Source of the DNA: Sulfurimonas sp. HSL-1716
GTDB taxonomy: Bacteria; Campylobacterota; Campylobacteria; Campylobacterales; Sulfurimonadaceae
NCBI RefSeq assembly: GCF_039645975.1
Contig: NZ_CP147918.1
Span: forward strand, 1,488,001 to 1,552,000
Length of the DNA: 64,000 nt
Direction: 5' to 3'
Shown here: in pieces, positions 1-64,000 of the stretch
Layout: every line of letters begins with the position of its first letter
How positions within the stretch are numbered: the first letter of the stretch is position 1
Notes under the pieces: generated by a model
What the model saw: the letters and a program-made list of their open reading frames with translations, nothing else
Told to the model about the DNA's origin: nothing
The model's database searches: none
Made by a program: the position numbers and the translations under genes

Positions 1-91
1 TAACACCCTTTTTATTCGCTATGCGGATGTAGTGGTAAAGTTTTGTCGAGCTCATTCCGATGGAGGGAAGCTGTAAAACGGCGGCCGTCAT
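1..91 (-). CDS. Carbon-nitrogen hydrolase (nitrilase) family protein, N-terminal fragment
   Basis: The ATG at 89-91 overlaps the xseB stop (ATGA) and the frame stays open to the left edge, so only about 30 N-terminal residues are present. They read MTAAVLQLPSIGMSSTKLYH and continue with a basic stretch, which resembles the first beta strand of nitrilase-superfamily amidases. The catalytic Glu-Lys-Cys residues would lie outside the window, so the family call is from resemblance of the start only. The 4-nt overlap indicates co-transcription with xseB and metX. Confidence 0.5.
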   Translation of the reverse strand, partial: MTAAVLQLPSIGMSSTKLYHYIRIANKKGV

Positions 92-276
92 TTTGAGCTT
101 TTTATCTCTTGGATTTTCAACTGGGCGTCTTCGAGCATCTTTTGGGCATCTTGAAGCTCTTTCATCCCCTCTTCGTAAGCTTTTATGCTGTTCTCCAGCG
201 TTACTTCAGGATCCATCAGAGTCTCAAGTATCTTTTTTGAGTTTTGAAGCTTTGTCTCAAAATCATTCTTTGCCAT
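88..276 (-). CDS. xseB: Exodeoxyribonuclease VII small subunit
   Basis: A 62-aa, almost wholly helical acidic/lysine-rich protein, the usual size for XseB. It carries the family pattern of an early phenylalanine/leucine block (NDFETKLQNSKKILETL) followed by a D-P-E-V-T-L-E-xS-I-K-A-Y-E-E-G segment. XseB packs against XseA to form the nuclease that degrades single-stranded DNA to oligonucleotides in the cytoplasm. The start overlaps the end of metX by 14 nt and the stop overlaps the next gene by 4 nt, so translation in this metX-xseB-nitrilase operon is probably coupled. xseA is not in the window. Confidence 0.88.
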   Translation of the reverse strand: MAKNDFETKLQNSKKILETLMDPEVTLENSIKAYEEGMKELQDAQKMLEDAQLKIQEIKSSK

Positions 277-1375
277 CTAGCACCTCTTTTACGTAGTAAT
301 CAAATCTGTTCAACTCGACAAGAAAAGCATCATGACCGTAATCGCTGTCGACTTCGAAATAACGGTGATTGCTGTTTCCAATACTTTTTAAAGTATCGCC
401 AATATGCTTCATCTCGTCGCTCAAGAACAGCATATCGCTTTTAAAGCCTATAAGATGAAGCTCAGAACAGATGTTCTTAAGTGCATCTTCCAATGAATCG
501 TATCCGCGTGCCAGATCGTAGATATTTATCGCTTTTGTTATATAAAGATATGCAAGCGGATCGAACCATTTTGTAAAATTATTCCCGTTATACTCCAGAT
601 ACGATTCGACCTGAAACTTCCCGAAAAGCTCAAAAAGGCCGTCGTTTCTCTTGTATTCACGGCCAAACTTCTCGGCCATGGAGTGATGCGACAAGAAACT
701 GATATGTCCCGCCATCCTGCCGATAGCCATACCGCTGAGTCCATTTTCTTTTATCTCTTGCGGATCGTAATACCCGTTTTTGAAGTTCGGGTCTTTGAGT
801 ATCGCTTCTCCCGCTACTTTGTTAAAAGCTATCGCCCATGGCTGAGTCGCGTACGTCGCCGCCATCGAGATCACTTTTTTTGCGAAGTTTGGAAAATTGA
901 TGGCAAACTGCAGCGCCTGCATACCGCCCATAGAACCGCCTATGATAGCTTCTACGGAGTGGATATCAAGCCTATCGAAAAGTATGCGCTGGGCTTTGAT
1001 CATATCCTTTATGGAAACAACAGGAAATTTGTAACGGTACGGCTCTTGATGGGGGTACATATTTGACATCGGACCGGTAGAACCAAAACAGCTGCCTATC
1101 ACGTTCGTGCAGATGACAAAGTATTTGTTCGTGTCTACCGCTTTGCCAGGACCGATAAAACCGTCCCACCAGCCCGCTTTGTTCTCACCTTCGTAAATAC
1201 CGGCCGCATGGTGTGAACCGGTGAGTGCATGACAGATAACGACCACATTGCTTTTATCTTCGTTTAGAGTCCCGTATGTCTCATACGTTATGTCGTAAGG
1301 CTCTAATATACGCCCGCTTTCAAGGTAAAGCGGATTGGTAAAATGCTCGGTATGTGTTTGCAGGTTCAACGACAA
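263..1375 (-). CDS. metX: Homoserine O-acetyltransferase
   Basis: A 370-aa alpha/beta-hydrolase of the MetX family. Visible landmarks are CHALTGSHHAAG near residue 50, the WWDGFIGPGKAVDT segment, the nucleophile elbow GGSMGGMQ (Ser near residue 147) and a C-terminal DYGHDAFL with the catalytic His; the Asp lies shortly before it. It acetylates L-homoserine with acetyl-CoA as the first committed step of direct-sulfhydrylation methionine synthesis; the partner enzyme, metY, is in this window at 9070-10335. No ATG fits the N-terminus: the start is TTG, either at 1375 or two codons later, where the protein would read MNLQTHTEHF. Confidence 0.93.
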   Translation of the reverse strand: MSLNLQTHTEHFTNPLYLESGRILEPYDITYETYGTLNEDKSNVVVICHALTGSHHAAGIYEGENKAGWWDGFIGPGKAVDTNKYFVICTNVIGSCFGSTGPMSNMYPHQEPYRYKFPVVSIKDMIKAQRILFDRLDIHSVEAIIGGSMGGMQALQFAINFPNFAKKVISMAATYATQPWAIAFNKVAGEAILKDPNFKNGYYDPQEIKENGLSGMAIGRMAGHISFLSHHSMAEKFGREYKRNDGLFELFGKFQVESYLEYNGNNFTKWFDPLAYLYITKAINIYDLARGYDSLEDALKNICSELHLIGFKSDMLFLSDEMKHIGDTLKSIGNSNHRYFEVDSDYGHDAFLVELNRFDYYVKEVLDGKE

Positions 1376-1447
1376 TTTCTACGCTCTTTTCAAAATGATT
1401 ATGTTATTTTAGCGAAAATGACTTAATGCAAATTCAATTTTGTCTTT

Positions 1448-1996
1448 TTATATCCAGTATCTCGGATAATGCCTTTTCGGATTGCCGGAAAGATTGTTTA
1501 CAAAAAGAGCGACGGTGAGTAAAATAAAGGCTCCCGTAGCGATAGGGGAGAGCACAAACAGATACCCCGTACTGTGAACCTGCGCGCTTCCCGTTACTGC
1601 GATCAATGCCGTAGCGCCTCCCGGCGGATGCAGCATACGCGCAAAATGCATCGCAACGATGGACAAAGAGACCGCAAGCGCCCCCAAAACAGCTACATCC
1701 AAGGAGAGATACCTATATATCGTCACCCCGATAAAAGCAGATATCACATGCCCTCCTACCAGATTGCGCGGCTGCGAAAGATCGGCTTGAGGAACGCCGT
1801 AGATAAGTACGGCGGATGCTCCGAAAGATCCGACCAAGAACATGCTGTTAAGCAGGTTGAAATGTGTCAGACGGCTCAGAATCGAGACAAGATATATCCC
1901 CATAAAGGCACCAAGCCAGGACCATGCGATCTTACTGAAAGGTTTTCTGGGCGGAGATTTTTCTCCGCCTCTCATCTTTTTGAAAAAGGTCTTCAT
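1448..1996 (-). CDS. HPP-family membrane protein
   Basis: A 182-aa protein with about four hydrophobic helices and the name-giving motif as LHPPGGATALIAVTG near residues 117-131. HPP proteins are small integral membrane proteins; some are implicated in nitrite transport, others have no known role. It begins 2 nt after the efflux outer-membrane gene ends, so it is the last gene of the five-gene RND efflux operon read leftward. Whether it has anything to do with efflux is unknown; the position may only mean co-transcription. Confidence 0.8.
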   Translation of the reverse strand: MKTFFKKMRGGEKSPPRKPFSKIAWSWLGAFMGIYLVSILSRLTHFNLLNSMFLVGSFGASAVLIYGVPQADLSQPRNLVGGHVISAFIGVTIYRYLSLDVAVLGALAVSLSIVAMHFARMLHPPGGATALIAVTGSAQVHSTGYLFVLSPIATGAFILLTVALFVNNLSGNPKRHYPRYWI

Positions 1997-1998
1997 CT

Positions 1999-3423
1999 TT
2001 ATTTGTCGGCTTGTGTTACATTACTGTCATAATGACGACTCCATCCGCCGCCGAGCGATTTGTAAAGTGTTACCTCGTCTATTAAAAGCTGGGTATAGGC
2101 ATCTACACCCGAAAGTTTTGCATTTAAAAGCCCCTCTTGGGCAAGCAGCACGTCAAGATAACTGGCCGTTCCGCGCTCGAATTTTTTACTTGCCAGCATA
2201 TACGCCTTGTCGTACGCTTCTATCTCCCGGTCTGCCGAAGCGCTTTTGAGTTTGGATATACGGATGCTTCCCAAAGAATCATATACCTCTTTATACGCAG
2301 TTTTTACCGCTTTATCATAAGATATCAGCGCGGCTTTTTGATCGGCTTTGCTCGCTTGTACGGCTGCTTTGATCCTTCCAAAATCAAAAAGCGGAATATT
2401 GAGGCTCGGACCGATCCCCCATACGGAGGAGTTGCCGCTTACGAGATTATCAAGATTTTGGCTTTGGTATCCGTAACTGCCCGTCAGGCTGATGCTTGGG
2501 AAATACGCCGCTTTGGCTACGCCGATAAATGCCGTTTTTGCTCTTAGGGTTTCTTCCGCCGCCTTTATATCCGGACGGTTCTCCAATATCTTTGCAGGGA
2601 TACCCGCTGGAATCTCAATTGCTGAAGGAAGCGTTTTTGAAGCGATCAGCATCTTTTCAAATATCTCTTTTGGCGTACGCCCTAAAAGCAGTGCCAAAGC
2701 GCTTTGTATCTTTATTTTTTCCGATTCGATCGTCTGCACAAGAGTATCTGCAGCCGAGACCTGCGCCTCTGCCTGTGCGACGACCAGTTCGTCGACGACT
2801 CCATGTTTTAGCTGCATCTGCTTATACTGCAGACTCTCTTCATAGCTCATCAGGCTTTTCTTTGCGATACTTAAACGCTCGTTGACTGAGATCAGATTGA
2901 AATAGTACGTAGCGACATCGACCACGACAGAGATACGCAGCGCTTCTTTATCGGCATCGCTGGCAAGAAGCAGTGAAAGATCCGCGTTTTTTTGGTTCTG
3001 CGCCCTGCCCCAGAAATCGATCTCGTAAGCGACCGAAGCCGAAACACCGTAGTTATTATATGAACCGTTTTTAGTGCCCGTATAAGTATTGATACTTTTT
3101 TTCTCACGTGAAGCCGAAGCATCCATATCCAGCTGCGGATACATCTCCGCTTCGCTGAGCCCGTACTGTGCACGGGCCTTTTGAACGTTGGCGACGGCAA
3201 GTTTCAGATCATCGTTGTTCTTTAAAGCTTCTCCAATCAAAACGTTCAGGTTTTCATCGTTAAAGTTTTTCCACCAAGCGACATCGATCGTTACGTTTTT
3301 ATCACCGTTTTTATCAAACGACGAAGGCAGTTCGACCTTGGGAGTCTTCATTTCAGGTGCCAGCGAACAGCCTGCAAAAAGCAGTGCCGCTGCCGTGCAT
3401 ACCGTTAATGTCTTAATGCGCAT
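1999..3423 (-). CDS. RND efflux outer-membrane factor, NodT/OprM-type lipoprotein
   Basis: A 474-aa TolC-superfamily protein. The signal peptide ends in a lipobox LLFAGC with the lipidated Cys at residue 19. Two internally similar halves of long helices alternating with beta-barrel segments follow, including the ENRPDIKAAEETLRAKTAF and SLTGSYGYQS stretches typical of this family. It forms the outer-membrane channel of a tripartite pump whose inner-membrane and adaptor parts are the next two upstream genes; its start lies inside the end of the transporter gene (11-nt overlap). Confidence 0.93.
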   Translation of the reverse strand: MRIKTLTVCTAAALLFAGCSLAPEMKTPKVELPSSFDKNGDKNVTIDVAWWKNFNDENLNVLIGEALKNNDDLKLAVANVQKARAQYGLSEAEMYPQLDMDASASREKKSINTYTGTKNGSYNNYGVSASVAYEIDFWGRAQNQKNADLSLLLASDADKEALRISVVVDVATYYFNLISVNERLSIAKKSLMSYEESLQYKQMQLKHGVVDELVVAQAEAQVSAADTLVQTIESEKIKIQSALALLLGRTPKEIFEKMLIASKTLPSAIEIPAGIPAKILENRPDIKAAEETLRAKTAFIGVAKAAYFPSISLTGSYGYQSQNLDNLVSGNSSVWGIGPSLNIPLFDFGRIKAAVQASKADQKAALISYDKAVKTAYKEVYDSLGSIRISKLKSASADREIEAYDKAYMLASKKFERGTASYLDVLLAQEGLLNAKLSGVDAYTQLLIDEVTLYKSLGGGWSRHYDSNVTQADK

Positions 3424-6400
3424 CTGCTTCTCCTTTGTTAAAATATTTCATCTTGAACCTCATGATCAGATAATAAAAAAGCGGTACGAAATAGATACCT
3501 ATCATGGTAAGTGCGATCATACCTCCCACAACCGTCGTACCGATGATATGACGGCTGTTCGCACCCGCACCGATACTCAAAGCAAGAGGCAAAGACCCCA
3601 TGATGAAAGCAAACGATGTCATGACGATAGGCCTAAAACGTATCTTTGCTCCCTCTATCGTCGCTTCAAGCAGCGGATATCCCTGCTTTAATCTCTGCAT
3701 AGCGAACTCGACCATAAGGATCGCATTTTTTGCCGAAAGACCGACAAGCGTGATGAGACCTACCTGAAAATAGATATCGCTTTCCATTCCGCGCAGCCAA
3801 AGTCCCAAAACCGCGCCGAAAAATGCAAACGGTACCGCCAAGATGACGGCAAAAGGGATGCTCCAGCTCTCATACAGCGCAGCAAGGATCAAAAATACGA
3901 ACACAATAGCATAAACAAACGCCACGTTACCGCTTTGCTGCAGTTTTTTCTCCTGATACGACGTTCCAGCCCAGCTGATAGTGTACCCTTCGGGAAGGAT
4001 CGATTTGGAAACTTCTTCGATCGCTTTTAGCGCATCTCCGGAACTGTATCCCGGTTTTGGCTGTCCCGATATCTTTGCGGCATCGAACATGTTAAAACGC
4101 TGTATGACGCTTGAGCCGACGATACGTTTTATGTCGACTATAGAACTGATAGGGATCAGACTTCCATTATTCGACTTTACAAAAACATTGTCATAACTGT
4201 TCAATCCTTCGCGATATTGGGAATCTGCCTGCAAGTTGACATGATAGGTACGTCCGAAAAGATTGAAATCGTTGACGTATGTGTATCCGAAAGTAGCCTG
4301 CAGAGTCGTAAAGATATCTGCTATCGTCACACCCAAGGCTTTTGCCTTCGCTTCATCCACTTTTATCATATACTGCGGTACGTTCGTATTTAACGTCGTA
4401 CGTACTGCCATCAGTTCAGGGCGCTCGCTTGCCTTTTGTACGATCTTTTGGACGTAACCGTTAAGTTTTTCCAGATCCGAACCCGTACGGTCTTGTATGT
4501 ACATCTCAAACCCGCCTGTCGTACTCATCCCGCGAATAGGAGGCGGAGTAACGGCAAACAGGAACGCTTCTTTGTTCTGGGAGAACTTGCCCATATATTG
4601 ATGCGCTATGGCCGAAGCCGAAAGCTCAGGCGAGCGGCGTTTGCTCCAATCGGACAGATGCACGAACGAGATCGCGGCATCCGTCTTGTACGCAAACGTC
4701 GTCACGTCAAGTCCGCTGAGTCCCGCGGCTTTGGTAACGTTTTTGCTTTTTAAAAGCTCATTGCTCACTTCGTTGGTGACAGCCTCAGTTCTTTCCAAAG
4801 AAGCACCAGGCATCATATTTTGAATGACCATGATGACACCCTGATCTTCACCCGGGACCAGGCCGCTTGGAAGCCTCAGCATCAGCATATACGCAGCGCC
4901 TATCATCGCAGCAAACAAAAGCAGATTGATAATCCCGAGTTTTATCACCCGTTTGACGCCGTTGGTAAAGCTTGATGTAGCATAGTCGAACATCTGATGA
5001 AATTTACGTATAGGCCAAAACGGCGTCGGTTCTTCATGTCTTAAAAACAGCGCACATAACGATGGAGTAAGTGTCAATGCGACAAGTCCTGAAATACTGA
5101 CGGACATAACGATCGTAATGGCGAATTGTTGGTAAAGTTTACCGCTGAATCCACCCATGAACGATGCGGGAATGAAAACCGCAGAAAGCACCAAAACGAT
5201 AGCAACAACAGGTCCCGTGATCTCGCTCATCGCTTTTATGGTCGCTTCTTTGACACTGATATCTTTATTATCCCGCAGGATACGCTCCACGTTCTCTATA
5301 ACGACGATGGCATCGTCGACGACAAGCCCGATGGCAAGCGTAAGCCCGAAAAGCGTCAGCAGATTTATGGAAAAACCGGCGGCATAAAATCCTGCAAACG
5401 TACCGATGATCGATACGGGAATGGCAAGTACAGGAATGATCGTAGCTCTGATATTTCCCAAAAACAGGTAGATAATGCCCACGACCAGCAGGATCGACAG
5501 ACCCAAGGTAAGCACAACCTCCTCTATCGACTGCCTGACAAATTCTGTCGGATCATACGGAACGCTTACTTTTATGTCCGAAGGAAAAGTTTTAGACAGC
5601 TCCGCTATGGTTTTGTCAAGAGCCGCAGAAACCTCTAAGGCGTTCGCACCCGGCGAAAGGAAGATACCTACGGGGATCATAGGCTCTTTATTGTACGTTG
5701 CATTAAAATAGTATGACTCCGAGCCGAGTTCGATTCGTGCGACATCTTTGAGTCTGAGAGCCGAACCGTCGCTGTTTGATTTGAGTCTTATATTTGAAAA
5801 TTCTTCTACATCTTTTAGCCTGCTTTGAGCGCGGATTGTATAGGTATATACAGGATGTTTTGCAACTGGTTCTTGTCCTAACTGACCTGCCGAATATTGA
5901 TTGTTCTGGCTATGAATCGCATTGACCACGTCCGTTACGGTCAGATTATAGTTTGCAAGTCTGTCCGGATTAAGCCAGACACGCATAGAGTAATCCTGGT
6001 TACCGAAAATGTGAGCATCTCCGACTCCGCGGATACGCTTGATATCGTCAAGCACGTTGATAAGAACATAGTTGGAGATATAGATCGTATCATGTTTTTG
6101 ATTCTTGGAGGTGAATGCCAAGACTTTCAGCATATCCGGCGAACGCTTACGTACGCTTATCCCTTGATTGCGCACGGCCTGAGGAAGCTTGCTTATTGCC
6201 AGCTGAACACGGTTGTTTACGTCGACATTTGCCTGATCTGGATCCGTACCGATCTTAAAGAGCACGCTGATGGAGATGGTCCCGCTCGGCGACGCGGTCG
6301 ATGTCATATAGATCATGTTATCAACACCGTTTATGGCTTCTTCAAGCGGTGCGGCAACCGTTTTGGACAAGGTCTGTGCATCCGCTCCCGGATATGTCGC

Positions 6401-6541
6401 CTGAACGTTTATCTGAACGGGAACGACACTCGGATAGGCCTGTACAGGGAGTGATTTGATAGAGATAAAACCGATGATTATGACCACAATGGACAATACT
6501 GCTGAAAATATCGGTCTGTTTATGAAAAATTTAGAAAACAT
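3413..6541 (-). CDS. RND multidrug efflux transporter, HAE1 (AcrB/MexB) family
   Basis: A 1042-aa inner-membrane proton antiporter of normal family length. The N-terminal FFINRPIFSAVLSI segment, twelve predicted membrane helices, two large periplasmic loops and the TM4 proton-relay signature GLVVDDAIVVIENVER (two adjacent Asp near residue 405) are visible. It exports amphiphilic compounds through the adaptor encoded 8 nt upstream and the outer-membrane factor encoded downstream. HAE1 rather than metal-pump (CusA-like) identity follows from the overall AcrB-like sequence. Substrates cannot be told from sequence. Confidence 0.95.
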   Translation of the reverse strand: MFSKFFINRPIFSAVLSIVVIIIGFISIKSLPVQAYPSVVPVQINVQATYPGADAQTLSKTVAAPLEEAINGVDNMIYMTSTASPSGTISISVLFKIGTDPDQANVDVNNRVQLAISKLPQAVRNQGISVRKRSPDMLKVLAFTSKNQKHDTIYISNYVLINVLDDIKRIRGVGDAHIFGNQDYSMRVWLNPDRLANYNLTVTDVVNAIHSQNNQYSAGQLGQEPVAKHPVYTYTIRAQSRLKDVEEFSNIRLKSNSDGSALRLKDVARIELGSESYYFNATYNKEPMIPVGIFLSPGANALEVSAALDKTIAELSKTFPSDIKVSVPYDPTEFVRQSIEEVVLTLGLSILLVVGIIYLFLGNIRATIIPVLAIPVSIIGTFAGFYAAGFSINLLTLFGLTLAIGLVVDDAIVVIENVERILRDNKDISVKEATIKAMSEITGPVVAIVLVLSAVFIPASFMGGFSGKLYQQFAITIVMSVSISGLVALTLTPSLCALFLRHEEPTPFWPIRKFHQMFDYATSSFTNGVKRVIKLGIINLLLFAAMIGAAYMLMLRLPSGLVPGEDQGVIMVIQNMMPGASLERTEAVTNEVSNELLKSKNVTKAAGLSGLDVTTFAYKTDAAISFVHLSDWSKRRSPELSASAIAHQYMGKFSQNKEAFLFAVTPPPIRGMSTTGGFEMYIQDRTGSDLEKLNGYVQKIVQKASERPELMAVRTTLNTNVPQYMIKVDEAKAKALGVTIADIFTTLQATFGYTYVNDFNLFGRTYHVNLQADSQYREGLNSYDNVFVKSNNGSLIPISSIVDIKRIVGSSVIQRFNMFDAAKISGQPKPGYSSGDALKAIEEVSKSILPEGYTISWAGTSYQEKKLQQSGNVAFVYAIVFVFLILAALYESWSIPFAVILAVPFAFFGAVLGLWLRGMESDIYFQVGLITLVGLSAKNAILMVEFAMQRLKQGYPLLEATIEGAKIRFRPIVMTSFAFIMGSLPLALSIGAGANSRHIIGTTVVGGMIALTMIGIYFVPLFYYLIMRFKMKYFNKGEADAH

Positions 6542-6549
6542 TGCTGTGC

Positions 6550-7680
6550 CTATCTGTTTATTGTTTTATCTATAACCACGTTCTCACCCGGTTTGATTCG
6601 AAAGAAATTATTCACTACGACTTTGTCGTTCGCCTTGACACCCTCGACTACGAAATCCTGTTCTACGGTATCGAGTACTTTTACGGGTTTTACGGCTATC
6701 TTACCGCCGGCGACTACGAACACGACCGTTCCCAGAGGGTTTTGCAGTACCGCTTTTTGCGGGACGGCGATGACATGTTTTGATACTATGCCTATGATCT
6801 TGATCTTGACGAACTGCCCTGCCAAAAGCTGTGCATCCGCATTTTCAAAAACGGCGCGGGCTTTTAAGGTCGAAGTCGAAGCATCGACGCTCGTATCTAT
6901 AAAGTTTATTTTGCCCTCTTTTTTATAGGGCTTGCCCTCAACTGTGAGCGAAGCTTTCAAACCTGCTCCCTGCATATTCGACCAGCTTCCGTTTTGAAGG
7001 TCGTATCTTTGTTTTATAGCATTGATATCGGGAATAGAAAACTCGGCATAGACGGGGTTCGTCTGCGTTATCTTTACAAGCGATGTTCCCTCTTTTACAA
7101 AATCGCCGATATCTGCGAGCTTCATTCCGGCAACACCGTCGATCGTCGCTTTCACCTCTGTATAGTTCAGGTCTACCGATACTCTTTGAAGCTCCGCCTT
7201 TGCGACATCGACACTGGCTTTTGCGGTCTGATAAGCAAAATACGCCGTATCTTTATCCTGTTCGCTTATCGCTTTGTCTTTGTAAAGCCCGTCTGCACGC
7301 TCCCAGTCTTTTTTCGCTTTTTGCATCTTTGCGCTTTCCAGATCGAGCGTCGCTTTGGCACTGTTTACGGCCGCTTGATAGACATCCGGTTCTATCTTGT
7401 AAAGCAGATCGCCTTTATGAATACTTGCTCCCTCCGTATAATGCTTTTCCTCTAAAACGCCTGAGATTCTTGCCGTTACCGTTACGTTTTTTACGGAACT
7501 GATGCGCGCGGGGTACTCTAAAGAAACCGGCATATCCTGTGCTTCTTTTACGATATAGACATCGACCTTCGGTGCAGGCATCGCCGCTGCCGCTTTAGCA
7601 TCTTGTGCCGATAAAGTGCTTCCTAGCACGATACCGCTCAAGATCACCGCTTTAAACATATCTCTATTAAACAGTTTCAT
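6550..7680 (-). CDS. RND efflux periplasmic adaptor (membrane fusion protein)
   Basis: A 376-aa protein with an N-terminal signal region, a first barrel/lipoyl half (RISGVLEEKHYTEGASIHKG), a helical hairpin (about residues 100-165), a second lipoyl half (VDLNYTEVKATIDGVAG) and C-terminal beta-barrel and membrane-proximal domains. It bridges the inner-membrane pump and the outer-membrane channel. Its ATG overlaps the stop of the MarR gene by 4 nt, and the transporter gene starts 8 nt after its stop, so the regulator and all pump parts form one transcript. Confidence 0.93.
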   Translation of the reverse strand: MKLFNRDMFKAVILSGIVLGSTLSAQDAKAAAAMPAPKVDVYIVKEAQDMPVSLEYPARISSVKNVTVTARISGVLEEKHYTEGASIHKGDLLYKIEPDVYQAAVNSAKATLDLESAKMQKAKKDWERADGLYKDKAISEQDKDTAYFAYQTAKASVDVAKAELQRVSVDLNYTEVKATIDGVAGMKLADIGDFVKEGTSLVKITQTNPVYAEFSIPDINAIKQRYDLQNGSWSNMQGAGLKASLTVEGKPYKKEGKINFIDTSVDASTSTLKARAVFENADAQLLAGQFVKIKIIGIVSKHVIAVPQKAVLQNPLGTVVFVVAGGKIAVKPVKVLDTVEQDFVVEGVKANDKVVVNNFFRIKPGENVVIDKTINR

Positions 7681-8135
7681 TTGATATCCCCTTTTTTTAT
7701 CTTCATGTTTTTACTCTCTTCAAGAATCGTATCGAGAACTCTAAAAAAAGTCTCTATCTCCTCTTTGCTCAATCTGCTTTTTACCGTTTCATTAAATTTC
7801 TGTGCCAGCGGTATCGCAGATCCCAAAATATTTTCTGCTTTGGGCGTCAAAAAAATTCTGTTCGCCCTTCTGTCATTTTCTATATCTTCTCTTGCAAGCA
7901 GGCCTTTTTTTAAAAGCGAATCGATCGATCTGCCCACGGTCGTTTTGTCTTTTCCAAGCAGTTCGGCTATTTGCGTCTGCGTTACTTCATTGTCTTCGCT
8001 TATTATTTTCAGTGTAGCAAACTGCTCCGCCGCGATCCCGAAAGAAGGCCTTAACAGCTTTGTAAAATTTGTTTTAAGCGTTGTAGCTACAAGGTTTATT
8101 CTATAACCGATAGAATCTTTCAGCATATATGACAT
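7677..8135 (-). CDS. MarR-family transcriptional regulator heading the efflux operon
   Basis: A 152-aa winged-helix regulator. The recognition region VTQTQIAELLGKDKTTVGRSI (about residues 53-73) followed by a wing with RREDIENDRR-like basic residues matches MarR architecture. As the first gene of the operon, with 4-nt overlap to the adaptor gene, it most likely represses its own operon and is released by pump substrates. A near-perfect 16-bp palindrome lies 31-46 bp upstream of its start and is the probable operator. Confidence 0.9.
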   Translation of the reverse strand: MSYMLKDSIGYRINLVATTLKTNFTKLLRPSFGIAAEQFATLKIISEDNEVTQTQIAELLGKDKTTVGRSIDSLLKKGLLAREDIENDRRANRIFLTPKAENILGSAIPLAQKFNETVKSRLSKEEIETFFRVLDTILEESKNMKIKKGDIK

Positions 8136-8165
8136 GCAAGCTCCAGAAGATAAAATTTTTAAAAT

Positions 8166-8181
8166 AGTAGCATATGCAACT
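8166..8181. promoter_or_regulatory. Probable MarR operator (GCATATGC-centred palindrome)
   Basis: AGTAGCATATGCAACT is symmetric in 14 of 16 positions around GCATATGC. It lies just upstream of the MarR/efflux operon start at 8135, where the promoter should be, in very AT-rich DNA. MarR dimers typically bind such 14-20 bp palindromes; assignment to this MarR is inferred from position. Confidence 0.5.
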
Positions 8182-8227
8182 TTAATGAAATTTAAAATAA
8201 AAAATAATCATGGATTCTTTTTATTTT

Positions 8228-8680
8228 TTATAAAGACAAGTCATCCAGATTTTTGTCTATTGTTTCAAGAACTTTTACAGCTGCCGTGAACATCTCTGGT
8301 TCTATGCCTTTTATCAATCTTTCATCGATAAAAGCACTCAGAGCCGCAAGTTCCTGTGCCGCTTCTTTTGTTTTTTTACTCGCTTTTATCAGATACGCTC
8401 TGGGATCCTCAGGATGGTCTACTTTAAGTATATATTCCTTTTGAAGCAGCCTTTTGAGCGTCGTAGAAAGATTGGAAGGTTCTGTCGAGGTCAGCTCGCA
8501 AAGCTGAGCTTGCGTCATCGGACCTTTTTCAATAAGCGTAAGCAAGATTGCCCTCTGCTCGGGAGTGATGCCGTAAGGTTTTAGCAGATCACTCATTCTT
8601 TTGTGCATCTTGCGCTTTACACGCCCGATAAGCGGTCCGATCTTTAGAGCAGAACCCATTAAACGCTCATTGCTCATCAT
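8228..8680 (-). CDS. MarR-family transcriptional regulator (second copy)
   Basis: A 150-aa regulator with the core LTEKGPMTQAQLCELTSTEPSNLSTTLKRLL-like helix-turn-helix (about residues 50-80) and a wing DHPEDPRAYLIKAS. It is only distantly similar to the other MarR at 7677-8135. Its start overlaps the 3' end of the DUF2798-like gene by 14 nt, so the two form a bicistronic unit with the membrane protein first. A 12-bp palindrome sits inside the unit's promoter. Ligand and targets are unknown. Confidence 0.88.
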   Translation of the reverse strand: MMSNERLMGSALKIGPLIGRVKRKMHKRMSDLLKPYGITPEQRAILLTLIEKGPMTQAQLCELTSTEPSNLSTTLKRLLQKEYILKVDHPEDPRAYLIKASKKTKEAAQELAALSAFIDERLIKGIEPEMFTAAVKVLETIDKNLDDLSL

Positions 8681-8906
8681 GCGCCTTTGAAGCGATCTTC
8701 ATAGCAAGCATCTTCATCGGAGGCAGTATGATCATAAGCGTAGGAAAAGCGATGATAAATGCCGCCATCCATGCATGAAGCCAAATACTTAAGAATCCTG
8801 AAACAAATCCAAGGTTCAAAGCGGAAATAGCAAAAGACATGACAAAGGTCATCACAAACGCAACCAAAAAAGACTGAACAAAGAAAAGATGTTTTACGGA
8901 GATCAT
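8667..8906 (-). CDS. Small two-helix membrane protein, DUF2798-like
   Basis: A 79-aa protein with two hydrophobic helices (roughly residues 9-31 and 43-65) separated by a GFLSIWLHAWMAAF-type segment, as in the DUF2798 family of short membrane proteins found beside MarR or TetR regulators. No catalytic residues are evident. It is the first gene of a two-gene operon with the MarR gene downstream, so it may respond to the same inducer. Function unknown. Confidence 0.7.
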   Translation of the reverse strand: MISVKHLFFVQSFLVAFVMTFVMSFAISALNLGFVSGFLSIWLHAWMAAFIIAFPTLMIILPPMKMLAMKIASKAHDEQ

Positions 8907-8955
8907 AAGAGTCCTTTAAAATGATTTTGAAAAGTATATAACCCTTTTCCTTAAT

Positions 8956-8983
8956 ATTATATAAATAACTATTATGCGCATAA
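8956..8983 (-). promoter_or_regulatory. Promoter of the DUF2798-marR unit with palindromic operator
   Basis: On the minus strand a TATAAT box lies at 8956-8961. The perfect 12-bp palindrome TTATGCGCATAA (8972-8983) lies between it and the expected -35 position, where bound repressor would block polymerase. Autoregulation by the MarR of this operon is inferred from the position. Confidence 0.5.
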
Positions 8984-9040
8984 CTATAAATTTTATTTGA
9001 TTATTAAAGCTCCGTTTAAAAGTATATCTTAAGCTAAAAC

Positions 9041-9062
9041 GGCGGCGAGGAAAACTGCCGCC
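9041..9062 (-). terminator. Rho-independent terminator of metY
   Basis: GGCGGC at 9041-9046 pairs with GCCGCC at 9057-9062 around a 10-nt loop. Read on the minus strand it starts shortly after the metY stop and is followed by GTTTT. Confidence 0.65.
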
Positions 9063-9069
9063 ACAGCCC

Positions 9070-10335
9070 TTAAGCGTCCAATGCCTGTTTCATATCTTCG
9101 ATAAGATCGGATATATCCTCAAGGCCGCAGCTGATACGGATAAGTCCCGCAGGTACGCCGCATGCGTCAAGCTCCGCCGGGCTCAACTGCTGATGGGTCG
9201 TTGAAGCGGGATGCGTGATGATCGATTTTGAATCGCCTATATTTACCACAAGCGAGTAGAGTTTCGTGGCATCCACGACTTTCACCGCCGCATCAAAACT
9301 CTCCAGTTCAAAACTTAAAAGTCCGCTGCATGCACCGCCGTCGAAATATTTCATCGCGTTCTCATAGTTTGCATTGCTTTTCAGCCCCGGATAATTCACT
9401 TTTTTGACCTTTGGATGCGCCTCCAAAAACTCTGCAAGCATCTGGGCGTTTTTCGAGTGTTCTCTCATACGAAGCGAAAGATGCTCGATCCCTTGAATAA
9501 AGAGCCATGAGTTAAAAGGAGAGACTACCGCACCCAGATCACGAAGCAGGCTGAGCCTTGCACGAAGCGTGAAGAGCGGCAGAGGCACATCGACATAAAC
9601 GAGACCATGATAAGAGTGATCAGGCTCGTTAAAGTGAGCATATCTCGGGTTTGCTTTTATCTTTTGCAAAAGTCCTTTTCTCTCTACCAAGATTCCGCCT
9701 ATCGCAAGTCCCTGCCCCGTCGTATATTTGCTTGCGCTGTGAACGACCACATCCGCTCCGCGCTCTAAAGGACGGCAGAGAACAGGCGTGGCCACCGTAT
9801 TGTCTACGACCGTGATAATATTGTAGCCGTCGGCGATCTTTGTGATTGCAGAAATATCCGCTACGTCGATACTCGGATTTGTAAGAGTTTCGAAAAATAT
9901 CACTTTTGTCTTCTCATCTACAAGTTTATGTACCTCCTCGGGATTATGGACATTAAAAAATCTTGCCTCGATACCAAAGCGTTTGAGCGTATGAGCGGTC
10001 TGCGTCAGTGTCCCTCCGTAAAGCTGCGAGGCACAGACGATATTGTCTCCCGCTTCGGCACAGTTTGCGATGGCGTAAAAAATAGCGCTCATACCGCTGG
10101 ATGTCGCAAGTGCGGCTTCTCCGCCTTCAAGCGCAGCAAAACGCTTTTCAAAGACATCGGTGGTCGGGTTGTTCAGACGCGTGTAGATATTTCCCAGCTC
10201 TTTAAGTGCAAAAAGATCAGCTGCATGTTTAGAATCGCGAAACTCATAAGCAGTGGTTTGATAGATAGGTACCGCCATAGTGCTTTGAGAGTCTTTGTCG
10301 TATCCTGCATGGAGAGCTTGTGTTTGTTGTTTCAT
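9070..10335 (-). CDS. metY: O-acetylhomoserine aminocarboxypropyltransferase (sulfhydrylase)
   Basis: A 421-aa PLP enzyme of the Cys/Met metabolism family. The PLP lysine sits in HSASKYTTGQG (near residue 205); the N-terminal signature QTTAYEFRDSKHAADLFAL and the C-terminal LVVNIGDSKSIITHPASTTH segment (about residues 350-375) are those of MetY rather than MetB/MetC. It converts O-acetylhomoserine plus sulfide to homocysteine, using the product of MetX encoded at the left end of the window. It is monocistronic with its own terminator. Confidence 0.93.
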   Translation of the reverse strand: MKQQTQALHAGYDKDSQSTMAVPIYQTTAYEFRDSKHAADLFALKELGNIYTRLNNPTTDVFEKRFAALEGGEAALATSSGMSAIFYAIANCAEAGDNIVCASQLYGGTLTQTAHTLKRFGIEARFFNVHNPEEVHKLVDEKTKVIFFETLTNPSIDVADISAITKIADGYNIITVVDNTVATPVLCRPLERGADVVVHSASKYTTGQGLAIGGILVERKGLLQKIKANPRYAHFNEPDHSYHGLVYVDVPLPLFTLRARLSLLRDLGAVVSPFNSWLFIQGIEHLSLRMREHSKNAQMLAEFLEAHPKVKKVNYPGLKSNANYENAMKYFDGGACSGLLSFELESFDAAVKVVDATKLYSLVVNIGDSKSIITHPASTTHQQLSPAELDACGVPAGLIRISCGLEDISDLIEDMKQALDA

Positions 10336-10503
10336 AGGAAGAAACCTCGTGATTTATAAATTTTTCCTATTTTATCAAAAAACAGATAAGAACATTGCCA
10401 ATCCTTAGTAACTTTAAAGTGTTACCTCGTTCACCGTTCAGTTAGAAAAGAGTATTAAAATTTGGTTGTACGAAATATTAAAACGCAAACAGGAGGTAAC
10501 ACT

Positions 10504-10986
10504 ATGAAAGTTATTCACTCGACTTTGATAGCGGCAATTCTAGGTGGGCTTTTAGTAAGTGCAAACGCGCAAGAACAAAAACCTATGAACGATCCTTTTT
10601 ACAATGATTTTGTAAAACTGCAAAAGGATATGGACAGTATGTTTGTAAACTTTCATCAGAAGTATTTCAGCGATGACAAGTTTTTCAGCCAAATGAAAAT
10701 ATCCGCAAAAAGCGACTTTAAAGACGACGGCAAAAAATATGTCATCAAGATGGACCTTCCGGGATTTGAAAAATCAAACATAGACGTAAAAGCAAAAGAC
10801 GGAATCATCAATATCAAAGCCAAAAACGACATGGACACCCAAAAGAAAGATGAACATTTTTATGAAAGAGAACGTTATACAGGCTCTGTATACAGAAGCT
10901 TTTCCCTTCCAAAAAATGCAGATACTTCAAAGCTGAAAACCGACTATAAAAACGGCGTCTTGACGATAGACATCCCGAAAACATAG
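10504..10986 (+). CDS. Hsp20/alpha-crystallin small heat-shock protein with signal peptide
   Basis: A 160-aa protein from the ATG at 10504, chosen because AGGAGGT ends 6 nt before it. Residues 1-22 form a Sec signal peptide ending SANA/QEQ, so the product should be periplasmic, which is unusual for this normally cytoplasmic family. The alpha-crystallin domain (about 60-160) shows the strand pattern YVIKMDLPGFEKSNIDVKAK and the family's GVLTIDIPK end; the usual C-terminal I-x-I tail is missing. It may hold unfolded periplasmic proteins. Sec export is inferred from sequence only. Confidence 0.85.
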   Translation: MKVIHSTLIAAILGGLLVSANAQEQKPMNDPFYNDFVKLQKDMDSMFVNFHQKYFSDDKFFSQMKISAKSDFKDDGKKYVIKMDLPGFEKSNIDVKAKDGIINIKAKNDMDTQKKDEHFYERERYTGSVYRSFSLPKNADTSKLKTDYKNGVLTIDIPKT

Positions 10987-10990
10987 ACTT

Positions 10991-11013
10991 TATCCCCCTC
11001 CCCCACGGGGATA
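10991..11013 (+). terminator. Possible terminator after the Hsp20 gene
   Basis: TATCCCC (10991-10997) and GGGGATA (11007-11013) form a 7-bp stem just after the stop. The T-run appears only about 16 nt later, so termination may be weak. Confidence 0.4.
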
Positions 11014-11101
11014 AACCCTGCAAATCCTTTTTTTCTTCATTGTAATTGATATGTAACAAACTAAAAATATAATCTTAAAAATCAAAAATCGGTGCAACAT
11101 T

Positions 11102-11992
11102 TTGAAAAATACCGCATTCAAATCCGTGTTTAAACAGTTCAAAAAAAAGTTTAAACGACTCGACCTGAAAACAGACGACACAAAACTGAAAAAATCATAT
11201 AAAGAACTCGAAACCGCTTACAACAAACTAGAAGATTACAAAGGTGTACTGGAAAAAAAAGTGCAGCAGGAGATAAAAAAACGACTGGAACATGAGCTTT
11301 TGATGCTTGAGAAGACCAGATTTGTGACTATGGGAGAGATGATGGACGCAGTTGCACATCAATGGGTACAGCCGATCACGCTGATCTCCATGTATGTAGA
11401 TACTTTGAAATATGAGATCAGAGAGGACAAAATAAACAAAGACTATTTTATCGAACTTTTAGAATCGATAGACAAGCAAAAAGATTATATGGATTCAACG
11501 CTAAACGAGTTCAGAAATTTTTTGAACCCGCTCAATGAAGAGGTAACATTTGAACTCAACAAAACGGTAAAGAAATCTTTGAATCTACTCAAAGAGGAGT
11601 TCGATCTAAACGGCATAGAACTCTCGTTTAAAAAATCCGACGAACTTTTCATCAAAGGTAACGGCAAAGAGATCCAGCATGTGATCATCAACATATTAAA
11701 TAACGCAAAAGATGCTTTCAAGCTGAGAAATATAAGCGGCTGCCGTATTAACATATCCGTAAAACAAAAGGATTCCACTGTGTCTCTGCTCATAGACGAC
11801 AACGCAGGCGGCATCGACGAGCTGATGCTCGATAAGATATTTCATCCCTACGTGACGACAAAAAAAGCTTTTGGAGGTTCGGGAATCGGGCTGTATATGA
11901 GTCAGCTTATCATGCAAAAGCACAATGCCGACATAAGCGTACAAAATCATGAGAACGGAGCAAGGTTCTCACTCGACTTTCATAAACAATAG
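11102..11992 (+). CDS. Cytosolic sensor histidine kinase without sensor domain
   Basis: A 296-aa kinase from a TTG start; no better ATG exists before the catalytic part. Residues 1-70 are a basic coiled coil with no membrane helix or PAS/GAF domain. The H-box is MDAVAHQWVQPI with the phospho-accepting His near residue 85. Then come the N-box NILNNAKDA, the G1 box DDNAGGI and the G2 box GGSGIGLYMS of the ATPase domain. It should phosphorylate the receiver protein encoded 23 nt downstream. The input signal probably comes from a partner protein via the coiled coil. Confidence 0.88.
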   Translation: MKNTAFKSVFKQFKKKFKRLDLKTDDTKLKKSYKELETAYNKLEDYKGVLEKKVQQEIKKRLEHELLMLEKTRFVTMGEMMDAVAHQWVQPITLISMYVDTLKYEIREDKINKDYFIELLESIDKQKDYMDSTLNEFRNFLNPLNEEVTFELNKTVKKSLNLLKEEFDLNGIELSFKKSDELFIKGNGKEIQHVIINILNNAKDAFKLRNISGCRINISVKQKDSTVSLLIDDNAGGIDELMLDKIFHPYVTTKKAFGGSGIGLYMSQLIMQKHNADISVQNHENGARFSLDFHKQ

Positions 11993-12015
11993 ATCTTGTT
12001 TCAAAGGAGTTTTAC

Positions 12016-12378
12016 GTGAAATCCGTAGTAATTATAGACGATAATCCGGACATGACCATGATGCTAGAAAGGTTCTTTAAAAGATTTGACAAGAACAATA
12101 TAAAGACCTTTAACAACCCTTTTAAGGCATTGGAGTACATTCAAAGCGAAAAAGTGGATTTTGTCTTGTCCGACATCACTATGCCAAATATGGACGGACT
12201 CGAGCTTTTACAAAACGTAAAAGCTTTAAAAAATCCGCCGAAAATGATCATGATGACGGCGCAATCGACTTTGGACAGAGTTCTAAAAAGTCATAGATAC
12301 GAAGCTCATGATTTTATGATCAAGCCTCTGGATCTAAACAGGCTTGAGAAAAGGATCAAAGAACTGCTTGAAGCTTAA
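12016..12378 (+). CDS. Single-domain response regulator (CheY-like receiver)
   Basis: A 120-aa receiver domain with the acidic pair in VVIIDDNPDM, the phosphorylated Asp in FVLSDITMPNMDG (near residue 56), Thr in MMTAQS and Lys in MIKPLDL. There is no output domain, so it acts by protein contacts or as a phosphorelay. The GTG start follows AAGGAG by 6 nt. It pairs with the kinase just upstream. Its stop overlaps the convergent proB stop by 4 nt. Confidence 0.9.
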   Translation: MKSVVIIDDNPDMTMMLERFFKRFDKNNIKTFNNPFKALEYIQSEKVDFVLSDITMPNMDGLELLQNVKALKNPPKMIMMTAQSTLDRVLKSHRYEAHDFMIKPLDLNRLEKRIKELLEA

Positions 12379-13136
12379 CTGTTTTTAAAAAGAGTCCCTT
12401 TGTTGTGAATACCCTCCATCAAAAACTCCTTTGCCGTTGAAAGGTCATAACCGCTGCACAGGAACATCTTTCTATTTTTGTCAAGCAGATATTTTGCCGC
12501 TTTTAATTTTGTGACTATCCCGCCTGTGGCAAATTCGTTGTTTGGCGTATGTGTTGCTTCTAAAGCACACTCGTCTATACTGTTTACCACCTTTAAAAGC
12601 TTCGCGTCCTTGTTTTCATGCGGATTTGAATCATAATAACCGTCTATGTCACTTAAAATAACGAGCATATCGGAATTCGTATGATGCGCAACATGTGCTG
12701 AAAGCTGATCGTTATCTCCAAACACCTGATCGGGCGTGGTAGATATATCGTTTTCATTGATGATAGGCAGTATGCCGTTTTCCAGTGTCGTGTCTATGAT
12801 CTGGCTGAATATCTCGGTTCTTTTTCTTGAATCGAAATCATCCTCGGTTAAAAGTATTTGTGAGATATCCACTTCAAAAGTGTCAAACTTTTTTTTGTAA
12901 CTGCTCATAAGAATAGGCTGTCCGACCGATGCCAGGACTTTTTTACCTATCTGCTTTTTTCTGTCAAGTTTCAAAGCGGTATATCCGGCAGCCACCGCAC
13001 CGGAGGTCACTAGGATAACGTCATATTTTTCTATGAGCTCGGCTATGAACGTGACAAGCTTGAGCATCCTTACCTTAGCTATACTGTTTGACTCCGTTAA
13101 AACCCCGCTTCCGACTTTTATTACAACTCTTTTCAT
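12375..13136 (-). CDS. proB: Glutamate 5-kinase, short form without PUA domain
   Basis: A 253-aa amino-acid kinase starting VVIKVGSGVLTES. It shows the VTSGAVAAGY, LSDIDGYYDSNP and TGGIVTKLKAAK (near residue 215) motifs of glutamate 5-kinase. It catalyses the first step of proline synthesis, glutamate to gamma-glutamyl phosphate. The C-terminal PUA domain found in enterobacterial ProB (about 367 aa) is absent. Start overlaps the end of the RDD gene by 4 nt. proA is not in the window. Confidence 0.92.
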   Translation of the reverse strand: MKRVVIKVGSGVLTESNSIAKVRMLKLVTFIAELIEKYDVILVTSGAVAAGYTALKLDRKKQIGKKVLASVGQPILMSSYKKKFDTFEVDISQILLTEDDFDSRKRTEIFSQIIDTTLENGILPIINENDISTTPDQVFGDNDQLSAHVAHHTNSDMLVILSDIDGYYDSNPHENKDAKLLKVVNSIDECALEATHTPNNEFATGGIVTKLKAAKYLLDKNRKMFLCSGYDLSTAKEFLMEGIHNKGTLFKNS

Positions 13137-13633
13137 ATTTTCCTTTCATCTTCATCGTAAATAACAGCTGTTCCCGCCAAAAGGTCATGGAACGCTCTTT
13201 TATCTTTTCGAAATGCAACCATTAAAAATCCAAGTAAAAATGGAATTGTCGAGATGACATACCCTAAAGAACGGGTAATTGCTTGTTTGTTCGTTATATC
13301 ATCAAATGTTTTTGCATCTACTATCTTAATTTTAACTATCTTCTTACCGGGAGTGGCACCGCGCCAGCTTCTCCAAAAAACGATAGTCACAACTAAAACC
13401 GATATCTCAAAAACGAGTTCCCAGCTAAAAGAAGTCTTGGGCTGATGAGCAAGTGCCGCCTGTGCGTTTCCGTTCATCGCGTAGATCATATTTTGCTTAT
13501 AAAGAGAGAGATCAAACCAGTTGCCGTCACTTAAAAAGTAGATGACGACTGCTACGGGCAGAGCCAAAAAGAGAGTATCTAAAAAAGAGGCGGTAAATCT
13601 TACCCAAAAACCTGCGTATTTTATATTATCCAT
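13133..13633 (-). CDS. RDD-family membrane protein
   Basis: A 166-aa protein with three hydrophobic helices. The RDD pattern is visible as YAGFWVRFTASFLDTLFLAL (Arg and Asp in helix 1), WRGATPGKKIVKIKIVDA in the middle and KDKRAFHDLLAGTAVIY at the end. RDD proteins are small membrane proteins of largely unknown role; some act in ion transport. It is co-transcribed with proB (4-nt overlap). Confidence 0.85.
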   Translation of the reverse strand: MDNIKYAGFWVRFTASFLDTLFLALPVAVVIYFLSDGNWFDLSLYKQNMIYAMNGNAQAALAHQPKTSFSWELVFEISVLVVTIVFWRSWRGATPGKKIVKIKIVDAKTFDDITNKQAITRSLGYVISTIPFLLGFLMVAFRKDKRAFHDLLAGTAVIYDEDERKI

Positions 13634-13686
13634 ATGCCGATCTTTTACGTTGCCGGCATCCGCTCATAAGAGCGGATGCCTTAAAA

Positions 13687-15171
<1,485 letters not shown>

Positions 15172-15273
15172 TTAAAATTATGCGATTATAACTTTTTTGT
15201 GGTTAAAAACAGGTAAAGGAATTTACGCGCCCGCTTCTTTAAGCAAGCCGTACCTGTATATCTCGCCTTATGA

Positions 15274-17175
15274 TCAAAAATCGCTGCTAAAAGCGAATTT
15301 TTTCTCATAAAACAGTTTCAGACAGGTATCCACCGCCGCAGAATCATACAAGCTCCCTTTTCCGCGCTTTATCTCGTCCAGCGCAGCCTCGATGCCTAAA
15401 GAGGGGCGGTAAGGACGGTGCGAAGACATCGCCTCGACGACATCTGCCAAAGCGACGATCTTGGATTCTATCAGGATCTCATCGCCTTTTAAACCCTGAG
15501 GATATCCCGTTCCGTCGATCTTTTCATGATGCTGCAAGATGATATCGGCGATAGGCCACGGAAATTTGATCTCCTTTAAGATATCGTACCCCGTTTGGGG
15601 GTGCATCTGGATCAGCTTATACTCCAATTCGTTGAGTCTTGTAGGTTTGGAAAGTATCTCCGCGGGAACATGGATCTTGCCGAGATCGTGGATCATTGCC
15701 GCAAAGCTGATGCCTTTGATCTGATCTTCGGATAAGCCCATTTCAGAGGCGATGGCAACCGCAAGCTCGCTTACACGGCGTTGATGTCCCGCAGTGTAAG
15801 GGTCTCGCGCTTCTAACGTCGCAGCAATAGTCTGGATCGATTGTTCAAGACTCTCTCTTAAAAGCAGAGCCTGCCGTTCATGCTCGATACGCACCCTAAG
15901 CGTGATGATGCCGTAAGCCAGATCGCTTGCCAGCTCTTCGAGCAGTTTAACTTCATCATCGTCAAAAGGCTCCGCTTCGGTCGAGTAGATCGTCAATGTA
16001 CCGAAACTACCCTCTTTATCGATCAGCGGAAGCGCAATGTTTGAAGAAAATCCCCGTGAAGAGACAGCTTCTTCCCAGCCTTTTATGCTGCATTTGCCGC
16101 CCAGATCCCTGCATATCTGAGTCTTTGACTCCCGTATCGCCTTTGAGATGGGAAACTGTCCGTTCTCGTTATCGCCCCAGCTGGGTTCTCCTTCCCAAAA
16201 GTAGCTTTTCTGCAAGCCGGACCATGCCTTTGGAACAATGCTTTTTGCATCATTGTTTTGAGCATAACAGACCATCGCCAGATTGTAGCCGCCTTTCTCC
16301 ACGATAATATCCGTAACGGATTGTAAAAGTTCCTCTTCGTTCGTCGCGCGCACCAATGCCAGATTTCCCGCGGAGAGAGTTCTTAGAGCCCTGTTGGCGC
16401 GATTAAGCGAGATCTCTGCTTCCCTGCGCTCGGTAATGTCGCGGTCAATACCGCGATATCCCAAAAGCTCTCCCTCTTCGTTAAAAAACGGAATACCGCT
16501 TGTTTCCATCGTCACGGCGTGTCCGTCTTTGTGGATCATGGTATTTTCCAAGGCGACCATCTCCGAACGTTTTTTGACTATGTCTTGAAAAACAAGACTT
16601 AACCTTTGTGCTTCTTCGGAAAGCATAAATTCAAAAGGCGTCCTGCCGAGCAGTTCGTCAGGTTCATATCCGATGAGAGTTCTTGACTGAGGGCCGACAT
16701 AGGTGTACCTTCCATTTTTATCGACCTCCCATATCCAGTCGCTCACAGACTCTACGATGACACGGAACTTTTCCTCGCTTTCGCGCAAAGACATCTCCAT
16801 CTTCTTGTATTTCGTAACGTCTTCGAGCGTATGCATCGAGTAGAGATACTCACCGTTCTTATTTGTCAGAGAATACGCAAAAGAACGAAAAGTAGTATCG
16901 CCTACTTGTATCTCCTCTTCACTGCCCCTTGTGCCGGGATTTTCCAGCCCTTCTTGACAGCTGCGGATCGGCGCATCGGACTTTGGAAATACCTCGAAAT
17001 ATTTTTGACCTATGATCTCTTTAAACGGACGCCCCGCATATGTCTGATACGCTTTATTGCAGCGCAGTATGCGAAAATCGTCATCATGCATAAAGATCGC
17101 ATCTTTAAAAGAATCCAGTGCGCACATCCACTCCTGGTGTGCATGTTCGATCTTTTCGCACGTCATTTCACTCAT
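15274..17175 (-). CDS. PAS-PAS-GAF-HD-GYP cyclic-di-GMP phosphodiesterase
   Basis: A 633-aa cytosolic signalling protein. Order: PAS (about 15-130), PAS with PAC (about 135-255, ending GYRGIDRDITERREAE), GAF (about 260-430) and HD-GYP (about 445-625). The phosphodiesterase shows HDLGKIHVPAEIL and HHEKIDGTGYPQGLKGDEI, so metal-binding and GYP residues are intact and it should hydrolyse cyclic di-GMP. PAS/GAF domains sense an unknown cue. The ATG at 17175 overlaps the stop of the secreted-protein gene upstream (TGATG); a GTG one codon earlier is the alternative. Confidence 0.9.
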   Translation of the reverse strand: MSEMTCEKIEHAHQEWMCALDSFKDAIFMHDDDFRILRCNKAYQTYAGRPFKEIIGQKYFEVFPKSDAPIRSCQEGLENPGTRGSEEEIQVGDTTFRSFAYSLTNKNGEYLYSMHTLEDVTKYKKMEMSLRESEEKFRVIVESVSDWIWEVDKNGRYTYVGPQSRTLIGYEPDELLGRTPFEFMLSEEAQRLSLVFQDIVKKRSEMVALENTMIHKDGHAVTMETSGIPFFNEEGELLGYRGIDRDITERREAEISLNRANRALRTLSAGNLALVRATNEEELLQSVTDIIVEKGGYNLAMVCYAQNNDAKSIVPKAWSGLQKSYFWEGEPSWGDNENGQFPISKAIRESKTQICRDLGGKCSIKGWEEAVSSRGFSSNIALPLIDKEGSFGTLTIYSTEAEPFDDDEVKLLEELASDLAYGIITLRVRIEHERQALLLRESLEQSIQTIAATLEARDPYTAGHQRRVSELAVAIASEMGLSEDQIKGISFAAMIHDLGKIHVPAEILSKPTRLNELEYKLIQMHPQTGYDILKEIKFPWPIADIILQHHEKIDGTGYPQGLKGDEILIESKIVALADVVEAMSSHRPYRPSLGIEAALDEIKRGKGSLYDSAAVDTCLKLFYEKKFAFSSDF

Positions 17176-17729
17176 CACTTCACTCCCAGTATCCCTTTTG
17201 GACAGTTTTTAAGTCTTGTATCGCAAAGCTGAACTTGTCTCAGGTACCGCATCGTACCTGTTATCTGCGCTTCATCAGGTTTCATGGCAAAAGCTTTTTG
17301 GATCGCATAAAAACTATCGTTGCCTTTTATCGCTTTTATCCATGTATATTCCTCTTTATGGGAGATCTTGCTTTTTGGACAGTAAAGCATTATCAGTGCA
17401 TAGTCATAGCCGTTTTCTTTGCCTTCGGATATGACTTTCGTATAGCTCTGCTTACACTCTTTTTGCCACATCTCTTTCATATTGGCGATATACTCGTTTG
17501 CACTTATGGGCAGGTTTTTGTGGTAGATGCTCACGGTGAGCATCTGCGACCAGTCTTTTACGCTCTCGGTCTTTGGCACGAATTCCGCAAAAGAAAGAGA
17601 ACTTTTCGGATTGTACGCTTTGTATCCTACTTTAAAATCATGAGGCATACCAAATAGAATATTTTCATCTTTCAGGCCTTTTGAAAAACTAAAAACTACC
17701 AACGTGATCAATAAAAAAACTACACGCAT
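17175..17729 (-). CDS. Secreted protein of unknown function
   Basis: A 184-aa protein with a 16-residue hydrophobic signal peptide (MRVVFLLITLVVFSFSKG) and no other membrane helix, so probably periplasmic. It holds four cysteines (KECKQS, LYCPKS, QLCDTR and KNCPKG), two near the C-terminus, that could form disulfides. No family recognised. It is immediately upstream of, and coupled to, the HD-GYP gene, so it could be a periplasmic partner, but the kinase-like protein has no membrane anchor to receive such a signal. Confidence 0.65.
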   Translation of the reverse strand: MRVVFLLITLVVFSFSKGLKDENILFGMPHDFKVGYKAYNPKSSLSFAEFVPKTESVKDWSQMLTVSIYHKNLPISANEYIANMKEMWQKECKQSYTKVISEGKENGYDYALIMLYCPKSKISHKEEYTWIKAIKGNDSFYAIQKAFAMKPDEAQITGTMRYLRQVQLCDTRLKNCPKGILGVK

Positions 17730-17793
17730 CTTCTGCTCCTTCTTGAATTTGCCTATATTCTAACACAAAGAAAGAAAAAAACGATAAAACGGG

Positions 17794-18291
17794 TTAAAAC
17801 CTTTTGATACATTCATAATTCGCGCCATTAGGATGCCTATGACTCTGTATCAGTTCAAAAACATTATCCACCCTGCCCAGCTCTTTTTTGTCATAACTTC
17901 GAAGCATCTTTTCAAAAGCCGCTTTATTTTCGACGGATTTTACCCGCATCAATGTTACGTGAGCCGTGAATTGTTTTGTCCCGCCCAGAGAAAAAGCATC
18001 GTTTAGAGATGCGACAAGCGAGGTTAGTTCTGAACTCTCGCTTTTTGCGTAAAATATTTTGTTAGATGTAAAATAATCCAGTCCGCAGAGTTTAAAAGAG
18101 TTGATAGGTACAAGAAGCGGCGGAACTCTTTCAAGCAGTTCTTCGATGCTGAACTTGTTAGCAAAGAAACCGACAGTGACGTGCAGATTTTCAATCGGAG
18201 TCCAGCGTCCTGTGACGAGTCCGCCAAAATCGCTTTGAATCTTTTCATAATCGTTCAACTGTGCTTTTAAGGACAGGAACAGAGGATTCAT
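17794..18291 (-). CDS. thpR: RNA 2',3'-cyclic phosphodiesterase
   Basis: A 165-aa member of the 2H phosphoesterase superfamily. Both catalytic motifs are present: ENLHVTVGFF (H-x-T near residue 37) and FTAHVTLMRV (near residue 117). The enzyme opens 2',3'-cyclic phosphates and can reversibly form 2'-5' linkages in tRNA halves. The start overlaps the stop of the 84-aa gene upstream by 1-4 nt, so the two are translated together. Confidence 0.87.
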   Translation of the reverse strand: MNPLFLSLKAQLNDYEKIQSDFGGLVTGRWTPIENLHVTVGFFANKFSIEELLERVPPLLVPINSFKLCGLDYFTSNKIFYAKSESSELTSLVASLNDAFSLGGTKQFTAHVTLMRVKSVENKAAFEKMLRSYDKKELGRVDNVFELIQSHRHPNGANYECIKRF

Positions 18292-18545
18292 CAGATCTCG
18301 TTATCTTTCCAAGCCGTCACCGCTTCGATGAGCGTTTCAAAACCGCCGACTTTTCCGATAATGAACACCTCGTCAAAAACATAGCAGCAGACGTTGCCGT
18401 TTGGTTCCAGCATAAAGATCGCATACTCGTCGTCACGTACATCTTTTGAGATCACCCGCATACCGTCGACCATGTCGTTAAGTTCGACTATCGCGTCATA
18501 CTCGACATCAAGCAGTTGTTTGCCGTTACTCGTATATACAGCCAT
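18291..18545 (-). CDS. Conserved-looking hypothetical protein, 84 aa
   Basis: An acidic 84-aa cytosolic protein, probably all-beta with a C-terminal helix (VGGFETLIEAVTAWKDNEI). It has two adjacent cysteines in GNVCCYVFDE. No recognisable domain. It precedes thpR with overlapping stop and start, the only functional hint. The start ATG is 12 nt after an AAGGGAT-type site. Confidence 0.6.
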   Translation of the reverse strand: MAVYTSNGKQLLDVEYDAIVELNDMVDGMRVISKDVRDDEYAIFMLEPNGNVCCYVFDEVFIIGKVGGFETLIEAVTAWKDNEI

Positions 18546-18647
18546 TTGTATCCCTTGAAATCATTTTAGACAGAGTAAGCAAGATGTATTCTCAAAGTGA
18601 AAAGAGGTGCTATAATGACACTGTTTCTTTAATAAGGATATAAAAAA

Positions 18648-18683
18648 ATGTCATCTCTTCATCATTTGCGGCATATCAGATGA
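18648..18683 (+). CDS. Leader peptide ORF, 11 aa, before the LysE-type exporter
   Basis: An ATG at 18648 preceded by AAGGA encodes MSSLHHLRHIR and stops at TGA (18681-18683), overlapping the exporter's ATG by 4 nt. The exporter has no good ribosome site of its own, so this short ORF may set up translational coupling. Three His and two Arg among 11 residues is suggestive for a gene whose family exports basic amino acids, but no attenuator hairpins were established. Confidence 0.4.
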   Translation: MSSLHHLRHIR

Positions 18684-19282
18684 TAGTATCTTTTAGCGAA
18701 GGGTTTTTACTGGGTCTTGGCGCCGCCATCCCTTTGGGTCCCATCAACATCCTCATCATGAACAACGCCTTAAAAAGCTACAAGGCGGGGGTTGCTCTTG
18801 GTTTTGGAGCCATGAGCGCGGATATACTTTATCTGTCTTTAATCCTAGCCGGATTTCTCAAACTTTTCAACAACCCGACGCTTTTAAATATCATAGGGAT
18901 TCTCGGGAGCTCTTTTTTGCTCTATCTTGCATACGACATTTACAAGAACAGGGCGAAAAAAATAAAACTGCACACCCAGCCTGTCCCGATCAAGAATCTC
19001 TCCAAGATCTATATGCAAGGGCTGTTGTTAACGCTTCTAAATCCCTACACCGTCGTATTTTGGTTTAGTATCGCGGGCTATGCCGCAACGAAAAACCTAA
19101 ACACCGGTTTTACCATACTGGGCATGATCAGCGCCATCACTCTTTGGACAACTTTAATGCCCTATCTGGTTCACAGGACAAAGCACAAAATATCTCAAAG
19201 TGTTTCAACCTATCTCAGCATTTTTTCGGCACTCATTCTGTGCGGGTTTGCTTTCTCACTTTTTGTACATGTAATTTTTTAA
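18680..19282 (+). CDS. LysE/RhtB-family amino-acid exporter
   Basis: A 200-aa membrane protein with about six hydrophobic helices. The N-terminal signature FLLGLGAAIPLGPINILIMN contains the family's G-x-x-x-x-x-P-G-P segment, and the second half has LLTLLNPYTVVFWFSIAG with the conserved N-P. LysE proteins export lysine, arginine, homoserine or threonine by proton exchange; the substrate here cannot be told. A TATAAT box at 18611-18616 serves the gene and its 11-aa leader. Confidence 0.85.
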   Translation: MIVSFSEGFLLGLGAAIPLGPINILIMNNALKSYKAGVALGFGAMSADILYLSLILAGFLKLFNNPTLLNIIGILGSSFLLYLAYDIYKNRAKKIKLHTQPVPIKNLSKIYMQGLLLTLLNPYTVVFWFSIAGYAATKNLNTGFTILGMISAITLWTTLMPYLVHRTKHKISQSVSTYLSIFSALILCGFAFSLFVHVIF

Positions 19283-19316
19283 ACTGCCAAAAATACTAAA
19301 AAATAAAGGGTATAAA

Positions 19317-19333
19317 TCCAAGCAAAGCTTGGA
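19317..19333. terminator. Hairpin between convergent lysE-type gene and gatA
   Basis: TCCAAGC and GCTTGGA form a perfect 7-bp stem with an AAA loop between the two convergent stops. There is no run of T on either side, so termination strength is doubtful. Confidence 0.4.
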
Positions 19334-19357
19334 AATAAAAGAAGTCAAAGAGAAAGA

Positions 19358-20704
19358 TTACGCGTTGTAGTTTACTTGTTTTTCCAGGCTCATTGCACCG
19401 TCGAAAAGCGTTTGCTCATCGTATGCGTTTGCAATGAACTGTAAGCCTATCGGCATACCGTTTGCTGCGTTGGTGACAGGAAGCGAGATAGCAGGAAGTC
19501 CCGCAAGGTTGATGGAGATCGTGTAGATGTCGCTTAGATACATCTCTATCGGGCTGGAAAGTTCGCCGAACTTGTTTGCCGTTGTCGGAGCGACAGGCGA
19601 GAGGATCAGATCCACGTCTTCAAAAATTTTCGCATAGTTGTCTTTGATAAGGTGACGTACTTTTTGCGCTTTTACGTAGTAAGCATCGTAGTACCCTGAA
19701 GAAAGTACGAAGTTTCCAAGCATGATACGGCGTTTTACCTCATCGCCAAACCCTTCGCTTCTTGTCTGGATGAAAGTGTCTTCAAGGTTTTTGCCCACTT
19801 TACGGTTACCGTAACGGATACCGTCGTAACGTGCAAGGTTCGTGGTCGCTTCTGCGGTTGCGGTGATGTAGTAGGCAGAGATGTCGTATTTCGGGTTCAT
19901 CATCTCTTTTTCCACGATGGTATGACCCGCAGCTTTTAACGACTCGACTGCATATGTATACGCTTTTTGTACATCGTCGCTTGCATCTTTTACATACTCT
20001 GGAAGTACCGCGATACGCAGTTTTCTCTCAGGGTTCAGTTTGTCGCTGACTTTTTCGCATGCGATGTTCGCACTTGTAGAGTCTTTTTCATCGTAACCGC
20101 AGATGATGTCGTAAAGGATCGCCGCATCTTCGACGTTTTGCGTCATCGGCCCGATCTGATCTAAACTAGAAGCATATGCGCCAAGACCGTAACGGCTTAC
20201 ACGCCCGTAAGTCGGCTTCATCCCTACTATCCCGCAAAACGCGGCAGGCTGACGGATAGACCCGCCCGTATCGCTTCCAAGAGCAGCGATAGCAAGACCC
20301 GCAGCCACGGCAGCAGCGCTTCCGCCCGAACTTCCGCCCGGTACGCAGTCGCGGTTCTTAGGGTTTAATGTCTTGCCGTAAAAACTGCTCTCAGTCGTAG
20401 AACCCATAGCGAACTCGTCCATGTTCGTACGTCCAAACGGACTAAGACCGGCGTTTAACATCTTTTCGATGACGGTTGCGTTGTATGGAGCGATGTAGCC
20501 TTGAAGGATATTCGAGCCCGAAGTCACGGACCAGTCTTTTACCTGAATGTTGTCTTTTATGGCGATAGGCACGCCCTCGCCTACATTGTTTACGTCTATG
20601 TATGCGTTTAGCTCCGGATCGGCTTGTATTTTGGCTTTGAGGGAGTCTTTAAATTTGTTTAGTTCGTCTTTGCTTAGGGATAATGCTTCTTTTAATGTAA
20701 TCAC
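19358..20704 (-). CDS. gatA: Aspartyl/glutamyl-tRNA amidotransferase subunit A
   Basis: A 448-aa amidase-signature protein from a GTG start. The catalytic triad is visible: Lys in VPIAIKDNI (near 52), the cis-Ser in the [12 protein letters not shown] block (near 148-158) and [10 protein letters not shown] just before it. GatA hydrolyses glutamine and passes ammonia to GatB to make Gln-tRNA and Asn-tRNA from misacylated precursors. gatB and gatC are not adjacent. Confidence 0.94.
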
Positions 20705-20833
20705 CGGTTTTCCTACAATGTAAAAATTATTTTTTGTATTATATCGAAATGTGTTTATTGTTTTCTTTTATGCTGTTTTTTACTTTTAGCAAAACTCATG
20801 ATAAAATAAAATATATACAAAAAGGGAGTCCGT

Positions 20834-21847
20834 ATGGATGCTCAAACATCAGTTTTTGAAACCATAGATACACTCGGGTATCCGATATTAATACTCAAAT
20901 ATGCAGATGAAAGATACGATTTCGTCTATGCCAACAGCACTTTAAAGAGTTTGGCATCCATAACCGAAGAGCAGCCGATCTCCGAGCCTATACAATCATT
21001 GATACGGCATATTCCAAAAAAAACCGACGGAACCTCAAACGCTTTACATAATTTTGAGATCTTCGGTTCTCTTTATACCATCTATTTTAACCGTAACGGT
21101 GACCATCTTTTTGTCATCTTCATCGAACTGCAGTTTCAAGAACTTTTTAAAAGCATAACCTTTGACGCTCATGACATCGACTATAAACCTATTATCGTCA
21201 TTCTTGATACCGACGGCGCTCTTGTAGATGCAAACGAGTCTTTTTTAAATATTGTAAACAAGCAAAGAGAGGATGTCCTTCATCAGAGCTTTTTCGACCG
21301 ATTTATCCCCGGCAACCGGGAAAAACTCAACGGCTACCTGCAGGCACTCTGCTCGGATGATATACCTCATCAGCATTTCATAACACCGCTTAAAGGAAGT
21401 AACGACAAGCTGTACCGGATCCAATGGCAGGTCTCGACAATGAAAAAAGCAGAGCAGACATACATCGTCGCTATCGGCAATGACATCAGCAAGTATGTCG
21501 AAGAGAACTGTGAACTCAAACGCGAACTTACAAGCATCAAAGTCGGATTCGATTTTTTCCCGATGGCAGTGGGGTATATGGATGCAAAAGGGATTTTCAT
21601 CACGATGAATCCCAAGTTTATAAAGCTTCTAAAAATACCAAAAGAGAAAAAACATCTCCATTTCAAAGAGATACCTCTTTTGAAAAAGCATATAGACCTT
21701 CGACAGATGAACGAGTATATAGAGCTTATCAAAGAGATGCACTATAATTTTGAAGAAAACGGTGAAAAGTACAGAGTTGATGTCCGCGCGCTGCAAAGTC
21801 CCAAAAAGAAGATCAAGCTCTATATCTTCGTCATTCAAAAGAATTAA
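20834..21847 (+). CDS. PAS-domain protein without an output domain
   Basis: A 337-aa cytosolic protein. The clearest PAS/PAC unit lies around residues 120-225 (ILDTDGALVDANESFLNIVN, ending IVAIGNDISKYVEE). A second, weaker PAS fold lies at about 245-337 (FFPMAVGYMDAKGIFITMNP), and a degenerate one at about 10-110. No kinase, GGDEF, EAL or methyl-accepting part follows. It may act by protein contact or be a remnant of a larger receptor. The ATG follows GGGAG closely. Confidence 0.7.
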   Translation: MDAQTSVFETIDTLGYPILILKYADERYDFVYANSTLKSLASITEEQPISEPIQSLIRHIPKKTDGTSNALHNFEIFGSLYTIYFNRNGDHLFVIFIELQFQELFKSITFDAHDIDYKPIIVILDTDGALVDANESFLNIVNKQREDVLHQSFFDRFIPGNREKLNGYLQALCSDDIPHQHFITPLKGSNDKLYRIQWQVSTMKKAEQTYIVAIGNDISKYVEENCELKRELTSIKVGFDFFPMAVGYMDAKGIFITMNPKFIKLLKIPKEKKHLHFKEIPLLKKHIDLRQMNEYIELIKEMHYNFEENGEKYRVDVRALQSPKKKIKLYIFVIQKN

Positions 21848-21869
21848 GCCGAATTCTTAGCTTAACAAT

Positions 21870-22445
21870 TTAGTTGTGAACAACGTTTAAAACAGCATTT
21901 GCCATATCATTAATAAATTGATAGTTTTTAAAAGGCATTATATCCGATGCAGACATTTTTGACTGGATCAACATAAGATCCCAAACCTCTTTATCTTCAT
22001 TGGGAGTTTTTAAGCTCAACAAAACAGTATAAGTCGTCGAACAGGTCTGATAACAAAATACATGTTCTCGCACGGGAGTGATGATCAATGTATAGTAGTT
22101 TTTTGAAAAACTTGGCGGACATAGATCTTTCTTGGATGTCATTGCTATGCCCGGTACATTTAAAGTTGCAAAATTTGAGTGTAAACCTTTATTTTTAAAA
22201 TCAAGAGGCATACGCTTTTCGATATCTTTTCCCAATCTCTCTATTTGAGGATGAGTCGGCGCAGTGAGGGCTGAAAGTTTTTTTACATCCGTCGGAGCAG
22301 CCAAAGGAAAAGTTCTATAAAGGATATTGATACCTTGTGCATGAATACCTTCTTTTGGCGCATCTTTCAAAACAATCGATTTAGATGAACATCCGCTTAT
22401 CAATATAAGCATAATGATCAATATTGCATTTGAAACTAATTTCAT
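21870..22445 (-). CDS. Lipoprotein of unknown function
   Basis: A 191-aa protein with a lipobox LILISGC (lipidated Cys 19) followed by SSKS, which favours outer-membrane sorting. The mature part holds several cysteines, including CYQTCSTTY. The fold resembles small accessory lipoproteins that line up with efflux or envelope systems, but I do not recognise the family. Its ATG overlaps the stop of a 22-codon ORF by 4 nt. Confidence 0.65.
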   Translation of the reverse strand: MKLVSNAILIIMLILISGCSSKSIVLKDAPKEGIHAQGINILYRTFPLAAPTDVKKLSALTAPTHPQIERLGKDIEKRMPLDFKNKGLHSNFATLNVPGIAMTSKKDLCPPSFSKNYYTLIITPVREHVFCYQTCSTTYTVLLSLKTPNEDKEVWDLMLIQSKMSASDIMPFKNYQFINDMANAVLNVVHN

Positions 22446-22510
22446 TTAGCACCTGCAAAAGCCGCACTGGACAACATCATCAAAAGCATCATAAACAGAA
22501 CTTTTTTCAT
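22442..22510 (-). CDS. 22-aa signal-peptide-like ORF coupled to the lipoprotein gene
   Basis: The ORF starts at an ATG at 22510 with AAGGAG 6 nt upstream and encodes MKKVLFMMLLMMLSSAAFAGAK, i.e. a complete Sec signal peptide with an A-x-A cleavage site but almost nothing after it. TGA overlaps the lipoprotein ATG. It may be a leader peptide, a membrane micro-protein, or the remnant of a deleted secreted protein. Confidence 0.45.
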   Translation of the reverse strand: MKKVLFMMLLMMLSSAAFAGAK

Positions 22511-22544
22511 AGAATCTCCTTGGAGTCCGGGATAAGTTTCCTCT

Positions 22545-22919
22545 TTACTGCTGAGCAGATTCCTGCTGTTTTTTGATCTCTTCGCGGACATGGTCCATAT
22601 CAAGTACTTTTACCTGTTCCATAAGATCTTTCAAACCCTCTTCAGGAAGAGCACCCGCCTGATTAAATACAAGTACCTGCTCTTTTAAGATCATCGTAGT
22701 AGGAATCGAACGGATCTGAAAGTGACCTGCCAATCCTTGTTCCTCTTCCGTATTAACTTTAGCAAAAACGATGTCTGGGTATTGCTCCGATACTTTTTCG
22801 AAAACAGGTCCAAAAGACTTACAAGGTCCACACCACGGTGCCCAAAAATCTATAATTACTATATCGTTTTGTGTAACGGTTTTATCAAAATTTTCTTGTG
22901 TCAATTCAATTGTTGCCAA
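22545..22919 (-). CDS. trxA: Thioredoxin
   Basis: A 124-aa thioredoxin with the active site in DFWAPWCGPCKSF (Cys near 31 and 34) and cis-proline in IRSIPTTMIL. It carries an acidic, glutamine-rich tail of about 15 residues beyond the usual end (EEIKKQQESAQQ). It reduces cytosolic disulfides with thioredoxin reductase, which is not in the window. A different primary thioredoxin elsewhere in the genome is possible, so the symbol is tentative. Confidence 0.88.
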   Translation of the reverse strand: MATIELTQENFDKTVTQNDIVIIDFWAPWCGPCKSFGPVFEKVSEQYPDIVFAKVNTEEEQGLAGHFQIRSIPTTMILKEQVLVFNQAGALPEEGLKDLMEQVKVLDMDHVREEIKKQQESAQQ

Positions 22920-23011
22920 CGGTCATCCTTTTATTTGTGTTAGACCGTACTATACCATATGAAATTTAACTTGAGCATAATCGAACAATCATAACCGCAA
23001 TGTGAAGCTGC

Positions 23012-23731
23012 TTAGTAGACCCACGGTAGCAAACGATAGCGTACGCGCTGAACATACTCCCGATACCCCGGCAGTTCCTCATGAAGAGTCCTGTCTTCCA
23101 GAGCCGTTCTGATCACGGTAATGATGAGCGCCGCCATGGCGGGGATGAGTATCCACACCGAGCTAAAGGCAAATACCATGCCCGGAAGTGCCAGCAGATT
23201 TCCGGCATAGCCGGGATGGCGCACAAACCGATAAGGGCCGCTATCGCAGACCGCATGTTCCCCATCCGTTTGAATATACACTGCAGTGAAGAAAAAGCGG
23301 TTCTCTATGAAAGCCCAGGTAGCAAACGCGTACCCAAGTGCAATGAGAACGAGACCGAAAATGTTCAGCCATGTCCAAAACTGAGGTGTCCACGCATAGC
23401 GGTGATCGAGTCCTGCAACGATGACAAGAGGAAATGAAAAACTCACCGCCATCAGCGGAGCCAGCACCTTATCCCACGGCTTTGCATTTCGCAGCTTTTC
23501 AAAATTGACCCGTTCTGCCAGAAGTCCCGGATGTCTCTGTTCAGTCAATATACGCCCCCCGATGCCGGTCACTAGGAGCAAAAAGGAGTATACCCACCCC
23601 TGCCACCATCCGAGTTCCCCTCCGAACGCTAAGAGCAAAAAAGGGATAAGAAAATAGACCAGAATCATACGAATCCACTGAAAGGGAGTCATAGTCTGAA
23701 CGCTCTGTTGATCGCTTGTCTGTGATGTCAT
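23012..23731 (-). CDS. Isoprenylcysteine carboxyl methyltransferase-like membrane protein
   Basis: A 239-aa protein started at the ATG at 23731, which follows GAGGAGAGG. It has five or six hydrophobic helices and the ICMT/PEMT C-terminal signature GPYRFVRHPGYAGNLL, where such enzymes bind S-adenosylmethionine, followed by RTALEDRTLHEELPGYREY. Bacterial members methylate lipids or unknown thiols. The sequence has a tryptophan- and arginine-rich composition somewhat unlike its neighbours, which hints at transfer. Confidence 0.8.
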   Translation of the reverse strand: MTSQTSDQQSVQTMTPFQWIRMILVYFLIPFLLLAFGGELGWWQGWVYSFLLLVTGIGGRILTEQRHPGLLAERVNFEKLRNAKPWDKVLAPLMAVSFSFPLVIVAGLDHRYAWTPQFWTWLNIFGLVLIALGYAFATWAFIENRFFFTAVYIQTDGEHAVCDSGPYRFVRHPGYAGNLLALPGMVFAFSSVWILIPAMAALIITVIRTALEDRTLHEELPGYREYVQRVRYRLLPWVY

Positions 23732-23867
23732 AGCCTCTCCTCTTTGCAACTATTTTAACGTTTAAAGTGAGTAGTCAGAAGGTAGATATTCAACTCCTAA
23801 GGTGTAATTTAACTATTTCTTACATGTAAAAAAAAATAATTAAGTACGCTGTTCCCGGAATTTAGTT

Positions 23868-24389
23868 TTACGGATCAAGGTAGAGGTTCTTGGCCGTGAT
23901 TACTGGCATATCATTAAGCTTCTGACATCTAGCAACTAGCTCTGGAGACAATCCATAATCATATGGTTTCTTGACTCGATTTAGCAACGTTTCATCCCAG
24001 AACCAACTCATTCGCAATACTTTTTCTCCCGGTGACCATCGCAGTTTAGTCCCGTTTAGTTCAAGAGTAGCGATGGCAACTTCCTGTTGCTCAGCGTAAT
24101 ATGAACTGGCGTACATGACCTTATACTTATTGCCTGGTAATACTCTTCCGACTAAGAGAGAGCGATCAATGCGGTTTGTACCCATTAGCGAGGAGCTCAG
24201 CACACCGCACACTTTTTCACGATCATGCACCAAGGTTATTGCGATATACGAGGGCTCCGTCCAAGTGCCTTTAGGCTCGGATTTATACCAGTACTCCTTG
24301 AGCTCAACTGCGTGTGACTCTAACGCCACGAGAGTAAGTCCAACAGCAACGATATATCGAACGGGCAAAGTAATCTTATTATCTTTCAT
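23868..24389 (-). CDS. Exported hypothetical protein, possibly acquired
   Basis: A 173-aa protein with a signal peptide ending in LTLVALESHA/VELKE. The mature part is probably a lipocalin-like beta barrel (WYKSEPKGTWTEPSYIAITL, then strands to LRWSPGEKVLRMSW). I recognise no family. It has no good ribosome site; instead its ATG overlaps a 20-codon ORF. Codon and residue use look unlike surrounding genes, and it stands alone between long AT-rich gaps, consistent with acquisition. Confidence 0.6.
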   Translation of the reverse strand: MKDNKITLPVRYIVAVGLTLVALESHAVELKEYWYKSEPKGTWTEPSYIAITLVHDREKVCGVLSSSLMGTNRIDRSLLVGRVLPGNKYKVMYASSYYAEQQEVAIATLELNGTKLRWSPGEKVLRMSWFWDETLLNRVKKPYDYGLSPELVARCQKLNDMPVITAKNLYLDP

Positions 24390-24441
24390 CGTGGTGTTTC
24401 CATGCGCCCAATATTTGATGATTGCTGTTCTTAATACTCAT
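24379..24441 (-). CDS. 20-aa ORF overlapping the start of the exported protein gene
   Basis: ATG at 24441 follows GAGGAGAAGAAAG, the only strong ribosome site in the region, and encodes MSIKNSNHQILGAWKHHDER. Its stop lies 9 nt inside the next gene in another frame. It probably acts, if at all, by delivering ribosomes to the downstream start; a frameshift at the start of the larger gene is an alternative. Confidence 0.3.
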   Translation of the reverse strand: MSIKNSNHQILGAWKHHDER

Positions 24442-24612
24442 CTTTCTTCTCCTCGTAGTAAAGATAAATCGCAAGTTAGGATTCTCATGGAAGAGCGTAA
24501 GCTTATAGACAACCTAACTATTTATTCACCAAATATTATATATAGATTAACTGAATATTAACTAAGTATATAAACAAAAAAATGAGATTAGAGTGGAAAA
24601 AAGAAGCAAAGC

Positions 24613-24732
24613 CTAATGCTTCGCTTTTTTGCCTTGTTTTACAAGAGCTACACCGATGCCGATGATGACGAAGATGACGCCTATAGTTTCGATGATGAAG
24701 CTCATCTCTACAGGACGAGAGAAATCAGGCAT
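24613..24732 (-). CDS. 39-aa single-helix membrane protein after ileS
   Basis: ATG at 24732 lies inside the last codons of ileS and the ORF runs to TAG at 24613. The product has one strongly hydrophobic helix (IIETIGVIFVIIGIGVALV) with a Lys-rich tail GKKAKH, so it should insert in the inner membrane. Codon-biased sequence, overlap with ileS and a clean helix favour a real small gene, but there is no ribosome site stronger than the ileS end itself. Unknown function. Confidence 0.5.
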   Translation of the reverse strand: MPDFSRPVEMSFIIETIGVIFVIIGIGVALVKQGKKAKH

Positions 24733-27487
24733 TTACTACCTTTGCACAACGATCACAGACGCACTCTTCGTTTACCGCTTGGAACTTCCAGCATCTTGGA
24801 CATTTTGCTCTTGTCGCTTTTACGACTACGAACTCATCGCCATCTACCGTGAAGTGATCGAGCTCTTCATCTGCAATGTCATTGTTGTTCACGCTTGAGA
24901 CTACGAACCAGTCTTCAGCTTCAAGAGCATTCATAGACAAAAGTATCTCTGAACCTGTGGATATCTCCACTTCCAGAGTGTTTTTGATCTTCTTCTCTTT
25001 TTTCAAGACATCGACGATCTCGAAGAACGCGTCTCTTGCTTTTAGCATATACGCTTCGTTAAAGCCCGAAGGCTCTGCGTTTAGAGGCGTGTACTCAAGG
25101 TCAAAGATATCTTCCGCGTCGCCTTTTACGACAGCCGGAGCGTTTTCAAGGATCTCATCTGCCGTATAAGTGAGAATAGGCGCTACGATAGTCAAAAGCG
25201 ATTTTGCGATGAGTGCAAGTGCGCTTTGGGATGAGCGTCTGTGCATATCGTCTTTTGCGTCACAGTAGAGCCTGTCTTTGGTTATGTCGATGTAGATACC
25301 GCTCAGATCGTTAACAATGAAGTTGTTGAGCAGGCTCATCGCATGGACGAAATTGTACTCTTTGAAATCCTTCATCACGTCTGCGAACACTTTACTCGCT
25401 TTTTCAACTATCCATCTGTCCAGTATGCCCATATCTTTTACGTCTACGAGTGTTTCAAGGTCGTTGACGTTTGCGAGCATAATCCTAAACGTATTTCTCA
25501 GCTTGCGGTAGTTTTCCGCTATCTGTTTTAAGATGTCGTTTGAGATCTTAAGATCACCCTGGTAGTCGCTTGATGCGACCCATAGTCTGAGTATCTCGCT
25601 TCCGAACTCTTTTAGAACCTTGTCAGGGGCTACGACGTTGCCTTTGGACTTACTCATCTTCTCACCCTTGGCATCGACCGTGAAACCGTGGGTAAGGACC
25701 GTCTTGTAAGGCGCTTTGTGTTGTACCGCCGCACTCAAAAAGAGTGAAGACTGGAACCATCCGCGGTGCTGATCGCTACCCTCTAGGTAGATATCCGCAG
25801 GGTATTCGCCCGCATCGTAGTTACGAGATTTCAGTACCGCGTTCCAAGTCGAACCAGAGTCGAACCAAACGTCAAGGATGTCGTTCACTTTTTCAAGCTC
25901 TTCGGGCTTGTAACCGCTTCCCGGATAAAGAAGCTCTGCGATATCCATAGAGTACCACACGTCGCTTCCCTGCATCTCAAATATCATCGCCACGAAGTTG
26001 AGCACTTTTTCATCCAGCAGTACCTCGCCCGTCGCTTTCACTCTGAAAAATGCGATAGGCACACCCCAGTCACGCTGACGGGAGATACACCAGTCGGGAC
26101 GGTTTTCGACCATTGAGTTCAGACGGTTGCGTCCGCTTGCCGGATAAAAAGCGGTCTTTGCCACTTCATCCGCCGCTATCTGGCGCAATGTCTTTTTCTC
26201 GCCTTCAGGCGTCTCGTCCACCGAGATGAACCACTGTTTTGTAGCTCTGTAGATAAGCGGTGTATGGCTTCTCCAGCAGTGCGGGTACGAGTGCACAAAA
26301 CGGCTCACATGCAAGACGCTCTCGCCCAAAAGTTCGATGATGGCTTCGTTTGATTTGAAGATATGTCTGCCTACGAACTCCTCTGCGTTAGGGATCAGCT
26401 TCAGTCCTACGACCGTTTCGTCGTAACATCCCGTTTCATCAACGGGCATGATCACTTCAAGGTCATACTTCAGACCGACGCGGTAGTCGTCCTCGCCGTG
26501 ACCCGGTGCAGTATGGACCGCTCCCGTACCGTTGTCCATAAGGACATGCTCGCCGAGTACCAGAGTCGAATCTCTGCCGTTTAGAGGGTTGATCGCTTTT
26601 AGATTTTCAAATACCGTCGCATCGAAAGTACGCGCGATCCCGCTTTTTAGTATGCCCGCTTTTACTAGTGCATCGTGCAGTTTTTCCGCGACTATGTAGC
26701 CGTCGGTCGTCAATGCGTATTTTTCATCGGGATGCAGCGAGATACCCGTATTTGAAGGGATGGTCCAAGGAGTCGTGGTCCAGATGACAAACGCCGCTTT
26801 TCCCTCTATGCCCGCTTTTGCTTTTGCATCGTCGCTGAGTTCAAACGCGATGTAGATAGAGTAGTCCTCTTTGTCCTGATACTCTACTTCGGCTTCGGCA
26901 AGCGCAGTACGCTCCGCCCAGCTCCAAAAGACCGGCTTTGAACGCTCGATGAGAAGCCCTTTTTGCGCTACTTCGCACAAAGTTCTGTAGATATTCGCTT
27001 CGAACTTAAAGTCCATGGTGACGTACGGATTTTCCCAGTCTGCGATGATACCCATCTGTTTAAATTCACCGCGCTGGATGTCGACGAATTTTGCGGCATG
27101 TTGGCGGCAGAGATGTCTGATCTCTGCTGTGCTTAAAAGCTCTTTTTTCTGTTTTCCGCCCAGTTTTTTCTCGACCTGCTGTTCGATCGGAAGACCGTGA
27201 CAGTCCCAACCTGGAGTCAGGCGAACCGATTTTCCTGCAAAATAGTTTTGTTTTACGATAATATCTTTTAATATTTTATTGAGTGCGTGGCCGATGTGAA
27301 TGTTTCCGTTTGCGTACGGAGGGCCGTCATGAAGCGTAAAAGACTCTCTTCCTTTACGTTTGTCTTTCATCTTTGTGTACACATCTTTTGCGTACCAGGA
27401 TTCATATCTTATAGGCTCGTTTTGCGGAAGGTTTCCACGCATGGCAAAGTTTGTTGTAGGTAAAAGAAGGGTATCTTTATAGTCCAT
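24725..27487 (-). CDS. ileS: Isoleucyl-tRNA synthetase
   Basis: A 920-aa class I synthetase. HIGH motif PYANGNIHIGHALNK (near residue 58-66), KMSKSKGN (near 605) and the editing-domain motif WTTTPWTIPSNTGI (near 243) are all present. The C-terminal zinc site CPRCWKF...CVCDRCAKV is intact (four Cys). Charges tRNA-Ile and clears Val-tRNA-Ile. ATG at 27487 with a plain upstream region; a 39-aa membrane-protein ORF overlaps the stop. Confidence 0.97.
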   Translation of the reverse strand: MDYKDTLLLPTTNFAMRGNLPQNEPIRYESWYAKDVYTKMKDKRKGRESFTLHDGPPYANGNIHIGHALNKILKDIIVKQNYFAGKSVRLTPGWDCHGLPIEQQVEKKLGGKQKKELLSTAEIRHLCRQHAAKFVDIQRGEFKQMGIIADWENPYVTMDFKFEANIYRTLCEVAQKGLLIERSKPVFWSWAERTALAEAEVEYQDKEDYSIYIAFELSDDAKAKAGIEGKAAFVIWTTTPWTIPSNTGISLHPDEKYALTTDGYIVAEKLHDALVKAGILKSGIARTFDATVFENLKAINPLNGRDSTLVLGEHVLMDNGTGAVHTAPGHGEDDYRVGLKYDLEVIMPVDETGCYDETVVGLKLIPNAEEFVGRHIFKSNEAIIELLGESVLHVSRFVHSYPHCWRSHTPLIYRATKQWFISVDETPEGEKKTLRQIAADEVAKTAFYPASGRNRLNSMVENRPDWCISRQRDWGVPIAFFRVKATGEVLLDEKVLNFVAMIFEMQGSDVWYSMDIAELLYPGSGYKPEELEKVNDILDVWFDSGSTWNAVLKSRNYDAGEYPADIYLEGSDQHRGWFQSSLFLSAAVQHKAPYKTVLTHGFTVDAKGEKMSKSKGNVVAPDKVLKEFGSEILRLWVASSDYQGDLKISNDILKQIAENYRKLRNTFRIMLANVNDLETLVDVKDMGILDRWIVEKASKVFADVMKDFKEYNFVHAMSLLNNFIVNDLSGIYIDITKDRLYCDAKDDMHRRSSQSALALIAKSLLTIVAPILTYTADEILENAPAVVKGDAEDIFDLEYTPLNAEPSGFNEAYMLKARDAFFEIVDVLKKEKKIKNTLEVEISTGSEILLSMNALEAEDWFVVSSVNNNDIADEELDHFTVDGDEFVVVKATRAKCPRCWKFQAVNEECVCDRCAKVVNA

Positions 27488-27590
27488 TTAGACCTCATTA
27501 TCATTATTAAAATCGTTGGATTATACCTTTAAAGTGTTTAAAACAGACTGATATGGTATAATCCATCATCTTGTTCATAAGGTTTTATCG

Positions 27591-28685
27591 ATGAAGTTTA
27601 ACGTTTTGTTTGTCGGCAATAAATTCTCAAATAACACTTATCTGAAGGACTACATATTAAGAGAGATAAACAAAAAAATATCTCATATAGACTCTATAAC
27701 CTTTTACCTTGAAAATGACAACTCCCTGTTTTTGCATCTGGAACGCGAGCTCTCGGTTGATACAAAACTACTCATTATCACGACAAAACAAAATTTCAGC
27801 GTGATCGGTAAACTTTTATGCACCGTAACCGCTGACAATCAGATACTCAAAGAGAACATGCTTCTTCCCTCCATGTGTACCGTTTTTGAAGATCAGACCT
27901 ATCTTTTAAACTACAAAAACAGCACTGTCAACGTCTTGCATTGCGACGAGCTCACAGAGTTTCCAAGACTGCTTTTAGAAGATGAATACTCCAGTGCGAC
28001 CATACACCTCTTCGGAGAGGACAGAGAGAGCGCAAAAGCGCTTATATCGCCCATAGCCCAGACAAACGAAGTAAAGATCGATATCACCGACGTAGTAGAA
28101 AACTGGCTGCGCATCGACGTAACAAGCAAAAAATACGGGAACATCACGCAGTTCATCTCTTCGACAAAGCAGCTTCTCAGCTCAAAGATCATAGCCGCAT
28201 CCAACATCCCCGCATACATGATAGAAAAGATGCACTATGCCCAGAAAAAAGTGACTTTTTCGGAAAGCTGCACGGGCGGGCTTTTGGCGTACATGTTTAC
28301 AAAAGAGAGCGGAGCGTCCAATATCTTTGACGGATCGCTTGTTACTTACTCCAATGCATTAAAAGAGAACTGGCTTGCCGTCGAACATAGTACGCTTGAA
28401 AAACATGGCGCGGTAAGTGCAGAAGTGGTCCAAGAGATGAGCGACGGAGCGCTCAACGTCAGTTACGCAAACTACGCAGTCGCGATAAGCGGTGTGGCGG
28501 GCCCTACGGGAGGCACGGAAGAAAAGCCTGTAGGAACCGTTTACATCAGCGTAAGAAGCAGAGAACATGAGAGTACTCAGAAGCTTTCACTCAAAGGCGA
28601 TAGAAGATATATACAGGAGCAAAGCGCTTTGTATGCGATAAAAATGCTCCTGGAAATCGATAAAAAACTTTTTTTCGCAAATTGA
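27591..28685 (+). CDS. CinA-family protein with PncC-type amidohydrolase domain
   Basis: A 364-aa protein. The C-terminal part (about 210-364) is a good CinA_C/PncC domain: KVTFSESCTGGLLAYMFT, SNALKENWLAV, GAVSAEVVQEMSDGA and AISGVAGPTGGTEEKPVGT. That domain deamidates nicotinamide mononucleotide. The N-terminal part (1-200) sits where other CinA proteins have a MoCF-biosynthesis domain, but keeps little of its signature. ATG follows AAGG by 9 nt. Confidence 0.85.
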   Translation: MKFNVLFVGNKFSNNTYLKDYILREINKKISHIDSITFYLENDNSLFLHLERELSVDTKLLIITTKQNFSVIGKLLCTVTADNQILKENMLLPSMCTVFEDQTYLLNYKNSTVNVLHCDELTEFPRLLLEDEYSSATIHLFGEDRESAKALISPIAQTNEVKIDITDVVENWLRIDVTSKKYGNITQFISSTKQLLSSKIIAASNIPAYMIEKMHYAQKKVTFSESCTGGLLAYMFTKESGASNIFDGSLVTYSNALKENWLAVEHSTLEKHGAVSAEVVQEMSDGALNVSYANYAVAISGVAGPTGGTEEKPVGTVYISVRSREHESTQKLSLKGDRRYIQEQSALYAIKMLLEIDKKLFFAN

Positions 28686-28695
28686 CGAAAAAGAC

Positions 28696-28724
28696 TTGAC
28701 AAAAAGGTGCATTTTACATATAAT
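28696..28724 (+). promoter_or_regulatory. Consensus sigma70 promoter of the tRNA operon
   Basis: TTGACA (28696-28701) and TATAAT (28719-28724) are both perfect, with the ideal 17-bp spacer. The first tRNA starts 28 nt downstream. This is the strongest housekeeping promoter visible in the window. Confidence 0.9.
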
Positions 28725-28751
28725 TTCGCCCTCACAAGCAAGTGAAAATCC

Positions 28752-28827
28752 GTCTCGTTAGCTCAGTTGGTAGAGCACGTCACTTTTAATGATGTGGCCG
28801 ATGGTTCGAGTCCATCACGGGACACCA
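28752..28827 (+). tRNA. tRNA-Lys (TTT)
   Basis: A 76-nt cloverleaf with encoded CCA. Acceptor GTCTCGT pairs with ACGGGAC; the anticodon loop CTTTTAA gives TTT. First gene of a six-tRNA run. Confidence 0.95.
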
Positions 28828-28921
28828 CTTTTAGTTTATACTTCGTTAAATTTCAACTCACGTACTTTTTTGTACGCTACGTTAAAATTTGCCTTGTCTA
28901 AACAAAAAAACAACGGCGCAT

Positions 28922-28998
28922 GCAGCGGTAGTTCAGTTGGTTAGAATACCTGCCTGTCACGCAGGGGGTCGCGGGTTCGAGTCCCGTCCGCTGCGCCA
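28922..28998 (+). tRNA. tRNA-Asp (GTC), copy 1
   Basis: A 77-nt cloverleaf with encoded CCA. Anticodon loop CTGTCAC between CCTGC and GCAGG stems. Identical to the copy at 29357-29433. Confidence 0.95.
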
Positions 28999-29010
28999 TC
29001 AATTAACAAA

Positions 29011-29086
29011 GGGCGCTTAGCTCAGTTGGTAGAGCGCTACCCTTACAAGGTAGATGTCACTGGTTCGAGTCCAGTAGTGCCCACCA
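29011..29086 (+). tRNA. tRNA-Val (TAC), copy 1
   Basis: A 76-nt cloverleaf with encoded CCA. Acceptor GGGCGCT pairs with AGTGCCC; loop CTTACAA gives TAC. Identical to the copy at 29223-29298. Confidence 0.95.
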
Positions 29087-29116
29087 TTTATTTAAAAGCC
29101 TTTTGTTTATGAAAGT

Positions 29117-29192
29117 GACCCTTTCGTCTAGTGGCCAAGGACACTATCACTTCATGGTAGGAACAAAGGTTCAAATCCTTTAGGGGTCGCCA
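29117..29192 (+). tRNA. tRNA-Glu (TTC) with C at position 33
   Basis: A 76-nt cloverleaf with encoded CCA. Acceptor GACCCTT pairs with AGGGGTC, discriminator G. The anticodon stem CTATC/GGTAG encloses loop ACTTCAT, giving anticodon TTC but C instead of the near-universal T at position 33, with A32 and T38 able to pair. Confidence 0.9.
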
Positions 29193-29222
29193 TCTTGGTG
29201 TACTAAACCATTCCTTTACGAA

Positions 29223-29298
29223 GGGCGCTTAGCTCAGTTGGTAGAGCGCTACCCTTACAAGGTAGATGTCACTGGTTCGAGTCCAGTAGTGCCCACCA
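29223..29298 (+). tRNA. tRNA-Val (TAC), copy 2
   Basis: Same 76-nt sequence as the copy at 29011-29086, including the CCA. Confidence 0.95.
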
Positions 29299-29356
29299 TA
29301 GATCTTACATACTTAGATGCAGCTTGTAATAAAAGTGTTTCTTTAAAGGCGCAAAT

Positions 29357-29433
29357 GCAGCGGTAGTTCAGTTGGTTAGAATACCTGCCTGTCACGCAGG
29401 GGGTCGCGGGTTCGAGTCCCGTCCGCTGCGCCA
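29357..29433 (+). tRNA. tRNA-Asp (GTC), copy 2
   Basis: Same 77-nt sequence as the copy at 28922-28998, including the CCA. Last gene of the run. Confidence 0.95.
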
Positions 29434-29454
29434 CCCTTTTGTTTATATTCTGCA

Positions 29455-29486
29455 AACTGTAAATACTCTTAAAATAATCTACAGTT
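29455..29486 (+). terminator. Possible terminator of the tRNA operon
   Basis: AACTGTA (29455-29461) pairs with TACAGTT (29480-29486) and is followed by ATCTTTTG. The 18-nt loop makes it moderate only. Confidence 0.4.
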
Positions 29487-29538
29487 ATCTTTTGTTATAA
29501 TAACAAAAATAAACATACTCAATCTCAGCAGGTACTTA

Positions 29539-31452
29539 ATGAATGTTCAAAAATTAAAATTAGCTACGATGTTTTCTATTATGTTTGCAGGTGCATTCAT
29601 AACCATCTCGGCAATCTTCTACTACTACGGATACGTAAAACAAAAAGAATCTTTGACGGTAAATCTAAAATCGCAAGCCACGGCGGTACTTAACTTTGCC
29701 GATGTTTTGCTCGACTCGAGAAATGAAAAGTTCTTCAGCGGTGAATCTACCGAGATACCTCAGATAATCCAAAACGAGGTGTTTGACAGATTTACCGATC
29801 TTTCAAAAGGGAAGGTCTTTTTTAAAGAAGCGTCAAAAACACCTACAAACATAAAAAACAAAGCGACCGCATACGAAGCGGCGATAATCGACAGATTTCA
29901 AAACGACAAAAAGGTCAAGGAGATAGAGGAAAATATTGTCGATTCAAACAAAAACTACTATATATTGGCCCGTCCCATCGTCGCGGAAGAAAAATGTAAG
30001 ATGTGCCACCCTACATGGACTCCCGGAGACGTGATCGCGATTGAAGATGCCAGGATCGACCTCAACGATTTTGACACGGCCATAAACGACAACATCACCC
30101 TTACTATCATTACGGGCATCATCAATATAGTCATCATCCTTCTTCTGACTCACTTTTTGTTTAGCAAATATGTATCAAGACGTATAAACAAACTTTTAGA
30201 GGTCATCTTGCGGGTTGAAAAAGGAAACTTTGTTATCGATGATATCGTAAAAGACGAACTCCTTCAAGAAGAGGACAACGACAACGAGATAGACAACCTC
30301 TTTATCCATCTCGATCAGATGGTAAAAGCATTAAAACCCGTCATAGAAAATGTCGTGAACGAAAGCAAGCATATGGCGTTTAATGCAAGTTACGGATATG
30401 TCAAGATCGATCAGACCAATGAACATGTAAGGATACAGCATCACTCGCTGCACAGCACAAAAAGCAAGCTTTACGAGATCGTCGAAGACAACGACAAGAT
30501 GCAAAGTACCCTCGCCAGAATGCTCGAGAGTTCGGATAATTCCAAAGAGATCGTAAGCAACAGCCAAAAAGAGGTCTCCAAAAACCTTAAACAGGGTTCT
30601 GAAGCGATCGAATCTATGGAAAACACTACCGTTACGGTACAAGATCTCAAAACATTCTCCAGCGAGATCTCCAAAATGATGGACGTTATCTCCGACATCG
30701 CGGATGAAACGAACCTCATTTCCTTAAATGCAGCCATCGAAGCGGCGCGCGCGGGAGTCCATGGAAGAAGTTTCGCCGTCGTTGCGGACAAGATCCGCGA
30801 ACTTGCAGAGGTCTCGCAGAAAAATGCGGATGATATCGAAGAGGTCCTCAACAAAATAGACAAGCAGATAGATAATGTTTCGATAAGCGCGCTGAACTCT
30901 AAGAACAGTGTCGTCTCTTTGGTGGAGAGTTCAAATATCATCGATAAAAACTTCGAAGAGATAAAAAACAGCTTTAATCTCATCTCAAACTATCTTGTCG
31001 AGTTCAACACCCAGTTCAGCGAAGAATCGGTGATGTTAAACGACATGAACCATGAACTTCAAAAAGTGGAAGAATCGAGCAAGGTTCTTGTAGACAATGC
31101 CGAAGATTCCAAACATATCATGAAAGACACGGCAGACAAGAGTGCATCGCTTAAAACGCTTGCGGACGGATTTGAGGTCGTTCTAAACAGCAGAAGCGCG
31201 AAAAGAACCGTGATAACGCCGCCGTTAAAAGCAAGAGACGGCAATGCCAACTGTATCTATATATTCGACTATTCCCATAACGGCATCTCTTTTTACGATG
31301 TCGATAAAAATGTCAAAAGACAAAAAGGCGACAAGATCGTATTTGTCACCAAAGAACCGCTTGACAACAAGACCGAGTTCGAATGTGAGATAGTCTATAT
31401 CAGTCAGGAAGCTATGCAGGGTATCTTCTTCTACGGAACGAAGCTACTCTAG
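29539..31452 (+). CDS. Methyl-accepting chemotaxis protein with periplasmic haem-binding domain and PilZ-like tail
   Basis: A 637-aa receptor. Order: TM1 (about 10-30), periplasmic domain of the DUF3365/Tll0287-like type (about 35-182) with a c-type haem motif CKMCH at residues 153-157, TM2 (about 184-207), HAMP-like linker, signalling coiled coil with the conserved tip LNAAIEAARAG (about residue 400), and a C-terminal all-beta domain (about 560-637) resembling PilZ. The haem suggests sensing of redox state, O2 or NO. A PilZ tail would tie it to cyclic di-GMP; its RxxxR motif is not obvious. Confidence 0.85.
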   Translation: MNVQKLKLATMFSIMFAGAFITISAIFYYYGYVKQKESLTVNLKSQATAVLNFADVLLDSRNEKFFSGESTEIPQIIQNEVFDRFTDLSKGKVFFKEASKTPTNIKNKATAYEAAIIDRFQNDKKVKEIEENIVDSNKNYYILARPIVAEEKCKMCHPTWTPGDVIAIEDARIDLNDFDTAINDNITLTIITGIINIVIILLLTHFLFSKYVSRRINKLLEVILRVEKGNFVIDDIVKDELLQEEDNDNEIDNLFIHLDQMVKALKPVIENVVNESKHMAFNASYGYVKIDQTNEHVRIQHHSLHSTKSKLYEIVEDNDKMQSTLARMLESSDNSKEIVSNSQKEVSKNLKQGSEAIESMENTTVTVQDLKTFSSEISKMMDVISDIADETNLISLNAAIEAARAGVHGRSFAVVADKIRELAEVSQKNADDIEEVLNKIDKQIDNVSISALNSKNSVVSLVESSNIIDKNFEEIKNSFNLISNYLVEFNTQFSEESVMLNDMNHELQKVEESSKVLVDNAEDSKHIMKDTADKSASLKTLADGFEVVLNSRSAKRTVITPPLKARDGNANCIYIFDYSHNGISFYDVDKNVKRQKGDKIVFVTKEPLDNKTEFECEIVYISQEAMQGIFFYGTKLL

Positions 31453-31968
31453 CCTTTGATTGACTTTTGAAAACTTAAAAAACTGTTTGAGGGTCTTTAG
31501 TGAGCTTCTTTCGTTGAGCTCCTTGGTCAAGGTCGTACCTATCTCCCGTGAGAGAACGATAGAACCGAGTTTGTTGAACTGCTGTCTCATGGCCAAAAAT
31601 ACTCCGCTGCAATCGCTGTTGCTGTGAGAACACATCAGGATGATCCTTTCATTGAACAGCACCCTGAAATCTGCGTCGGCTCTTGATATCCAGGCGACCG
31701 CATTTGAAAGTACAGGAGGAATGGAGCCGTTATATGTGGGAGCGACTACGATGTAAGAATCAACCTCTTTCATCTTTTCCATCAATGCGTAAACCTTTTG
31801 GGGAATGCCTTCGTTTATTTCGACATCCATATCGTACAGCGGCAGTTTGAGTTTCATGATGTTGACTATCTCCGCTTCGGCATCCAGAGTTGCGGCCTGC
31901 TCTTGCAGTCTGAGCGCCAGTTTTAGATTCTCTCCCGAACTGGCAAGCAGGATCAGCGTTTTCATCAT
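31444..31968 (-). CDS. NAD(P)H-dependent FMN reductase-like flavoprotein
   Basis: A 174-aa flavodoxin-like protein of the NADPH-dependent FMN reductase type: TLILLASSGENLKLALRLQ (phosphate-binding loop), VVAPTYNGSIPPVLSNAVAW (near 80-100) and a short C-terminal helix. It probably reduces flavin or quinones in the cytosol. It follows the slipin gene by 13 nt, so it belongs to that operon; the 3' end overlaps the chemoreceptor gene (convergent) by 9 nt. Confidence 0.78.
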   Translation of the reverse strand: MMKTLILLASSGENLKLALRLQEQAATLDAEAEIVNIMKLKLPLYDMDVEINEGIPQKVYALMEKMKEVDSYIVVAPTYNGSIPPVLSNAVAWISRADADFRVLFNERIILMCSHSNSDCSGVFLAMRQQFNKLGSIVLSREIGTTLTKELNERSSLKTLKQFFKFSKVNQRLE

Positions 31969-31981
31969 ACCGCCTCAAAGA

Positions 31982-32743
31982 TCATTTTTTCTGGCTCGTG
32001 TTGAAGATATTGGCTATGTCTATGGGAAACGGAAAGACGAGAGTGTTCGTCTTATCGTTGGAGATATCGCTCATAGTCTGAAGATAACGCAGCTGTATCC
32101 CCAGATCGTTCTGGCTCAGTTTCTGAGCCGCCGCCAAGATGTTCTCACTCGCTTCAAGTTCGCCTTTTGAGTTGATGACCTTGGAGCGGCGTTCACGCTC
32201 CGCTTCGGCCTGTTTGGCAATAGCACGGATCATACTCTCGTCAAGATCGATATGCTTGATCTCTACGTTTGATATTTTGATTCCCCAAGCATCGGTACGT
32301 TTGTCGAGAATCTCCTGAATATCGGAGTTGAGGCGTTCGCGCTCTGCAAGCATCTCATCCAGTTCATGTCCTCCAAGAACCGAACGCAGGGTTGTTTGTG
32401 CGAGCTGGCTCGTCGCATCGTGAAAATCCTCCACCTGTATGATTGCTTTTTCAGGGTCGATCACCCGAAAATAGACCACGGCGTTTACATGCACGGAAAC
32501 GTTGTCATGCGAGATGACGTCCTGAGTCGGGACATCGAGGACTATGGTACGAAGATCGACTCTGACCATCTGCTGCACAAACGGTACCAGGATGATGAGC
32601 CCGGGACCCTTGATACCCGTAAAACGCCCGAGCGTAAAGACCACTCCGCGCTGGTACTCCCTCAAAACACGGATAGACATCGCCAAAAAAGCGAAAACGA
32701 ATATGAAGATATACACTCCGATGATAGGTATGTTTAAGAACAT
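31982..32743 (-). CDS. Slipin/stomatin-type SPFH membrane protein
   Basis: A 253-aa protein with one N-terminal membrane helix and an SPFH domain: REYQRGVVFTLGRFTGIKGPG, VPTQDVISHDNVSVHVNAVV and the GGHELDEMLAERERLN helix. The C-terminal coiled coil is short. Slipins form oligomeric membrane scaffolds and are typically paired with an NfeD protease, as here: the protease gene ends 3 nt upstream. Confidence 0.92.
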   Translation of the reverse strand: MFLNIPIIGVYIFIFVFAFLAMSIRVLREYQRGVVFTLGRFTGIKGPGLIILVPFVQQMVRVDLRTIVLDVPTQDVISHDNVSVHVNAVVYFRVIDPEKAIIQVEDFHDATSQLAQTTLRSVLGGHELDEMLAERERLNSDIQEILDKRTDAWGIKISNVEIKHIDLDESMIRAIAKQAEAERERRSKVINSKGELEASENILAAAQKLSQNDLGIQLRYLQTMSDISNDKTNTLVFPFPIDIANIFNTSQKK

Positions 32744-32746
32744 GAT

Positions 32747-34030
32747 CTACTCCTTGGTCGGTTCGACTCTCAATGTAAGGCCGTTAAGACCTACGACTTG
32801 GACATTCTGCCCTACTTTCAGTTTTTCTCTGCTTACGGCGTTCCATAGCTCGCCGTGAGACATGATACGGTAACCCGTCTCACCCACATCGACCACCTCC
32901 GCAAAGGAGCCGATCATCTCTTCGGCACCGCTGACAACCTTGGCCGATCTCGCTTTTAAGAACAGCTTCACGACCATGATAAAAAAAGCAAGGCTCACCA
33001 GACTAAAAGCTATCACCAAAGGAACGGACACGCTGTTACCCAAAGTCTTTGCATCGAAAAGCAAAAGAGAACCGAATGCAAAAGATACCACTCCGCCGAT
33101 GCCTAAAACACCGAATCCTGCCACAAAGACCTCTATTATCATAAAAGCGATACCCAAGATGATGAGAAACAATCCCGCAAAGTTAAAAGGGATCATATTC
33201 AGCGAATAGAGCGCCACCACTCCCGAGATTGTCCCGATCACACCCGGAAGCACCGCACCTGGATTCATCAGTTCAAAAAATATTCCATACACCGCTATAA
33301 GCAAAAGGATATACGCAATGTTGGGGTTGGTGATTACATATAAGAACTTCGTCTTCCAGTCAGGCTCATACTTCGATATGATGCTGTTTTGTGTGTTTAA
33401 GGTGAGCGTGTTGTTCGAGACTTTTACCGTTTTGTTATTAAGCATAGCGATAAGTTCGCGAGGATTCTCGGCGATATATTCAATAACGCCGAGCTTTAAA
33501 GCCTCTTTTGCCGTGATGCTTTTTGCGTTTTTTACGGCATCCAGCGCCCACGGTACGTTTCTGCCGTTTAGTTCGGCGAGGCTCTTGATGTATGCCGCGG
33601 CATCGTTCACCGCTTTTCTCTCGGGAGCCGACATCTCGTTTGTCGCCGGATGCGAAGGTATCAGGCTTATGGGCGTGGCTGCGCCGATGTTTGTTCCCGG
33701 TGCCATAGCCGCGACATTCGACGCATACATGAGGTACGTCCCCGCACTCGCGGCGCGCGCACCTTTTGGATAGACATACATGACAACTGGAATATGACTG
33801 TTGGCGATATCCTGGATCATTTCGCGCATAGAGGTGGAAAGACCGCCGGGAGTATCAAGTTTGACGAGTATCATCTCGGCGTCTTCACGCACCGCCGTTT
33901 CGATACCGCCTTTTAAGTATTCGCTGCTCGCAGGACCGATAGCGCCTTTTATCTCCAGCTCAACTATGACCGAAGATGCGGCAAAAAGCGGTGATAATAA
34001 AAGAAATAGCAGTAAAAGTAATTTTTTCAT
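32747..34030 (-). CDS. NfeD-family membrane serine protease (ClpP-class, long form)
   Basis: A 427-aa protein. A signal peptide precedes a ClpP/SppA-type domain (about 20-215) with the Ser nucleophile in GARAASAGTYLMYA and catalytic Lys in SITAKEALKLGVI. Four membrane helices follow (about 230-355), then an OB-fold NfeD domain ending VVGLNGLTLRVEP. In characterised pairs this protease cleaves the C-terminus of the partner slipin encoded next door, a membrane quality-control function. Confidence 0.93.
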   Translation of the reverse strand: MKKLLLLLFLLLSPLFAASSVIVELEIKGAIGPASSEYLKGGIETAVREDAEMILVKLDTPGGLSTSMREMIQDIANSHIPVVMYVYPKGARAASAGTYLMYASNVAAMAPGTNIGAATPISLIPSHPATNEMSAPERKAVNDAAAYIKSLAELNGRNVPWALDAVKNAKSITAKEALKLGVIEYIAENPRELIAMLNNKTVKVSNNTLTLNTQNSIISKYEPDWKTKFLYVITNPNIAYILLLIAVYGIFFELMNPGAVLPGVIGTISGVVALYSLNMIPFNFAGLFLIILGIAFMIIEVFVAGFGVLGIGGVVSFAFGSLLLFDAKTLGNSVSVPLVIAFSLVSLAFFIMVVKLFLKARSAKVVSGAEEMIGSFAEVVDVGETGYRIMSHGELWNAVSREKLKVGQNVQVVGLNGLTLRVEPTKE

Positions 34031-34125
34031 ATCTATACACCTCGCTTTTAAATATTCTACAGTGCATACGAAACAATAACGATTACTTATAATATCAGAG
34101 TTATCTCCCCAAAGTCAAGCCGCTT

Positions 34126-34368
34126 CTACCCGATCTCTACCATATCGATGGCTTTGTCCGTCAGGCAGTATGTCTGGATCCCGTCATCATGCAGATTCAT
34201 GCATTCGCTCAGGCAGCCTGCATCCAAAAGCGTCCCTATGACCCTGTCGACCACCTCCTGTCTCAAGCCCAGATACTCTGCGATATCCTCGGCATCATAC
34301 AAGTTGTAATTATCTTCATCACTTAGATTATATATGGCTTTCATAACACTTTTTAAAATACCCGTCAT
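34126..34368 (-). CDS. Small winged-helix-like protein in the nifQ operon
   Basis: An 80-aa acidic protein whose middle (NLYDAEDIAEYLGLRQEVVDRVIGTLLDAG split over about residues 22-51) reads as a helix-turn-helix, followed by a short wing ending TYCLTDKAIDMV. Two cysteines (GCLSEC) sit in the wing, recalling FeoC-like Fe-S switches, but the spacing does not match. It starts 18 nt after nifQ, so it is co-expressed with nitrogenase-associated genes. Function unknown. Confidence 0.6.
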   Translation of the reverse strand: MTGILKSVMKAIYNLSDEDNYNLYDAEDIAEYLGLRQEVVDRVIGTLLDAGCLSECMNLHDDGIQTYCLTDKAIDMVEIG

Positions 34369-34386
34369 ACAATATCCTTTCCTTGA

Positions 34387-34713
34387 TCAGCTCGCTTCTT
34401 CTAAAGAGCACTTAAAACAGTTCACCCTGTCATCGCACTGGACGCACGCGGGAGCGGTCTGTCCGATCTGGTCGTAAATGAACTTTTTCCATAGCTTGTC
34501 TTTTGGTTTTTTAGCAGCAAATGCGGGAAAGTTCTTTTTCATGAACCTGCCCATCTCCGTTCTGCTTTTAAAGCCAAGATCCTGATACAGATGGTTCATC
34601 TTCAGTGACTCGTGCGCTACCCAAGGCGCTAAGACGCTTTGCGCAAAAGCATTGACACCGTAAGAGTGCAGAAGCGAACACACCTCTTTTTCTATAGTCT
34701 TTAGGTCGATCAT
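34387..34713 (-). CDS. nifQ: NifQ-like molybdenum-delivery protein
   Basis: A 108-aa protein, shorter than typical NifQ (about 170-200). The C-terminal family segment is clear: DKLWKKFIYDQIG followed by a four-Cys motif CVQCDDRVNCFKC, which would hold the Mo-Fe-S cluster. NifQ donates molybdenum to NifEN/NifH for FeMo-cofactor synthesis. Here the spacing is C-x2-C-x5-C-x2-C rather than the usual C-x4-C-x2-C-x5-C. It lies in an operon with a peroxiredoxin upstream, behind a sigma54-type promoter. Confidence 0.75.
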   Translation of the reverse strand: MIDLKTIEKEVCSLLHSYGVNAFAQSVLAPWVAHESLKMNHLYQDLGFKSRTEMGRFMKKNFPAFAAKKPKDKLWKKFIYDQIGQTAPACVQCDDRVNCFKCSLEEAS

Positions 34714-34770
34714 CTTTTATCTCCGTCATGCCGATTGCATATTTTGTTCTTCTTTAGCCTTGTTAAAAGC

Positions 34771-35319
34771 TCAAAGGGACATCCAGTTCTCATGCGTATG
34801 TCCTTTTCTCTTTTCGTTCAAAAGATCCGTGAGTGCTTGCAGGCAGGCGTCATAATCGACCTCATCGACTATCTCCGGTACGATCTCCTTATACGCAACC
34901 TTGCCCTCTTTGTCTATCAAAAAAACAGCCCGTGCCAAACGGTTTTTGAGTTTTCCTTCACCGATGAGAATTCCGTATTTTTTGGCGAAATGGCGCTCTT
35001 CGTCTATGACGATCTCCGCACCGTCTATACCTTGGGCTTCTTTATACCCTTTTAAAAACTCCGCATCATCGGTAGTGACCATGACCGCACTTACCCCTTT
35101 GATTTTTTTGAGCAATGTATTAAACTTTTTTGCACCCAATGAGCAGACTTCGGTCTTAAGCGAGGGAATGGCGATGAGCAGCTGGATGGATGGGGCGATC
35201 ATGCCGATCACGTTGGCAGTGCCGTCGAGTTTTGTTATGCGCGCGGCGGGGGCTTCTTTACCGATAAAGAGCTCTTTGCCCAAGAGTTTCGTAGGCGTTT
35301 TATGTACCGTTATTTGCAT
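34771..35319 (-). CDS. Thiol peroxidase (Tpx)-like peroxiredoxin
   Basis: A 182-aa peroxiredoxin started at the ATG at 35319, which has GAGAGGTG just upstream. The N-terminus QITVHKTPTKLLGKELFIG and the peroxidatic site IPSLKTEVCSLGAKKFN (T-x-x-C near residue 60) are Tpx-like. The resolving Cys that Tpx has about 34 residues later is replaced (VTTDDAEFLKGYKEA); another Cys occurs near the C-terminus (DYDACLQAL). It leads the nifQ operon from a sigma54-type promoter, so it likely protects nitrogen fixation from peroxide. Confidence 0.82.
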   Translation of the reverse strand: MQITVHKTPTKLLGKELFIGKEAPAARITKLDGTANVIGMIAPSIQLLIAIPSLKTEVCSLGAKKFNTLLKKIKGVSAVMVTTDDAEFLKGYKEAQGIDGAEIVIDEERHFAKKYGILIGEGKLKNRLARAVFLIDKEGKVAYKEIVPEIVDEVDYDACLQALTDLLNEKRKGHTHENWMSL

Positions 35320-35358
35320 ATTCACCTCTCTTTTCATGTTTCTTTATTCGATGATATA

Positions 35359-35374
35359 TGCATAAGGCATTCTA
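35359..35374 (-). promoter_or_regulatory. Sigma54-type promoter of the peroxiredoxin-nifQ operon
   Basis: Minus strand AGAATGCCTTATGCA: AG at 35373/35372 and GC at 35361/35360, exactly 10 nt apart. Predicted transcript start is near 35349, 30 nt before the ATG. Confidence 0.65.
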
Positions 35375-35408
35375 TTTAAAATACAACAAAATGGTCATTT
35401 TTTATACA

Positions 35409-35418
35409 ACATTTTTGT
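35409..35418. promoter_or_regulatory. ACATTTTTGT motif between nifQ operon and nifA
   Basis: The same 10-mer as the inverted repeat arms at 42446-42483. Here it lies about 65 bp upstream of the predicted start of the peroxiredoxin-nifQ operon and faces an ACAAAATG half-site at about 35386. Candidate enhancer for the sigma54 activator. Confidence 0.35.
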
Positions 35419-35439
35419 AGAACCCGTTTGGATTCTCTA

Positions 35440-35445
35440 TATAAT
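35440..35445 (+). promoter_or_regulatory. Likely sigma70 -10 box of nifA
   Basis: TATAAT occurs 31 nt upstream of the nifA ATG; the -35 region is weak (TTGTAG at 19 bp spacing), common in Campylobacterota. No sigma54 pattern fits this strand. Confidence 0.45.
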
Positions 35446-35475
35446 TTTGTTATATCAATTTAATAGTTGGACAGT

Positions 35476-37107
35476 ATGTATAACCAGATAAATATATCAA
35501 ACAGCGAAGATTGTCAGGCGTGTGCCCTTACATTTGCATACAACGAGATCAAGATCCTTTACGATATCGCGGTGATGCTCTCAAGCAGTACCGACGTGAA
35601 CGAAAGCATAGAAAAAGGGATGCGTCTGCTAAAACGCAACTCGTATCTGGAGCGCTGCAGCCTCTTTCTGCTTTCCGAGGACAAAAACACGGTAGAACTC
35701 TACACCTCCATAGACACGACGCCCCAACAGCGTAAAATGGCGGTCTACAAGCTGGGAGAAGGCGCTACGGGACTTGCCACGCAGAGCTGCGAACCCGTCG
35801 TCATAGAAAACATCCACAACAACATCAACTATCTCAACAAGATGGGTATCGTAGACACGAAATCGATCTCTTACGTCGCCGTGCCGATCATGCAGGACGA
35901 AGCGCTTTTCGGGGTCATCTCCGCGAACATAAACAAATCTTCCGTGCTGAGTTTTGACGATATCGTGAGGATGCTTACCATCGTGGGTTCGCTCTTTTGC
36001 GGAACACTCGCCATACAAAAAAGGTTCGTACAGGAAAAAGAGAATCTCACCGATCTAAAAACGTACTACAAAGACCAGGTGCTGAGCGAATACAAGTTCG
36101 AGAACATTGTCGGCAACAGTACGAAGATGCAGCATATCTTCAGTCTTTTAGAGACCGTCGCGCCATCGGATGCCACCATCTTGGTGCGCGGTGAGACGGG
36201 AACGGGAAAAGAGCTCATCGCCACGGCGGTGCATAACCTCAGCAAAAGAAAAAACGGCCCCTATATCAAACTCAACTGTGCGGCTATCAGCGAGACGCTT
36301 TTGGAAAGCGAACTTTTCGGACATGAAAAAGGTGCGTTCACCGATGCCAAAGAGATGCGTAAAGGACGTTTTGAGCTGGCCGACGGCGGTACGCTTTTTC
36401 TTGATGAGATAGGCGACATCACGCCCGCACTTCAGGTAAAACTGCTGCGCATCCTTCAAGAGCAGGAGTTCGAGCGCGTTGGCGGAACGAAGACCATCAA
36501 AACAAACGTGCGTCTGGTAGCGGCAACTAACCGCAACTTGGAAAGCATGGTGGCAAAAGGGGAGTTTAGAGAGGATCTGTTCTACCGTCTCAACGTCATC
36601 CCCGTCAACCTTCCTCCGCTCAGAGAGCGCTACGAAGATGTCAAGCTCCTTATAGAACACTATCTGCACAAGTTCATGAAAGAGCACCGCAAGAACATGA
36701 GCTTCAGTAAAGCAGCACTCGAAGTTCTGCAAGACTATCCGTGGCCGGGAAATATCCGCGAGCTTCAAAACACGATGGAGAGGATCGTGCTGATTTGTCC
36801 AGAGGGCGTCATAATGCCCGAGATGCTAAACCATGTCCTGCCCTTTAACTACCAAAAGCTTTACATGGAGCCCGCACCCGTAAATACGCCTCCCGAGCCG
36901 ATTTTGGAAGAAAAATCGCTGCAACCGAACCCTCAGCCAAAAAAATCGGCACCGGTCACAAAGATGAACCTGCAGGAGCTGGAAAAAGAAGCCATACTTC
37001 AAGCCCTCATAGACAACCGCGGCATCCAGACAAAAGCCGCTGCGCAGCTGGGCATGACGGCAAGACAGATAGGCTACAAGATTAAGAAATACGATATCGA
37101 CCTCTAA
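35476..37107 (+). CDS. nifA: NifA, sigma54-dependent activator of nif genes
   Basis: A 543-aa enhancer-binding protein from the ATG at 35476. GAF domain (about 20-170), AAA+ domain with Walker A GETGTGKE (about 238-245), the sigma54-contact GAFTDA loop (about 285-290) and Walker [12 protein letters not shown], then a Fis-type helix-turn-helix at the end ([20 protein letters not shown]). Between AAA+ and DNA-binding domains is a proline-rich linker without cysteines, so the Cys-based oxygen switch of rhizobial NifA is missing. No nifL is visible. It should activate the sigma54-type promoters listed in this window. Confidence 0.92.
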
Positions 37108-37114
37108 CGAGGTC
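37099..37114 (+). terminator. Hairpin over the nifA stop codon
   Basis: GACCTC (37099-37104), loop TAAC, GAGGTC (37109-37114). It spans the stop and lacks an adjoining T-run, so either a weak terminator or a 3'-end stabiliser. Confidence 0.4.
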
Positions 37115-37159
37115 GGGCGGTATGTTTTGAAGTGGAAATTTAGTCACTGGGGTGTAGTT

Positions 37160-37909
37160 TTAATTGATATCTAATGATGTTGTCGTCATTAAAATACACT
37201 CCATATTCATATGCTTTTCTTCATTACCATCATTTTTGACTTTTTCATCTAACATTTTTAATGTCATATAATCTTTCATATAGCCATTATCTGTTGAAAT
37301 TTTTGTAATAATACACCGTCTATCTTTAGGCTTTTCTACTAATGCGCTGTGATCGACTCTAATAAATTTTCTATTAATTCTCTGACATACAATACCAGAG
37401 TACAATAAGCCCTCAATATGGTCACATTTACCATATTGAACATTGCAAATATTACAATCTCCGATCGTTTCAACAATACCAGGACTATTAAAAATTTTCC
37501 ATTGAGGAAATAAACATTTTTCCATATGTATTAAATGCTGATGATAGCCTTCTAAGCCGACAAGTTTTTCCTTTTGAAGAGCGGCATAATCTAAAAATTC
37601 TTCTGCATCAACAAATTTACTCCAACCTTTTTGGTGTTCATTCTCTTTTAAACATATGATTGATTCAATACACGACTTGACTGAGTTTAAAAGATTGTGA
37701 AAAGCAAAAAAAAGATTTGCTCTTTCTTCTTCCCTACGTTTCATAGCTTGACACTTATACTGACGTATTTCTTCAACTTGCGTTGTCAAAGTAGACACTT
37801 GTGCTTTTTGTAGTTCAATATCACGAACAAAAATTGTCATATTCAGTGCTTCTTCAAGAGATATATTAAATTTTTCAACTATATCTTCAAAAGTAATTGT
37901 TTTACTCAT
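37160..37909 (-). CDS. Hypothetical protein with four-Cys cluster, in the cassette-like block
   Basis: A 249-aa protein started at the ATG at 37909 (overlapping the upstream stop by 8 nt). Residues 1-110 are helical, with a coiled-coil-like stretch rich in Glu/Gln/Arg. A central C-x2-C-x6-C-x-H cluster (CNICNVQYGKCDHIEG) could bind zinc, followed by GLLYSGIVCQRINRKFIRVDH. I recognise no family. It is the AT-rich distal gene of a block with two attC-like repeats, read toward nifA. Codon use differs from the nif genes. Confidence 0.6.
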   Translation of the reverse strand: MSKTITFEDIVEKFNISLEEALNMTIFVRDIELQKAQVSTLTTQVEEIRQYKCQAMKRREEERANLFFAFHNLLNSVKSCIESIICLKENEHQKGWSKFVDAEEFLDYAALQKEKLVGLEGYHQHLIHMEKCLFPQWKIFNSPGIVETIGDCNICNVQYGKCDHIEGLLYSGIVCQRINRKFIRVDHSALVEKPKDRRCIITKISTDNGYMKDYMTLKMLDEKVKNDGNEEKHMNMECILMTTTSLDIN

Positions 37910-38330
37910 TAGCAATCCTCAATATAGTATCTTTTAAATCACTTAATCCATCAATAGAACCGTTATACTCAATGCTTTTGGTTGTTTTATCTTCTGATTT
38001 TTCTACAATAACTTTCAATTCGACAGTATTATCTTCTCCTCGTGTAAATGGGGAAGACTTAATTATGTATTCTTTGATTGCCATTAAAGCCACTTCATAC
38101 ACTTCTTTATTTTCAATCAGTACATTGTAGGAAATATATAAAACTGGGAGAAACCAATTATCGTTACGTAGTTCGAGAACTTGAATAGGTTTGTCGTCGA
38201 GATACGCACTATTTATGCCTGCTTGGTTTAAAACTTTATTGATAGTATATACCGTGTTATCATAGAGATAATGTTCATCAATTGATTCATAATTTCTTGG
38301 TAACAATAATATCTGAGCTTGTGGATTCAT
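37902..38330 (-). CDS. Hypothetical protein in the cassette-like block
   Basis: A 142-aa protein. I prefer the ATG at 38330 (MNPQAQILLLP) because AAGGAG lies 9 nt upstream; an in-frame ATG at 38360 overlaps the attC-like repeat. The sequence looks like an alpha/beta protein with PIQVLELRNDNWFLPVLYIS near the middle. No family recognised. It overlaps the four-Cys gene downstream and starts 31 nt after repeat 1. Confidence 0.6.
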   Translation of the reverse strand: MNPQAQILLLPRNYESIDEHYLYDNTVYTINKVLNQAGINSAYLDDKPIQVLELRNDNWFLPVLYISYNVLIENKEVYEVALMAIKEYIIKSSPFTRGEDNTVELKVIVEKSEDKTTKSIEYNGSIDGLSDLKDTILRIANE

Positions 38331-38361
38331 TGCTTGTAACTCCTTAAGTTGGATTGACATT

Positions 38362-38427
38362 TAACGTTGAAAATAAGCAATCAAAAAGCCGCCCGCGAGT
38401 TTTTAATTGGTTTCCTTTGGTTTGTTA
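38362..38427 (-). repeat. attC-like repeat 1 (66 bp)
   Basis: On the minus strand it runs from TAAC to GTTA, ending GTTAAAT, which fits the integron core GTTRRRY; the opposite end reads ATGTAAC, one mismatch from RYYYAAC. Internal arms CAATTAAAAA and TTTTTGATTG pair around CTCGCGGGCGGC. The stop codon of the 97-aa gene overlaps its first TAA. It matches repeat 2 in length and most positions. Confidence 0.55.
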
Positions 38428-38718
38428 CATATCATCTTCATACATAGTTGTGAATTTAGCTTTAACATTGTCGTTTACATCTTTGATATGGACTTCGATA
38501 AAATTTCGATCTGGTCGTATAGAAAAAGATTTACTTGGATCCTTCCAGCGATAACTGACATGCAAGCTGTCTTCACCAACTTGTCCTGAATAAAAAGTTT
38601 CATTCCTTGAATCATTTTCTCTAGACTTTGTTAAACCATATTTTGTTAAAAATGCTGAAAAATCTTGATTGCTCTTTAGGCTATTTACTTCTTTTTCTAA
38701 TTCAATATATTCAGACAT
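38425..38718 (-). CDS. Hypothetical protein, 97 aa, single gene between two attC-like repeats
   Basis: A 97-aa protein starting at 38718 with AGGAGG 5 nt upstream, the best ribosome site in the block. Sequence is charged with an acidic N-terminal helix and strands including DSLHVSYRWKDPSKSFSIRP. No family recognised. Start lies 27 nt after repeat 2 and the stop overlaps repeat 1: exactly the layout of an integron gene cassette. Confidence 0.65.
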   Translation of the reverse strand: MSEYIELEKEVNSLKSNQDFSAFLTKYGLTKSRENDSRNETFYSGQVGEDSLHVSYRWKDPSKSFSIRPDRNFIEVHIKDVNDNVKAKFTTMYEDDM

Positions 38719-38745
38719 GTTAATCCTCCTAGAGTTTTGAATACG

Positions 38746-38811
38746 TAACGTTTAAAATGAGCAATTAAAAAGCCGCTCGCGGGTTTTTGATTGGTCTCCA
38801 CTGATTTGTTA
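38746..38811 (-). repeat. attC-like repeat 2 (66 bp)
   Basis: Same length as repeat 1. Minus strand runs TAACAAATCAG...AAACGTTA, with internal arms CAATCAAAAA and TTTTTAATTG pairing around CCCGCGAGCGGC. The core after GTTA is GTTACGT (one mismatch to GTTRRRY). The hairpin plus T-run could also terminate transcription. Confidence 0.55.
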
Positions 38812-38823
38812 TCTTCTTTAGTT

Positions 38824-39132
38824 TTAGCATTCAGAAATGCTGGCGAGCCCAACAATACTCGAGACTTCTTTGGTAGTTAGAAGATCAGATATTTCATTAG
38901 TGGCATCCTGAATAGTAGAACCGTCTTTTGTAAAACGATAAATAGCATCTTGCAAAGCGTCTTGTGCACTGGTATAGCCATTTCTTACTCTTGTTGGAGC
39001 TGCGTATTCGTTTGAACTATTTAACTTGGTCGTTACGGCGAGCTCAAATTTATCGATACCGATTTTGTCGATTGTTACTCGACTGGACTTGTTAGCACTT
39101 TTTAATGTTATTGTCTGAGTAGGTGTTGACAT
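38824..39132 (-). CDS. Hypothetical protein, 102 aa, first gene of the cassette-like block
   Basis: A 102-aa Ser/Thr-rich protein (MSTPTQTITLKSANKSSRVT) with an alternating beta pattern and a helical region TSAQDALQDAIYRFTKDG. Reminiscent of small phage-like or ligand-binding beta proteins, but not assignable. AAGGAAC precedes the ATG. Its stop is 13 nt from repeat 2. Upstream is AT-rich DNA with a TATAAT-like box on the minus strand near 39175-39185. Confidence 0.55.
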   Translation of the reverse strand: MSTPTQTITLKSANKSSRVTIDKIGIDKFELAVTTKLNSSNEYAAPTRVRNGYTSAQDALQDAIYRFTKDGSTIQDATNEISDLLTTKEVSSIVGLASISEC

Positions 39133-39328
39133 GCAGTTCCTTTATGTTGTAGATAACTATTTATTTAATAAACATTATATATAAAACAGCTTGACATTCA
39201 CTAAATAAACACAAAACATGTTAATTTCAATCAAGAGAACCTTACATGTAAAGACTATCATTAATTTTTTTGAAGTTTATGATGAAGATGCGAAAGTATG
39301 AAAAAAAGATATTACACAGGTAGAAAAG

Positions 39329-39342
39329 ACCCTAAAGAGGGT
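39329..39342 (-). terminator. Terminator of the nifT operon
   Basis: ACCCT, loop, AGGGT 8 nt after the nifT stop (minus strand), followed by CTTTTC. It separates nifT from the cassette-like block. Confidence 0.55.
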
Positions 39343-39349
39343 TCTTATC

Positions 39350-39571
39350 TTAGTCGTCGCCGCGGCTTACTATCTTTGCATCGACTTCGTTTGGCAGTTT
39401 TTTTACGTCGGGTTTGATGAACCATACGTCGCCGTTTGTCAGGTTTACCTCACCGCCCCATTTTTCATCCGTGTCAAACTCCAGAGTCTCTATGATCTCT
39501 TCCATATCTTTCTTTGCCACATAAAAAAGGACCTTGCCTTCATCGTTTTCTCTCAACATCACTTTTGCCAT
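39350..39571 (-). CDS. nifT: NifT/FixU-family protein
   Basis: A 73-aa protein of the NifT family: AKVMLRENDEGKVLFYVAKK, then EFDTDEKWGGEVNLTNGDVW. NifT is a small conserved companion of nitrogenase genes whose role is unclear; deletion is often without effect. Third gene of the aldo/keto reductase-FAD oxidoreductase-nifT operon, 3 nt after the previous stop. Confidence 0.85.
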   Translation of the reverse strand: MAKVMLRENDEGKVLFYVAKKDMEEIIETLEFDTDEKWGGEVNLTNGDVWFIKPDVKKLPNEVDAKIVSRGDD

Positions 39572-39574
39572 TGT

Positions 39575-41236
39575 TCATCCTTTTAGTTTTTTAAGATAAC
39601 TTTTTATCTTGTATAAAAAATTATCCAATATGTCGTTTTCAAAGGAGACCCTTAAAAACCCGTCTCCCAAATTCCTGACGCATGAGGAGACCCCATAGTA
39701 TTTGTCGTCACGCTCCAAAAAATCGGTACGGTAGTGAACGCCTCTGCTCTCCTCCCTTTTCATTGCCGAGAGGATCATCGCTTCTGCCACATAAAGCGCA
39801 TTTCTGAACTCCAAGATGGAGGAGAGTTCCACATTGTTATGCCTCTCTTTGTTCACGCAGTGCAGACCGTACTGGCATTTCATCAGGTAATGCACATACT
39901 CAAAAGCGTCTATGAGGCTCTCTTCGCTTCGGTACACGCCTACATTTTTAAACAAAGACTCTCCGAGATTTTTTTTCATCGCGTTTATGTTGAAATGGCT
40001 GTCCGCATCGAGTATGAGATTTATCCGCCTGTACTCTTTGTTGACCTGAGAAAAATCTATGGGGAGAAAATCCCGCCTTTTTGCCCTGCGCGCGGCTTCC
40101 ACTCCGGCTATGCGGCCGAAGTAAGCAGCCTCAAGAAGCGAGTTGCCTCCCAGCCTGTTTGCCCCGTGTACTCCCGTCGCCGCGCACTCGCCGCATGCGA
40201 AGATCCCGGCGATATCCGTAGAGGTGTCTCCTCTTGTCCAGATACCGCCGATGGTGTAATGCGCCGAAGGGGTTATCTCCAAAAGCTCCGTTTTTATGTC
40301 TATTCCCGCACTGTTTAGCGCCATCTTCTGAGTCGAAGGCAGTCTTGTTTCGATAGTTTCAGAGGAGAGATGCCTGAAATCCAGATAGACTTTATGTCCG
40401 GCCTGTATATGCTCCAAAATGGCGCGCGAAAGCTTGTCTCTTGTCTGAAGTTCGTCCGTAAAACGCATCCCCGTCTCATCGACTATGTAAGCACCCTCGC
40501 CGCGGGCCGCTTCGCTTATGAGAGAACCGTTTTTTAGCGTGGTCGGATGAAACTGCACGAACTCGAGGTTTGAGAGTCTCATGCCCGCACGTAACGCTGC
40601 TGCGATGACGTCTCCAGAACTCTCCTGCGGGTTTGTCGAGTGACCTCTGTATATCCCCGCAAATCCTCCTCCCGCAAGTACAAGCGATTTGCAGGCAAAC
40701 GCCGTTACATGCGAATCCTCACGGTGCAGCAGCGTGATGCCCGAGAGTTTGTCGTCGAACTTTGTGATGTTTAAAAGCTGATGATTGCCCAGTATCTCCA
40801 CACCTTCTTTGCGGCACTGCATAAGCAGGGTCTGCACTATCGCGCTTCCCGTACGGTCGGCTATGAAACATGTCCTGTTCGCACTGGCTCCGCCGAAAGG
40901 GCGCTGTTGTATGTTGCCGTTTGCATCGCAGTCGAACTTTACTCCCATCTCCATAAGCTCGCGCACGATGTTTACCGCCTCTTTGCACATGTCGTTGACG
41001 TTCACTTCGTTGGAGATCCCGTCCGCTCCGCCGACAGTGTCTTTTATATGTCTATATACCGAATCATGCTCGTTTTGTCCTGTGACGGCGTTCATGCCGC
41101 CTGAGGCCACGGCGGAGTTCGAGCGGAAGGGATTGCTTTTGGTGATGACCACGACGCTGCACCCCGCCCTTTTTGCATACAAGGCGGCAAAAAGTCCCGA
41201 TATGCCGCTTCCCACGACTATGACATCATAAAGCAT
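39575..41236 (-). CDS. FAD-dependent oxidoreductase, fumarate reductase/L-aspartate oxidase family
   Basis: A 553-aa flavoprotein. FAD-binding VVGSGISGLFAALYAKRAG at the start, SNSAVASGGMNAV loop, the catalytic-domain FGGASANRTCFIADRTG segment, RGEGAYIVDETGMRF, and the second FAD contact GANRLGGNSLLEAAYFGRIAG. Family covers succinate/fumarate and L-aspartate chemistry; there is no iron-sulfur or membrane partner next to it, so L-aspartate oxidase-like or soluble fumarate-reductase-like activity is possible. Its place between an aldo/keto reductase and nifT in a sigma54-driven operon suggests a nitrogen-fixation role. Confidence 0.78.
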   Translation of the reverse strand: MLYDVIVVGSGISGLFAALYAKRAGCSVVVITKSNPFRSNSAVASGGMNAVTGQNEHDSVYRHIKDTVGGADGISNEVNVNDMCKEAVNIVRELMEMGVKFDCDANGNIQQRPFGGASANRTCFIADRTGSAIVQTLLMQCRKEGVEILGNHQLLNITKFDDKLSGITLLHREDSHVTAFACKSLVLAGGGFAGIYRGHSTNPQESSGDVIAAALRAGMRLSNLEFVQFHPTTLKNGSLISEAARGEGAYIVDETGMRFTDELQTRDKLSRAILEHIQAGHKVYLDFRHLSSETIETRLPSTQKMALNSAGIDIKTELLEITPSAHYTIGGIWTRGDTSTDIAGIFACGECAATGVHGANRLGGNSLLEAAYFGRIAGVEAARRAKRRDFLPIDFSQVNKEYRRINLILDADSHFNINAMKKNLGESLFKNVGVYRSEESLIDAFEYVHYLMKCQYGLHCVNKERHNNVELSSILEFRNALYVAEAMILSAMKREESRGVHYRTDFLERDDKYYGVSSCVRNLGDGFLRVSFENDILDNFLYKIKSYLKKLKG

Positions 41237-42347
41237 TCGCGTCTCCCAGCAGAGTGTTTATCTTCTTGCTTTCAGCCCGCGGCAGGTAAGCAAGCGTGAG
41301 GTTGTCTTTTACATGCAGGGGATCGACCGCCCCAAAAAGCGCGCTCACGACATTTGCCGAGCGCGCGAACTGAAGCGCGCTCAGCACGTCGTTGAACTCC
41401 GATGTGCCCAGCGTCTCGCCTACCTTCGGCGAAAACTTCGACTTGAAAAGGTTTAGCTGAAGCAAAGAGGACGAAGCCATAAACTGCAGTCCGAACCCGC
41501 TTACCGCCTGCATAAGCGTATAGTAGCGCCCGTCGGGAGCCTTTTGGTTGGTAAAGCCGTAGGCCTCCGATTTTGCCAGATTGAAGGGGGATTGAATATA
41601 TTTGAAATGATGCCCTTTACCGCCGGCTTTTTGCGCAAGGCCTACGATATCCATCAGGCTGATGTACTCTTTGTGCGTCTCTTCGTACAAAAAACCGTTC
41701 CATGCGGCGATGCCGTAGGCTTTTATTTTGCCCTCTTTTACAAGCTCTTCAAAGAGTACGAACGCATCCTCGATGCGTCCTAAAAGCGTCGCATAGTCAA
41801 CGTAGCCGAGCTGTGTCTCCGGATTGTGAAGGTACAAGATATCCAGAGTCTTTATGCCGAGGTTTTCCAGCGATCTCTCCACGCTCCATCTCAGATATCC
41901 GGGCGACATGCAGTGCTGGTCTATGACGATCTCCTCTTTTAGCGCCAGACCTTTGCTCACCACGTTCTCCTCTATCCATTTGTACGGGTTCTCCGGAAAA
42001 GGAAAATCAAGAGGCAGAAACCCCGCTTTTGAAGTGATGACGAGCTGTTCTCTGGATGCTTTGCCCTCTTTAAACAGTTCCTCGAGCGCTTCGCCTATCT
42101 CCCGCTCGCTTGTCTGATATCTGTAGTTGATAGCCGTATCTATATGGTTTATCCCGTTTAAGACAGCCGTCTTTACCGCGTCTTTATAGTTTAAGACATA
42201 GTTCTCCTCGCGGTAAGGCTCTTTTCTAAAGGTGCCAAGACCCAAAGAGGAGATGAAAAAGTCTCCGTTGAACCTGTAAAAATCCATACTGTATTTGGGA
42301 TATTGCTTCAAGTATGAAAAAGTACCCTCTTTCGTCGCACAATGCAT
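41226..42347 (-). CDS. Aldo/keto reductase in the nifT operon
   Basis: A 373-aa (beta/alpha)8 reductase. Residues near SLGLGTFRKEPY, GINHIDTAINYRYQTSEREI (catalytic Asp and Tyr region), VITSKAGF (Lys) and LDILYLHNPE are those of the family. NADPH-dependent reduction of an unknown carbonyl. AAGGA precedes the first ATG; an alternative start is at 42287. It heads the operon from a sigma54-type promoter and overlaps the flavoprotein gene by 11 nt. Confidence 0.8.
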   Translation of the reverse strand: MHCATKEGTFSYLKQYPKYSMDFYRFNGDFFISSLGLGTFRKEPYREENYVLNYKDAVKTAVLNGINHIDTAINYRYQTSEREIGEALEELFKEGKASREQLVITSKAGFLPLDFPFPENPYKWIEENVVSKGLALKEEIVIDQHCMSPGYLRWSVERSLENLGIKTLDILYLHNPETQLGYVDYATLLGRIEDAFVLFEELVKEGKIKAYGIAAWNGFLYEETHKEYISLMDIVGLAQKAGGKGHHFKYIQSPFNLAKSEAYGFTNQKAPDGRYYTLMQAVSGFGLQFMASSSLLQLNLFKSKFSPKVGETLGTSEFNDVLSALQFARSANVVSALFGAVDPLHVKDNLTLAYLPRAESKKINTLLGDANAL

Positions 42348-42378
42348 TTTTTTCCTTGTAAGTCGTTACCCTCATAGT

Positions 42379-42394
42379 TGCAATTTGCATTCTT
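42379..42394 (-). promoter_or_regulatory. Sigma54-type promoter of the aldo/keto reductase-nifT operon
   Basis: Minus strand AAGAATGCAAATTGCAA: AG 42393/42392, GC 42381/42380, 10 nt apart. Predicted start near 42368. Confidence 0.7.
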
Positions 42395-42445
42395 GCAGCT
42401 GCGCCGGATACCGAACATAAACGCACATCAGGCAAAAAAGCGGCT

Positions 42446-42483
42446 ACATTTTTGTCAAATTTAAGATATCCCTACAAAAATGT
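42446..42483. promoter_or_regulatory. Inverted repeat between divergent sigma54 promoters (candidate enhancer)
   Basis: ACATTTTTGT (42446-42455) and ACAAAAATGT (42474-42483) are perfect 10-bp inverted arms 18 bp apart. Centre lies about 96 bp upstream of one predicted start (42368) and 62 bp upstream of the other (42526), the usual distance for an activator of sigma54 promoters. The classic NifA site TGT-N10-ACA is absent. Confidence 0.5.
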
Positions 42484-42499
42484 TTCTTTTTCCCGCTGC

Positions 42500-42515
42500 T
42501 AGAACGGCACTTGCA
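42500..42515 (+). promoter_or_regulatory. Sigma54-type promoter of the PII-like gene
   Basis: TAGAACGGCACTTGCAT: AG 42501-42502, GC 42513-42514, 10 nt apart. Predicted start near 42526, 23 nt before the ATG. Confidence 0.7.
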
Positions 42516-42548
42516 TATACGTAAACAATCACACACAAAAGGATTCTC

Positions 42549-42947
42549 ATGTATTTATTAACTGCGATATTTAACCAAAGTTGTCTCACGGATGTTCTGA
42601 TCGACCTCAAAGAAAGAGGCATAGAGGGAGTCACCATAAGCCACGTCGTCGGCAAGGGCGGACTCGGCTTTATAAAAGAGAGCGGAGAGACCGAGCTGGA
42701 TAAAAACATCAGGCTCGACATCGTCATCTCCAACGAAGCGTTCAAAGAGAGCGCAAAAGAAGCTATCAGGACAAATACCCGCGAATTGGAGACCGGTTCT
42801 GGCAAGATGTGGGTCACTCCGGTACTGGAAGTGGAGAGAATAAGAACGGGAGAGACGAACGAATCCGCTTTGGCACATCCGACGATAGGGAAAAAGAAAA
42901 ACCTCCAAGAGAACTACTTTACGGCGATAGACACGCCCGTAAGCTGA
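42549..42947 (+). CDS. PII-like (GlnB-superfamily) regulatory protein
   Basis: A 132-aa protein with PII-type core: YLLTAIFNQ strand, GIEGVTISHVVGKGGLGF before the T-loop, and the C-terminal MWVTPVLEVERIRTGETNES. The usual uridylylated Tyr in the T-loop is absent; the loop reads FIKESGETELDKNIR. About 20 extra residues follow the core. PII proteins sense 2-oxoglutarate and ATP/ADP and bind targets such as NifA or nitrogenase regulators. It has its own sigma54 promoter, so it is probably part of nitrogenase control. Confidence 0.8.
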   Translation: MYLLTAIFNQSCLTDVLIDLKERGIEGVTISHVVGKGGLGFIKESGETELDKNIRLDIVISNEAFKESAKEAIRTNTRELETGSGKMWVTPVLEVERIRTGETNESALAHPTIGKKKNLQENYFTAIDTPVS

Positions 42948-42957
42948 TCGGCCACGG

Positions 42958-42973
42958 CACTCTTTTTAGAGTG
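42958..42973. terminator. Hairpin between convergent PII-like gene and rpoN
   Basis: CACTCT, loop TTTT, AGAGTG: a perfect 6-bp stem overlapping the rpoN stop. Probably a shared 3'-end structure. Confidence 0.45.
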
Positions 42974-44234
42974 TCGCGAGTTTATACAAGAACTGCCTCT
43001 CTTTAAAAGCCGGAATATCCAGTTCCTGACGATATTTTGCGATAGAACGCCTCACCATTTTGATATGAAACCTTTTTTCTATCTCCTCATGCAGATGCTT
43101 GTCGCTGAGAGGGTTTTCCTTCTCTTCGCACTCCACAAGTCTTTTGAGAAAACTTTTTATCTCCGAAGTGGAGACGTTGTCTATGGCGTTTGAGAAAAAA
43201 TCCTTAAACGCAAAGACGCCGCGGCTGCACTCCAGATATTTGTCGCTGATGGCGCGCGAGACGGTGGACTCGTTAAAACCAAGCTCGTCGGCTACGTCCT
43301 GAAGACGAAGCGGCATCAGTTTGCCTCCCATGAAAAAGCTGTACTGTTTTTCGATAAGCACCAAAGCGATGTTATAAAGCGTCGCTTTTCGAAGGTCTAG
43401 CAGTTTCACAAGCTCTCTTGCCTCTTTGAACTTCTGTTTTGCGAAGTTGTCGTATTTGTCTATCTGGTTGACTATGAGATCGGGATAAAACGCATGGTTG
43501 ATGCGAATGACAAACTCATCGCCCTTTGACTCGATGAACATGTCCGGCAGAATGTTCTCTTCAGCTTCCATGTAGGCGATCGCCGGAGGATTGTTGAGTT
43601 TTTTTATCATCTCTTTTGCGTCGTGTATGCGCGGATGGTTTATGAACTTCTCCATCTTGTCAAACTGCGTGATCATAGCACTGAGCAGGATGCTAAGCTC
43701 ATCATCAAGATCATAGTCGCCCAGCTGAAACAAAAACGACTCTTTGTAATCGACCGCACCCACGCCGACAGGTTCCAGATAGGCAAAACGCTGACGGACC
43801 TGCTCTACTTTGTAGGCGTCTACGCCGCACTGAAGAGCTATCTCTTTGACATCTCCCTCGAAGTACCCTTCGTCGTTTATATAGTAGATGATCTGTTTTG
43901 CTATCTTTTGCGATATGGGCGTAGGGAAAAGCGGAGCGCTTATCTGGTTGTCAAGTTTCTCATAAAGCGACTCCGTCGCCACGCTCATCCACTCTATCTC
44001 GTCGCTTGCCGTGTTTGATACTCTGTTTTGGTACTCCATAAAAGCGGTGTGAGATCTGTTGCTGGAACTCTCTGAAACCTCAAAACCCGATTGTACTTCC
44101 AGACACGGGTTTTCATTTGTGATGACCTGCAGATGTTTGTCCAGGTCACTCAAAGAACATTGTAAAAGAGGCAGCCAGGTCTGCATGGAAAGTCTAGGCA
44201 GTTGTTTTTGTTTTAAGGAAAATTGCTGTTTCAT
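42966..44234 (-). CDS. rpoN: RNA polymerase sigma54 factor
   Basis: A 422-aa RpoN. Region I is glutamine/leucine-rich at the N-terminus (QFSLKQKQLPRLSMQTWLPLLQC). The core-binding part is in the middle, the HTH is LQDVADELGFNESTVSRAIS and the C-terminal RpoN box is RRSIAKYRQELDIPAF, near the canonical ARRTVAKYRE. It directs polymerase to -24/-12 promoters, of which several occur here, including one upstream of this gene itself. Location inside the nif cluster rather than elsewhere is worth noting. Confidence 0.94.
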   Translation of the reverse strand: MKQQFSLKQKQLPRLSMQTWLPLLQCSLSDLDKHLQVITNENPCLEVQSGFEVSESSSNRSHTAFMEYQNRVSNTASDEIEWMSVATESLYEKLDNQISAPLFPTPISQKIAKQIIYYINDEGYFEGDVKEIALQCGVDAYKVEQVRQRFAYLEPVGVGAVDYKESFLFQLGDYDLDDELSILLSAMITQFDKMEKFINHPRIHDAKEMIKKLNNPPAIAYMEAEENILPDMFIESKGDEFVIRINHAFYPDLIVNQIDKYDNFAKQKFKEARELVKLLDLRKATLYNIALVLIEKQYSFFMGGKLMPLRLQDVADELGFNESTVSRAISDKYLECSRGVFAFKDFFSNAIDNVSTSEIKSFLKRLVECEEKENPLSDKHLHEEIEKRFHIKMVRRSIAKYRQELDIPAFKERQFLYKLATL

Positions 44235-44254
44235 TTTATCTTCTTTTTACGCTG

Positions 44255-44270
44255 TAATCTATATAGATTA
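44255..44270. promoter_or_regulatory. 16-bp perfect palindrome in the rpoN leader
   Basis: TAATCTATATAGATTA, symmetric over all 16 positions, 20 nt upstream of the rpoN ATG and downstream of its sigma54-type promoter. Candidate operator or RNA hairpin. Confidence 0.45.
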
Positions 44271-44322
44271 TACTCTCATGTTGTATTTTATATACAAATA
44301 AGTGTTCTTTTTTTATACAGTT

Positions 44323-44338
44323 TGCAATTTTTGTTCTA
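44323..44338 (-). promoter_or_regulatory. Sigma54-type promoter of rpoN
   Basis: Minus strand TAGAACAAAAATTGCAA: AG 44337/44336, GC 44325/44324, 10 nt apart. Predicted start near 44312, about 78 nt before the ATG. Suggests RpoN-dependent expression of rpoN. Confidence 0.65.
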
Positions 44339-44393
44339 GATACTTAATGAAAGAGATAAAAGAACATCGCCACGAGGAAGGCGATGCGGATCT

Positions 44394-44684
44394 TTAGTAT
44401 TTGAGGCGTACAAGACCGTTTGGTTCGACGATCTTCATCTGGCAGGAGAGGCGTGCTTTTGGGTTTGTTTCGTTGAGCATCTTCATGACGGCTTTTTCTT
44501 TGTCCGTCACGTCGCTTAGATACTCCATGCCCGATTCTATGGTAACGATGCAGGTACCGCATTCACCGTCACGGCATCCAAACGGCAGCGCGCTTCCGGA
44601 TGCTTCTACGATGTCTTGGATCGTTTTGCCCGGTCTTACGTTGATCGCCAAGAAGTCATTTATTATTTCTACACGTGTTGTCAT
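44394..44684 (-). CDS. 2Fe-2S ferredoxin of the nif cluster
   Basis: A 96-aa plant-type ferredoxin with the cluster ligands in FGCRDGECGTCIVTI and LSCQMKIVEP (four Cys: C-x5-C-x2-C ... C). Such proteins accompany nif genes and may carry electrons to nitrogenase or cluster-assembly steps. Third gene of the nifW-nifZ-ferredoxin operon. Confidence 0.88.
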   Translation of the reverse strand: MTTRVEIINDFLAINVRPGKTIQDIVEASGSALPFGCRDGECGTCIVTIESGMEYLSDVTDKEKAVMKMLNETNPKARLSCQMKIVEPNGLVRLKY

Positions 44685-44721
44685 TCATTTTTCCTTCGAT
44701 ATAGTGTCAATTCGCAAAAAG

Positions 44722-45120
44722 TTAGTTCGGTTCTCCTTCTTTTTGGGATTGCGAGAACAAGCTCTCTTTGGCTTTGTTCTCTCTGTGTTCACGGAGCCAT
44801 CTCAGCTCCTCTTGTACTTCATCGTATCCGTCCAGATCGTCAATGGCTTCGAGTTCGGCTTCGCGGCAGCCGTAAGTATGCCCCTCTTCTATAAAATGGA
44901 CTTCATATATGCGTATGACCTGAAGCCAGTCGCCGATATACTTGATATACCCCTCGGCTCCCGGCTGTACCAAAACAGCATCGGGCGCTTCAAAAGGATT
45001 CGATCCGTCGTTTCTGACGGGCTTGGTTATGCGTACCCGCTGTCCCAAACGAAAAACGGGAAGGATCTCGTCTTTAGTTGAAGCTGAGATTTGATTGGCT
45101 TGTGCATGCGTGAACGCCAT
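44722..45120 (-). CDS. nifZ: NifZ-family protein
   Basis: A 132-aa protein with the NifZ core: RLGQRVRITKPVRNDGSNPF, GAEGYIKYIGDWLQVIRIYE and EVHFIEEGHTYGCREAELE. NifZ helps P-cluster maturation on NifDK. An AGGAGG ribosome site precedes the ATG. The start overlaps nifW by 47 nt. The acidic C-terminal tail (about 30 aa) exceeds short family members. Confidence 0.88.
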   Translation of the reverse strand: MAFTHAQANQISASTKDEILPVFRLGQRVRITKPVRNDGSNPFEAPDAVLVQPGAEGYIKYIGDWLQVIRIYEVHFIEEGHTYGCREAELEAIDDLDGYDEVQEELRWLREHRENKAKESLFSQSQKEGEPN

Positions 45121-45451
45121 GGCTTACCTCCTCGATATCGTTACAGCTCATAGATGTAGAACATGTGCTGCAGGCGCTAGGTTTGCAAAACGTGTCCCAT
45201 ATTTCCGCAGCAGAGGGGGAGTAGCCGTTTTCAAAGTTCTTGTACACGCTGATCAGAGCGAACTTATAATACTCAAGTGTTTTTTCATCACTTCCCAGAT
45301 CATTCTCTTTGGCTTTGTTTATCATCTCTCCGTATTTTTTCATGATATGAAATCTTTTTACGTAAACCAAACGCTCATCGTACTCAAGGTCGAAAAAGTC
45401 AAAAAAATCTTCCGTATCGCTTAGCGATTCAAATTCCTGAAGTCTGCTCAT
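45074..45451 (-). CDS. nifW: Nitrogenase-stabilising protein NifW
   Basis: A 125-aa protein from the ATG at 45451 (GAGGAA upstream). Family landmarks: LSDTEDFFDFFDLEYDERLV, RFHIMKKY, then YKFALISVYKNFENGYSPSA. NifW binds the MoFe protein and guards against oxygen. It has an unusual Cys-rich tail (CKPSACSTCSTSMSCND) that other NifW proteins generally lack. First gene of its operon. Confidence 0.87.
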   Translation of the reverse strand: MSRLQEFESLSDTEDFFDFFDLEYDERLVYVKRFHIMKKYGEMINKAKENDLGSDEKTLEYYKFALISVYKNFENGYSPSAAEIWDTFCKPSACSTCSTSMSCNDIEEVSHGVHACTSQSNLSFN

Positions 45452-45484
45452 AATCAATTCCTCATACTCATTTACAGGTATAGA

Positions 45485-45500
45485 TGCAATTTCTACTCTT
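45485..45500 (-). promoter_or_regulatory. Sigma54-type promoter of nifW-nifZ-ferredoxin
   Basis: Minus strand AAGAGTAGAAATTGCAT: AG 45499/45498, GC 45487/45486, 10 nt apart. Predicted start near 45475. An ACATTTATGT stretch (45521-45530) lies about 50 bp upstream of that start. Confidence 0.6.
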
Positions 45501-45517
45501 GTTTAAATACACAAACA

Positions 45518-45531
45518 ACGACATTTATGTC
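45518..45531 (-). terminator. Hairpin after the flavodoxin gene
   Basis: CGACAT and ATGTCG form a 6-bp stem over a 2-4 nt loop just past the flavodoxin stop. On the minus strand it is followed by TTGTTTG, only weakly U-rich. Confidence 0.4.
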
Positions 45532-45544
45532 GCTTTTTCTGCGT

Positions 45545-46063
45545 TTAGATTCCCATCTCCCGTTTGATCTGTGCTGCCCACTCCGCGATTCTTTTTGCCG
45601 TAAGCTCCTTTTGGTTTATATCGTCTATCGCAAGTCCGCAGAACTTTCCGCCTCTTTCAGCATACGAATATTTGTAAGAGTACCCACTCGTAGAGGTATG
45701 ACCGAAATCGGTGTCTGCACCGAGATTGGAGAAGATATCTTTCATCTTTCCCAAAGCCGTGACAAACTCTTCAGGGTGGCTTTTTTGATCGCCCGCACCG
45801 AAAAATGCCGCTTTTTTGCCGCTGAAGTCAGGCTCCTCGTTTTGCATCTCGTAAAGCGGATCTACCCAGTCTCGCTGAGGATCGCCCTGTCCCCAAGTGG
45901 ATGAACCGATGAGCAGAACGTCAAACTCTTCAAACTGCTCCAGATCATCGTAATCTTCTTCCATATTGATAAGTTCCGCATCCTCCAAGAGTCCCTCCAG
46001 CATCTGCGCCGCACTCAGTGTGACTCCGCCGCTGCTTCCTACAAATATGCCTACTTTTGCCAT
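45545..46063 (-). CDS. nifF: Flavodoxin (NifF-type)
   Basis: A 172-aa flavodoxin from the ATG at 46063, which follows AAGGAGAT. FMN-binding GIFVGSSGGVTLSAA, the SSTWGQGDPQRDW loop and FFGAGDQKSHPE segment show it is a long-chain flavodoxin. It donates low-potential electrons to NifH. The phosphate loop has SSGG instead of the usual S/T-x-T-G-N-T. Last gene of nifE-N-X-DUF269-nifF. Confidence 0.88.
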   Translation of the reverse strand: MAKVGIFVGSSGGVTLSAAQMLEGLLEDAELINMEEDYDDLEQFEEFDVLLIGSSTWGQGDPQRDWVDPLYEMQNEEPDFSGKKAAFFGAGDQKSHPEEFVTALGKMKDIFSNLGADTDFGHTSTSGYSYKYSYAERGGKFCGLAIDDINQKELTAKRIAEWAAQIKREMGI

Positions 46064-46073
46064 TTTTATCTCC

Positions 46074-46517
46074 TTATATACATGGTTTAAATTTATTGTA
46101 GATCTCAAATGAAGCGTTTAAATACTTCTCGCCCTCTTCGTAGAGCTTTTCCAAAGTCCTGAAACTAAAACGGTGAGCGTCTTTGAAATATTTATCCACC
46201 AGCACTATTTTGTCTGCTATGACGATACAGCGTCCGAATCCTTCATGACTCATCTCCATCACGACATTGCACATGACTCCCGTTTTGCGTTCGAACTGAA
46301 GCGCGACGGCTTTAAATATCATCTTGATCTCGCCGATAAGCATCTCGTCTATATCAGCGATGATGGGGATCTGTTTGAGATCCTCTTTTGTCTTGACATA
46401 TTTTTTAGCGAGCAGCTCCTCGTCGCTCATTTTTGCCCAGCTGCCAAACTGATCCGTCGCTCTTAGCTGACGTATCAGCTCCTGTGTAAACGCATTAAAC
46501 TCCATTACTTCACTCAT
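46074..46517 (-). CDS. NifX-associated DUF269 protein
   Basis: A 147-aa protein with the DUF269 pattern: FTQELIRQLRATDQFGSWA, ADIDEMLIGEIKMIFKAVAL and GRCIVIADKIVLVDKYFKDA (RFSFRTLEKLYEEG after it). Members always sit after nifX and are thought to help FeMo-cofactor assembly, mechanism unknown. AAGGAG precedes the ATG. Confidence 0.88.
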   Translation of the reverse strand: MSEVMEFNAFTQELIRQLRATDQFGSWAKMSDEELLAKKYVKTKEDLKQIPIIADIDEMLIGEIKMIFKAVALQFERKTGVMCNVVMEMSHEGFGRCIVIADKIVLVDKYFKDAHRFSFRTLEKLYEEGEKYLNASFEIYNKFKPCI

Positions 46518-46527
46518 CTTTTTCTCC

Positions 46528-46983
46528 TTATTCTACCGTCCAGCGCTCCAGGCGCGGGTCGTTTTTTGTCTGTATGTTCATAGCTTTTTTAACCCAAGGC
46601 GGAGGATTGTTCTTTAGCATGACGACCAGCTCTTTTAAAATATCTTCGATCGCTCGGGGTTCTTGAACTTTCATTGGGTTTATGCCGCTGCGGATCACTT
46701 TGGCCGCCGCCGTTCCGCCGATGGATTCGCAGTACATGATGTTGATCCCTTTGAGCGCTTTGACCTTAAAATCGGTCTTGTCGTCGCCCTCCATATCTTC
46801 CGTGTCCGTTTTGACGACTTCGCTCAGCTCAAAACCCTCTTTTGAGACTTTATAGACGACGAACTCTTTGGCACCGCCGAAGTGCGCGTTGACACTCTGC
46901 ATATCTTTTGTGGCAAATGCCACTTTTATCGCGTTTTCTAAAGGACTGCTTCCCTCGACAGTTATTTTTGTACTTTCACCCAT
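46528..46983 (-). CDS. nifX: NifX, FeMo-cofactor precursor carrier
   Basis: A 151-aa NifX: KVAFATKDMQSVNAHFGGA at the start of the cofactor-binding domain, then CESIGGTAAAKVIRSGINPM and PRAIEDILKELVVML. It binds NifB-co and FeMo-co intermediates. The gap of about 100 nt to nifN contains a TGACTC-GAAA-GAGTCA hairpin. Confidence 0.9.
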   Translation of the reverse strand: MGESTKITVEGSSPLENAIKVAFATKDMQSVNAHFGGAKEFVVYKVSKEGFELSEVVKTDTEDMEGDDKTDFKVKALKGINIMYCESIGGTAAAKVIRSGINPMKVQEPRAIEDILKELVVMLKNNPPPWVKKAMNIQTKNDPRLERWTVE

Positions 46984-47017
46984 GATGCTTTACCTTTTTA
47001 TTTAATTTAATCGCAAT

Positions 47018-47032
47018 CCGAGCAAAGCCCGG
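47018..47032. other. GC-rich hairpin in the nifN-nifX gap
   Basis: CCGAGCAAAGCCCGG can fold with an AAA loop and one mismatch. A very similar element (GGAGCAAAGCC) occurs in the nifH-nifD spacer at 61698-61717. Confidence 0.4.
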
Positions 47033-47065
47033 CTTACTTTCGCTAGCCGCTAAGGCACTGAAGCT

Positions 47066-47081
47066 TGACTCTTTCGAGTCA
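47066..47081 (-). other. Tetraloop hairpin in the nifN-nifX gap
   Basis: Minus strand TGACTC-GAAA-GAGTCA: a perfect 6-bp stem with a GAAA tetraloop, just after the nifN stop. Probably processing or mRNA stabilisation rather than termination (no T-run). Confidence 0.5.
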
Positions 47082-47087
47082 GAACTA

Positions 47088-48404
47088 TTATGTATAATGC
47101 TTCACTTCACGAAGTTTATTTGCAACTTCAAAAAGAAAATAGGTGCTTCCTTCATAAAGCTGATCGTTTTTAAGCTGGTTGCCCAGCTCTTCATAGTTTG
47201 GAAACCCTCTTAGGATCAAACCCGTGTGTTTTTTTTGTGAGTGCAATATCCGTTCTGCATGAAAGTTGCCGATGACGAGGTCGGCGTCTTTAAAGTATTC
47301 TTGTGCGTCTTCAAGGTCGCCGACAAAGACGTTTTTTGCTTTTATCGTTTTTAAAACCGGACTGTAAACGGTCGCAATCACCGCGTTTACGGTGCCTCCT
47401 GCGCTTTGAAGCGTTTCGCATATGCCCGCGCACATATCGGGCTCGCCGGTGATGACGAAAGTTGACGAGCCGATGAGAAAATGGCTGTCGAGCATAGCAT
47501 CTTGAAGTCTTCCTCTCCAGCGTTTTAACAGCGGAGTCGGATCGATCTGTCTGATTTTCATCAATGAAGCGACAAAATTGTCGTTCATAGAGAGTCCCAT
47601 GAGATGATCGAAATGCAGATGCGTTATGTTCGGATTCTTTTTTAAAAGTGCTTCGGCAGCGATCTTCATCGAACTGCCCAGAGTGATGACGGTCGAACAA
47701 CTTGCAAGCTCTCTGATATCCTCAATACCGATAGCACCCGTGCCGAGTTTTCCCTGCCCATCGCTGAGACAGCCGTCAAGAGAAGTGGACAGATCGGGAA
47801 GAGCCAGGGTATGAAAACCGAAACTTTCACAGCACTCTTTTACTTTTTCTATTTCCGCCGGCTGTATGCTTACATGCGGAAGCAGCAGAAGCTTGTTTGG
47901 TTTTACATCCTCTACAGCCACTGTGTGCTGCTGTATCAGCGCCTTTGCAGTAAGAGCCCATCCGCTCTCCATACCGCCTTCAAAATCAGGTGTGTTCACA
48001 TAGCAGTAGGGTATCTCCACATGCGTGCCTATGCTTCTTACGTCATCGCCTTTTGTCTCCGTGAGCCCCGTCGTATGCAGCCCGATAAGTTCAGGCTTCA
48101 TGGAAGAGTTCTTTTGGGTGATGTTCTCGATCGACATCAAAACGGAATAATCTCCGCCGTCTAAAACCGCCGTTATGTCACTTACGGATGTATTGTACAT
48201 GGCGATGGGTTCGTTAAAATGGCGTGTAAAGAATACCTTTGTGTACGAGGCGCATCCTTGCGATGCATGCATCAGCGGAAGGCAGTTCCTTATCCCCATA
48301 AATGCAAGTGCCGCACCCATAGGCTGAGAGTGTTTTATAGGGTTTACCTGAAGCGGTTTGTGTTCGTGTCTGCTTAGCTCTATATTTTTTTGTGCTTCCA
48401 TCAT
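47088..48404 (-). CDS. nifN: Nitrogenase cofactor scaffold NifN
   Basis: A 438-aa NifK paralogue started at the ATG that overlaps the nifE stop (start codon at 48404). Features: LQVNPIKHSQPMGAALAF, MHASQGCASYTKVFFTRHFNEP and a central Rossmann-like series of domains. With NifE it makes the scaffold on which FeMo-cofactor is completed before transfer to NifD. Confidence 0.92.
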   Translation of the reverse strand: MMEAQKNIELSRHEHKPLQVNPIKHSQPMGAALAFMGIRNCLPLMHASQGCASYTKVFFTRHFNEPIAMYNTSVSDITAVLDGGDYSVLMSIENITQKNSSMKPELIGLHTTGLTETKGDDVRSIGTHVEIPYCYVNTPDFEGGMESGWALTAKALIQQHTVAVEDVKPNKLLLLPHVSIQPAEIEKVKECCESFGFHTLALPDLSTSLDGCLSDGQGKLGTGAIGIEDIRELASCSTVITLGSSMKIAAEALLKKNPNITHLHFDHLMGLSMNDNFVASLMKIRQIDPTPLLKRWRGRLQDAMLDSHFLIGSSTFVITGEPDMCAGICETLQSAGGTVNAVIATVYSPVLKTIKAKNVFVGDLEDAQEYFKDADLVIGNFHAERILHSQKKHTGLILRGFPNYEELGNQLKNDQLYEGSTYFLFEVANKLREVKHYT

Positions 48405-49762
48405 TCGGCCTCCCACGGCGCTTTTTTAGATACGTTTGCAAAGACCGGGTTGTTAAACGCATGTTTGAGGTCCTCTGCAAGATTGAGCAGTCCGCCGTAA
48501 CCGCCGTAGCTCACTTTTTTCTCCTGATTCACGTCGATGAACGATATCTTTTTCTTGATGGCGGTGTAGAGGCTTCGGCCTCCCGCAAGCAGTATGTGCG
48601 CACCTCTTTCATCAATCGCTTTTGCCTGTTCGCTTGCGGGGGCTTTCATGAGCAGTCCGTTCTCGCCGAGGTACTCTCTTGCTTTTGCGATGTCGTCTTC
48701 GGTGGATTTGCGGATGGAAGTGGCTACCACTTCTATGCCGAGGTCTTGAAGTCCCGATGCGATGGACCAAGCCTTGTTTCCACCCGTATTGAGCACCGCT
48801 TTTTTACCTGCAAAAAGTGCCTTGTACTCCTGCAAAGCCTCTTCAAGTTTCGCCTCTTCTTGGGCTATCACCTCTTTTGCTTTTTTGATGAGCGCCTCAT
48901 CACCCAGAGCTTTTACTATCTCCATGATCGCAAAGGTCGTATCGCGTTTTCCGTAGAACGATACGGATACCCAAGGGATACCGTAGTTTTCCTGCATCTT
49001 TCTGCAAAGCGTGATAAGCGATTTCGCACAGACGATGACATTGAGTTTCGCACGGTGCGCACACCTTATGTCTCCCACGCGTCCGTCACCGCTGAGCGAG
49101 CTGAGCACCCTGATGCCTATCTTTTCAAAGATGGGAAGATACTGCCACATGTCGCCCGTTACGTTGTAATCTCCTATGAGGTTGATGTCATAGGGCGTCG
49201 TAAATTCCGGTTCTTTCGTGCCTATGAGATTTTCGAGTACCGCTTCGCCCGCAAGACGCGAACCGAGGTTCTTTCCGCCTACAAAACCGGGTGCATGCAC
49301 GGGAACTACGGGGATGCCGTGCTTCTCGCTTGCCAGTTTGCATGTCATATCGATATCATCGCCCACCAGCGCGGTCACACAAGTGGAGTAGACAAAGACC
49401 GCTTCTGGTTTGTAGTTTTGCATAATATAGTCGATGGAATCGGCGAGTCTTTTATCACCTCCGAATATAACGTCGTTTGTAGTGATGCCCGTGGTAAAAC
49501 CCATCACGGTATGGTCGCGCCCCTCATAAGAGGTAAGCGTCTCCCTCGTCTCCCATGAAGCTCCCAGACAGGTCTGAGGGCCGTGGACTAAGTGGATTGC
49601 ATCGGCGTAGGGAAAAAGGGAGATCTGCGCACCGTCAAATGCGCATCCTCCCGCTGCGAGTCCCGGCTTTGGTTTGTCGCAGCCTTCACCCTTTTTTTTA
49701 TCTTTGTTGTGCGAGCAGGCACTTTCGTTCATCAGCTCTTTTATCTTTGCACGGTTGACCAT
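48401..49762 (-). CDS. nifE: Nitrogenase cofactor scaffold NifE
   Basis: A 453-aa NifD paralogue from the ATG at 49762, which has AAGGAG 7 nt upstream. CAFDGAQISLFPYADAIHLVHG with the P-cluster-like Cys, STCVTALVGDDID and the substrate-binding Cys and His regions toward the C-terminus are present. The N-terminal stretch has a Cys-His-Lys-rich insert (SACSHNKDKKKGEGC). First gene of nifE-N-X-DUF269-nifF. Confidence 0.92.
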   Translation of the reverse strand: MVNRAKIKELMNESACSHNKDKKKGEGCDKPKPGLAAGGCAFDGAQISLFPYADAIHLVHGPQTCLGASWETRETLTSYEGRDHTVMGFTTGITTNDVIFGGDKRLADSIDYIMQNYKPEAVFVYSTCVTALVGDDIDMTCKLASEKHGIPVVPVHAPGFVGGKNLGSRLAGEAVLENLIGTKEPEFTTPYDINLIGDYNVTGDMWQYLPIFEKIGIRVLSSLSGDGRVGDIRCAHRAKLNVIVCAKSLITLCRKMQENYGIPWVSVSFYGKRDTTFAIMEIVKALGDEALIKKAKEVIAQEEAKLEEALQEYKALFAGKKAVLNTGGNKAWSIASGLQDLGIEVVATSIRKSTEDDIAKAREYLGENGLLMKAPASEQAKAIDERGAHILLAGGRSLYTAIKKKISFIDVNQEKKVSYGGYGGLLNLAEDLKHAFNNPVFANVSKKAPWEAE

Positions 49763-49796
49763 AAAACACTCCTTTGGAGTCAATTACTTCACCTTG

Positions 49797-49813
49797 TGCA
49801 ACTTTTGTTCGAG
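49797..49813 (-). promoter_or_regulatory. Sigma54-type promoter of nifE operon
   Basis: Minus strand CTCGAACAAAAGTTGCAC: CG 49812/49811, GC 49799/49798 spacing fits with AAC at the -24 side. Predicted start near 49787, about 25 nt before the ATG. Confidence 0.6.
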
Positions 49814-49823
49814 ATGCAAGTAC

Positions 49824-49840
49824 TTGGTATGCAATATGCA
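49824..49840 (+). promoter_or_regulatory. Sigma54-type promoter of bacteriohemerythrin
   Basis: TTGGTATGCAATATGCA: GG 49826-49827, GC 49838-49839, 10 nt apart. Divergent from the nifE promoter and only 11 nt away. A TATAAT box at 49845-49850 could alternatively act as a sigma70 element. Confidence 0.6.
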
Positions 49841-49865
49841 TCCGGTATAATAAAAAGAGAACACC

Positions 49866-50246
49866 ATGAACGAAGACCTGCATGTGAACATACCCCTTAT
49901 GGATGAAAAGCATGAGGAGTTCTTAACGCTCCTCTCAAATATCCGCTCCTGCGAAAAAAATGAGTTTCTGCCTCTTTTTAAAGAGATGATCGAGCATACG
50001 AAAGAACACTTTGCTTTTGAAGAGGAGTTGATGAAGAAGTATGAGTTCTATGCAAAAGGGGAGCATCTCGACGAACACAAGAACCTGCTTGGCGAGATGG
50101 AGTATTTTTATGAGAAGGCGCAGAAACTGCCTGTGTTTGGAAAATCCTACATAGACGACTACGCATACGACAAGTTCAGACGCCACATCATCAACATCGA
50201 CTCGCAGCTTGCGATGTTCTTTAAAGAGAGAGGCATAGAGTTATGA
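49866..50246 (+). CDS. Bacteriohemerythrin
   Basis: A 126-aa four-helix O2-binding protein. Iron ligands visible: IPLMDEKHEEF (His near 18), EHTKEHFAFEEELM (two His with Glu, near 46-53), and HLDEHKNLL (near 73) with a later RRHIINID. Binds O2 at a di-iron centre and can deliver or sequester oxygen. Its place divergent from nifE with a sigma54-like promoter suggests oxygen handling during nitrogen fixation. Confidence 0.88.
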   Translation: MNEDLHVNIPLMDEKHEEFLTLLSNIRSCEKNEFLPLFKEMIEHTKEHFAFEEELMKKYEFYAKGEHLDEHKNLLGEMEYFYEKAQKLPVFGKSYIDDYAYDKFRRHIINIDSQLAMFFKERGIEL

Positions 50247-50251
50247 AAAGC

Positions 50252-50267
50252 TGGTCTGAGAATTGCA
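50252..50267 (+). promoter_or_regulatory. Sigma54-type promoter of cowN
   Basis: TGGTCTGAGAATTGCAT: GG 50253-50254, GC 50265-50266, 10 nt apart. Predicted start near 50278, about 24 nt before the TTG start. Confidence 0.65.
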
Positions 50268-50301
50268 TCTTTTTTTTATATGATCTCATAAAGGAATCTC
50301 T

Positions 50302-50601
50302 TTGAGTAAAAAAGACAGGTATATCACATTTGAAAACATCGACTGCTATAACGACGCCAAAGCGGTCTTGGACGCCATGTACGAGCTTTTTTCGCTAAAG
50401 CCAGAATCTAAAAACGAGTTTTGGGAAAGGTTTGAGACGAAACTGCCGCAAGACTATGCGAACAACCCGCTTGACGATCTGGGCAGGGACACACTTTATC
50501 AGGTCTGCTCGAACGTATTTTACATCGAAGAGCTTTTTGAGACATACGAGTTTGAAAAAGGATTGAGGTTTTTACAGACGGCGGAGTTCGACTGCTGTTA
50601 A
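50302..50601 (+). CDS. cowN: CowN, CO-tolerance factor for nitrogenase
   Basis: A 99-aa protein from a TTG start with AAGGA 9 nt upstream. Family landmarks: DRYITFENIDCYNDAKAVLD, NEFWERFETKL, and the terminal IEELFETYEFEKGLRFL ending in CC. CowN protects the Mo-nitrogenase from carbon monoxide inhibition in proteobacteria. Identification is from the pattern and length; moderately sure. Confidence 0.8.
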   Translation: MSKKDRYITFENIDCYNDAKAVLDAMYELFSLKPESKNEFWERFETKLPQDYANNPLDDLGRDTLYQVCSNVFYIEELFETYEFEKGLRFLQTAEFDCC

Positions 50602-50607
50602 CAATAG

Positions 50608-50647
50608 GGGATCGTATGTAAACTTGTTTTTGTTTATCTATGATCCC
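50608..50647. terminator. Bidirectional terminator-like hairpin after cowN
   Basis: GGGATC (50608-50613) and GATCCC (50642-50647) start a long imperfect stem with A/T-rich inner pairs. It lies between the convergent cowN and the 51-aa gene. Confidence 0.5.
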
Positions 50648-50666
50648 GTCTTAGCGCATTTCAAGA

Positions 50667-50822
50667 TCAGCTCCAGATGATCTCTTCGATCAACTCCGTG
50701 ACCGTTTCGATACAATCATACTCTTCGTTATATTTCAGATGTTCCGCATCGCACTCGTCAAAGTGGTGTATGTAATGATTGAAACTAAAATCTTCGAACT
50801 CTATGATATCGCTTTCACACAT
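50667..50822 (-). CDS. 51-aa acidic protein of unknown function, sigma54-driven
   Basis: ATG at 50822 with AAGGAGAT 5 nt upstream, ending at TGA (50667-50669). The product is MCESDIIEFEDFSFNHYIHH, continuing FDECDAEHLKYNEEYDCIET and ending EEIIWS. It is very acidic, with three Cys and four His, but I recognise no family. A near-ideal sigma54 promoter lies about 82 nt upstream. The strong ribosome site plus this promoter make it a probable real gene. It is convergent with cowN. Confidence 0.65.
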   Translation of the reverse strand: MCESDIIEFEDFSFNHYIHHFDECDAEHLKYNEEYDCIETVTELIEEIIWS

Positions 50823-50903
50823 CTTATCTCCTTTTTTGAGGGCGTCTGCCCTTTTCTAATAGGATATTTACATAAAGCGTTCCCTAAAGAACATAAGAAA
50901 ATA

Positions 50904-50920
50904 TGCAATTAACATACCAA
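50904..50920 (-). promoter_or_regulatory. Sigma54-type promoter of the 51-aa gene
   Basis: Minus strand TTGGTATGTTAATTGCAT: GG 50918/50917, GC 50906/50905, 10 nt apart; both elements are near consensus. Predicted start near 50893, about 70 nt before the ATG. Confidence 0.7.
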
Positions 50921-50933
50921 AAATACAAAAACG

Positions 50934-50947
50934 CGACAAAATTGTCG
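50934..50947 (-). terminator. Terminator of ald
   Basis: CGACA and TGTCG pair around ATTT 13 nt after the ald stop (minus strand), followed by CGTTTTTGTATTTTT. Confidence 0.7.
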
Positions 50948-50959
50948 TGTTTTAGGAGT

Positions 50960-52060
50960 TTATACGAAAGTTTTACTACTTATGCCGTGAGCATCGCCGA
51001 CAGCTTTGTTGTAGAGTACGCCGTCATACGTGTTGAGCGAACTTATCATCACGGGCACTTCTTTGCAGACGTTTTGTGCTCCATAGCGGGCCAACGCCTT
51101 TACATACTTCAGCGTCGCATTTGTGAGTGCGTATGTCGATGTGTGCGGGTAGGCTCCTGGCATATTGCTCACGCAGTAATGCACGATTCCCTCTTTTATG
51201 AATGTCGGATGAGTGTGGGTAGTGGGATGAGAAGTCTCGAAGCATCCGCCCTGATCTATCGAAACATCGACAAGGACGCTGCCTTTTTTCATAAGACAGA
51301 GCATCTCTTTTGTGATAAGCTTGGGTGTTTTTGCACCGTGGATAAGTACTGTTCCCACGACAATGTCGCAATGAGGCAGCAGATCTTTGATGGTCTGATG
51401 CGAACTGTAAAGCGTAGCGACGTTGGAGGGCATTACGTCATTTAGATAATGCAGACGTTCCATGTTTATGTCTACGATGGTCACATCAGCACCCAAACCA
51501 GCGGCAACCTCGGCAGCGGCTTTTCCAGCGACGCCTCCGCCGAGTATCATCACTTTGGCTTTATGCGTTCCAACAACCCCGCCTGCAAGCAGACCGCTGC
51601 CGCCGTGATACTTTCCGAGATGCACGCTTCCCATGAGAGAGGCCATCTTCCCAGCCACTTCGCTCATCGGCTCCAGCAGCGGCAGATTCCCGTTTACCTC
51701 CAGTGTTTCGTACGAAAAAGCTCTTATCTTTTTCTCCAGCAAGAACTCCGTCTGCACTCTGTCCGCCGCCAGATGAAGATATGTGAAAAGTATCTGTTTT
51801 TCTTTAAAAAGACCGTACTCCGAAGGAATCGGCTCTTTTACTTTGACTATCATGTCCGCCGACCTGAAAAGCTCTGCGGCGTCACTTAAAAGCACCGCTC
51901 CCGCTTTTTCATACTCCGCGTCGCTAAAACCGCTTCCTTCGCCGGCACCGTTTTGGACATAAAGAGTATGCCCCTCTTTAATGAGTTCTGCCGCGCCCGC
52001 AGGCGTAACCGACACGCGGTACTCATCCGTTTTTATCTCTTTTGGTACACCGATAATCAT
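50960..52060 (-). CDS. ald: Alanine dehydrogenase
   Basis: A 366-aa NAD-dependent dehydrogenase. IGVPKEIKTDEYRVSVTPAG at the start, KVKEPIPSEYGLFKEKQILF with the substrate Lys region, and the NAD-binding GGGVAGKAAAEVAAGLGADV (near 170-190). Interconverts alanine and pyruvate plus ammonia, so it can assimilate ammonia or feed on alanine. AGGAG precedes the ATG. Confidence 0.93.
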   Translation of the reverse strand: MIIGVPKEIKTDEYRVSVTPAGAAELIKEGHTLYVQNGAGEGSGFSDAEYEKAGAVLLSDAAELFRSADMIVKVKEPIPSEYGLFKEKQILFTYLHLAADRVQTEFLLEKKIRAFSYETLEVNGNLPLLEPMSEVAGKMASLMGSVHLGKYHGGSGLLAGGVVGTHKAKVMILGGGVAGKAAAEVAAGLGADVTIVDINMERLHYLNDVMPSNVATLYSSHQTIKDLLPHCDIVVGTVLIHGAKTPKLITKEMLCLMKKGSVLVDVSIDQGGCFETSHPTTHTHPTFIKEGIVHYCVSNMPGAYPHTSTYALTNATLKYVKALARYGAQNVCKEVPVMISSLNTYDGVLYNKAVGDAHGISSKTFV

Positions 52061-52293
52061 CTTTTTTCTCCTGCTGCAACGGCAAAATCATCATCAATCT
52101 CGACTACTTTTAGTCCACGCATGCTTTTTATACTTCTATGATATTGCATTATCTTGCCTTTTTTATTTTAAGATTTCTATTAACTCATCTTGTTAAGCCG
52201 TACATTGAAAAGTTAATCTAAAACTTTCATCCTCTCCTAAAGCATCTGTGATTACAATGTAAAAAGTCCTTATTCTCTTTTCAAGGAGAGGCC

Positions 52294-53046
52294 ATGTCCC
52301 ATTTTAAAAGTATCTTGTGCGATATAGGCGGCGTTCTTTACGTCGGTAACATCCCCATAAAAGGAGCGATCGAAGCAGTCGCCAACATCAAAAAGCATTA
52401 CCCCGTCCGTTTTTTGACAAATACGACGCAAAAAAGCGGCAGACAACTGGCAGCATCCCTGCAAAAGATGGGTTTTGATATCACGCAAGAGGAGATCATC
52501 ACGGCACTGGACGTGACAAAGATGTACCTCCAAGAGAAAAAAGCGGGAGCCTACTATCTTTTGACAGACGATGCCAAGGCCTTCTTTGACGATCTAGTTT
52601 TTACCGACATACGATATGTCGTCGTAGGCGATGCGCAGAAAAATTTCAGCTACGAAAACCTCAACACCGCATTTAGCTATCTTCACTCGGGAGCAACCCT
52701 CCTTGCCGCTGCAAAAAACCGCTACTTTAAAGATACGAACGAAAAGCTTAGCATGGATGCGGGAGGATTTGTGAAGGCCCTCGAATATGCAGCGCAAACA
52801 AAGGCAAAGATCATCGGCAAACCAAGCAAGGAGTTTTACCACCTAGCCTGCGAGATACTTTCCTGCAAACCTAGGGACTGTATCATGATAGGCGATGACA
52901 TAGAAAGCGACATAGGCGGAGCAAAAGATGCGGGACTGCAAACGGCTCTTGTAAAAACGGGAAAATTCAGAGATCAAGACCTGCAAACGGGTATAAAAGC
53001 AGATATAATCATCGATTCCATCGCGGATTTTATACCTAGAGTATAA
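52294..53046 (+). CDS. HAD-superfamily phosphatase, subclass IIA
   Basis: A 250-aa HAD hydrolase. Motif I is ILCDIGGVLYVGN (Asp nucleophile first, but the usual second Asp is Gly), motif II FLTNTTQKS, and motif IV MIGDDIESDIGGAKDAGLQT. The C2-type cap of subclass IIA (NagD-like) lies in between. A small-molecule or protein phosphatase; substrate unknown. The Asp+2 substitution (DxD to DxG) may lower phosphatase activity. AAGGAG precedes the ATG. Confidence 0.82.
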   Translation: MSHFKSILCDIGGVLYVGNIPIKGAIEAVANIKKHYPVRFLTNTTQKSGRQLAASLQKMGFDITQEEIITALDVTKMYLQEKKAGAYYLLTDDAKAFFDDLVFTDIRYVVVGDAQKNFSYENLNTAFSYLHSGATLLAAAKNRYFKDTNEKLSMDAGGFVKALEYAAQTKAKIIGKPSKEFYHLACEILSCKPRDCIMIGDDIESDIGGAKDAGLQTALVKTGKFRDQDLQTGIKADIIIDSIADFIPRV

Positions 53047-53049
53047 TTT

Positions 53050-53700
53050 TTACAGTCTTAAATCATGTACATTCAAAATTTGTTTTATAGCTTTTTTTTC
53101 ACTTTCGGAAATTTTATTGTTAGTAAGGTCGAGTATGCTCAAGAACTCTAAATGCGGTATACAGGTTGGCAAAGTTGAAATATTATTTTTATTTAAATAC
53201 AGCGAACTTAAAGATGTACATTCTTTCAATTCATATGGAAGAGTCAAAAGTTGACAGTTTTGAACATCTATAGATTGAATACTTTGTAGTTTTTCTAAAC
53301 TGCTTGGCAATTCTTTTAATAAATTATTAGAAATTACTAAAGTTTTTAATGCTGCGCAATCTCCTATACTTTTAGGAATTTGAACTAATTTGTTATTCCT
53401 TAAATCTAATTTTTGCATTTTTGTTAGCTGCCCTATACTATCGGGAAGAGTTTTAATTTCATTACGTGCCAGATCTAGTTCGGCAAGAGTCGAACCAAGT
53501 TTCTTTATCTCGTTTGGAACGGTGGTTATTTTAGTATTGGTAAATCTTAAAGATTCGACATGAGGAAGTTCAAATATCCACAACGGTATATCTGTAAAAT
53601 CTCCACCTGAAAATGAAAATGAGGTTTCATCCACAATACTTTTATCTGAAATGCTTTGTTTGAGCTGTTGCGCTTCGGCTAAGGACTTTATTTCAACCAT
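53050..53700 (-). CDS. Leucine-rich repeat protein
   Basis: A 216-aa protein with about six repeats of roughly 23 residues of the form LxxLxLxxNxLxxLPxxIxxLxx, e.g. LAELDLARNEIKTLPDSIGQ and LQSIQSIDVQNCQLLTLPYE, ending NKISESEKKAIKQIL. Expected horseshoe solenoid for protein binding. No catalytic domain; partner unknown. It is convergent with the HAD gene and does not look co-regulated with nif genes. The fusion at 63417-64000 also begins with such a repeat. Confidence 0.82.
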   Translation of the reverse strand: MVEIKSLAEAQQLKQSISDKSIVDETSFSFSGGDFTDIPLWIFELPHVESLRFTNTKITTVPNEIKKLGSTLAELDLARNEIKTLPDSIGQLTKMQKLDLRNNKLVQIPKSIGDCAALKTLVISNNLLKELPSSLEKLQSIQSIDVQNCQLLTLPYELKECTSLSSLYLNKNNISTLPTCIPHLEFLSILDLTNNKISESEKKAIKQILNVHDLRL

Positions 53701-53789
53701 ATTATCTCCTTCTTCTTACTTAAAAACATTGTATCAAACATTATCGAAAATAGACAAATCAATGAAAAAAACAAGTAAGCGTTCTTAAC

Positions 53790-54638
53790 TCAATACCTCT
53801 CAAAAAGCTCCTGTATCTTAACCGTGTCGTGCATCGCGGTATAAAGCGGCGTATCCTCTTTTCTTATCGACTCTTCAAGGGTCGCACCGCCGTTTTTGTT
53901 TTGGTATATCACACCCAGAGGCATCGGCATCGTCTCAAAAGCTTTGCCGAGCGCCGCATTGAAATCACTGCTGTCGTAGTTCTCGTCAAGCGCATAGGTG
54001 TTGTCTTTGAACCAGTGGTAGGTGTTTGTTTTGTTGAAAGTGACGCATGGCTGAAAGATATCGACAAGTGCGTAGCCGTGATGCTTGAATGCGGCTTTGA
54101 GCACCTCTTTTGCATGAACGGCATTGCCGATACTCACGCGCGAGACAAATCCCGCTCTTAGAGAAAGCGCCACGGCAAGAGGGTTAAAAGGTTCGTTTAC
54201 CACACCGTTCACCTGTACTTTCGTTTCAAAACCTTTTTGGCTTGTAGGCGAAGCCTGCCCTTTTGTCAGCCCGTAGACCATGTTGTTATGTACTATGTGG
54301 ACGATATCGACGTTTCGTCTCACCGCGTGGATGAAGTGGTTTCCGCCCTCGCCGTACATATCTCCGTCACCGCCTTCGGCGACGACGTTTAGATGCGGAT
54401 TTGCGACTTTTATGGCCGTAGCCACGGGTACCGCCCTGCCATGCAGGACTCCAAACATGTTGGCATCGACATAATAAGGTGCTTTTGCCGCTTGTCCGAT
54501 GCCTGAGACTATGACGGTATTTGTTTTATCCGCCTGCAGCTCTTCGAGTACCTCTTTTATAAGTTTTAAGATACCGAAGTTCCCGCATCCCGGACACCAT
54601 GCAACATCGACATTTTCTCTGTCAAAAAGATGGCTCAT
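53790..54638 (-). CDS. 2-oxoacid:ferredoxin oxidoreductase, beta subunit
   Basis: A 282-aa thiamine-diphosphate protein. CPGCGNFGILK near residue 15 carries cluster ligands, VVSGIGQAAKAPYYVD and the ThDP/Mg motif EGGDGDMYGEGGNHF (near 88-100), plus NNMVYGLTKGQASPTS. Together with the gamma-alpha fusion encoded upstream it forms an oxidoreductase that decarboxylates a 2-oxoacid and reduces ferredoxin. Start overlaps the upstream stop by 4 nt. The substrate (pyruvate versus 2-oxoglutarate) cannot be decided. Confidence 0.9.
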   Translation of the reverse strand: MSHLFDRENVDVAWCPGCGNFGILKLIKEVLEELQADKTNTVIVSGIGQAAKAPYYVDANMFGVLHGRAVPVATAIKVANPHLNVVAEGGDGDMYGEGGNHFIHAVRRNVDIVHIVHNNMVYGLTKGQASPTSQKGFETKVQVNGVVNEPFNPLAVALSLRAGFVSRVSIGNAVHAKEVLKAAFKHHGYALVDIFQPCVTFNKTNTYHWFKDNTYALDENYDSSDFNAALGKAFETMPMPLGVIYQNKNGGATLEESIRKEDTPLYTAMHDTVKIQELFERY

Positions 54639-57181
54639 GACAGCTCCTTTACAGATTTTTCTATCATACTTTTCAGCTGATCGGCGAAGAAACTAAAACC
54701 GTTGGACTGCAATATCTTCTCATCCACTTTGACACCATAAAGTTTGAGCTGGTCTGCAAACGCACCGTCCGCATTGTTTTCCACGACTATCTTATATTTG
54801 TAGCTGTCTAAAACGCTCAGCTGTTCTCTGCTTAGAGGATGCACCCATGTAAAGTGGACTTGGACAAGACGCGGATCGTCAAGTCTTTGCAGGGCTTCGG
54901 CTATGGCGCCTTTACTCGATCCCCAGCCGATAACGGCTATGTCCCCTTCGCCGATGCATACGGGAGAGAGGGCTTCGCTTGTGAGCGCTTCGCTTTTTCG
55001 CGCACGTTTTTCTATCATCTGCTCCCGCATTTTATAATCCTCGGTTATCTGTCCGCGTTCGTCATGTTCATCGCCGACCGCACACACGAGACCTTCGCCA
55101 AAGCCCGGTACACTCCGCGGACTTATACCGCTTTCCGTATCCGCATAACGTTCATATTCTTTAGTACTTTTTATGATATATCTGCGCTGTTCGTAGGAGG
55201 AAAAATCGATATCGCCTATCATACTCATAGAGTCCGCCAAATACTGGTCGCTCAACACGACGACGGGTATCTGGTACTTGTCCGCCAGCTCAAAGGCAAG
55301 ATATCCGCATTCGATGCACTCCTGCAGCGATCCCGGAGCGAGCACCGCGCGCGCAAAGGGTCCGTGCCCCGAATAGATCGCCATGTTCAAGTCTCCCTGC
55401 TCGCTTCGTGTGGGTAGTCCCGTCGCAGGACCGGGACGCTGAGCGAGGTAGATGACCGCAGGGGTCTCGGTCATGCCGCTGAGACTCAGCGCTTCGCCCA
55501 TCAGAGCGAATCCTCCGCCTGAAGTGGATGTCAAAGCGCGCGCACCGCCGTACCAGCCGCCAAGCACCATGGTCAAAGAGGCTATCTCGTCTTCGCTTTG
55601 TTCCACTGCAATATCAAAGTGTTTTGACATCGATGCCATAAAGTTGAGTACTCCCGTCGAAGGAGACATCGGATATGCAGTCATCATGTTGCATCCGCCA
55701 GAAAGAAAGCCGAATCCGCATGCGGTCGTACCGTCCATAAGGTGCAGTTTTTCTACGGCTTGGATGTCTGCTTTTGGAAGTGGGGGAAGCAGCAGAGATC
55801 TGATATCGCGCCCCGTTTCATATCCCGCTTGGGCCGCTTCTATGTTTGCACCCTCGTCTTTAAAGTGTTTTTCGACCGTCTGAAGAAGAGCGGGCTCATC
55901 GACATGGAGCACTCCGAAAAGCAAACCTGCCATATAGGTGTTCGCATAGCGTACGTCGCCGAACTTCTTGGCTCTCTCTTTCATCGCAACGGCGACGATA
56001 TTTGAACCCTTTTCATTGAGGCTTTCATCCGCAAAGACAACGGTGTCTTTTTTGTATCTGCCTTTCATGTGCTCCAGCGCAAGCTCGTCAAGCGCCACGG
56101 CGATATCGACTTCCCAGCATGGAGCCTGCACCGGAAAAGAAGCGATACGGATAAGCGTCGTATTGCTTCCCCCGCGTACGCGGGACATAAACTCTTTTGT
56201 CGAAAATACATAATATCCGCTTCTCTTAAAAGCGTCACTGAGTATCTTTTCCAGCGTATCTATGCCAAGACCCGCGGCACCCCCTATCAAGATAGAGATA
56301 TCGGCTTGCTCACTGCTGCTCACACCTCTCTCTTTTTGCTCCGATATCTTTGCCGAAGAGGTCGGAGTAGACATAGAAAGGGGAGCTTCATACTTCCTGT
56401 CTAAAGGAGAAGCACCTCCCATAAAAAACTTCGGTTCGTTCATATCCAAAGAAACTGTCTGCATATTCTCTTCTCCTATGTTGCCCCAGCTGATCTTTCC
56501 GCCGTAATACCCCAGTACAATGACGTTTAGGCCTGTAAACAAGATGATCGCGTGGTAAATTATCCCAAGAAGCGAATAGTCATAGACGACGTTTGTATTT
56601 TCAAGATAGATACCTATGCCGACTATGCCCAAGATCAGCGTCACTACCGAAACGACGATCTTTACCATAAAAGCTCTGTGGGTCGAAAGGTTGTAGTTTA
56701 TCCACCAGCTGAGCAGTCCCGGTATCATGGCAAAAAATCCCATCACGGTAGCGACAAAAAATGAATAAAACACGCCTACCGCATAATCTTCGCGCGGAGT
56801 ATCCAAAAAGACTATATCTAGTCCCGCGGCAAAAAGATGCAGGGCTATTGGGAAATGAACGATCATGGGATGCGGATGGAATTTTTTATAGAGAAGTCTA
56901 AGACGGTTTTTCATATCTTCAAGAGGAGGAGTCTGCGTCTTTAAGAGAGGCTCTTCTTCATCCACTTCTCCGACTACCGGAAAGTTTTTAAAGACTTCGT
57001 CTCCGTGCGGCGCGCCGGAAAGTTCGGATGTCAGATCCATCCCGGCACTATGGGAGGCTTCATGTTCGCCCTCTTGCCAAAAGGGGCTCTTTGATACGTC
57101 GTATACAACATTTTTGTAAGCGACGTAAGCCTTAGAACTATTTTTACCGTCATACGATTTCAGCTCATCTAGCGTCATCAT
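54635..57181 (-). CDS. Cytochrome b5-like/membrane/2-oxoacid:ferredoxin oxidoreductase gamma-alpha fusion
   Basis: An 848-aa fusion with three parts. Residues 1-75 form a cytochrome b5-like haem domain (GEHEASHSAGMDLTSEL, His40 and His44). Residues about 97-230 form a DUF2231-like domain of four membrane helices, opening FHPHPMIVHFPIALHLFAAG. Residues about 293-480 are the gamma domain (GGAAGLGIDTLEKILSDAF, with RGGSNTTLIR), and about 485-848 the alpha domain (AYPMSPSTGVLNFMASMS, EQSEDEIASLTMVLGGWYGG). The oxidoreductase is thereby tethered to the membrane next to a haem domain. It lies between sod and the beta gene, all in one operon. Confidence 0.88.
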   Translation of the reverse strand: MMTLDELKSYDGKNSSKAYVAYKNVVYDVSKSPFWQEGEHEASHSAGMDLTSELSGAPHGDEVFKNFPVVGEVDEEEPLLKTQTPPLEDMKNRLRLLYKKFHPHPMIVHFPIALHLFAAGLDIVFLDTPREDYAVGVFYSFFVATVMGFFAMIPGLLSWWINYNLSTHRAFMVKIVVSVVTLILGIVGIGIYLENTNVVYDYSLLGIIYHAIILFTGLNVIVLGYYGGKISWGNIGEENMQTVSLDMNEPKFFMGGASPLDRKYEAPLSMSTPTSSAKISEQKERGVSSSEQADISILIGGAAGLGIDTLEKILSDAFKRSGYYVFSTKEFMSRVRGGSNTTLIRIASFPVQAPCWEVDIAVALDELALEHMKGRYKKDTVVFADESLNEKGSNIVAVAMKERAKKFGDVRYANTYMAGLLFGVLHVDEPALLQTVEKHFKDEGANIEAAQAGYETGRDIRSLLLPPLPKADIQAVEKLHLMDGTTACGFGFLSGGCNMMTAYPMSPSTGVLNFMASMSKHFDIAVEQSEDEIASLTMVLGGWYGGARALTSTSGGGFALMGEALSLSGMTETPAVIYLAQRPGPATGLPTRSEQGDLNMAIYSGHGPFARAVLAPGSLQECIECGYLAFELADKYQIPVVVLSDQYLADSMSMIGDIDFSSYEQRRYIIKSTKEYERYADTESGISPRSVPGFGEGLVCAVGDEHDERGQITEDYKMREQMIEKRARKSEALTSEALSPVCIGEGDIAVIGWGSSKGAIAEALQRLDDPRLVQVHFTWVHPLSREQLSVLDSYKYKIVVENNADGAFADQLKLYGVKVDEKILQSNGFSFFADQLKSMIEKSVKELS

Positions 57182-57202
57182 GATGTCCTTTGTAACATTA
57201 GT

Positions 57203-57883
57203 TTATGACTGTGTACGCTCGTTTTCCTGCATGACATCGACATAATCACACACTTCGTTGTTATCGTTGCACGGCTGAGCATACCCTGAGATCGGATCGT
57301 CTTGAGCATCTGCGAGATTATCCGATACGAACGTCCAGTTTATCAGCTTCCACCAGTTCTCAAGATAATCCGCTCTGCCGTTGCGATAATCGATATAGTA
57401 TGCATGTTCCCAGACATCGCAGGTAAGCAGAGGTGTCTCGTTATGGCGTATCGGATTGTCCGCATTGGAGAACTCGGAGATGGCCAGTCTGCCGTCTTTT
57501 GTCAAAACAAGCCAAACCCATCCCGAACCAAACAGTGCGGCGGCTTTGCCCAAAAACATCTTTTTAAACTCTTCTTGCGAGCCGAAAGTGTTTTGTATCA
57601 TGTCAGAAAGCGATACAGAACATGTACTAGGCTCTTTAGAGAGGCCATGCCAGTAAAAATTGTGGTTAAACACCTGTGCGGCATTGTTGAAGATCGCGCC
57701 GTTTGAATATCTTACTATATACTCCAAAGGCTTACCCGCATAATCACTTCCTTCGATAAGCCCATTGAGCTTATTGACATAACCTGCATGATGTTTACCG
57801 TAATGATAGCTTATCGTTTCAGAGGAAATATATGGTTCTAATGCTGCTTGGCTATAGGGCAGTGACATTAATTCAAACTTCAT
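57203..57883 (-). CDS. sodB: Fe/Mn superoxide dismutase with Cys-containing tail
   Basis: A 226-aa dismutase. Metal ligands: HYGKHHAGYV (His26 region), NHNFYWHGL (His), and CDVWEHAYYIDYRN (Asp and His near 166-171). The FGSGWVWLVL and the DVWEHAYY motifs favour the Fe type. About 35 residues extend past the usual end with two Cys (PCNDNNEVCDY). It begins the sod-OFOR operon, and the following gene starts 21 nt later. SOD could shield oxygen-sensitive oxidoreductase and nitrogenase. Confidence 0.88.
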   Translation of the reverse strand: MKFELMSLPYSQAALEPYISSETISYHYGKHHAGYVNKLNGLIEGSDYAGKPLEYIVRYSNGAIFNNAAQVFNHNFYWHGLSKEPSTCSVSLSDMIQNTFGSQEEFKKMFLGKAAALFGSGWVWLVLTKDGRLAISEFSNADNPIRHNETPLLTCDVWEHAYYIDYRNGRADYLENWWKLINWTFVSDNLADAQDDPISGYAQPCNDNNEVCDYVDVMQENERTQS

Positions 57884-58077
57884 TTTACACTCCTTGCATA
57901 TAAGTTGCTTTGTATCATCGTAACTGAAAAAATATAATGTTTTGCAAAAAATATTGAACTAGTTTAAAGAAGTTATTCTTCTTGATCTTTATCGACTTTT
58001 TCTTAAAGAATTTCAACTATAATTACGAACAAAAAAACAGTAATCGATCTCTATGGAAGACAGTGCAAAATTTTAAA

Positions 58078-58605
58078 ATGAAAATCACTATTGCAGAGTT
58101 AGTTGATCTTGTCAACGAAAAGACATTGTTGAAATTACAAAGAAAAGTTATCTCCAAGTTCGAATGGACTCAAAACAATAAAATCAGGATAACCTATACC
58201 AACGGTGCGGTCGAACATTACGGATGTTATTCTGATTGTTATGCGACACTCAATGCAAAATACCGCTTGGATCTGCAATCTTATGACCCCGTTTTCCTGC
58301 CGCGCAGCAATATCAAAGAACTGCCAAAAGCAGTCGCAAAAAAAAAGAAAAACCATCATATAGAAAGGATCCTTCTTCGTTTGAAAAAGGTTCTAAAAAA
58401 CGTAGAAAAATCAAAGAAAAGTATTCATCTCAATATGGCGGAGATCCAGCAGGCACTTTTTTCACTCAAGCAAGATATCTTTATGGCCAATCCGTACGAT
58501 CTCAACGTAGCGTTGCAGGAGCTTTACCATAAAACATATCCCGGAGATAAAGAGATGTTCGTTTATTTTGAAAAGATCAAAAAAGAGCTGGATTCTTACG
58601 GGTAA
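58078..58605 (+). CDS. Hypothetical protein, 175 aa
   Basis: A basic protein from the ATG at 58078; a TTG in frame at 57982 would add 32 residues. The N-terminal 90 residues are a mixed alpha/beta fold (KLQRKVISKFEWTQNNKIRI, then YGCYSDCYATL); the rest is a Lys/Leu-rich helical region (HHIERILLRLKKVLKNVEKS). No family recognised. It is the only plus-strand gene between the sod/OFOR and nifHDK operons. A TATAAT box at about 58018-58023 suggests a sigma70 promoter. Confidence 0.6.
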   Translation: MKITIAELVDLVNEKTLLKLQRKVISKFEWTQNNKIRITYTNGAVEHYGCYSDCYATLNAKYRLDLQSYDPVFLPRSNIKELPKAVAKKKKNHHIERILLRLKKVLKNVEKSKKSIHLNMAEIQQALFSLKQDIFMANPYDLNVALQELYHKTYPGDKEMFVYFEKIKKELDSYG

Positions 58606-58615
58606 GTAAACATAC

Positions 58616-58632
58616 CGATCCAAAAAGGATCG
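58616..58632. terminator. Hairpin between nifK and the 175-aa gene
   Basis: CGATCC, loop AAAAA, GGATCG: a perfect 6-bp stem after both convergent stops. No long T-run in either direction. Confidence 0.5.
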
Positions 58633-58648
58633 ATACAACAAGAAGTAA

Positions 58649-60190
58649 TCAGCGGACCAAGTCGAAAAAGTAGTCGGTCGAAGCGATGTTTTTGGTCTCT
58701 TCGTCCAACTGATCAAGGACTTTGTTCGTGATCCAAGTAAGCAGGTTCAACGCTCCGTCGTATCCTGCAATAGAATATCTATGCAGATGGTGACGATCAA
58801 ATATCGGGAATCCGATATAGATCAGCGGTGTACCTGTATCACGCATAAGCTCTTTGCCGTAAGAGTTGCCTATCATGAAATCGACCGGCTCTGTGAACAG
58901 CAGCGAACGCATATGCCACAGGTCTTTACCTGCCCAGACATGACAGCTTGCGTGCGCCGGCGAAGTATCAAGCAATGCTCTCATCTCCTCTTCCCACCCG
59001 CGCGGTGCGTTGTGACACAGTACATGAGTCGGCTCGGCACCCATCTCCAAAAGGAACGAGATCATACCGATCAAAAAGTCAGGATCGCCCCATATAGCGA
59101 ATTTTTTACCGTGCATATACGGATATGAATCCTGCATCGCATCAACAAGACGGCCGCGTTCGATCTTTAGCTTTTCAGGTACCTCTTTTCCTGTAAGTTC
59201 TGCGAGTTTCATCACGAACTCATCCGTGCCTTTAAGACCGATCGGATTGGAAAATCCGCCTTGATGTTTCCATCTTTTGTGAACCATTTTCATGGTCTTG
59301 ACGGTCGCATACTTTTGTAAAGATATCGTAGCTGTAGAATTGACGGCATCTTTTGCATCGGCTATCGGCGTACCGCCGGCAAACATACTGTACTCGCCCG
59401 CAGGCATATCCCATTGATCGGAGTGATCACCCAGCATTAAGTATGAAGCACCGAATGCTTCTGCTATGCTTTTAACGGAACGGATCGAACCGATATATGT
59501 TTCAAAACCTGGAATGATATTGATACGCTCTTTTTTCTCTTCAGATTTTTCTGATAATTGATCCAAGATACCGTGCATCATGTTGTCATAACCCGTGATA
59601 TGGCTGCCCGTAAATGACGGAGTATGCGCATACGGGATCGGGAAACCGGCCGGTAGGAACTCACCGCCGTCTTCATCTTTCGCCGCCGTTGCAAACGCGT
59701 TTAGGTCATCGCCGATGACCTCTGCCATACATGTAGTAGAGACTGCGATCATCTCAGGTTTGTAAAGCGCCGCACAGTTTTTCAGACCGTCTTTCATATT
59801 TGCAAGACCGCCGAAAACCGCCGCATCTTCTGTCATAGAGTCAGAAACACAAGGAGTGGGTTCTTTAAAGTGTTTCGTGAAATATGAACGAAAATACGCG
59901 ACACATCCGTGGCTGCCATGAACGTAAGGCATCGTATTCTCAAATCCAAGCGCTACCATAACCGCCCCTAGAGGCTGACATGCTTTTGCAGGGTTTACGG
60001 TGATGGCTTCACGGGCGAGGTTTTTCTCACGGTAATCCCATGATTTCGTCCACTCGGCTACCTCTTTGACTTTCTCGGGATCGATAGCGCCCATGCCGCC
60101 TTCGAACTCTTTTTTGTTGTTTAAAACCTCTTTATATTCAGGACGTTGAAATAGTTTTTGACCATTTACAATTTTTTCTATCTCTTGCAT
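58649..60190 (-). CDS. nifK: Nitrogenase MoFe protein beta subunit
   Basis: A 513-aa NifK started at the ATG whose first base is the last base of the nifD stop (TAATG at 60190), giving [14 protein letters not shown]-cluster ligands are in AKACQPLGAVMVAL, GSHGCVAYFRSYFTKHF and VSTTCMAEVIGDDL. Forms the alpha2beta2 MoFe protein with NifD. Its C-terminus extends about as in proteobacterial Mo-NifK. Last gene of nifH-(115 aa)-nifD-nifK. Confidence 0.96.
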   Translation of the reverse strand: MQEIEKIVNGQKLFQRPEYKEVLNNKKEFEGGMGAIDPEKVKEVAEWTKSWDYREKNLAREAITVNPAKACQPLGAVMVALGFENTMPYVHGSHGCVAYFRSYFTKHFKEPTPCVSDSMTEDAAVFGGLANMKDGLKNCAALYKPEMIAVSTTCMAEVIGDDLNAFATAAKDEDGGEFLPAGFPIPYAHTPSFTGSHITGYDNMMHGILDQLSEKSEEKKERINIIPGFETYIGSIRSVKSIAEAFGASYLMLGDHSDQWDMPAGEYSMFAGGTPIADAKDAVNSTATISLQKYATVKTMKMVHKRWKHQGGFSNPIGLKGTDEFVMKLAELTGKEVPEKLKIERGRLVDAMQDSYPYMHGKKFAIWGDPDFLIGMISFLLEMGAEPTHVLCHNAPRGWEEEMRALLDTSPAHASCHVWAGKDLWHMRSLLFTEPVDFMIGNSYGKELMRDTGTPLIYIGFPIFDRHHLHRYSIAGYDGALNLLTWITNKVLDQLDEETKNIASTDYFFDLVR

Positions 60191-61662
60191 TACGCTTCTC
60201 CTTCTTTTTCCCATGGTGCTTTTGTGTGAGCCCATACCGGAGAGTTTATCGCCAGATCCATGTCTTGTGCAAAGATCGCAAAACCGTCATATCCGTGGTA
60301 AGGACCGCTATAATCCCAAGAGTGCATCTGACGATACGGCAGACCCATTTTTTGGAACACATATTTCTCTTTGATACCAGATGCGACCAGATCCGGCTGC
60401 AGTTTTTTGACAAACGCCTCGAGCTCATACTCGTTAACGTCGTCATAGATCACGGTCGATCTGAATATCTCGTCTTTTGTTCGTTTATAATCATCGTCAT
60501 GAGCAAACTCGTAACCCGTACCGATCACTTCCATACCAAGGTCTTCATAAGCGCCGATAACGTGGCGAGGACGCAGACCGCCGACGAACAGCATGACCTG
60601 CTTGCCCTCTAAGCGCGGACGGTATTTGTTGACCACTGCATCTACGAGCGGTTGATATTTAGCGATGACCTCTTCGCATTTTTTCTGAATGCTCTCGTCA
60701 AAGAATGCGGCTATCTTGCGCAGAGATTTAATCGTCTGGCTCGGTCCGAAGAAGTTATACTCTATCCAAGGTATCCCGTACTCTTTTTCCATGTGGCGGG
60801 AAATATAGTTCATAGAACGGTAGCAGTGAAGCAGGTTCAGTTTCACTTTTGTCGTTGCCGCCATCTCTTTTAATGTCGCATCTCCCGACCATTGAGCCAC
60901 AACGCGCAGCCCCATCTCTTCAAGCAGGATACGGCTCGACCATGCATCACCGCCTATGTTGTAATCCCCGATGATCGCGACATCATAAGGAGTCTCTTTT
61001 ATCTCTTCTCCAAGCGTCTGCGGTTTTGCCTCAAACACATAATCGCGCACGGTGTCGTTTGCTATATGATGCCCGAGTGATTGGGAAACTCCGCGGAAAC
61101 CTTCGCAGTTCACCGGGATGACCGTTTTGCCCGTTTGTTTCGTATACTGTTTGGACGTCGCGTTGATATCGTCGCCTATCAGACCGATCGGACACTCTGA
61201 TTGAACAGATATACCGTTGTTCAAAGGGAAAAGCTCGTCTATCTCTTTAAAACAAACGGCAAGTTTCTTGTCTCCGCCGAAAACGATGTCTTTTTCTTGA
61301 AAATCGGAACTAAAGTTCATCGTCACAAACGTATCAACGCCCGTCGTGCCTATGTAATAGTTACGACGGCCCGCACGGCTGTATTGTCCGCAACCGATAG
61401 GACCGTGGCTGATATGGATCATATCTTTTACCGGACCCCAGACGACCCCTTTACTCCCTGCATACGCACAACCGCGCTGACTCATAACGCCCGGAACGGT
61501 CTTTTTGTTTGAACGGACGTTTCCGCATGTTTTTTGACTTTCATCTTCAGGACCGCCGACACCCAGGTGTTTCGCACGGTTCTTGGCAGCTTTTGCAGGA
61601 TAAGCTTTTAAAACTTCTTCTACGGCTGCTTTTTGTCTAGCTTCCAATGATTCTGGACCCAT
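60190..61662 (-). CDS. nifD: Nitrogenase MoFe protein alpha subunit
   Basis: A 490-aa NifD from the ATG at 61662 (GAGGAG 7 nt upstream); an earlier in-frame ATG at 61686 lacks such a site. P-cluster Cys in [25 protein letters not shown] and [12 protein letters not shown]; FeMo-cofactor Cys in [15 protein letters not shown]; FeMo-co His in [13 protein letters not shown]. These are Mo-type features, not VnfD/AnfD. nifD starts about 195 nt after the 115-aa ORF that separates it from nifH. Confidence 0.96.
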
Positions 61663-61697
61663 TTCATTCTCCTCTATTTTTATCATTTTAAAACGCT

Positions 61698-61717
61698 AAA
61701 GGAGCAAAGCCCCCTTT
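61698..61717. other. Hairpin in the spacer before nifD
   Basis: AAAGGAGC, loop AAA, GCCCCCTTT: folds with one bulge. Shares the GAGCAAAGCC core with the hairpin at 47018-47032 in the nifN-nifX gap. Confidence 0.45.
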
Positions 61718-61769
61718 TGCTACGTTAACACTAAGTTTGCTTCGGCAGCAGGCCCATTGCGGCTTTACG

Positions 61770-61788
61770 AGCATGCCGGAAGCATGCT
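61770..61788. other. Hairpin in the spacer before nifD (AGCATGC)
   Basis: AGCATGC, loop CGGAA, GCATGCT: a perfect 7-bp stem. No T-run. With the neighbouring hairpin it may protect the nifH 3' end and skew message levels toward nifH. Confidence 0.5.
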
Positions 61789-61856
61789 TGTGCTTTAGTG
61801 ACACAGCGCCTAGCGTAGATGTCGGGGACTTTGTTCCCGGCATCGTTCATATTGCC

Positions 61857-62204
61857 TTATGCGGCTTTTATACGAAACTGCGCCATAGAATCGAATTTCT
61901 TACAAAGAGCCATAGTCTCATCATCACTGCTGTCAAGACGTTTTGATATCTCGGCTATTTGGTAACGGTTCGTATAGATCATATAGTCGGTTTCTGCACT
62001 CGTTGCATAATGAACCAGCGCTTTGAACATAAACGTGTTTTTGTTCGTATAAGAGATCTCCTCTTTTTGGCCTTCGCGGCTTTCCATGTAGAGCTTAACC
62101 TCTTTTACGCCGCTTGTATCTACATCACCGAGTTTTTCGACGACTTTCTCATCCGCAATTGTATTTCCCATATCTGCAGGGAAGTGGAAACCTAAAATAA
62201 ACAT
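61857..62204 (-). CDS. 115-aa protein between nifH and nifD, unknown
   Basis: A cytosolic 115-aa protein starting MFILGFHFPADMGNTIADEK; acidic, mixed alpha/beta, one Cys (ALCKKF), no membrane helix. I recognise no family. AAGGAG precedes the ATG. It is the only gene separating nifH from nifD in the structural operon, so it is probably made in quantity with nitrogenase. A role in stabilising, regulating or maturing the enzyme is an inference from position only. Confidence 0.7.
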   Translation of the reverse strand: MFILGFHFPADMGNTIADEKVVEKLGDVDTSGVKEVKLYMESREGQKEEISYTNKNTFMFKALVHYATSAETDYMIYTNRYQIAEISKRLDSSDDETMALCKKFDSMAQFRIKAA

Positions 62205-62299
62205 AATAATTCTCCTTCTTTGTCTTTTATAGTTTTCTTTTCATTACAAAATATGCCGTTGAAGCCAAGCCTCAGCAGCAAACTCACACATCTTCTGTT

Positions 62300-63235
<936 letters not shown>

Positions 63236-63285
63236 TTAACCGATAAACGGCTCTTTGAAGGTATTTATGTATTTCACTTAGGTCA

Positions 63286-63303
63286 ATGCATCCGTCATTC
63301 TCG
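63286..63303 (-). promoter_or_regulatory. Sigma54-type promoter of nifH operon
   Basis: Minus strand GAGAATGACGGATGCAT: AG 63301/63300, GC 63289/63288, 10 nt apart. Predicted start near 63277, about 72 nt before nifH. It matches the AGAAT...ATGCA form seen at 35359-35374. Confidence 0.55.
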
Positions 63304-63322
63304 ATTTTTGGTACAAAAAAAA

Positions 63323-63405
63323 CCTACAAAAGCGCTTTATTCCTACAAAGCGCGTAAATGCCGACAAATTTGTTAGAACGATATATGCAAAAAAGCGGTT
63401 TTTGT
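63323..63405. promoter_or_regulatory. Repeated CTACAAA-type motifs upstream of nifH
   Basis: CCTACAAAAGCGC (63323-63335) and CCTACAAAGCGCG (63342-63354) form a direct repeat. ACAAATTTGT (63364-63373) is a perfect palindrome, and TTTTTGT (63399-63405) is an inverted copy. They lie about 46-128 bp upstream of the predicted nifH start, the usual enhancer range. The classic TGT-N10-ACA site is not seen. Confidence 0.4.
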
Positions 63406-63416
63406 AGAAAAACAGA

Positions 63417-64000
63417 TCACGCAGAAGATGAAACCGTATAGTGGTAGATATTGAGATGCGTCTTTTTAAAGCCGCGTCTGCTGTAAAACTGCAGCGCGTT
63501 TTTGTTGTCCACATCGGCTGCGAGCTGAATGCGTTTATAGCCGTACTCTACGGCCATACTTCTCATCTTGTTTATAAGACGGCTCCCCACACCCATCTTT
63601 CGGTACTCTTCATGCACCACAAGGTCTTCTATCTGACCGACGTAGTCGCCCTCGGCACTCGAGATGAGACGCTGCATCGTCACCATGCCGACGACTCTGC
63701 CTTCATATTTTGCCGCAAGCAGGTCGCTGCTCTCATGTTCAAAGAGCCGGGTGATCCCGGAGAGCTGTTTGTCGTAATCGATCGTAAAATCCGACTCTAT
63801 TGCAAACAATACACCGAGCAGTTCGGCCATTTGGGGCAGATCCTGTTTTATCGCTTTTTCTATGGTTATTCCTGTTTTCATATTCATATCGCATATCTCC
63901 GGGTTCAAAATGGTTATCACTTTTTTTGCTTCTTCGCCGAGCGGATTGCCGTTTACGTACAATATATTTAGATAAGAGAGATTTGCCAAAGTGTCGGGCA
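63417..64000 (-). CDS. Leucine-rich repeat/GNAT acetyltransferase fusion, N-terminus cut by window edge
   Basis: The frame is open beyond 64000. The visible 194 residues begin with an LRR remnant (LANLSYLNILYVNGNPLGEE) that flows into a GNAT domain (about the last 150 residues). There VGQIEDLVVHEEYRKMGVGS holds the acetyl-CoA pyrophosphate loop, followed by ENKNALQFYSRRGF-like C-terminal motif (DNKNALQFYSRRGFKK). A first in-frame TTG at 63989 is not a sensible start because the LRR pattern continues upstream. Substrate unknown; lies divergent in spacing from nifH but on the same strand. Confidence 0.8.
   Translation of the reverse strand, partial: PDTLANLSYLNILYVNGNPLGEEAKKVITILNPEICDMNMKTGITIEKAIKQDLPQMAELLGVLFAIESDFTIDYDKQLSGITRLFEHESSDLLAAKYEGRVVGMVTMQRLISSAEGDYVGQIEDLVVHEEYRKMGVGSRLINKMRSMAVEYGYKRIQLAADVDNKNALQFYSRRGFKKTHLNIYHYTVSSSA

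Follow-up and report, generated by a model that had tools for sequence, protein, structure and literature searches.

We identified a single 848-aa open reading frame in Sulfurimonas sp. HSL-1716 that joins a cytochrome-b5-like domain, a four-helix membrane segment of the DUF2231 type, and the gamma and alpha domains of a two-subunit 2-oxoacid:acceptor oxidoreductase (OFOR) in one chain (Table 1; all coordinates refer to the 64,000-nt stretch of this genome that was analyzed, hereafter the window). This architecture is real, conserved in Campylobacterota, and, as far as searched, undescribed: no paper describing the fusion was found, and the only mention of DUF2231 found in the literature was in a database paper. 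OFORs are oxygen-sensitive enzymes that provide low-potential electrons or carry out CO2 fixation, and they are regarded as soluble and ferredoxin-linked. The two-subunit OFOR is itself a known kind of enzyme; the new part is the b5-DUF2231 membrane fusion, through which electrons may reach the membrane, and not solely a soluble carrier, in one branch of sulfur-oxidizing bacteria. The reading we favor, with a probability of roughly 0.4, is that a membrane-held OFOR oxidizes 2-oxoacids and that its electrons leave through the b5 and DUF2231 domains to the quinone pool. If true, bacteria at the oxic-anoxic boundary would have a direct path for electrons from oxoacids to the membrane.

All Pfam domains of the fusion and its partner beta subunit exceeded their gathering cut-offs, including Cyt-b5 (PF00173; 28.2 bits against a gathering score of 23.7) and DUF2231 (PF09990; 40.8 against 26.4). 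Residues 294 to 838 matched TIGR03710, the gamma-alpha type of 2-oxoacid:acceptor oxidoreductase, with 566 bits (cut-off, 482.75). The frame and its coordinates are exactly those proposed in a first-pass annotation made from the sequence, and the domain-database search it had called for (Pfam and NCBIfam) identified b5, DUF2231, gamma, and alpha in one chain. The four membrane helices that it had read in the DUF2231 segment are supported by hydropathy and by a moderate AlphaFold model (pLDDT 65.6; helices 105-127, 131-162, 165-194, and 204-231); a Foldseek search with the DUF2231 part gave no confident match. For the b5-like domain, the best Foldseek matches were the archaeal b5 structures 6vz6 (Methanococcoides; phmmer, 1.3e-19) and 6nzx (Hadesarchaea), with 46% identity over 73 columns and with His40, His44, and His59 matched; the solved chains have about 78 residues and, unlike the fusion, lack membrane and OFOR domains. 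The attachment of the OFOR to the membrane and a candidate for a b5-type heme are both well supported by sequence. To that extent the earlier proposal that the tether may place electron production at the membrane beside a heme is sustained; as a whole, it is partly supported.

Table 1. Features of the fusion-beta unit and of its surroundings in the window
Feature	Positions	Strand	Basis
FldA-like flavodoxin (45545-46108), nifX, nifN, nifE; other nif-cluster flank	45545..49783	-	NCBIfam
OFOR beta subunit, 282 aa; only cysteines Cys15, Cys18, Cys198; Gln49 at third cluster-Cys site	53790..54638	-	Pfam, NCBIfam, alignment
Fusion protein, b5-like + DUF2231 + OFOR gamma + alpha	54635..57181	-	ORF, Pfam, NCBIfam
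OFOR alpha domain, Pfam core, residues 493-724	55010..55705	-	Pfam POR_N 172.6 bits, TIGR03710 coverage
OFOR gamma domain, residues 304-455	55817..56272	-	Pfam POR 93.4 bits
Variable linker, residues 233-294	56300..56485	-	Relaxed constraint, pN 0.27-0.38
DUF2231-type four-helix membrane segment, residues 104-232; invariant His104, 109, 115, 210	56486..56872	-	Pfam 40.8 bits, hydropathy, model, conservation
Cytochrome-b5-like domain, residues 3-73; invariant His40, His44, His59	56963..57175	-	Pfam 28.2 bits, phmmer, Foldseek, conservation
Fe/Mn superoxide dismutase, 21 nt upstream of fusion	57203..57883	-	ORF, Pfam
nifK; upstream flank	58649-60235	-	NCBIfam
nifD; upstream flank	60190-61686	-	NCBIfam
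nifH; upstream flank	62300-63205	-	NCBIfam

Single-chain fusions number 22 in the sampled genomes: 19 belong to the family, and a second family accounts for the other three (genomes G392, G417, and G414). In the genomic regions retrieved, 15 single chains, counting the one in the window, could be read at full length, with 45-79% identity to the window protein, and the one-contig genomes with the fusion include G006, G355, G017, G311, G328, and G381. By substitution pattern, pN is far below pS in the b5, DUF2231, gamma, and alpha domains, and only the linker is relaxed; every domain of the fusion is thus under purifying selection. An assembly join or frameshift at residues 245 to 295, named at the outset as what could undo the fusion, was rejected in view of these constrained domains and of the full-length orthologs elsewhere, several of them in one-contig genomes. 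In Sulfuricurvum and G248, b5-DUF2231 and gamma-alpha are separate adjoining genes. In G248, G360, G383, G330, and G410, the b5-DUF2231 gene immediately precedes the gamma-alpha gene and overlaps it by 4 nt, which argues that the parts work together. The module adjoins the gamma-alpha gene in every locus that was read out and is uncut by a contig end. On the gamma-alpha tree, which has a very long outgroup branch and an unsure root, the fused, unfused, and module-less states require at least four changes. Genomes G262 and G277 are nested in fused clades and have kept gamma-alpha-beta while losing b5-DUF2231, which was not found elsewhere in either genome; in G262, a short gamma-alpha start comes immediately after sod. 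The enzyme can therefore work without the module.

A 1185-aa frame in G414 was rejected as a further fusion, since its extra N-terminal residues have no Pfam match and are merely an upstream open stretch. Two loci, L064 (7072-9528) and L027 (8001-10457), which come from contigs of equal length in two collections and thus probably from one assembly, carry a fusion frame broken near residue 356 by pseudogenization or sequencing error. Searches of plasmids (tblastn) gave only partial, b5-length matches, and viral contigs gave none; a scan of genome contigs with a single query sequence, in which other phyla were scarcely covered, returned two loci.

Eight histidines of the fusion are invariant where covered: three in the b5 domain (His40, His44, and His59) and five at or in the membrane segment (His102, just ahead of DUF2231, and His104, His109, His115, and His210). 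The first seven are present in 22/22 sequences, among them the His40-His44 pair that had been picked out in the window, and His210 is present in all 21 sequences covering its position. The HP..HF motif formed by His104 and His109 is general to DUF2231 and occurs in the relatives' other DUF2231 proteins; His115 and His210 are not found in those proteins and mark the subfamily of the fusion. The candidate histidine ligands for heme in the b5 domain are among these invariant residues, and coupling to quinone, one of the two routes first proposed, would fit the invariant membrane histidines.

As first annotated, the fusion gene is followed by a beta gene that overlaps its end by 4 nt. The overlap reads ATGA and is preceded by an AAAGGAG ribosome site. 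The beta subunit carries TPP_enzyme_C and PFO_beta_C domains and matched TIGR02177 with 338.6 bits (cut-off, 261.9). The TPP and substrate residues are retained in the enzyme part, with the TPP motif as GGDGD at position 89 and NN at 118-119. The 2-oxoacid-binding residues of Sulfolobus tokodaii StOFOR, namely, Arg344, Thr349, and Asp468 of alpha and Lys49 and Leu123 of beta (PMC5020499), align with Arg582, Thr587, Asp704, Lys52, and Leu124 here; the position of Thr256 is Ser506. These equivalents suggest a broad 2-oxoacid specificity. Instead of the four cysteines that hold the beta [4Fe-4S] cluster in solved two-subunit OFORs, there are three, with Gln49 at the third site: all 24 betas of the relatives have SGIGQ, in contrast to SGIGC in four solved homologs, and the OorB-type beta of the same genome has SGIGC. 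The fusion does not account for the glutamine, because a clostridial relative's beta also has SGIGQ. For HpdF, a clostridial member of the wider family, a 2026 paper describes a catalytic cluster with three conserved cysteines (PMC13285125), so a three-Cys beta may still be active.

Among the closest known systems, StOFOR1/2 (PDB 5b46-5b48) and the bacterial 6n2n likewise consist of gamma-alpha plus beta, have no ferredoxin domain, keep the substrate residues, and can be aligned to the gamma-alpha part; unlike the fusion, they have no membrane or b5 domain, carry Cys where Gln49 stands in beta, and read YPITP where residues 503-507 here read YPMSP. The model nearest to beta was the clostridial two-subunit OFOR NF008821/PRK11869 (398 bits, below the 438 cut-off). 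A plasmid homolog from Peptoclostridium acidaminophilum shares SGIGQ and YPM[S/T]PST with the unit; the clostridial type lacks b5-DUF2231, and its beta is 57.7% identical over residues 4-159 only. At the Peptoclostridium locus L091, the SGIGQ beta-like frame ends early (188 aa), and a TnpB gene separates it from the alpha gene.

Under the favored quinone route, the b5-DUF2231 module would anchor the two-subunit enzyme to the cytoplasmic side of the inner membrane, with both termini of the fusion predicted to lie inside, and the enzyme would accept a broad range of 2-oxoacids (pyruvate and perhaps 2-oxoglutarate). At TPP, a 2-oxoacid and CoA would yield acyl-CoA and CO2, and the electrons would move to the iron-sulfur cluster of beta, with its three Cys and Gln49, and from there, at least in part, through a b5 heme and the histidine-rich four-helix segment to the quinone pool. 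Oxidation of 2-oxoacids could then proceed independently of ferredoxin turnover in microoxic settings. We counted in favor of this route the domains, the invariant histidines, the co-encoding as one chain or overlapping neighbors, the purifying selection, the StOFOR residue equivalents, and the subfamily mark of His115 and His210. Counted against it were the loss of the module in G262 and G277, the moderate membrane model, and the lack of a confident Foldseek match for DUF2231.

That same loss, with the enzyme intact, would also suit an ordinary OFOR that reduces ferredoxin or flavodoxin and for which the membrane module is just a tether, a reading that we consider unlikely. In this genus, such an enzyme would supply nitrogenase via the flavodoxin of the nif cluster, as in Klebsiella, where NifJ-NifF is a pyruvate:flavodoxin oxidoreductase system feeding nitrogenase. 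The fusion-beta unit does lie between nifX/N/E and nifK/D/H in a cluster that also holds NifA, RpoN, and flavodoxin, an OFOR-plus-flavodoxin arrangement like that of Klebsiella; NifJ, however, is soluble and carries ferredoxin domains in its one chain, in contrast to the two-subunit enzyme here with its nif link limited to one genus. Within the family, nifD was found in 29/40 carriers of the N-terminal module and in 41/188 other genomes (Fisher p = 1.8e-9, uncorrected for kinship or genome size). Against this reading, nifD was not seen in 11 of the 40 carriers, although some of those assemblies are incomplete, and the family has 41 genomes with nifD and without the module. The unit was seen in a nif neighborhood only in this genome (G000) and in G006, where it lies between a nifE-like gene and nifD; G003 shares the alanine dehydrogenase-HAD flank, and its contig ends after sod. 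The constant nif linkage and co-occurrence of a nitrogenase-dedicated, NifJ-like OFOR are thus absent, and the eight invariant histidines would be left unexplained. Sigma-54 sites, considered as a sign of nif control, were rejected, with 57 matches in the window against 52.7 expected (no enrichment). The first-pass suggestion that the enzyme feeds nitrogenase is plausible in this genus, on the strength of the nif cluster with its NifA, RpoN, and flavodoxin; the link by position is local to the genus. The FldA-like flavodoxin beside nifX is a candidate nitrogenase electron donor. The NifA-like activator (35467-37107) scored 515.8 bits, just below the cut-off of 528.85, and RpoN is encoded at 42966-44234.

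In three Sulfuricurvum genomes (L072, 4476-7723; also L071 and L073), the unfused b5-DUF2231 gene comes right after the sole PEP synthase gene of the genome. This points to an anabolic use of pyruvate and away from the quinone route. The enzyme could then be a pyruvate or 2-oxoglutarate synthase working reductively on acyl-CoA and CO2, with the module as an anchor or as an O2 or superoxide guard; we regard this as quite doubtful. These bacteria fix CO2 by the reductive tricarboxylic acid (rTCA) cycle (PMC10066037, PMC4674564), to which such an enzyme would belong. On the other side, separate OorA- and PorA-type homologs are already present in the genome, and PEP synthase is located elsewhere in G000, G006, G355, and G248. 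A b5 heme is, moreover, much too oxidizing to drive carboxylation unaided. A superoxide dismutase (SOD) gene directly upstream on the same strand, correctly noted at the start for the window, recurs in 11 genomes (G000, G006, G003, G007, G002, G017, G328, G311, G381, G262, and G248) and would suit a guarded synthase; in G383 and G330, SOD is nearby on the opposite strand, and none was seen at the remaining loci, some of them cut by contig ends. The adjacency had been taken to fit an O2-sensitive enzyme; although it recurs, it is weak evidence about the enzyme, because this SOD is the only Fe/Mn-SOD of the genome, and for the same reason SOD was rejected as a dedicated partner.

It is improbable that b5-DUF2231 is a redox, heme, or O2 sensor controlling the oxidoreductase without carrying catalytic electrons. 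Heme-binding b5 relatives frequently have noncatalytic roles (e.g., MAPR proteins), and the module is dispensable in G262 and G277; fusion or overlapping genes together with conserved membrane histidines are, however, more typical of a redox chain, and a Pfam search found no signaling domain in the fusion. It is very improbable that the histidine-rich four-helix segment holds transmembrane hemes and lets the proton-motive force drive quinol electrons uphill, so that pyruvate or 2-oxoglutarate is formed from CO2 with no need of ferredoxin, as a direct membrane-driven step of the rTCA cycle.

In other genomes the neighbors of the unit vary, with genes for NfeD, SPFH, and FMN-reductase proteins in G007 and assorted genes at further loci. 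Elsewhere in the window, a 216-aa leucine-rich-repeat protein (53050-53700) is encoded between a HAD hydrolase gene and the beta gene, and an FrdA/SdhA/NadB-like flavoprotein (39575-41236), below the cut-offs of the listed models, lies beside an unnamed 373-aa ORF. In G211, a gene 9 nt upstream of the fusion (L070, 6800-7048) matches HiPIP weakly, with 20.3 bits against a cut-off of 22; in L071 and L073, relatives are encoded downstream on the opposite strand.
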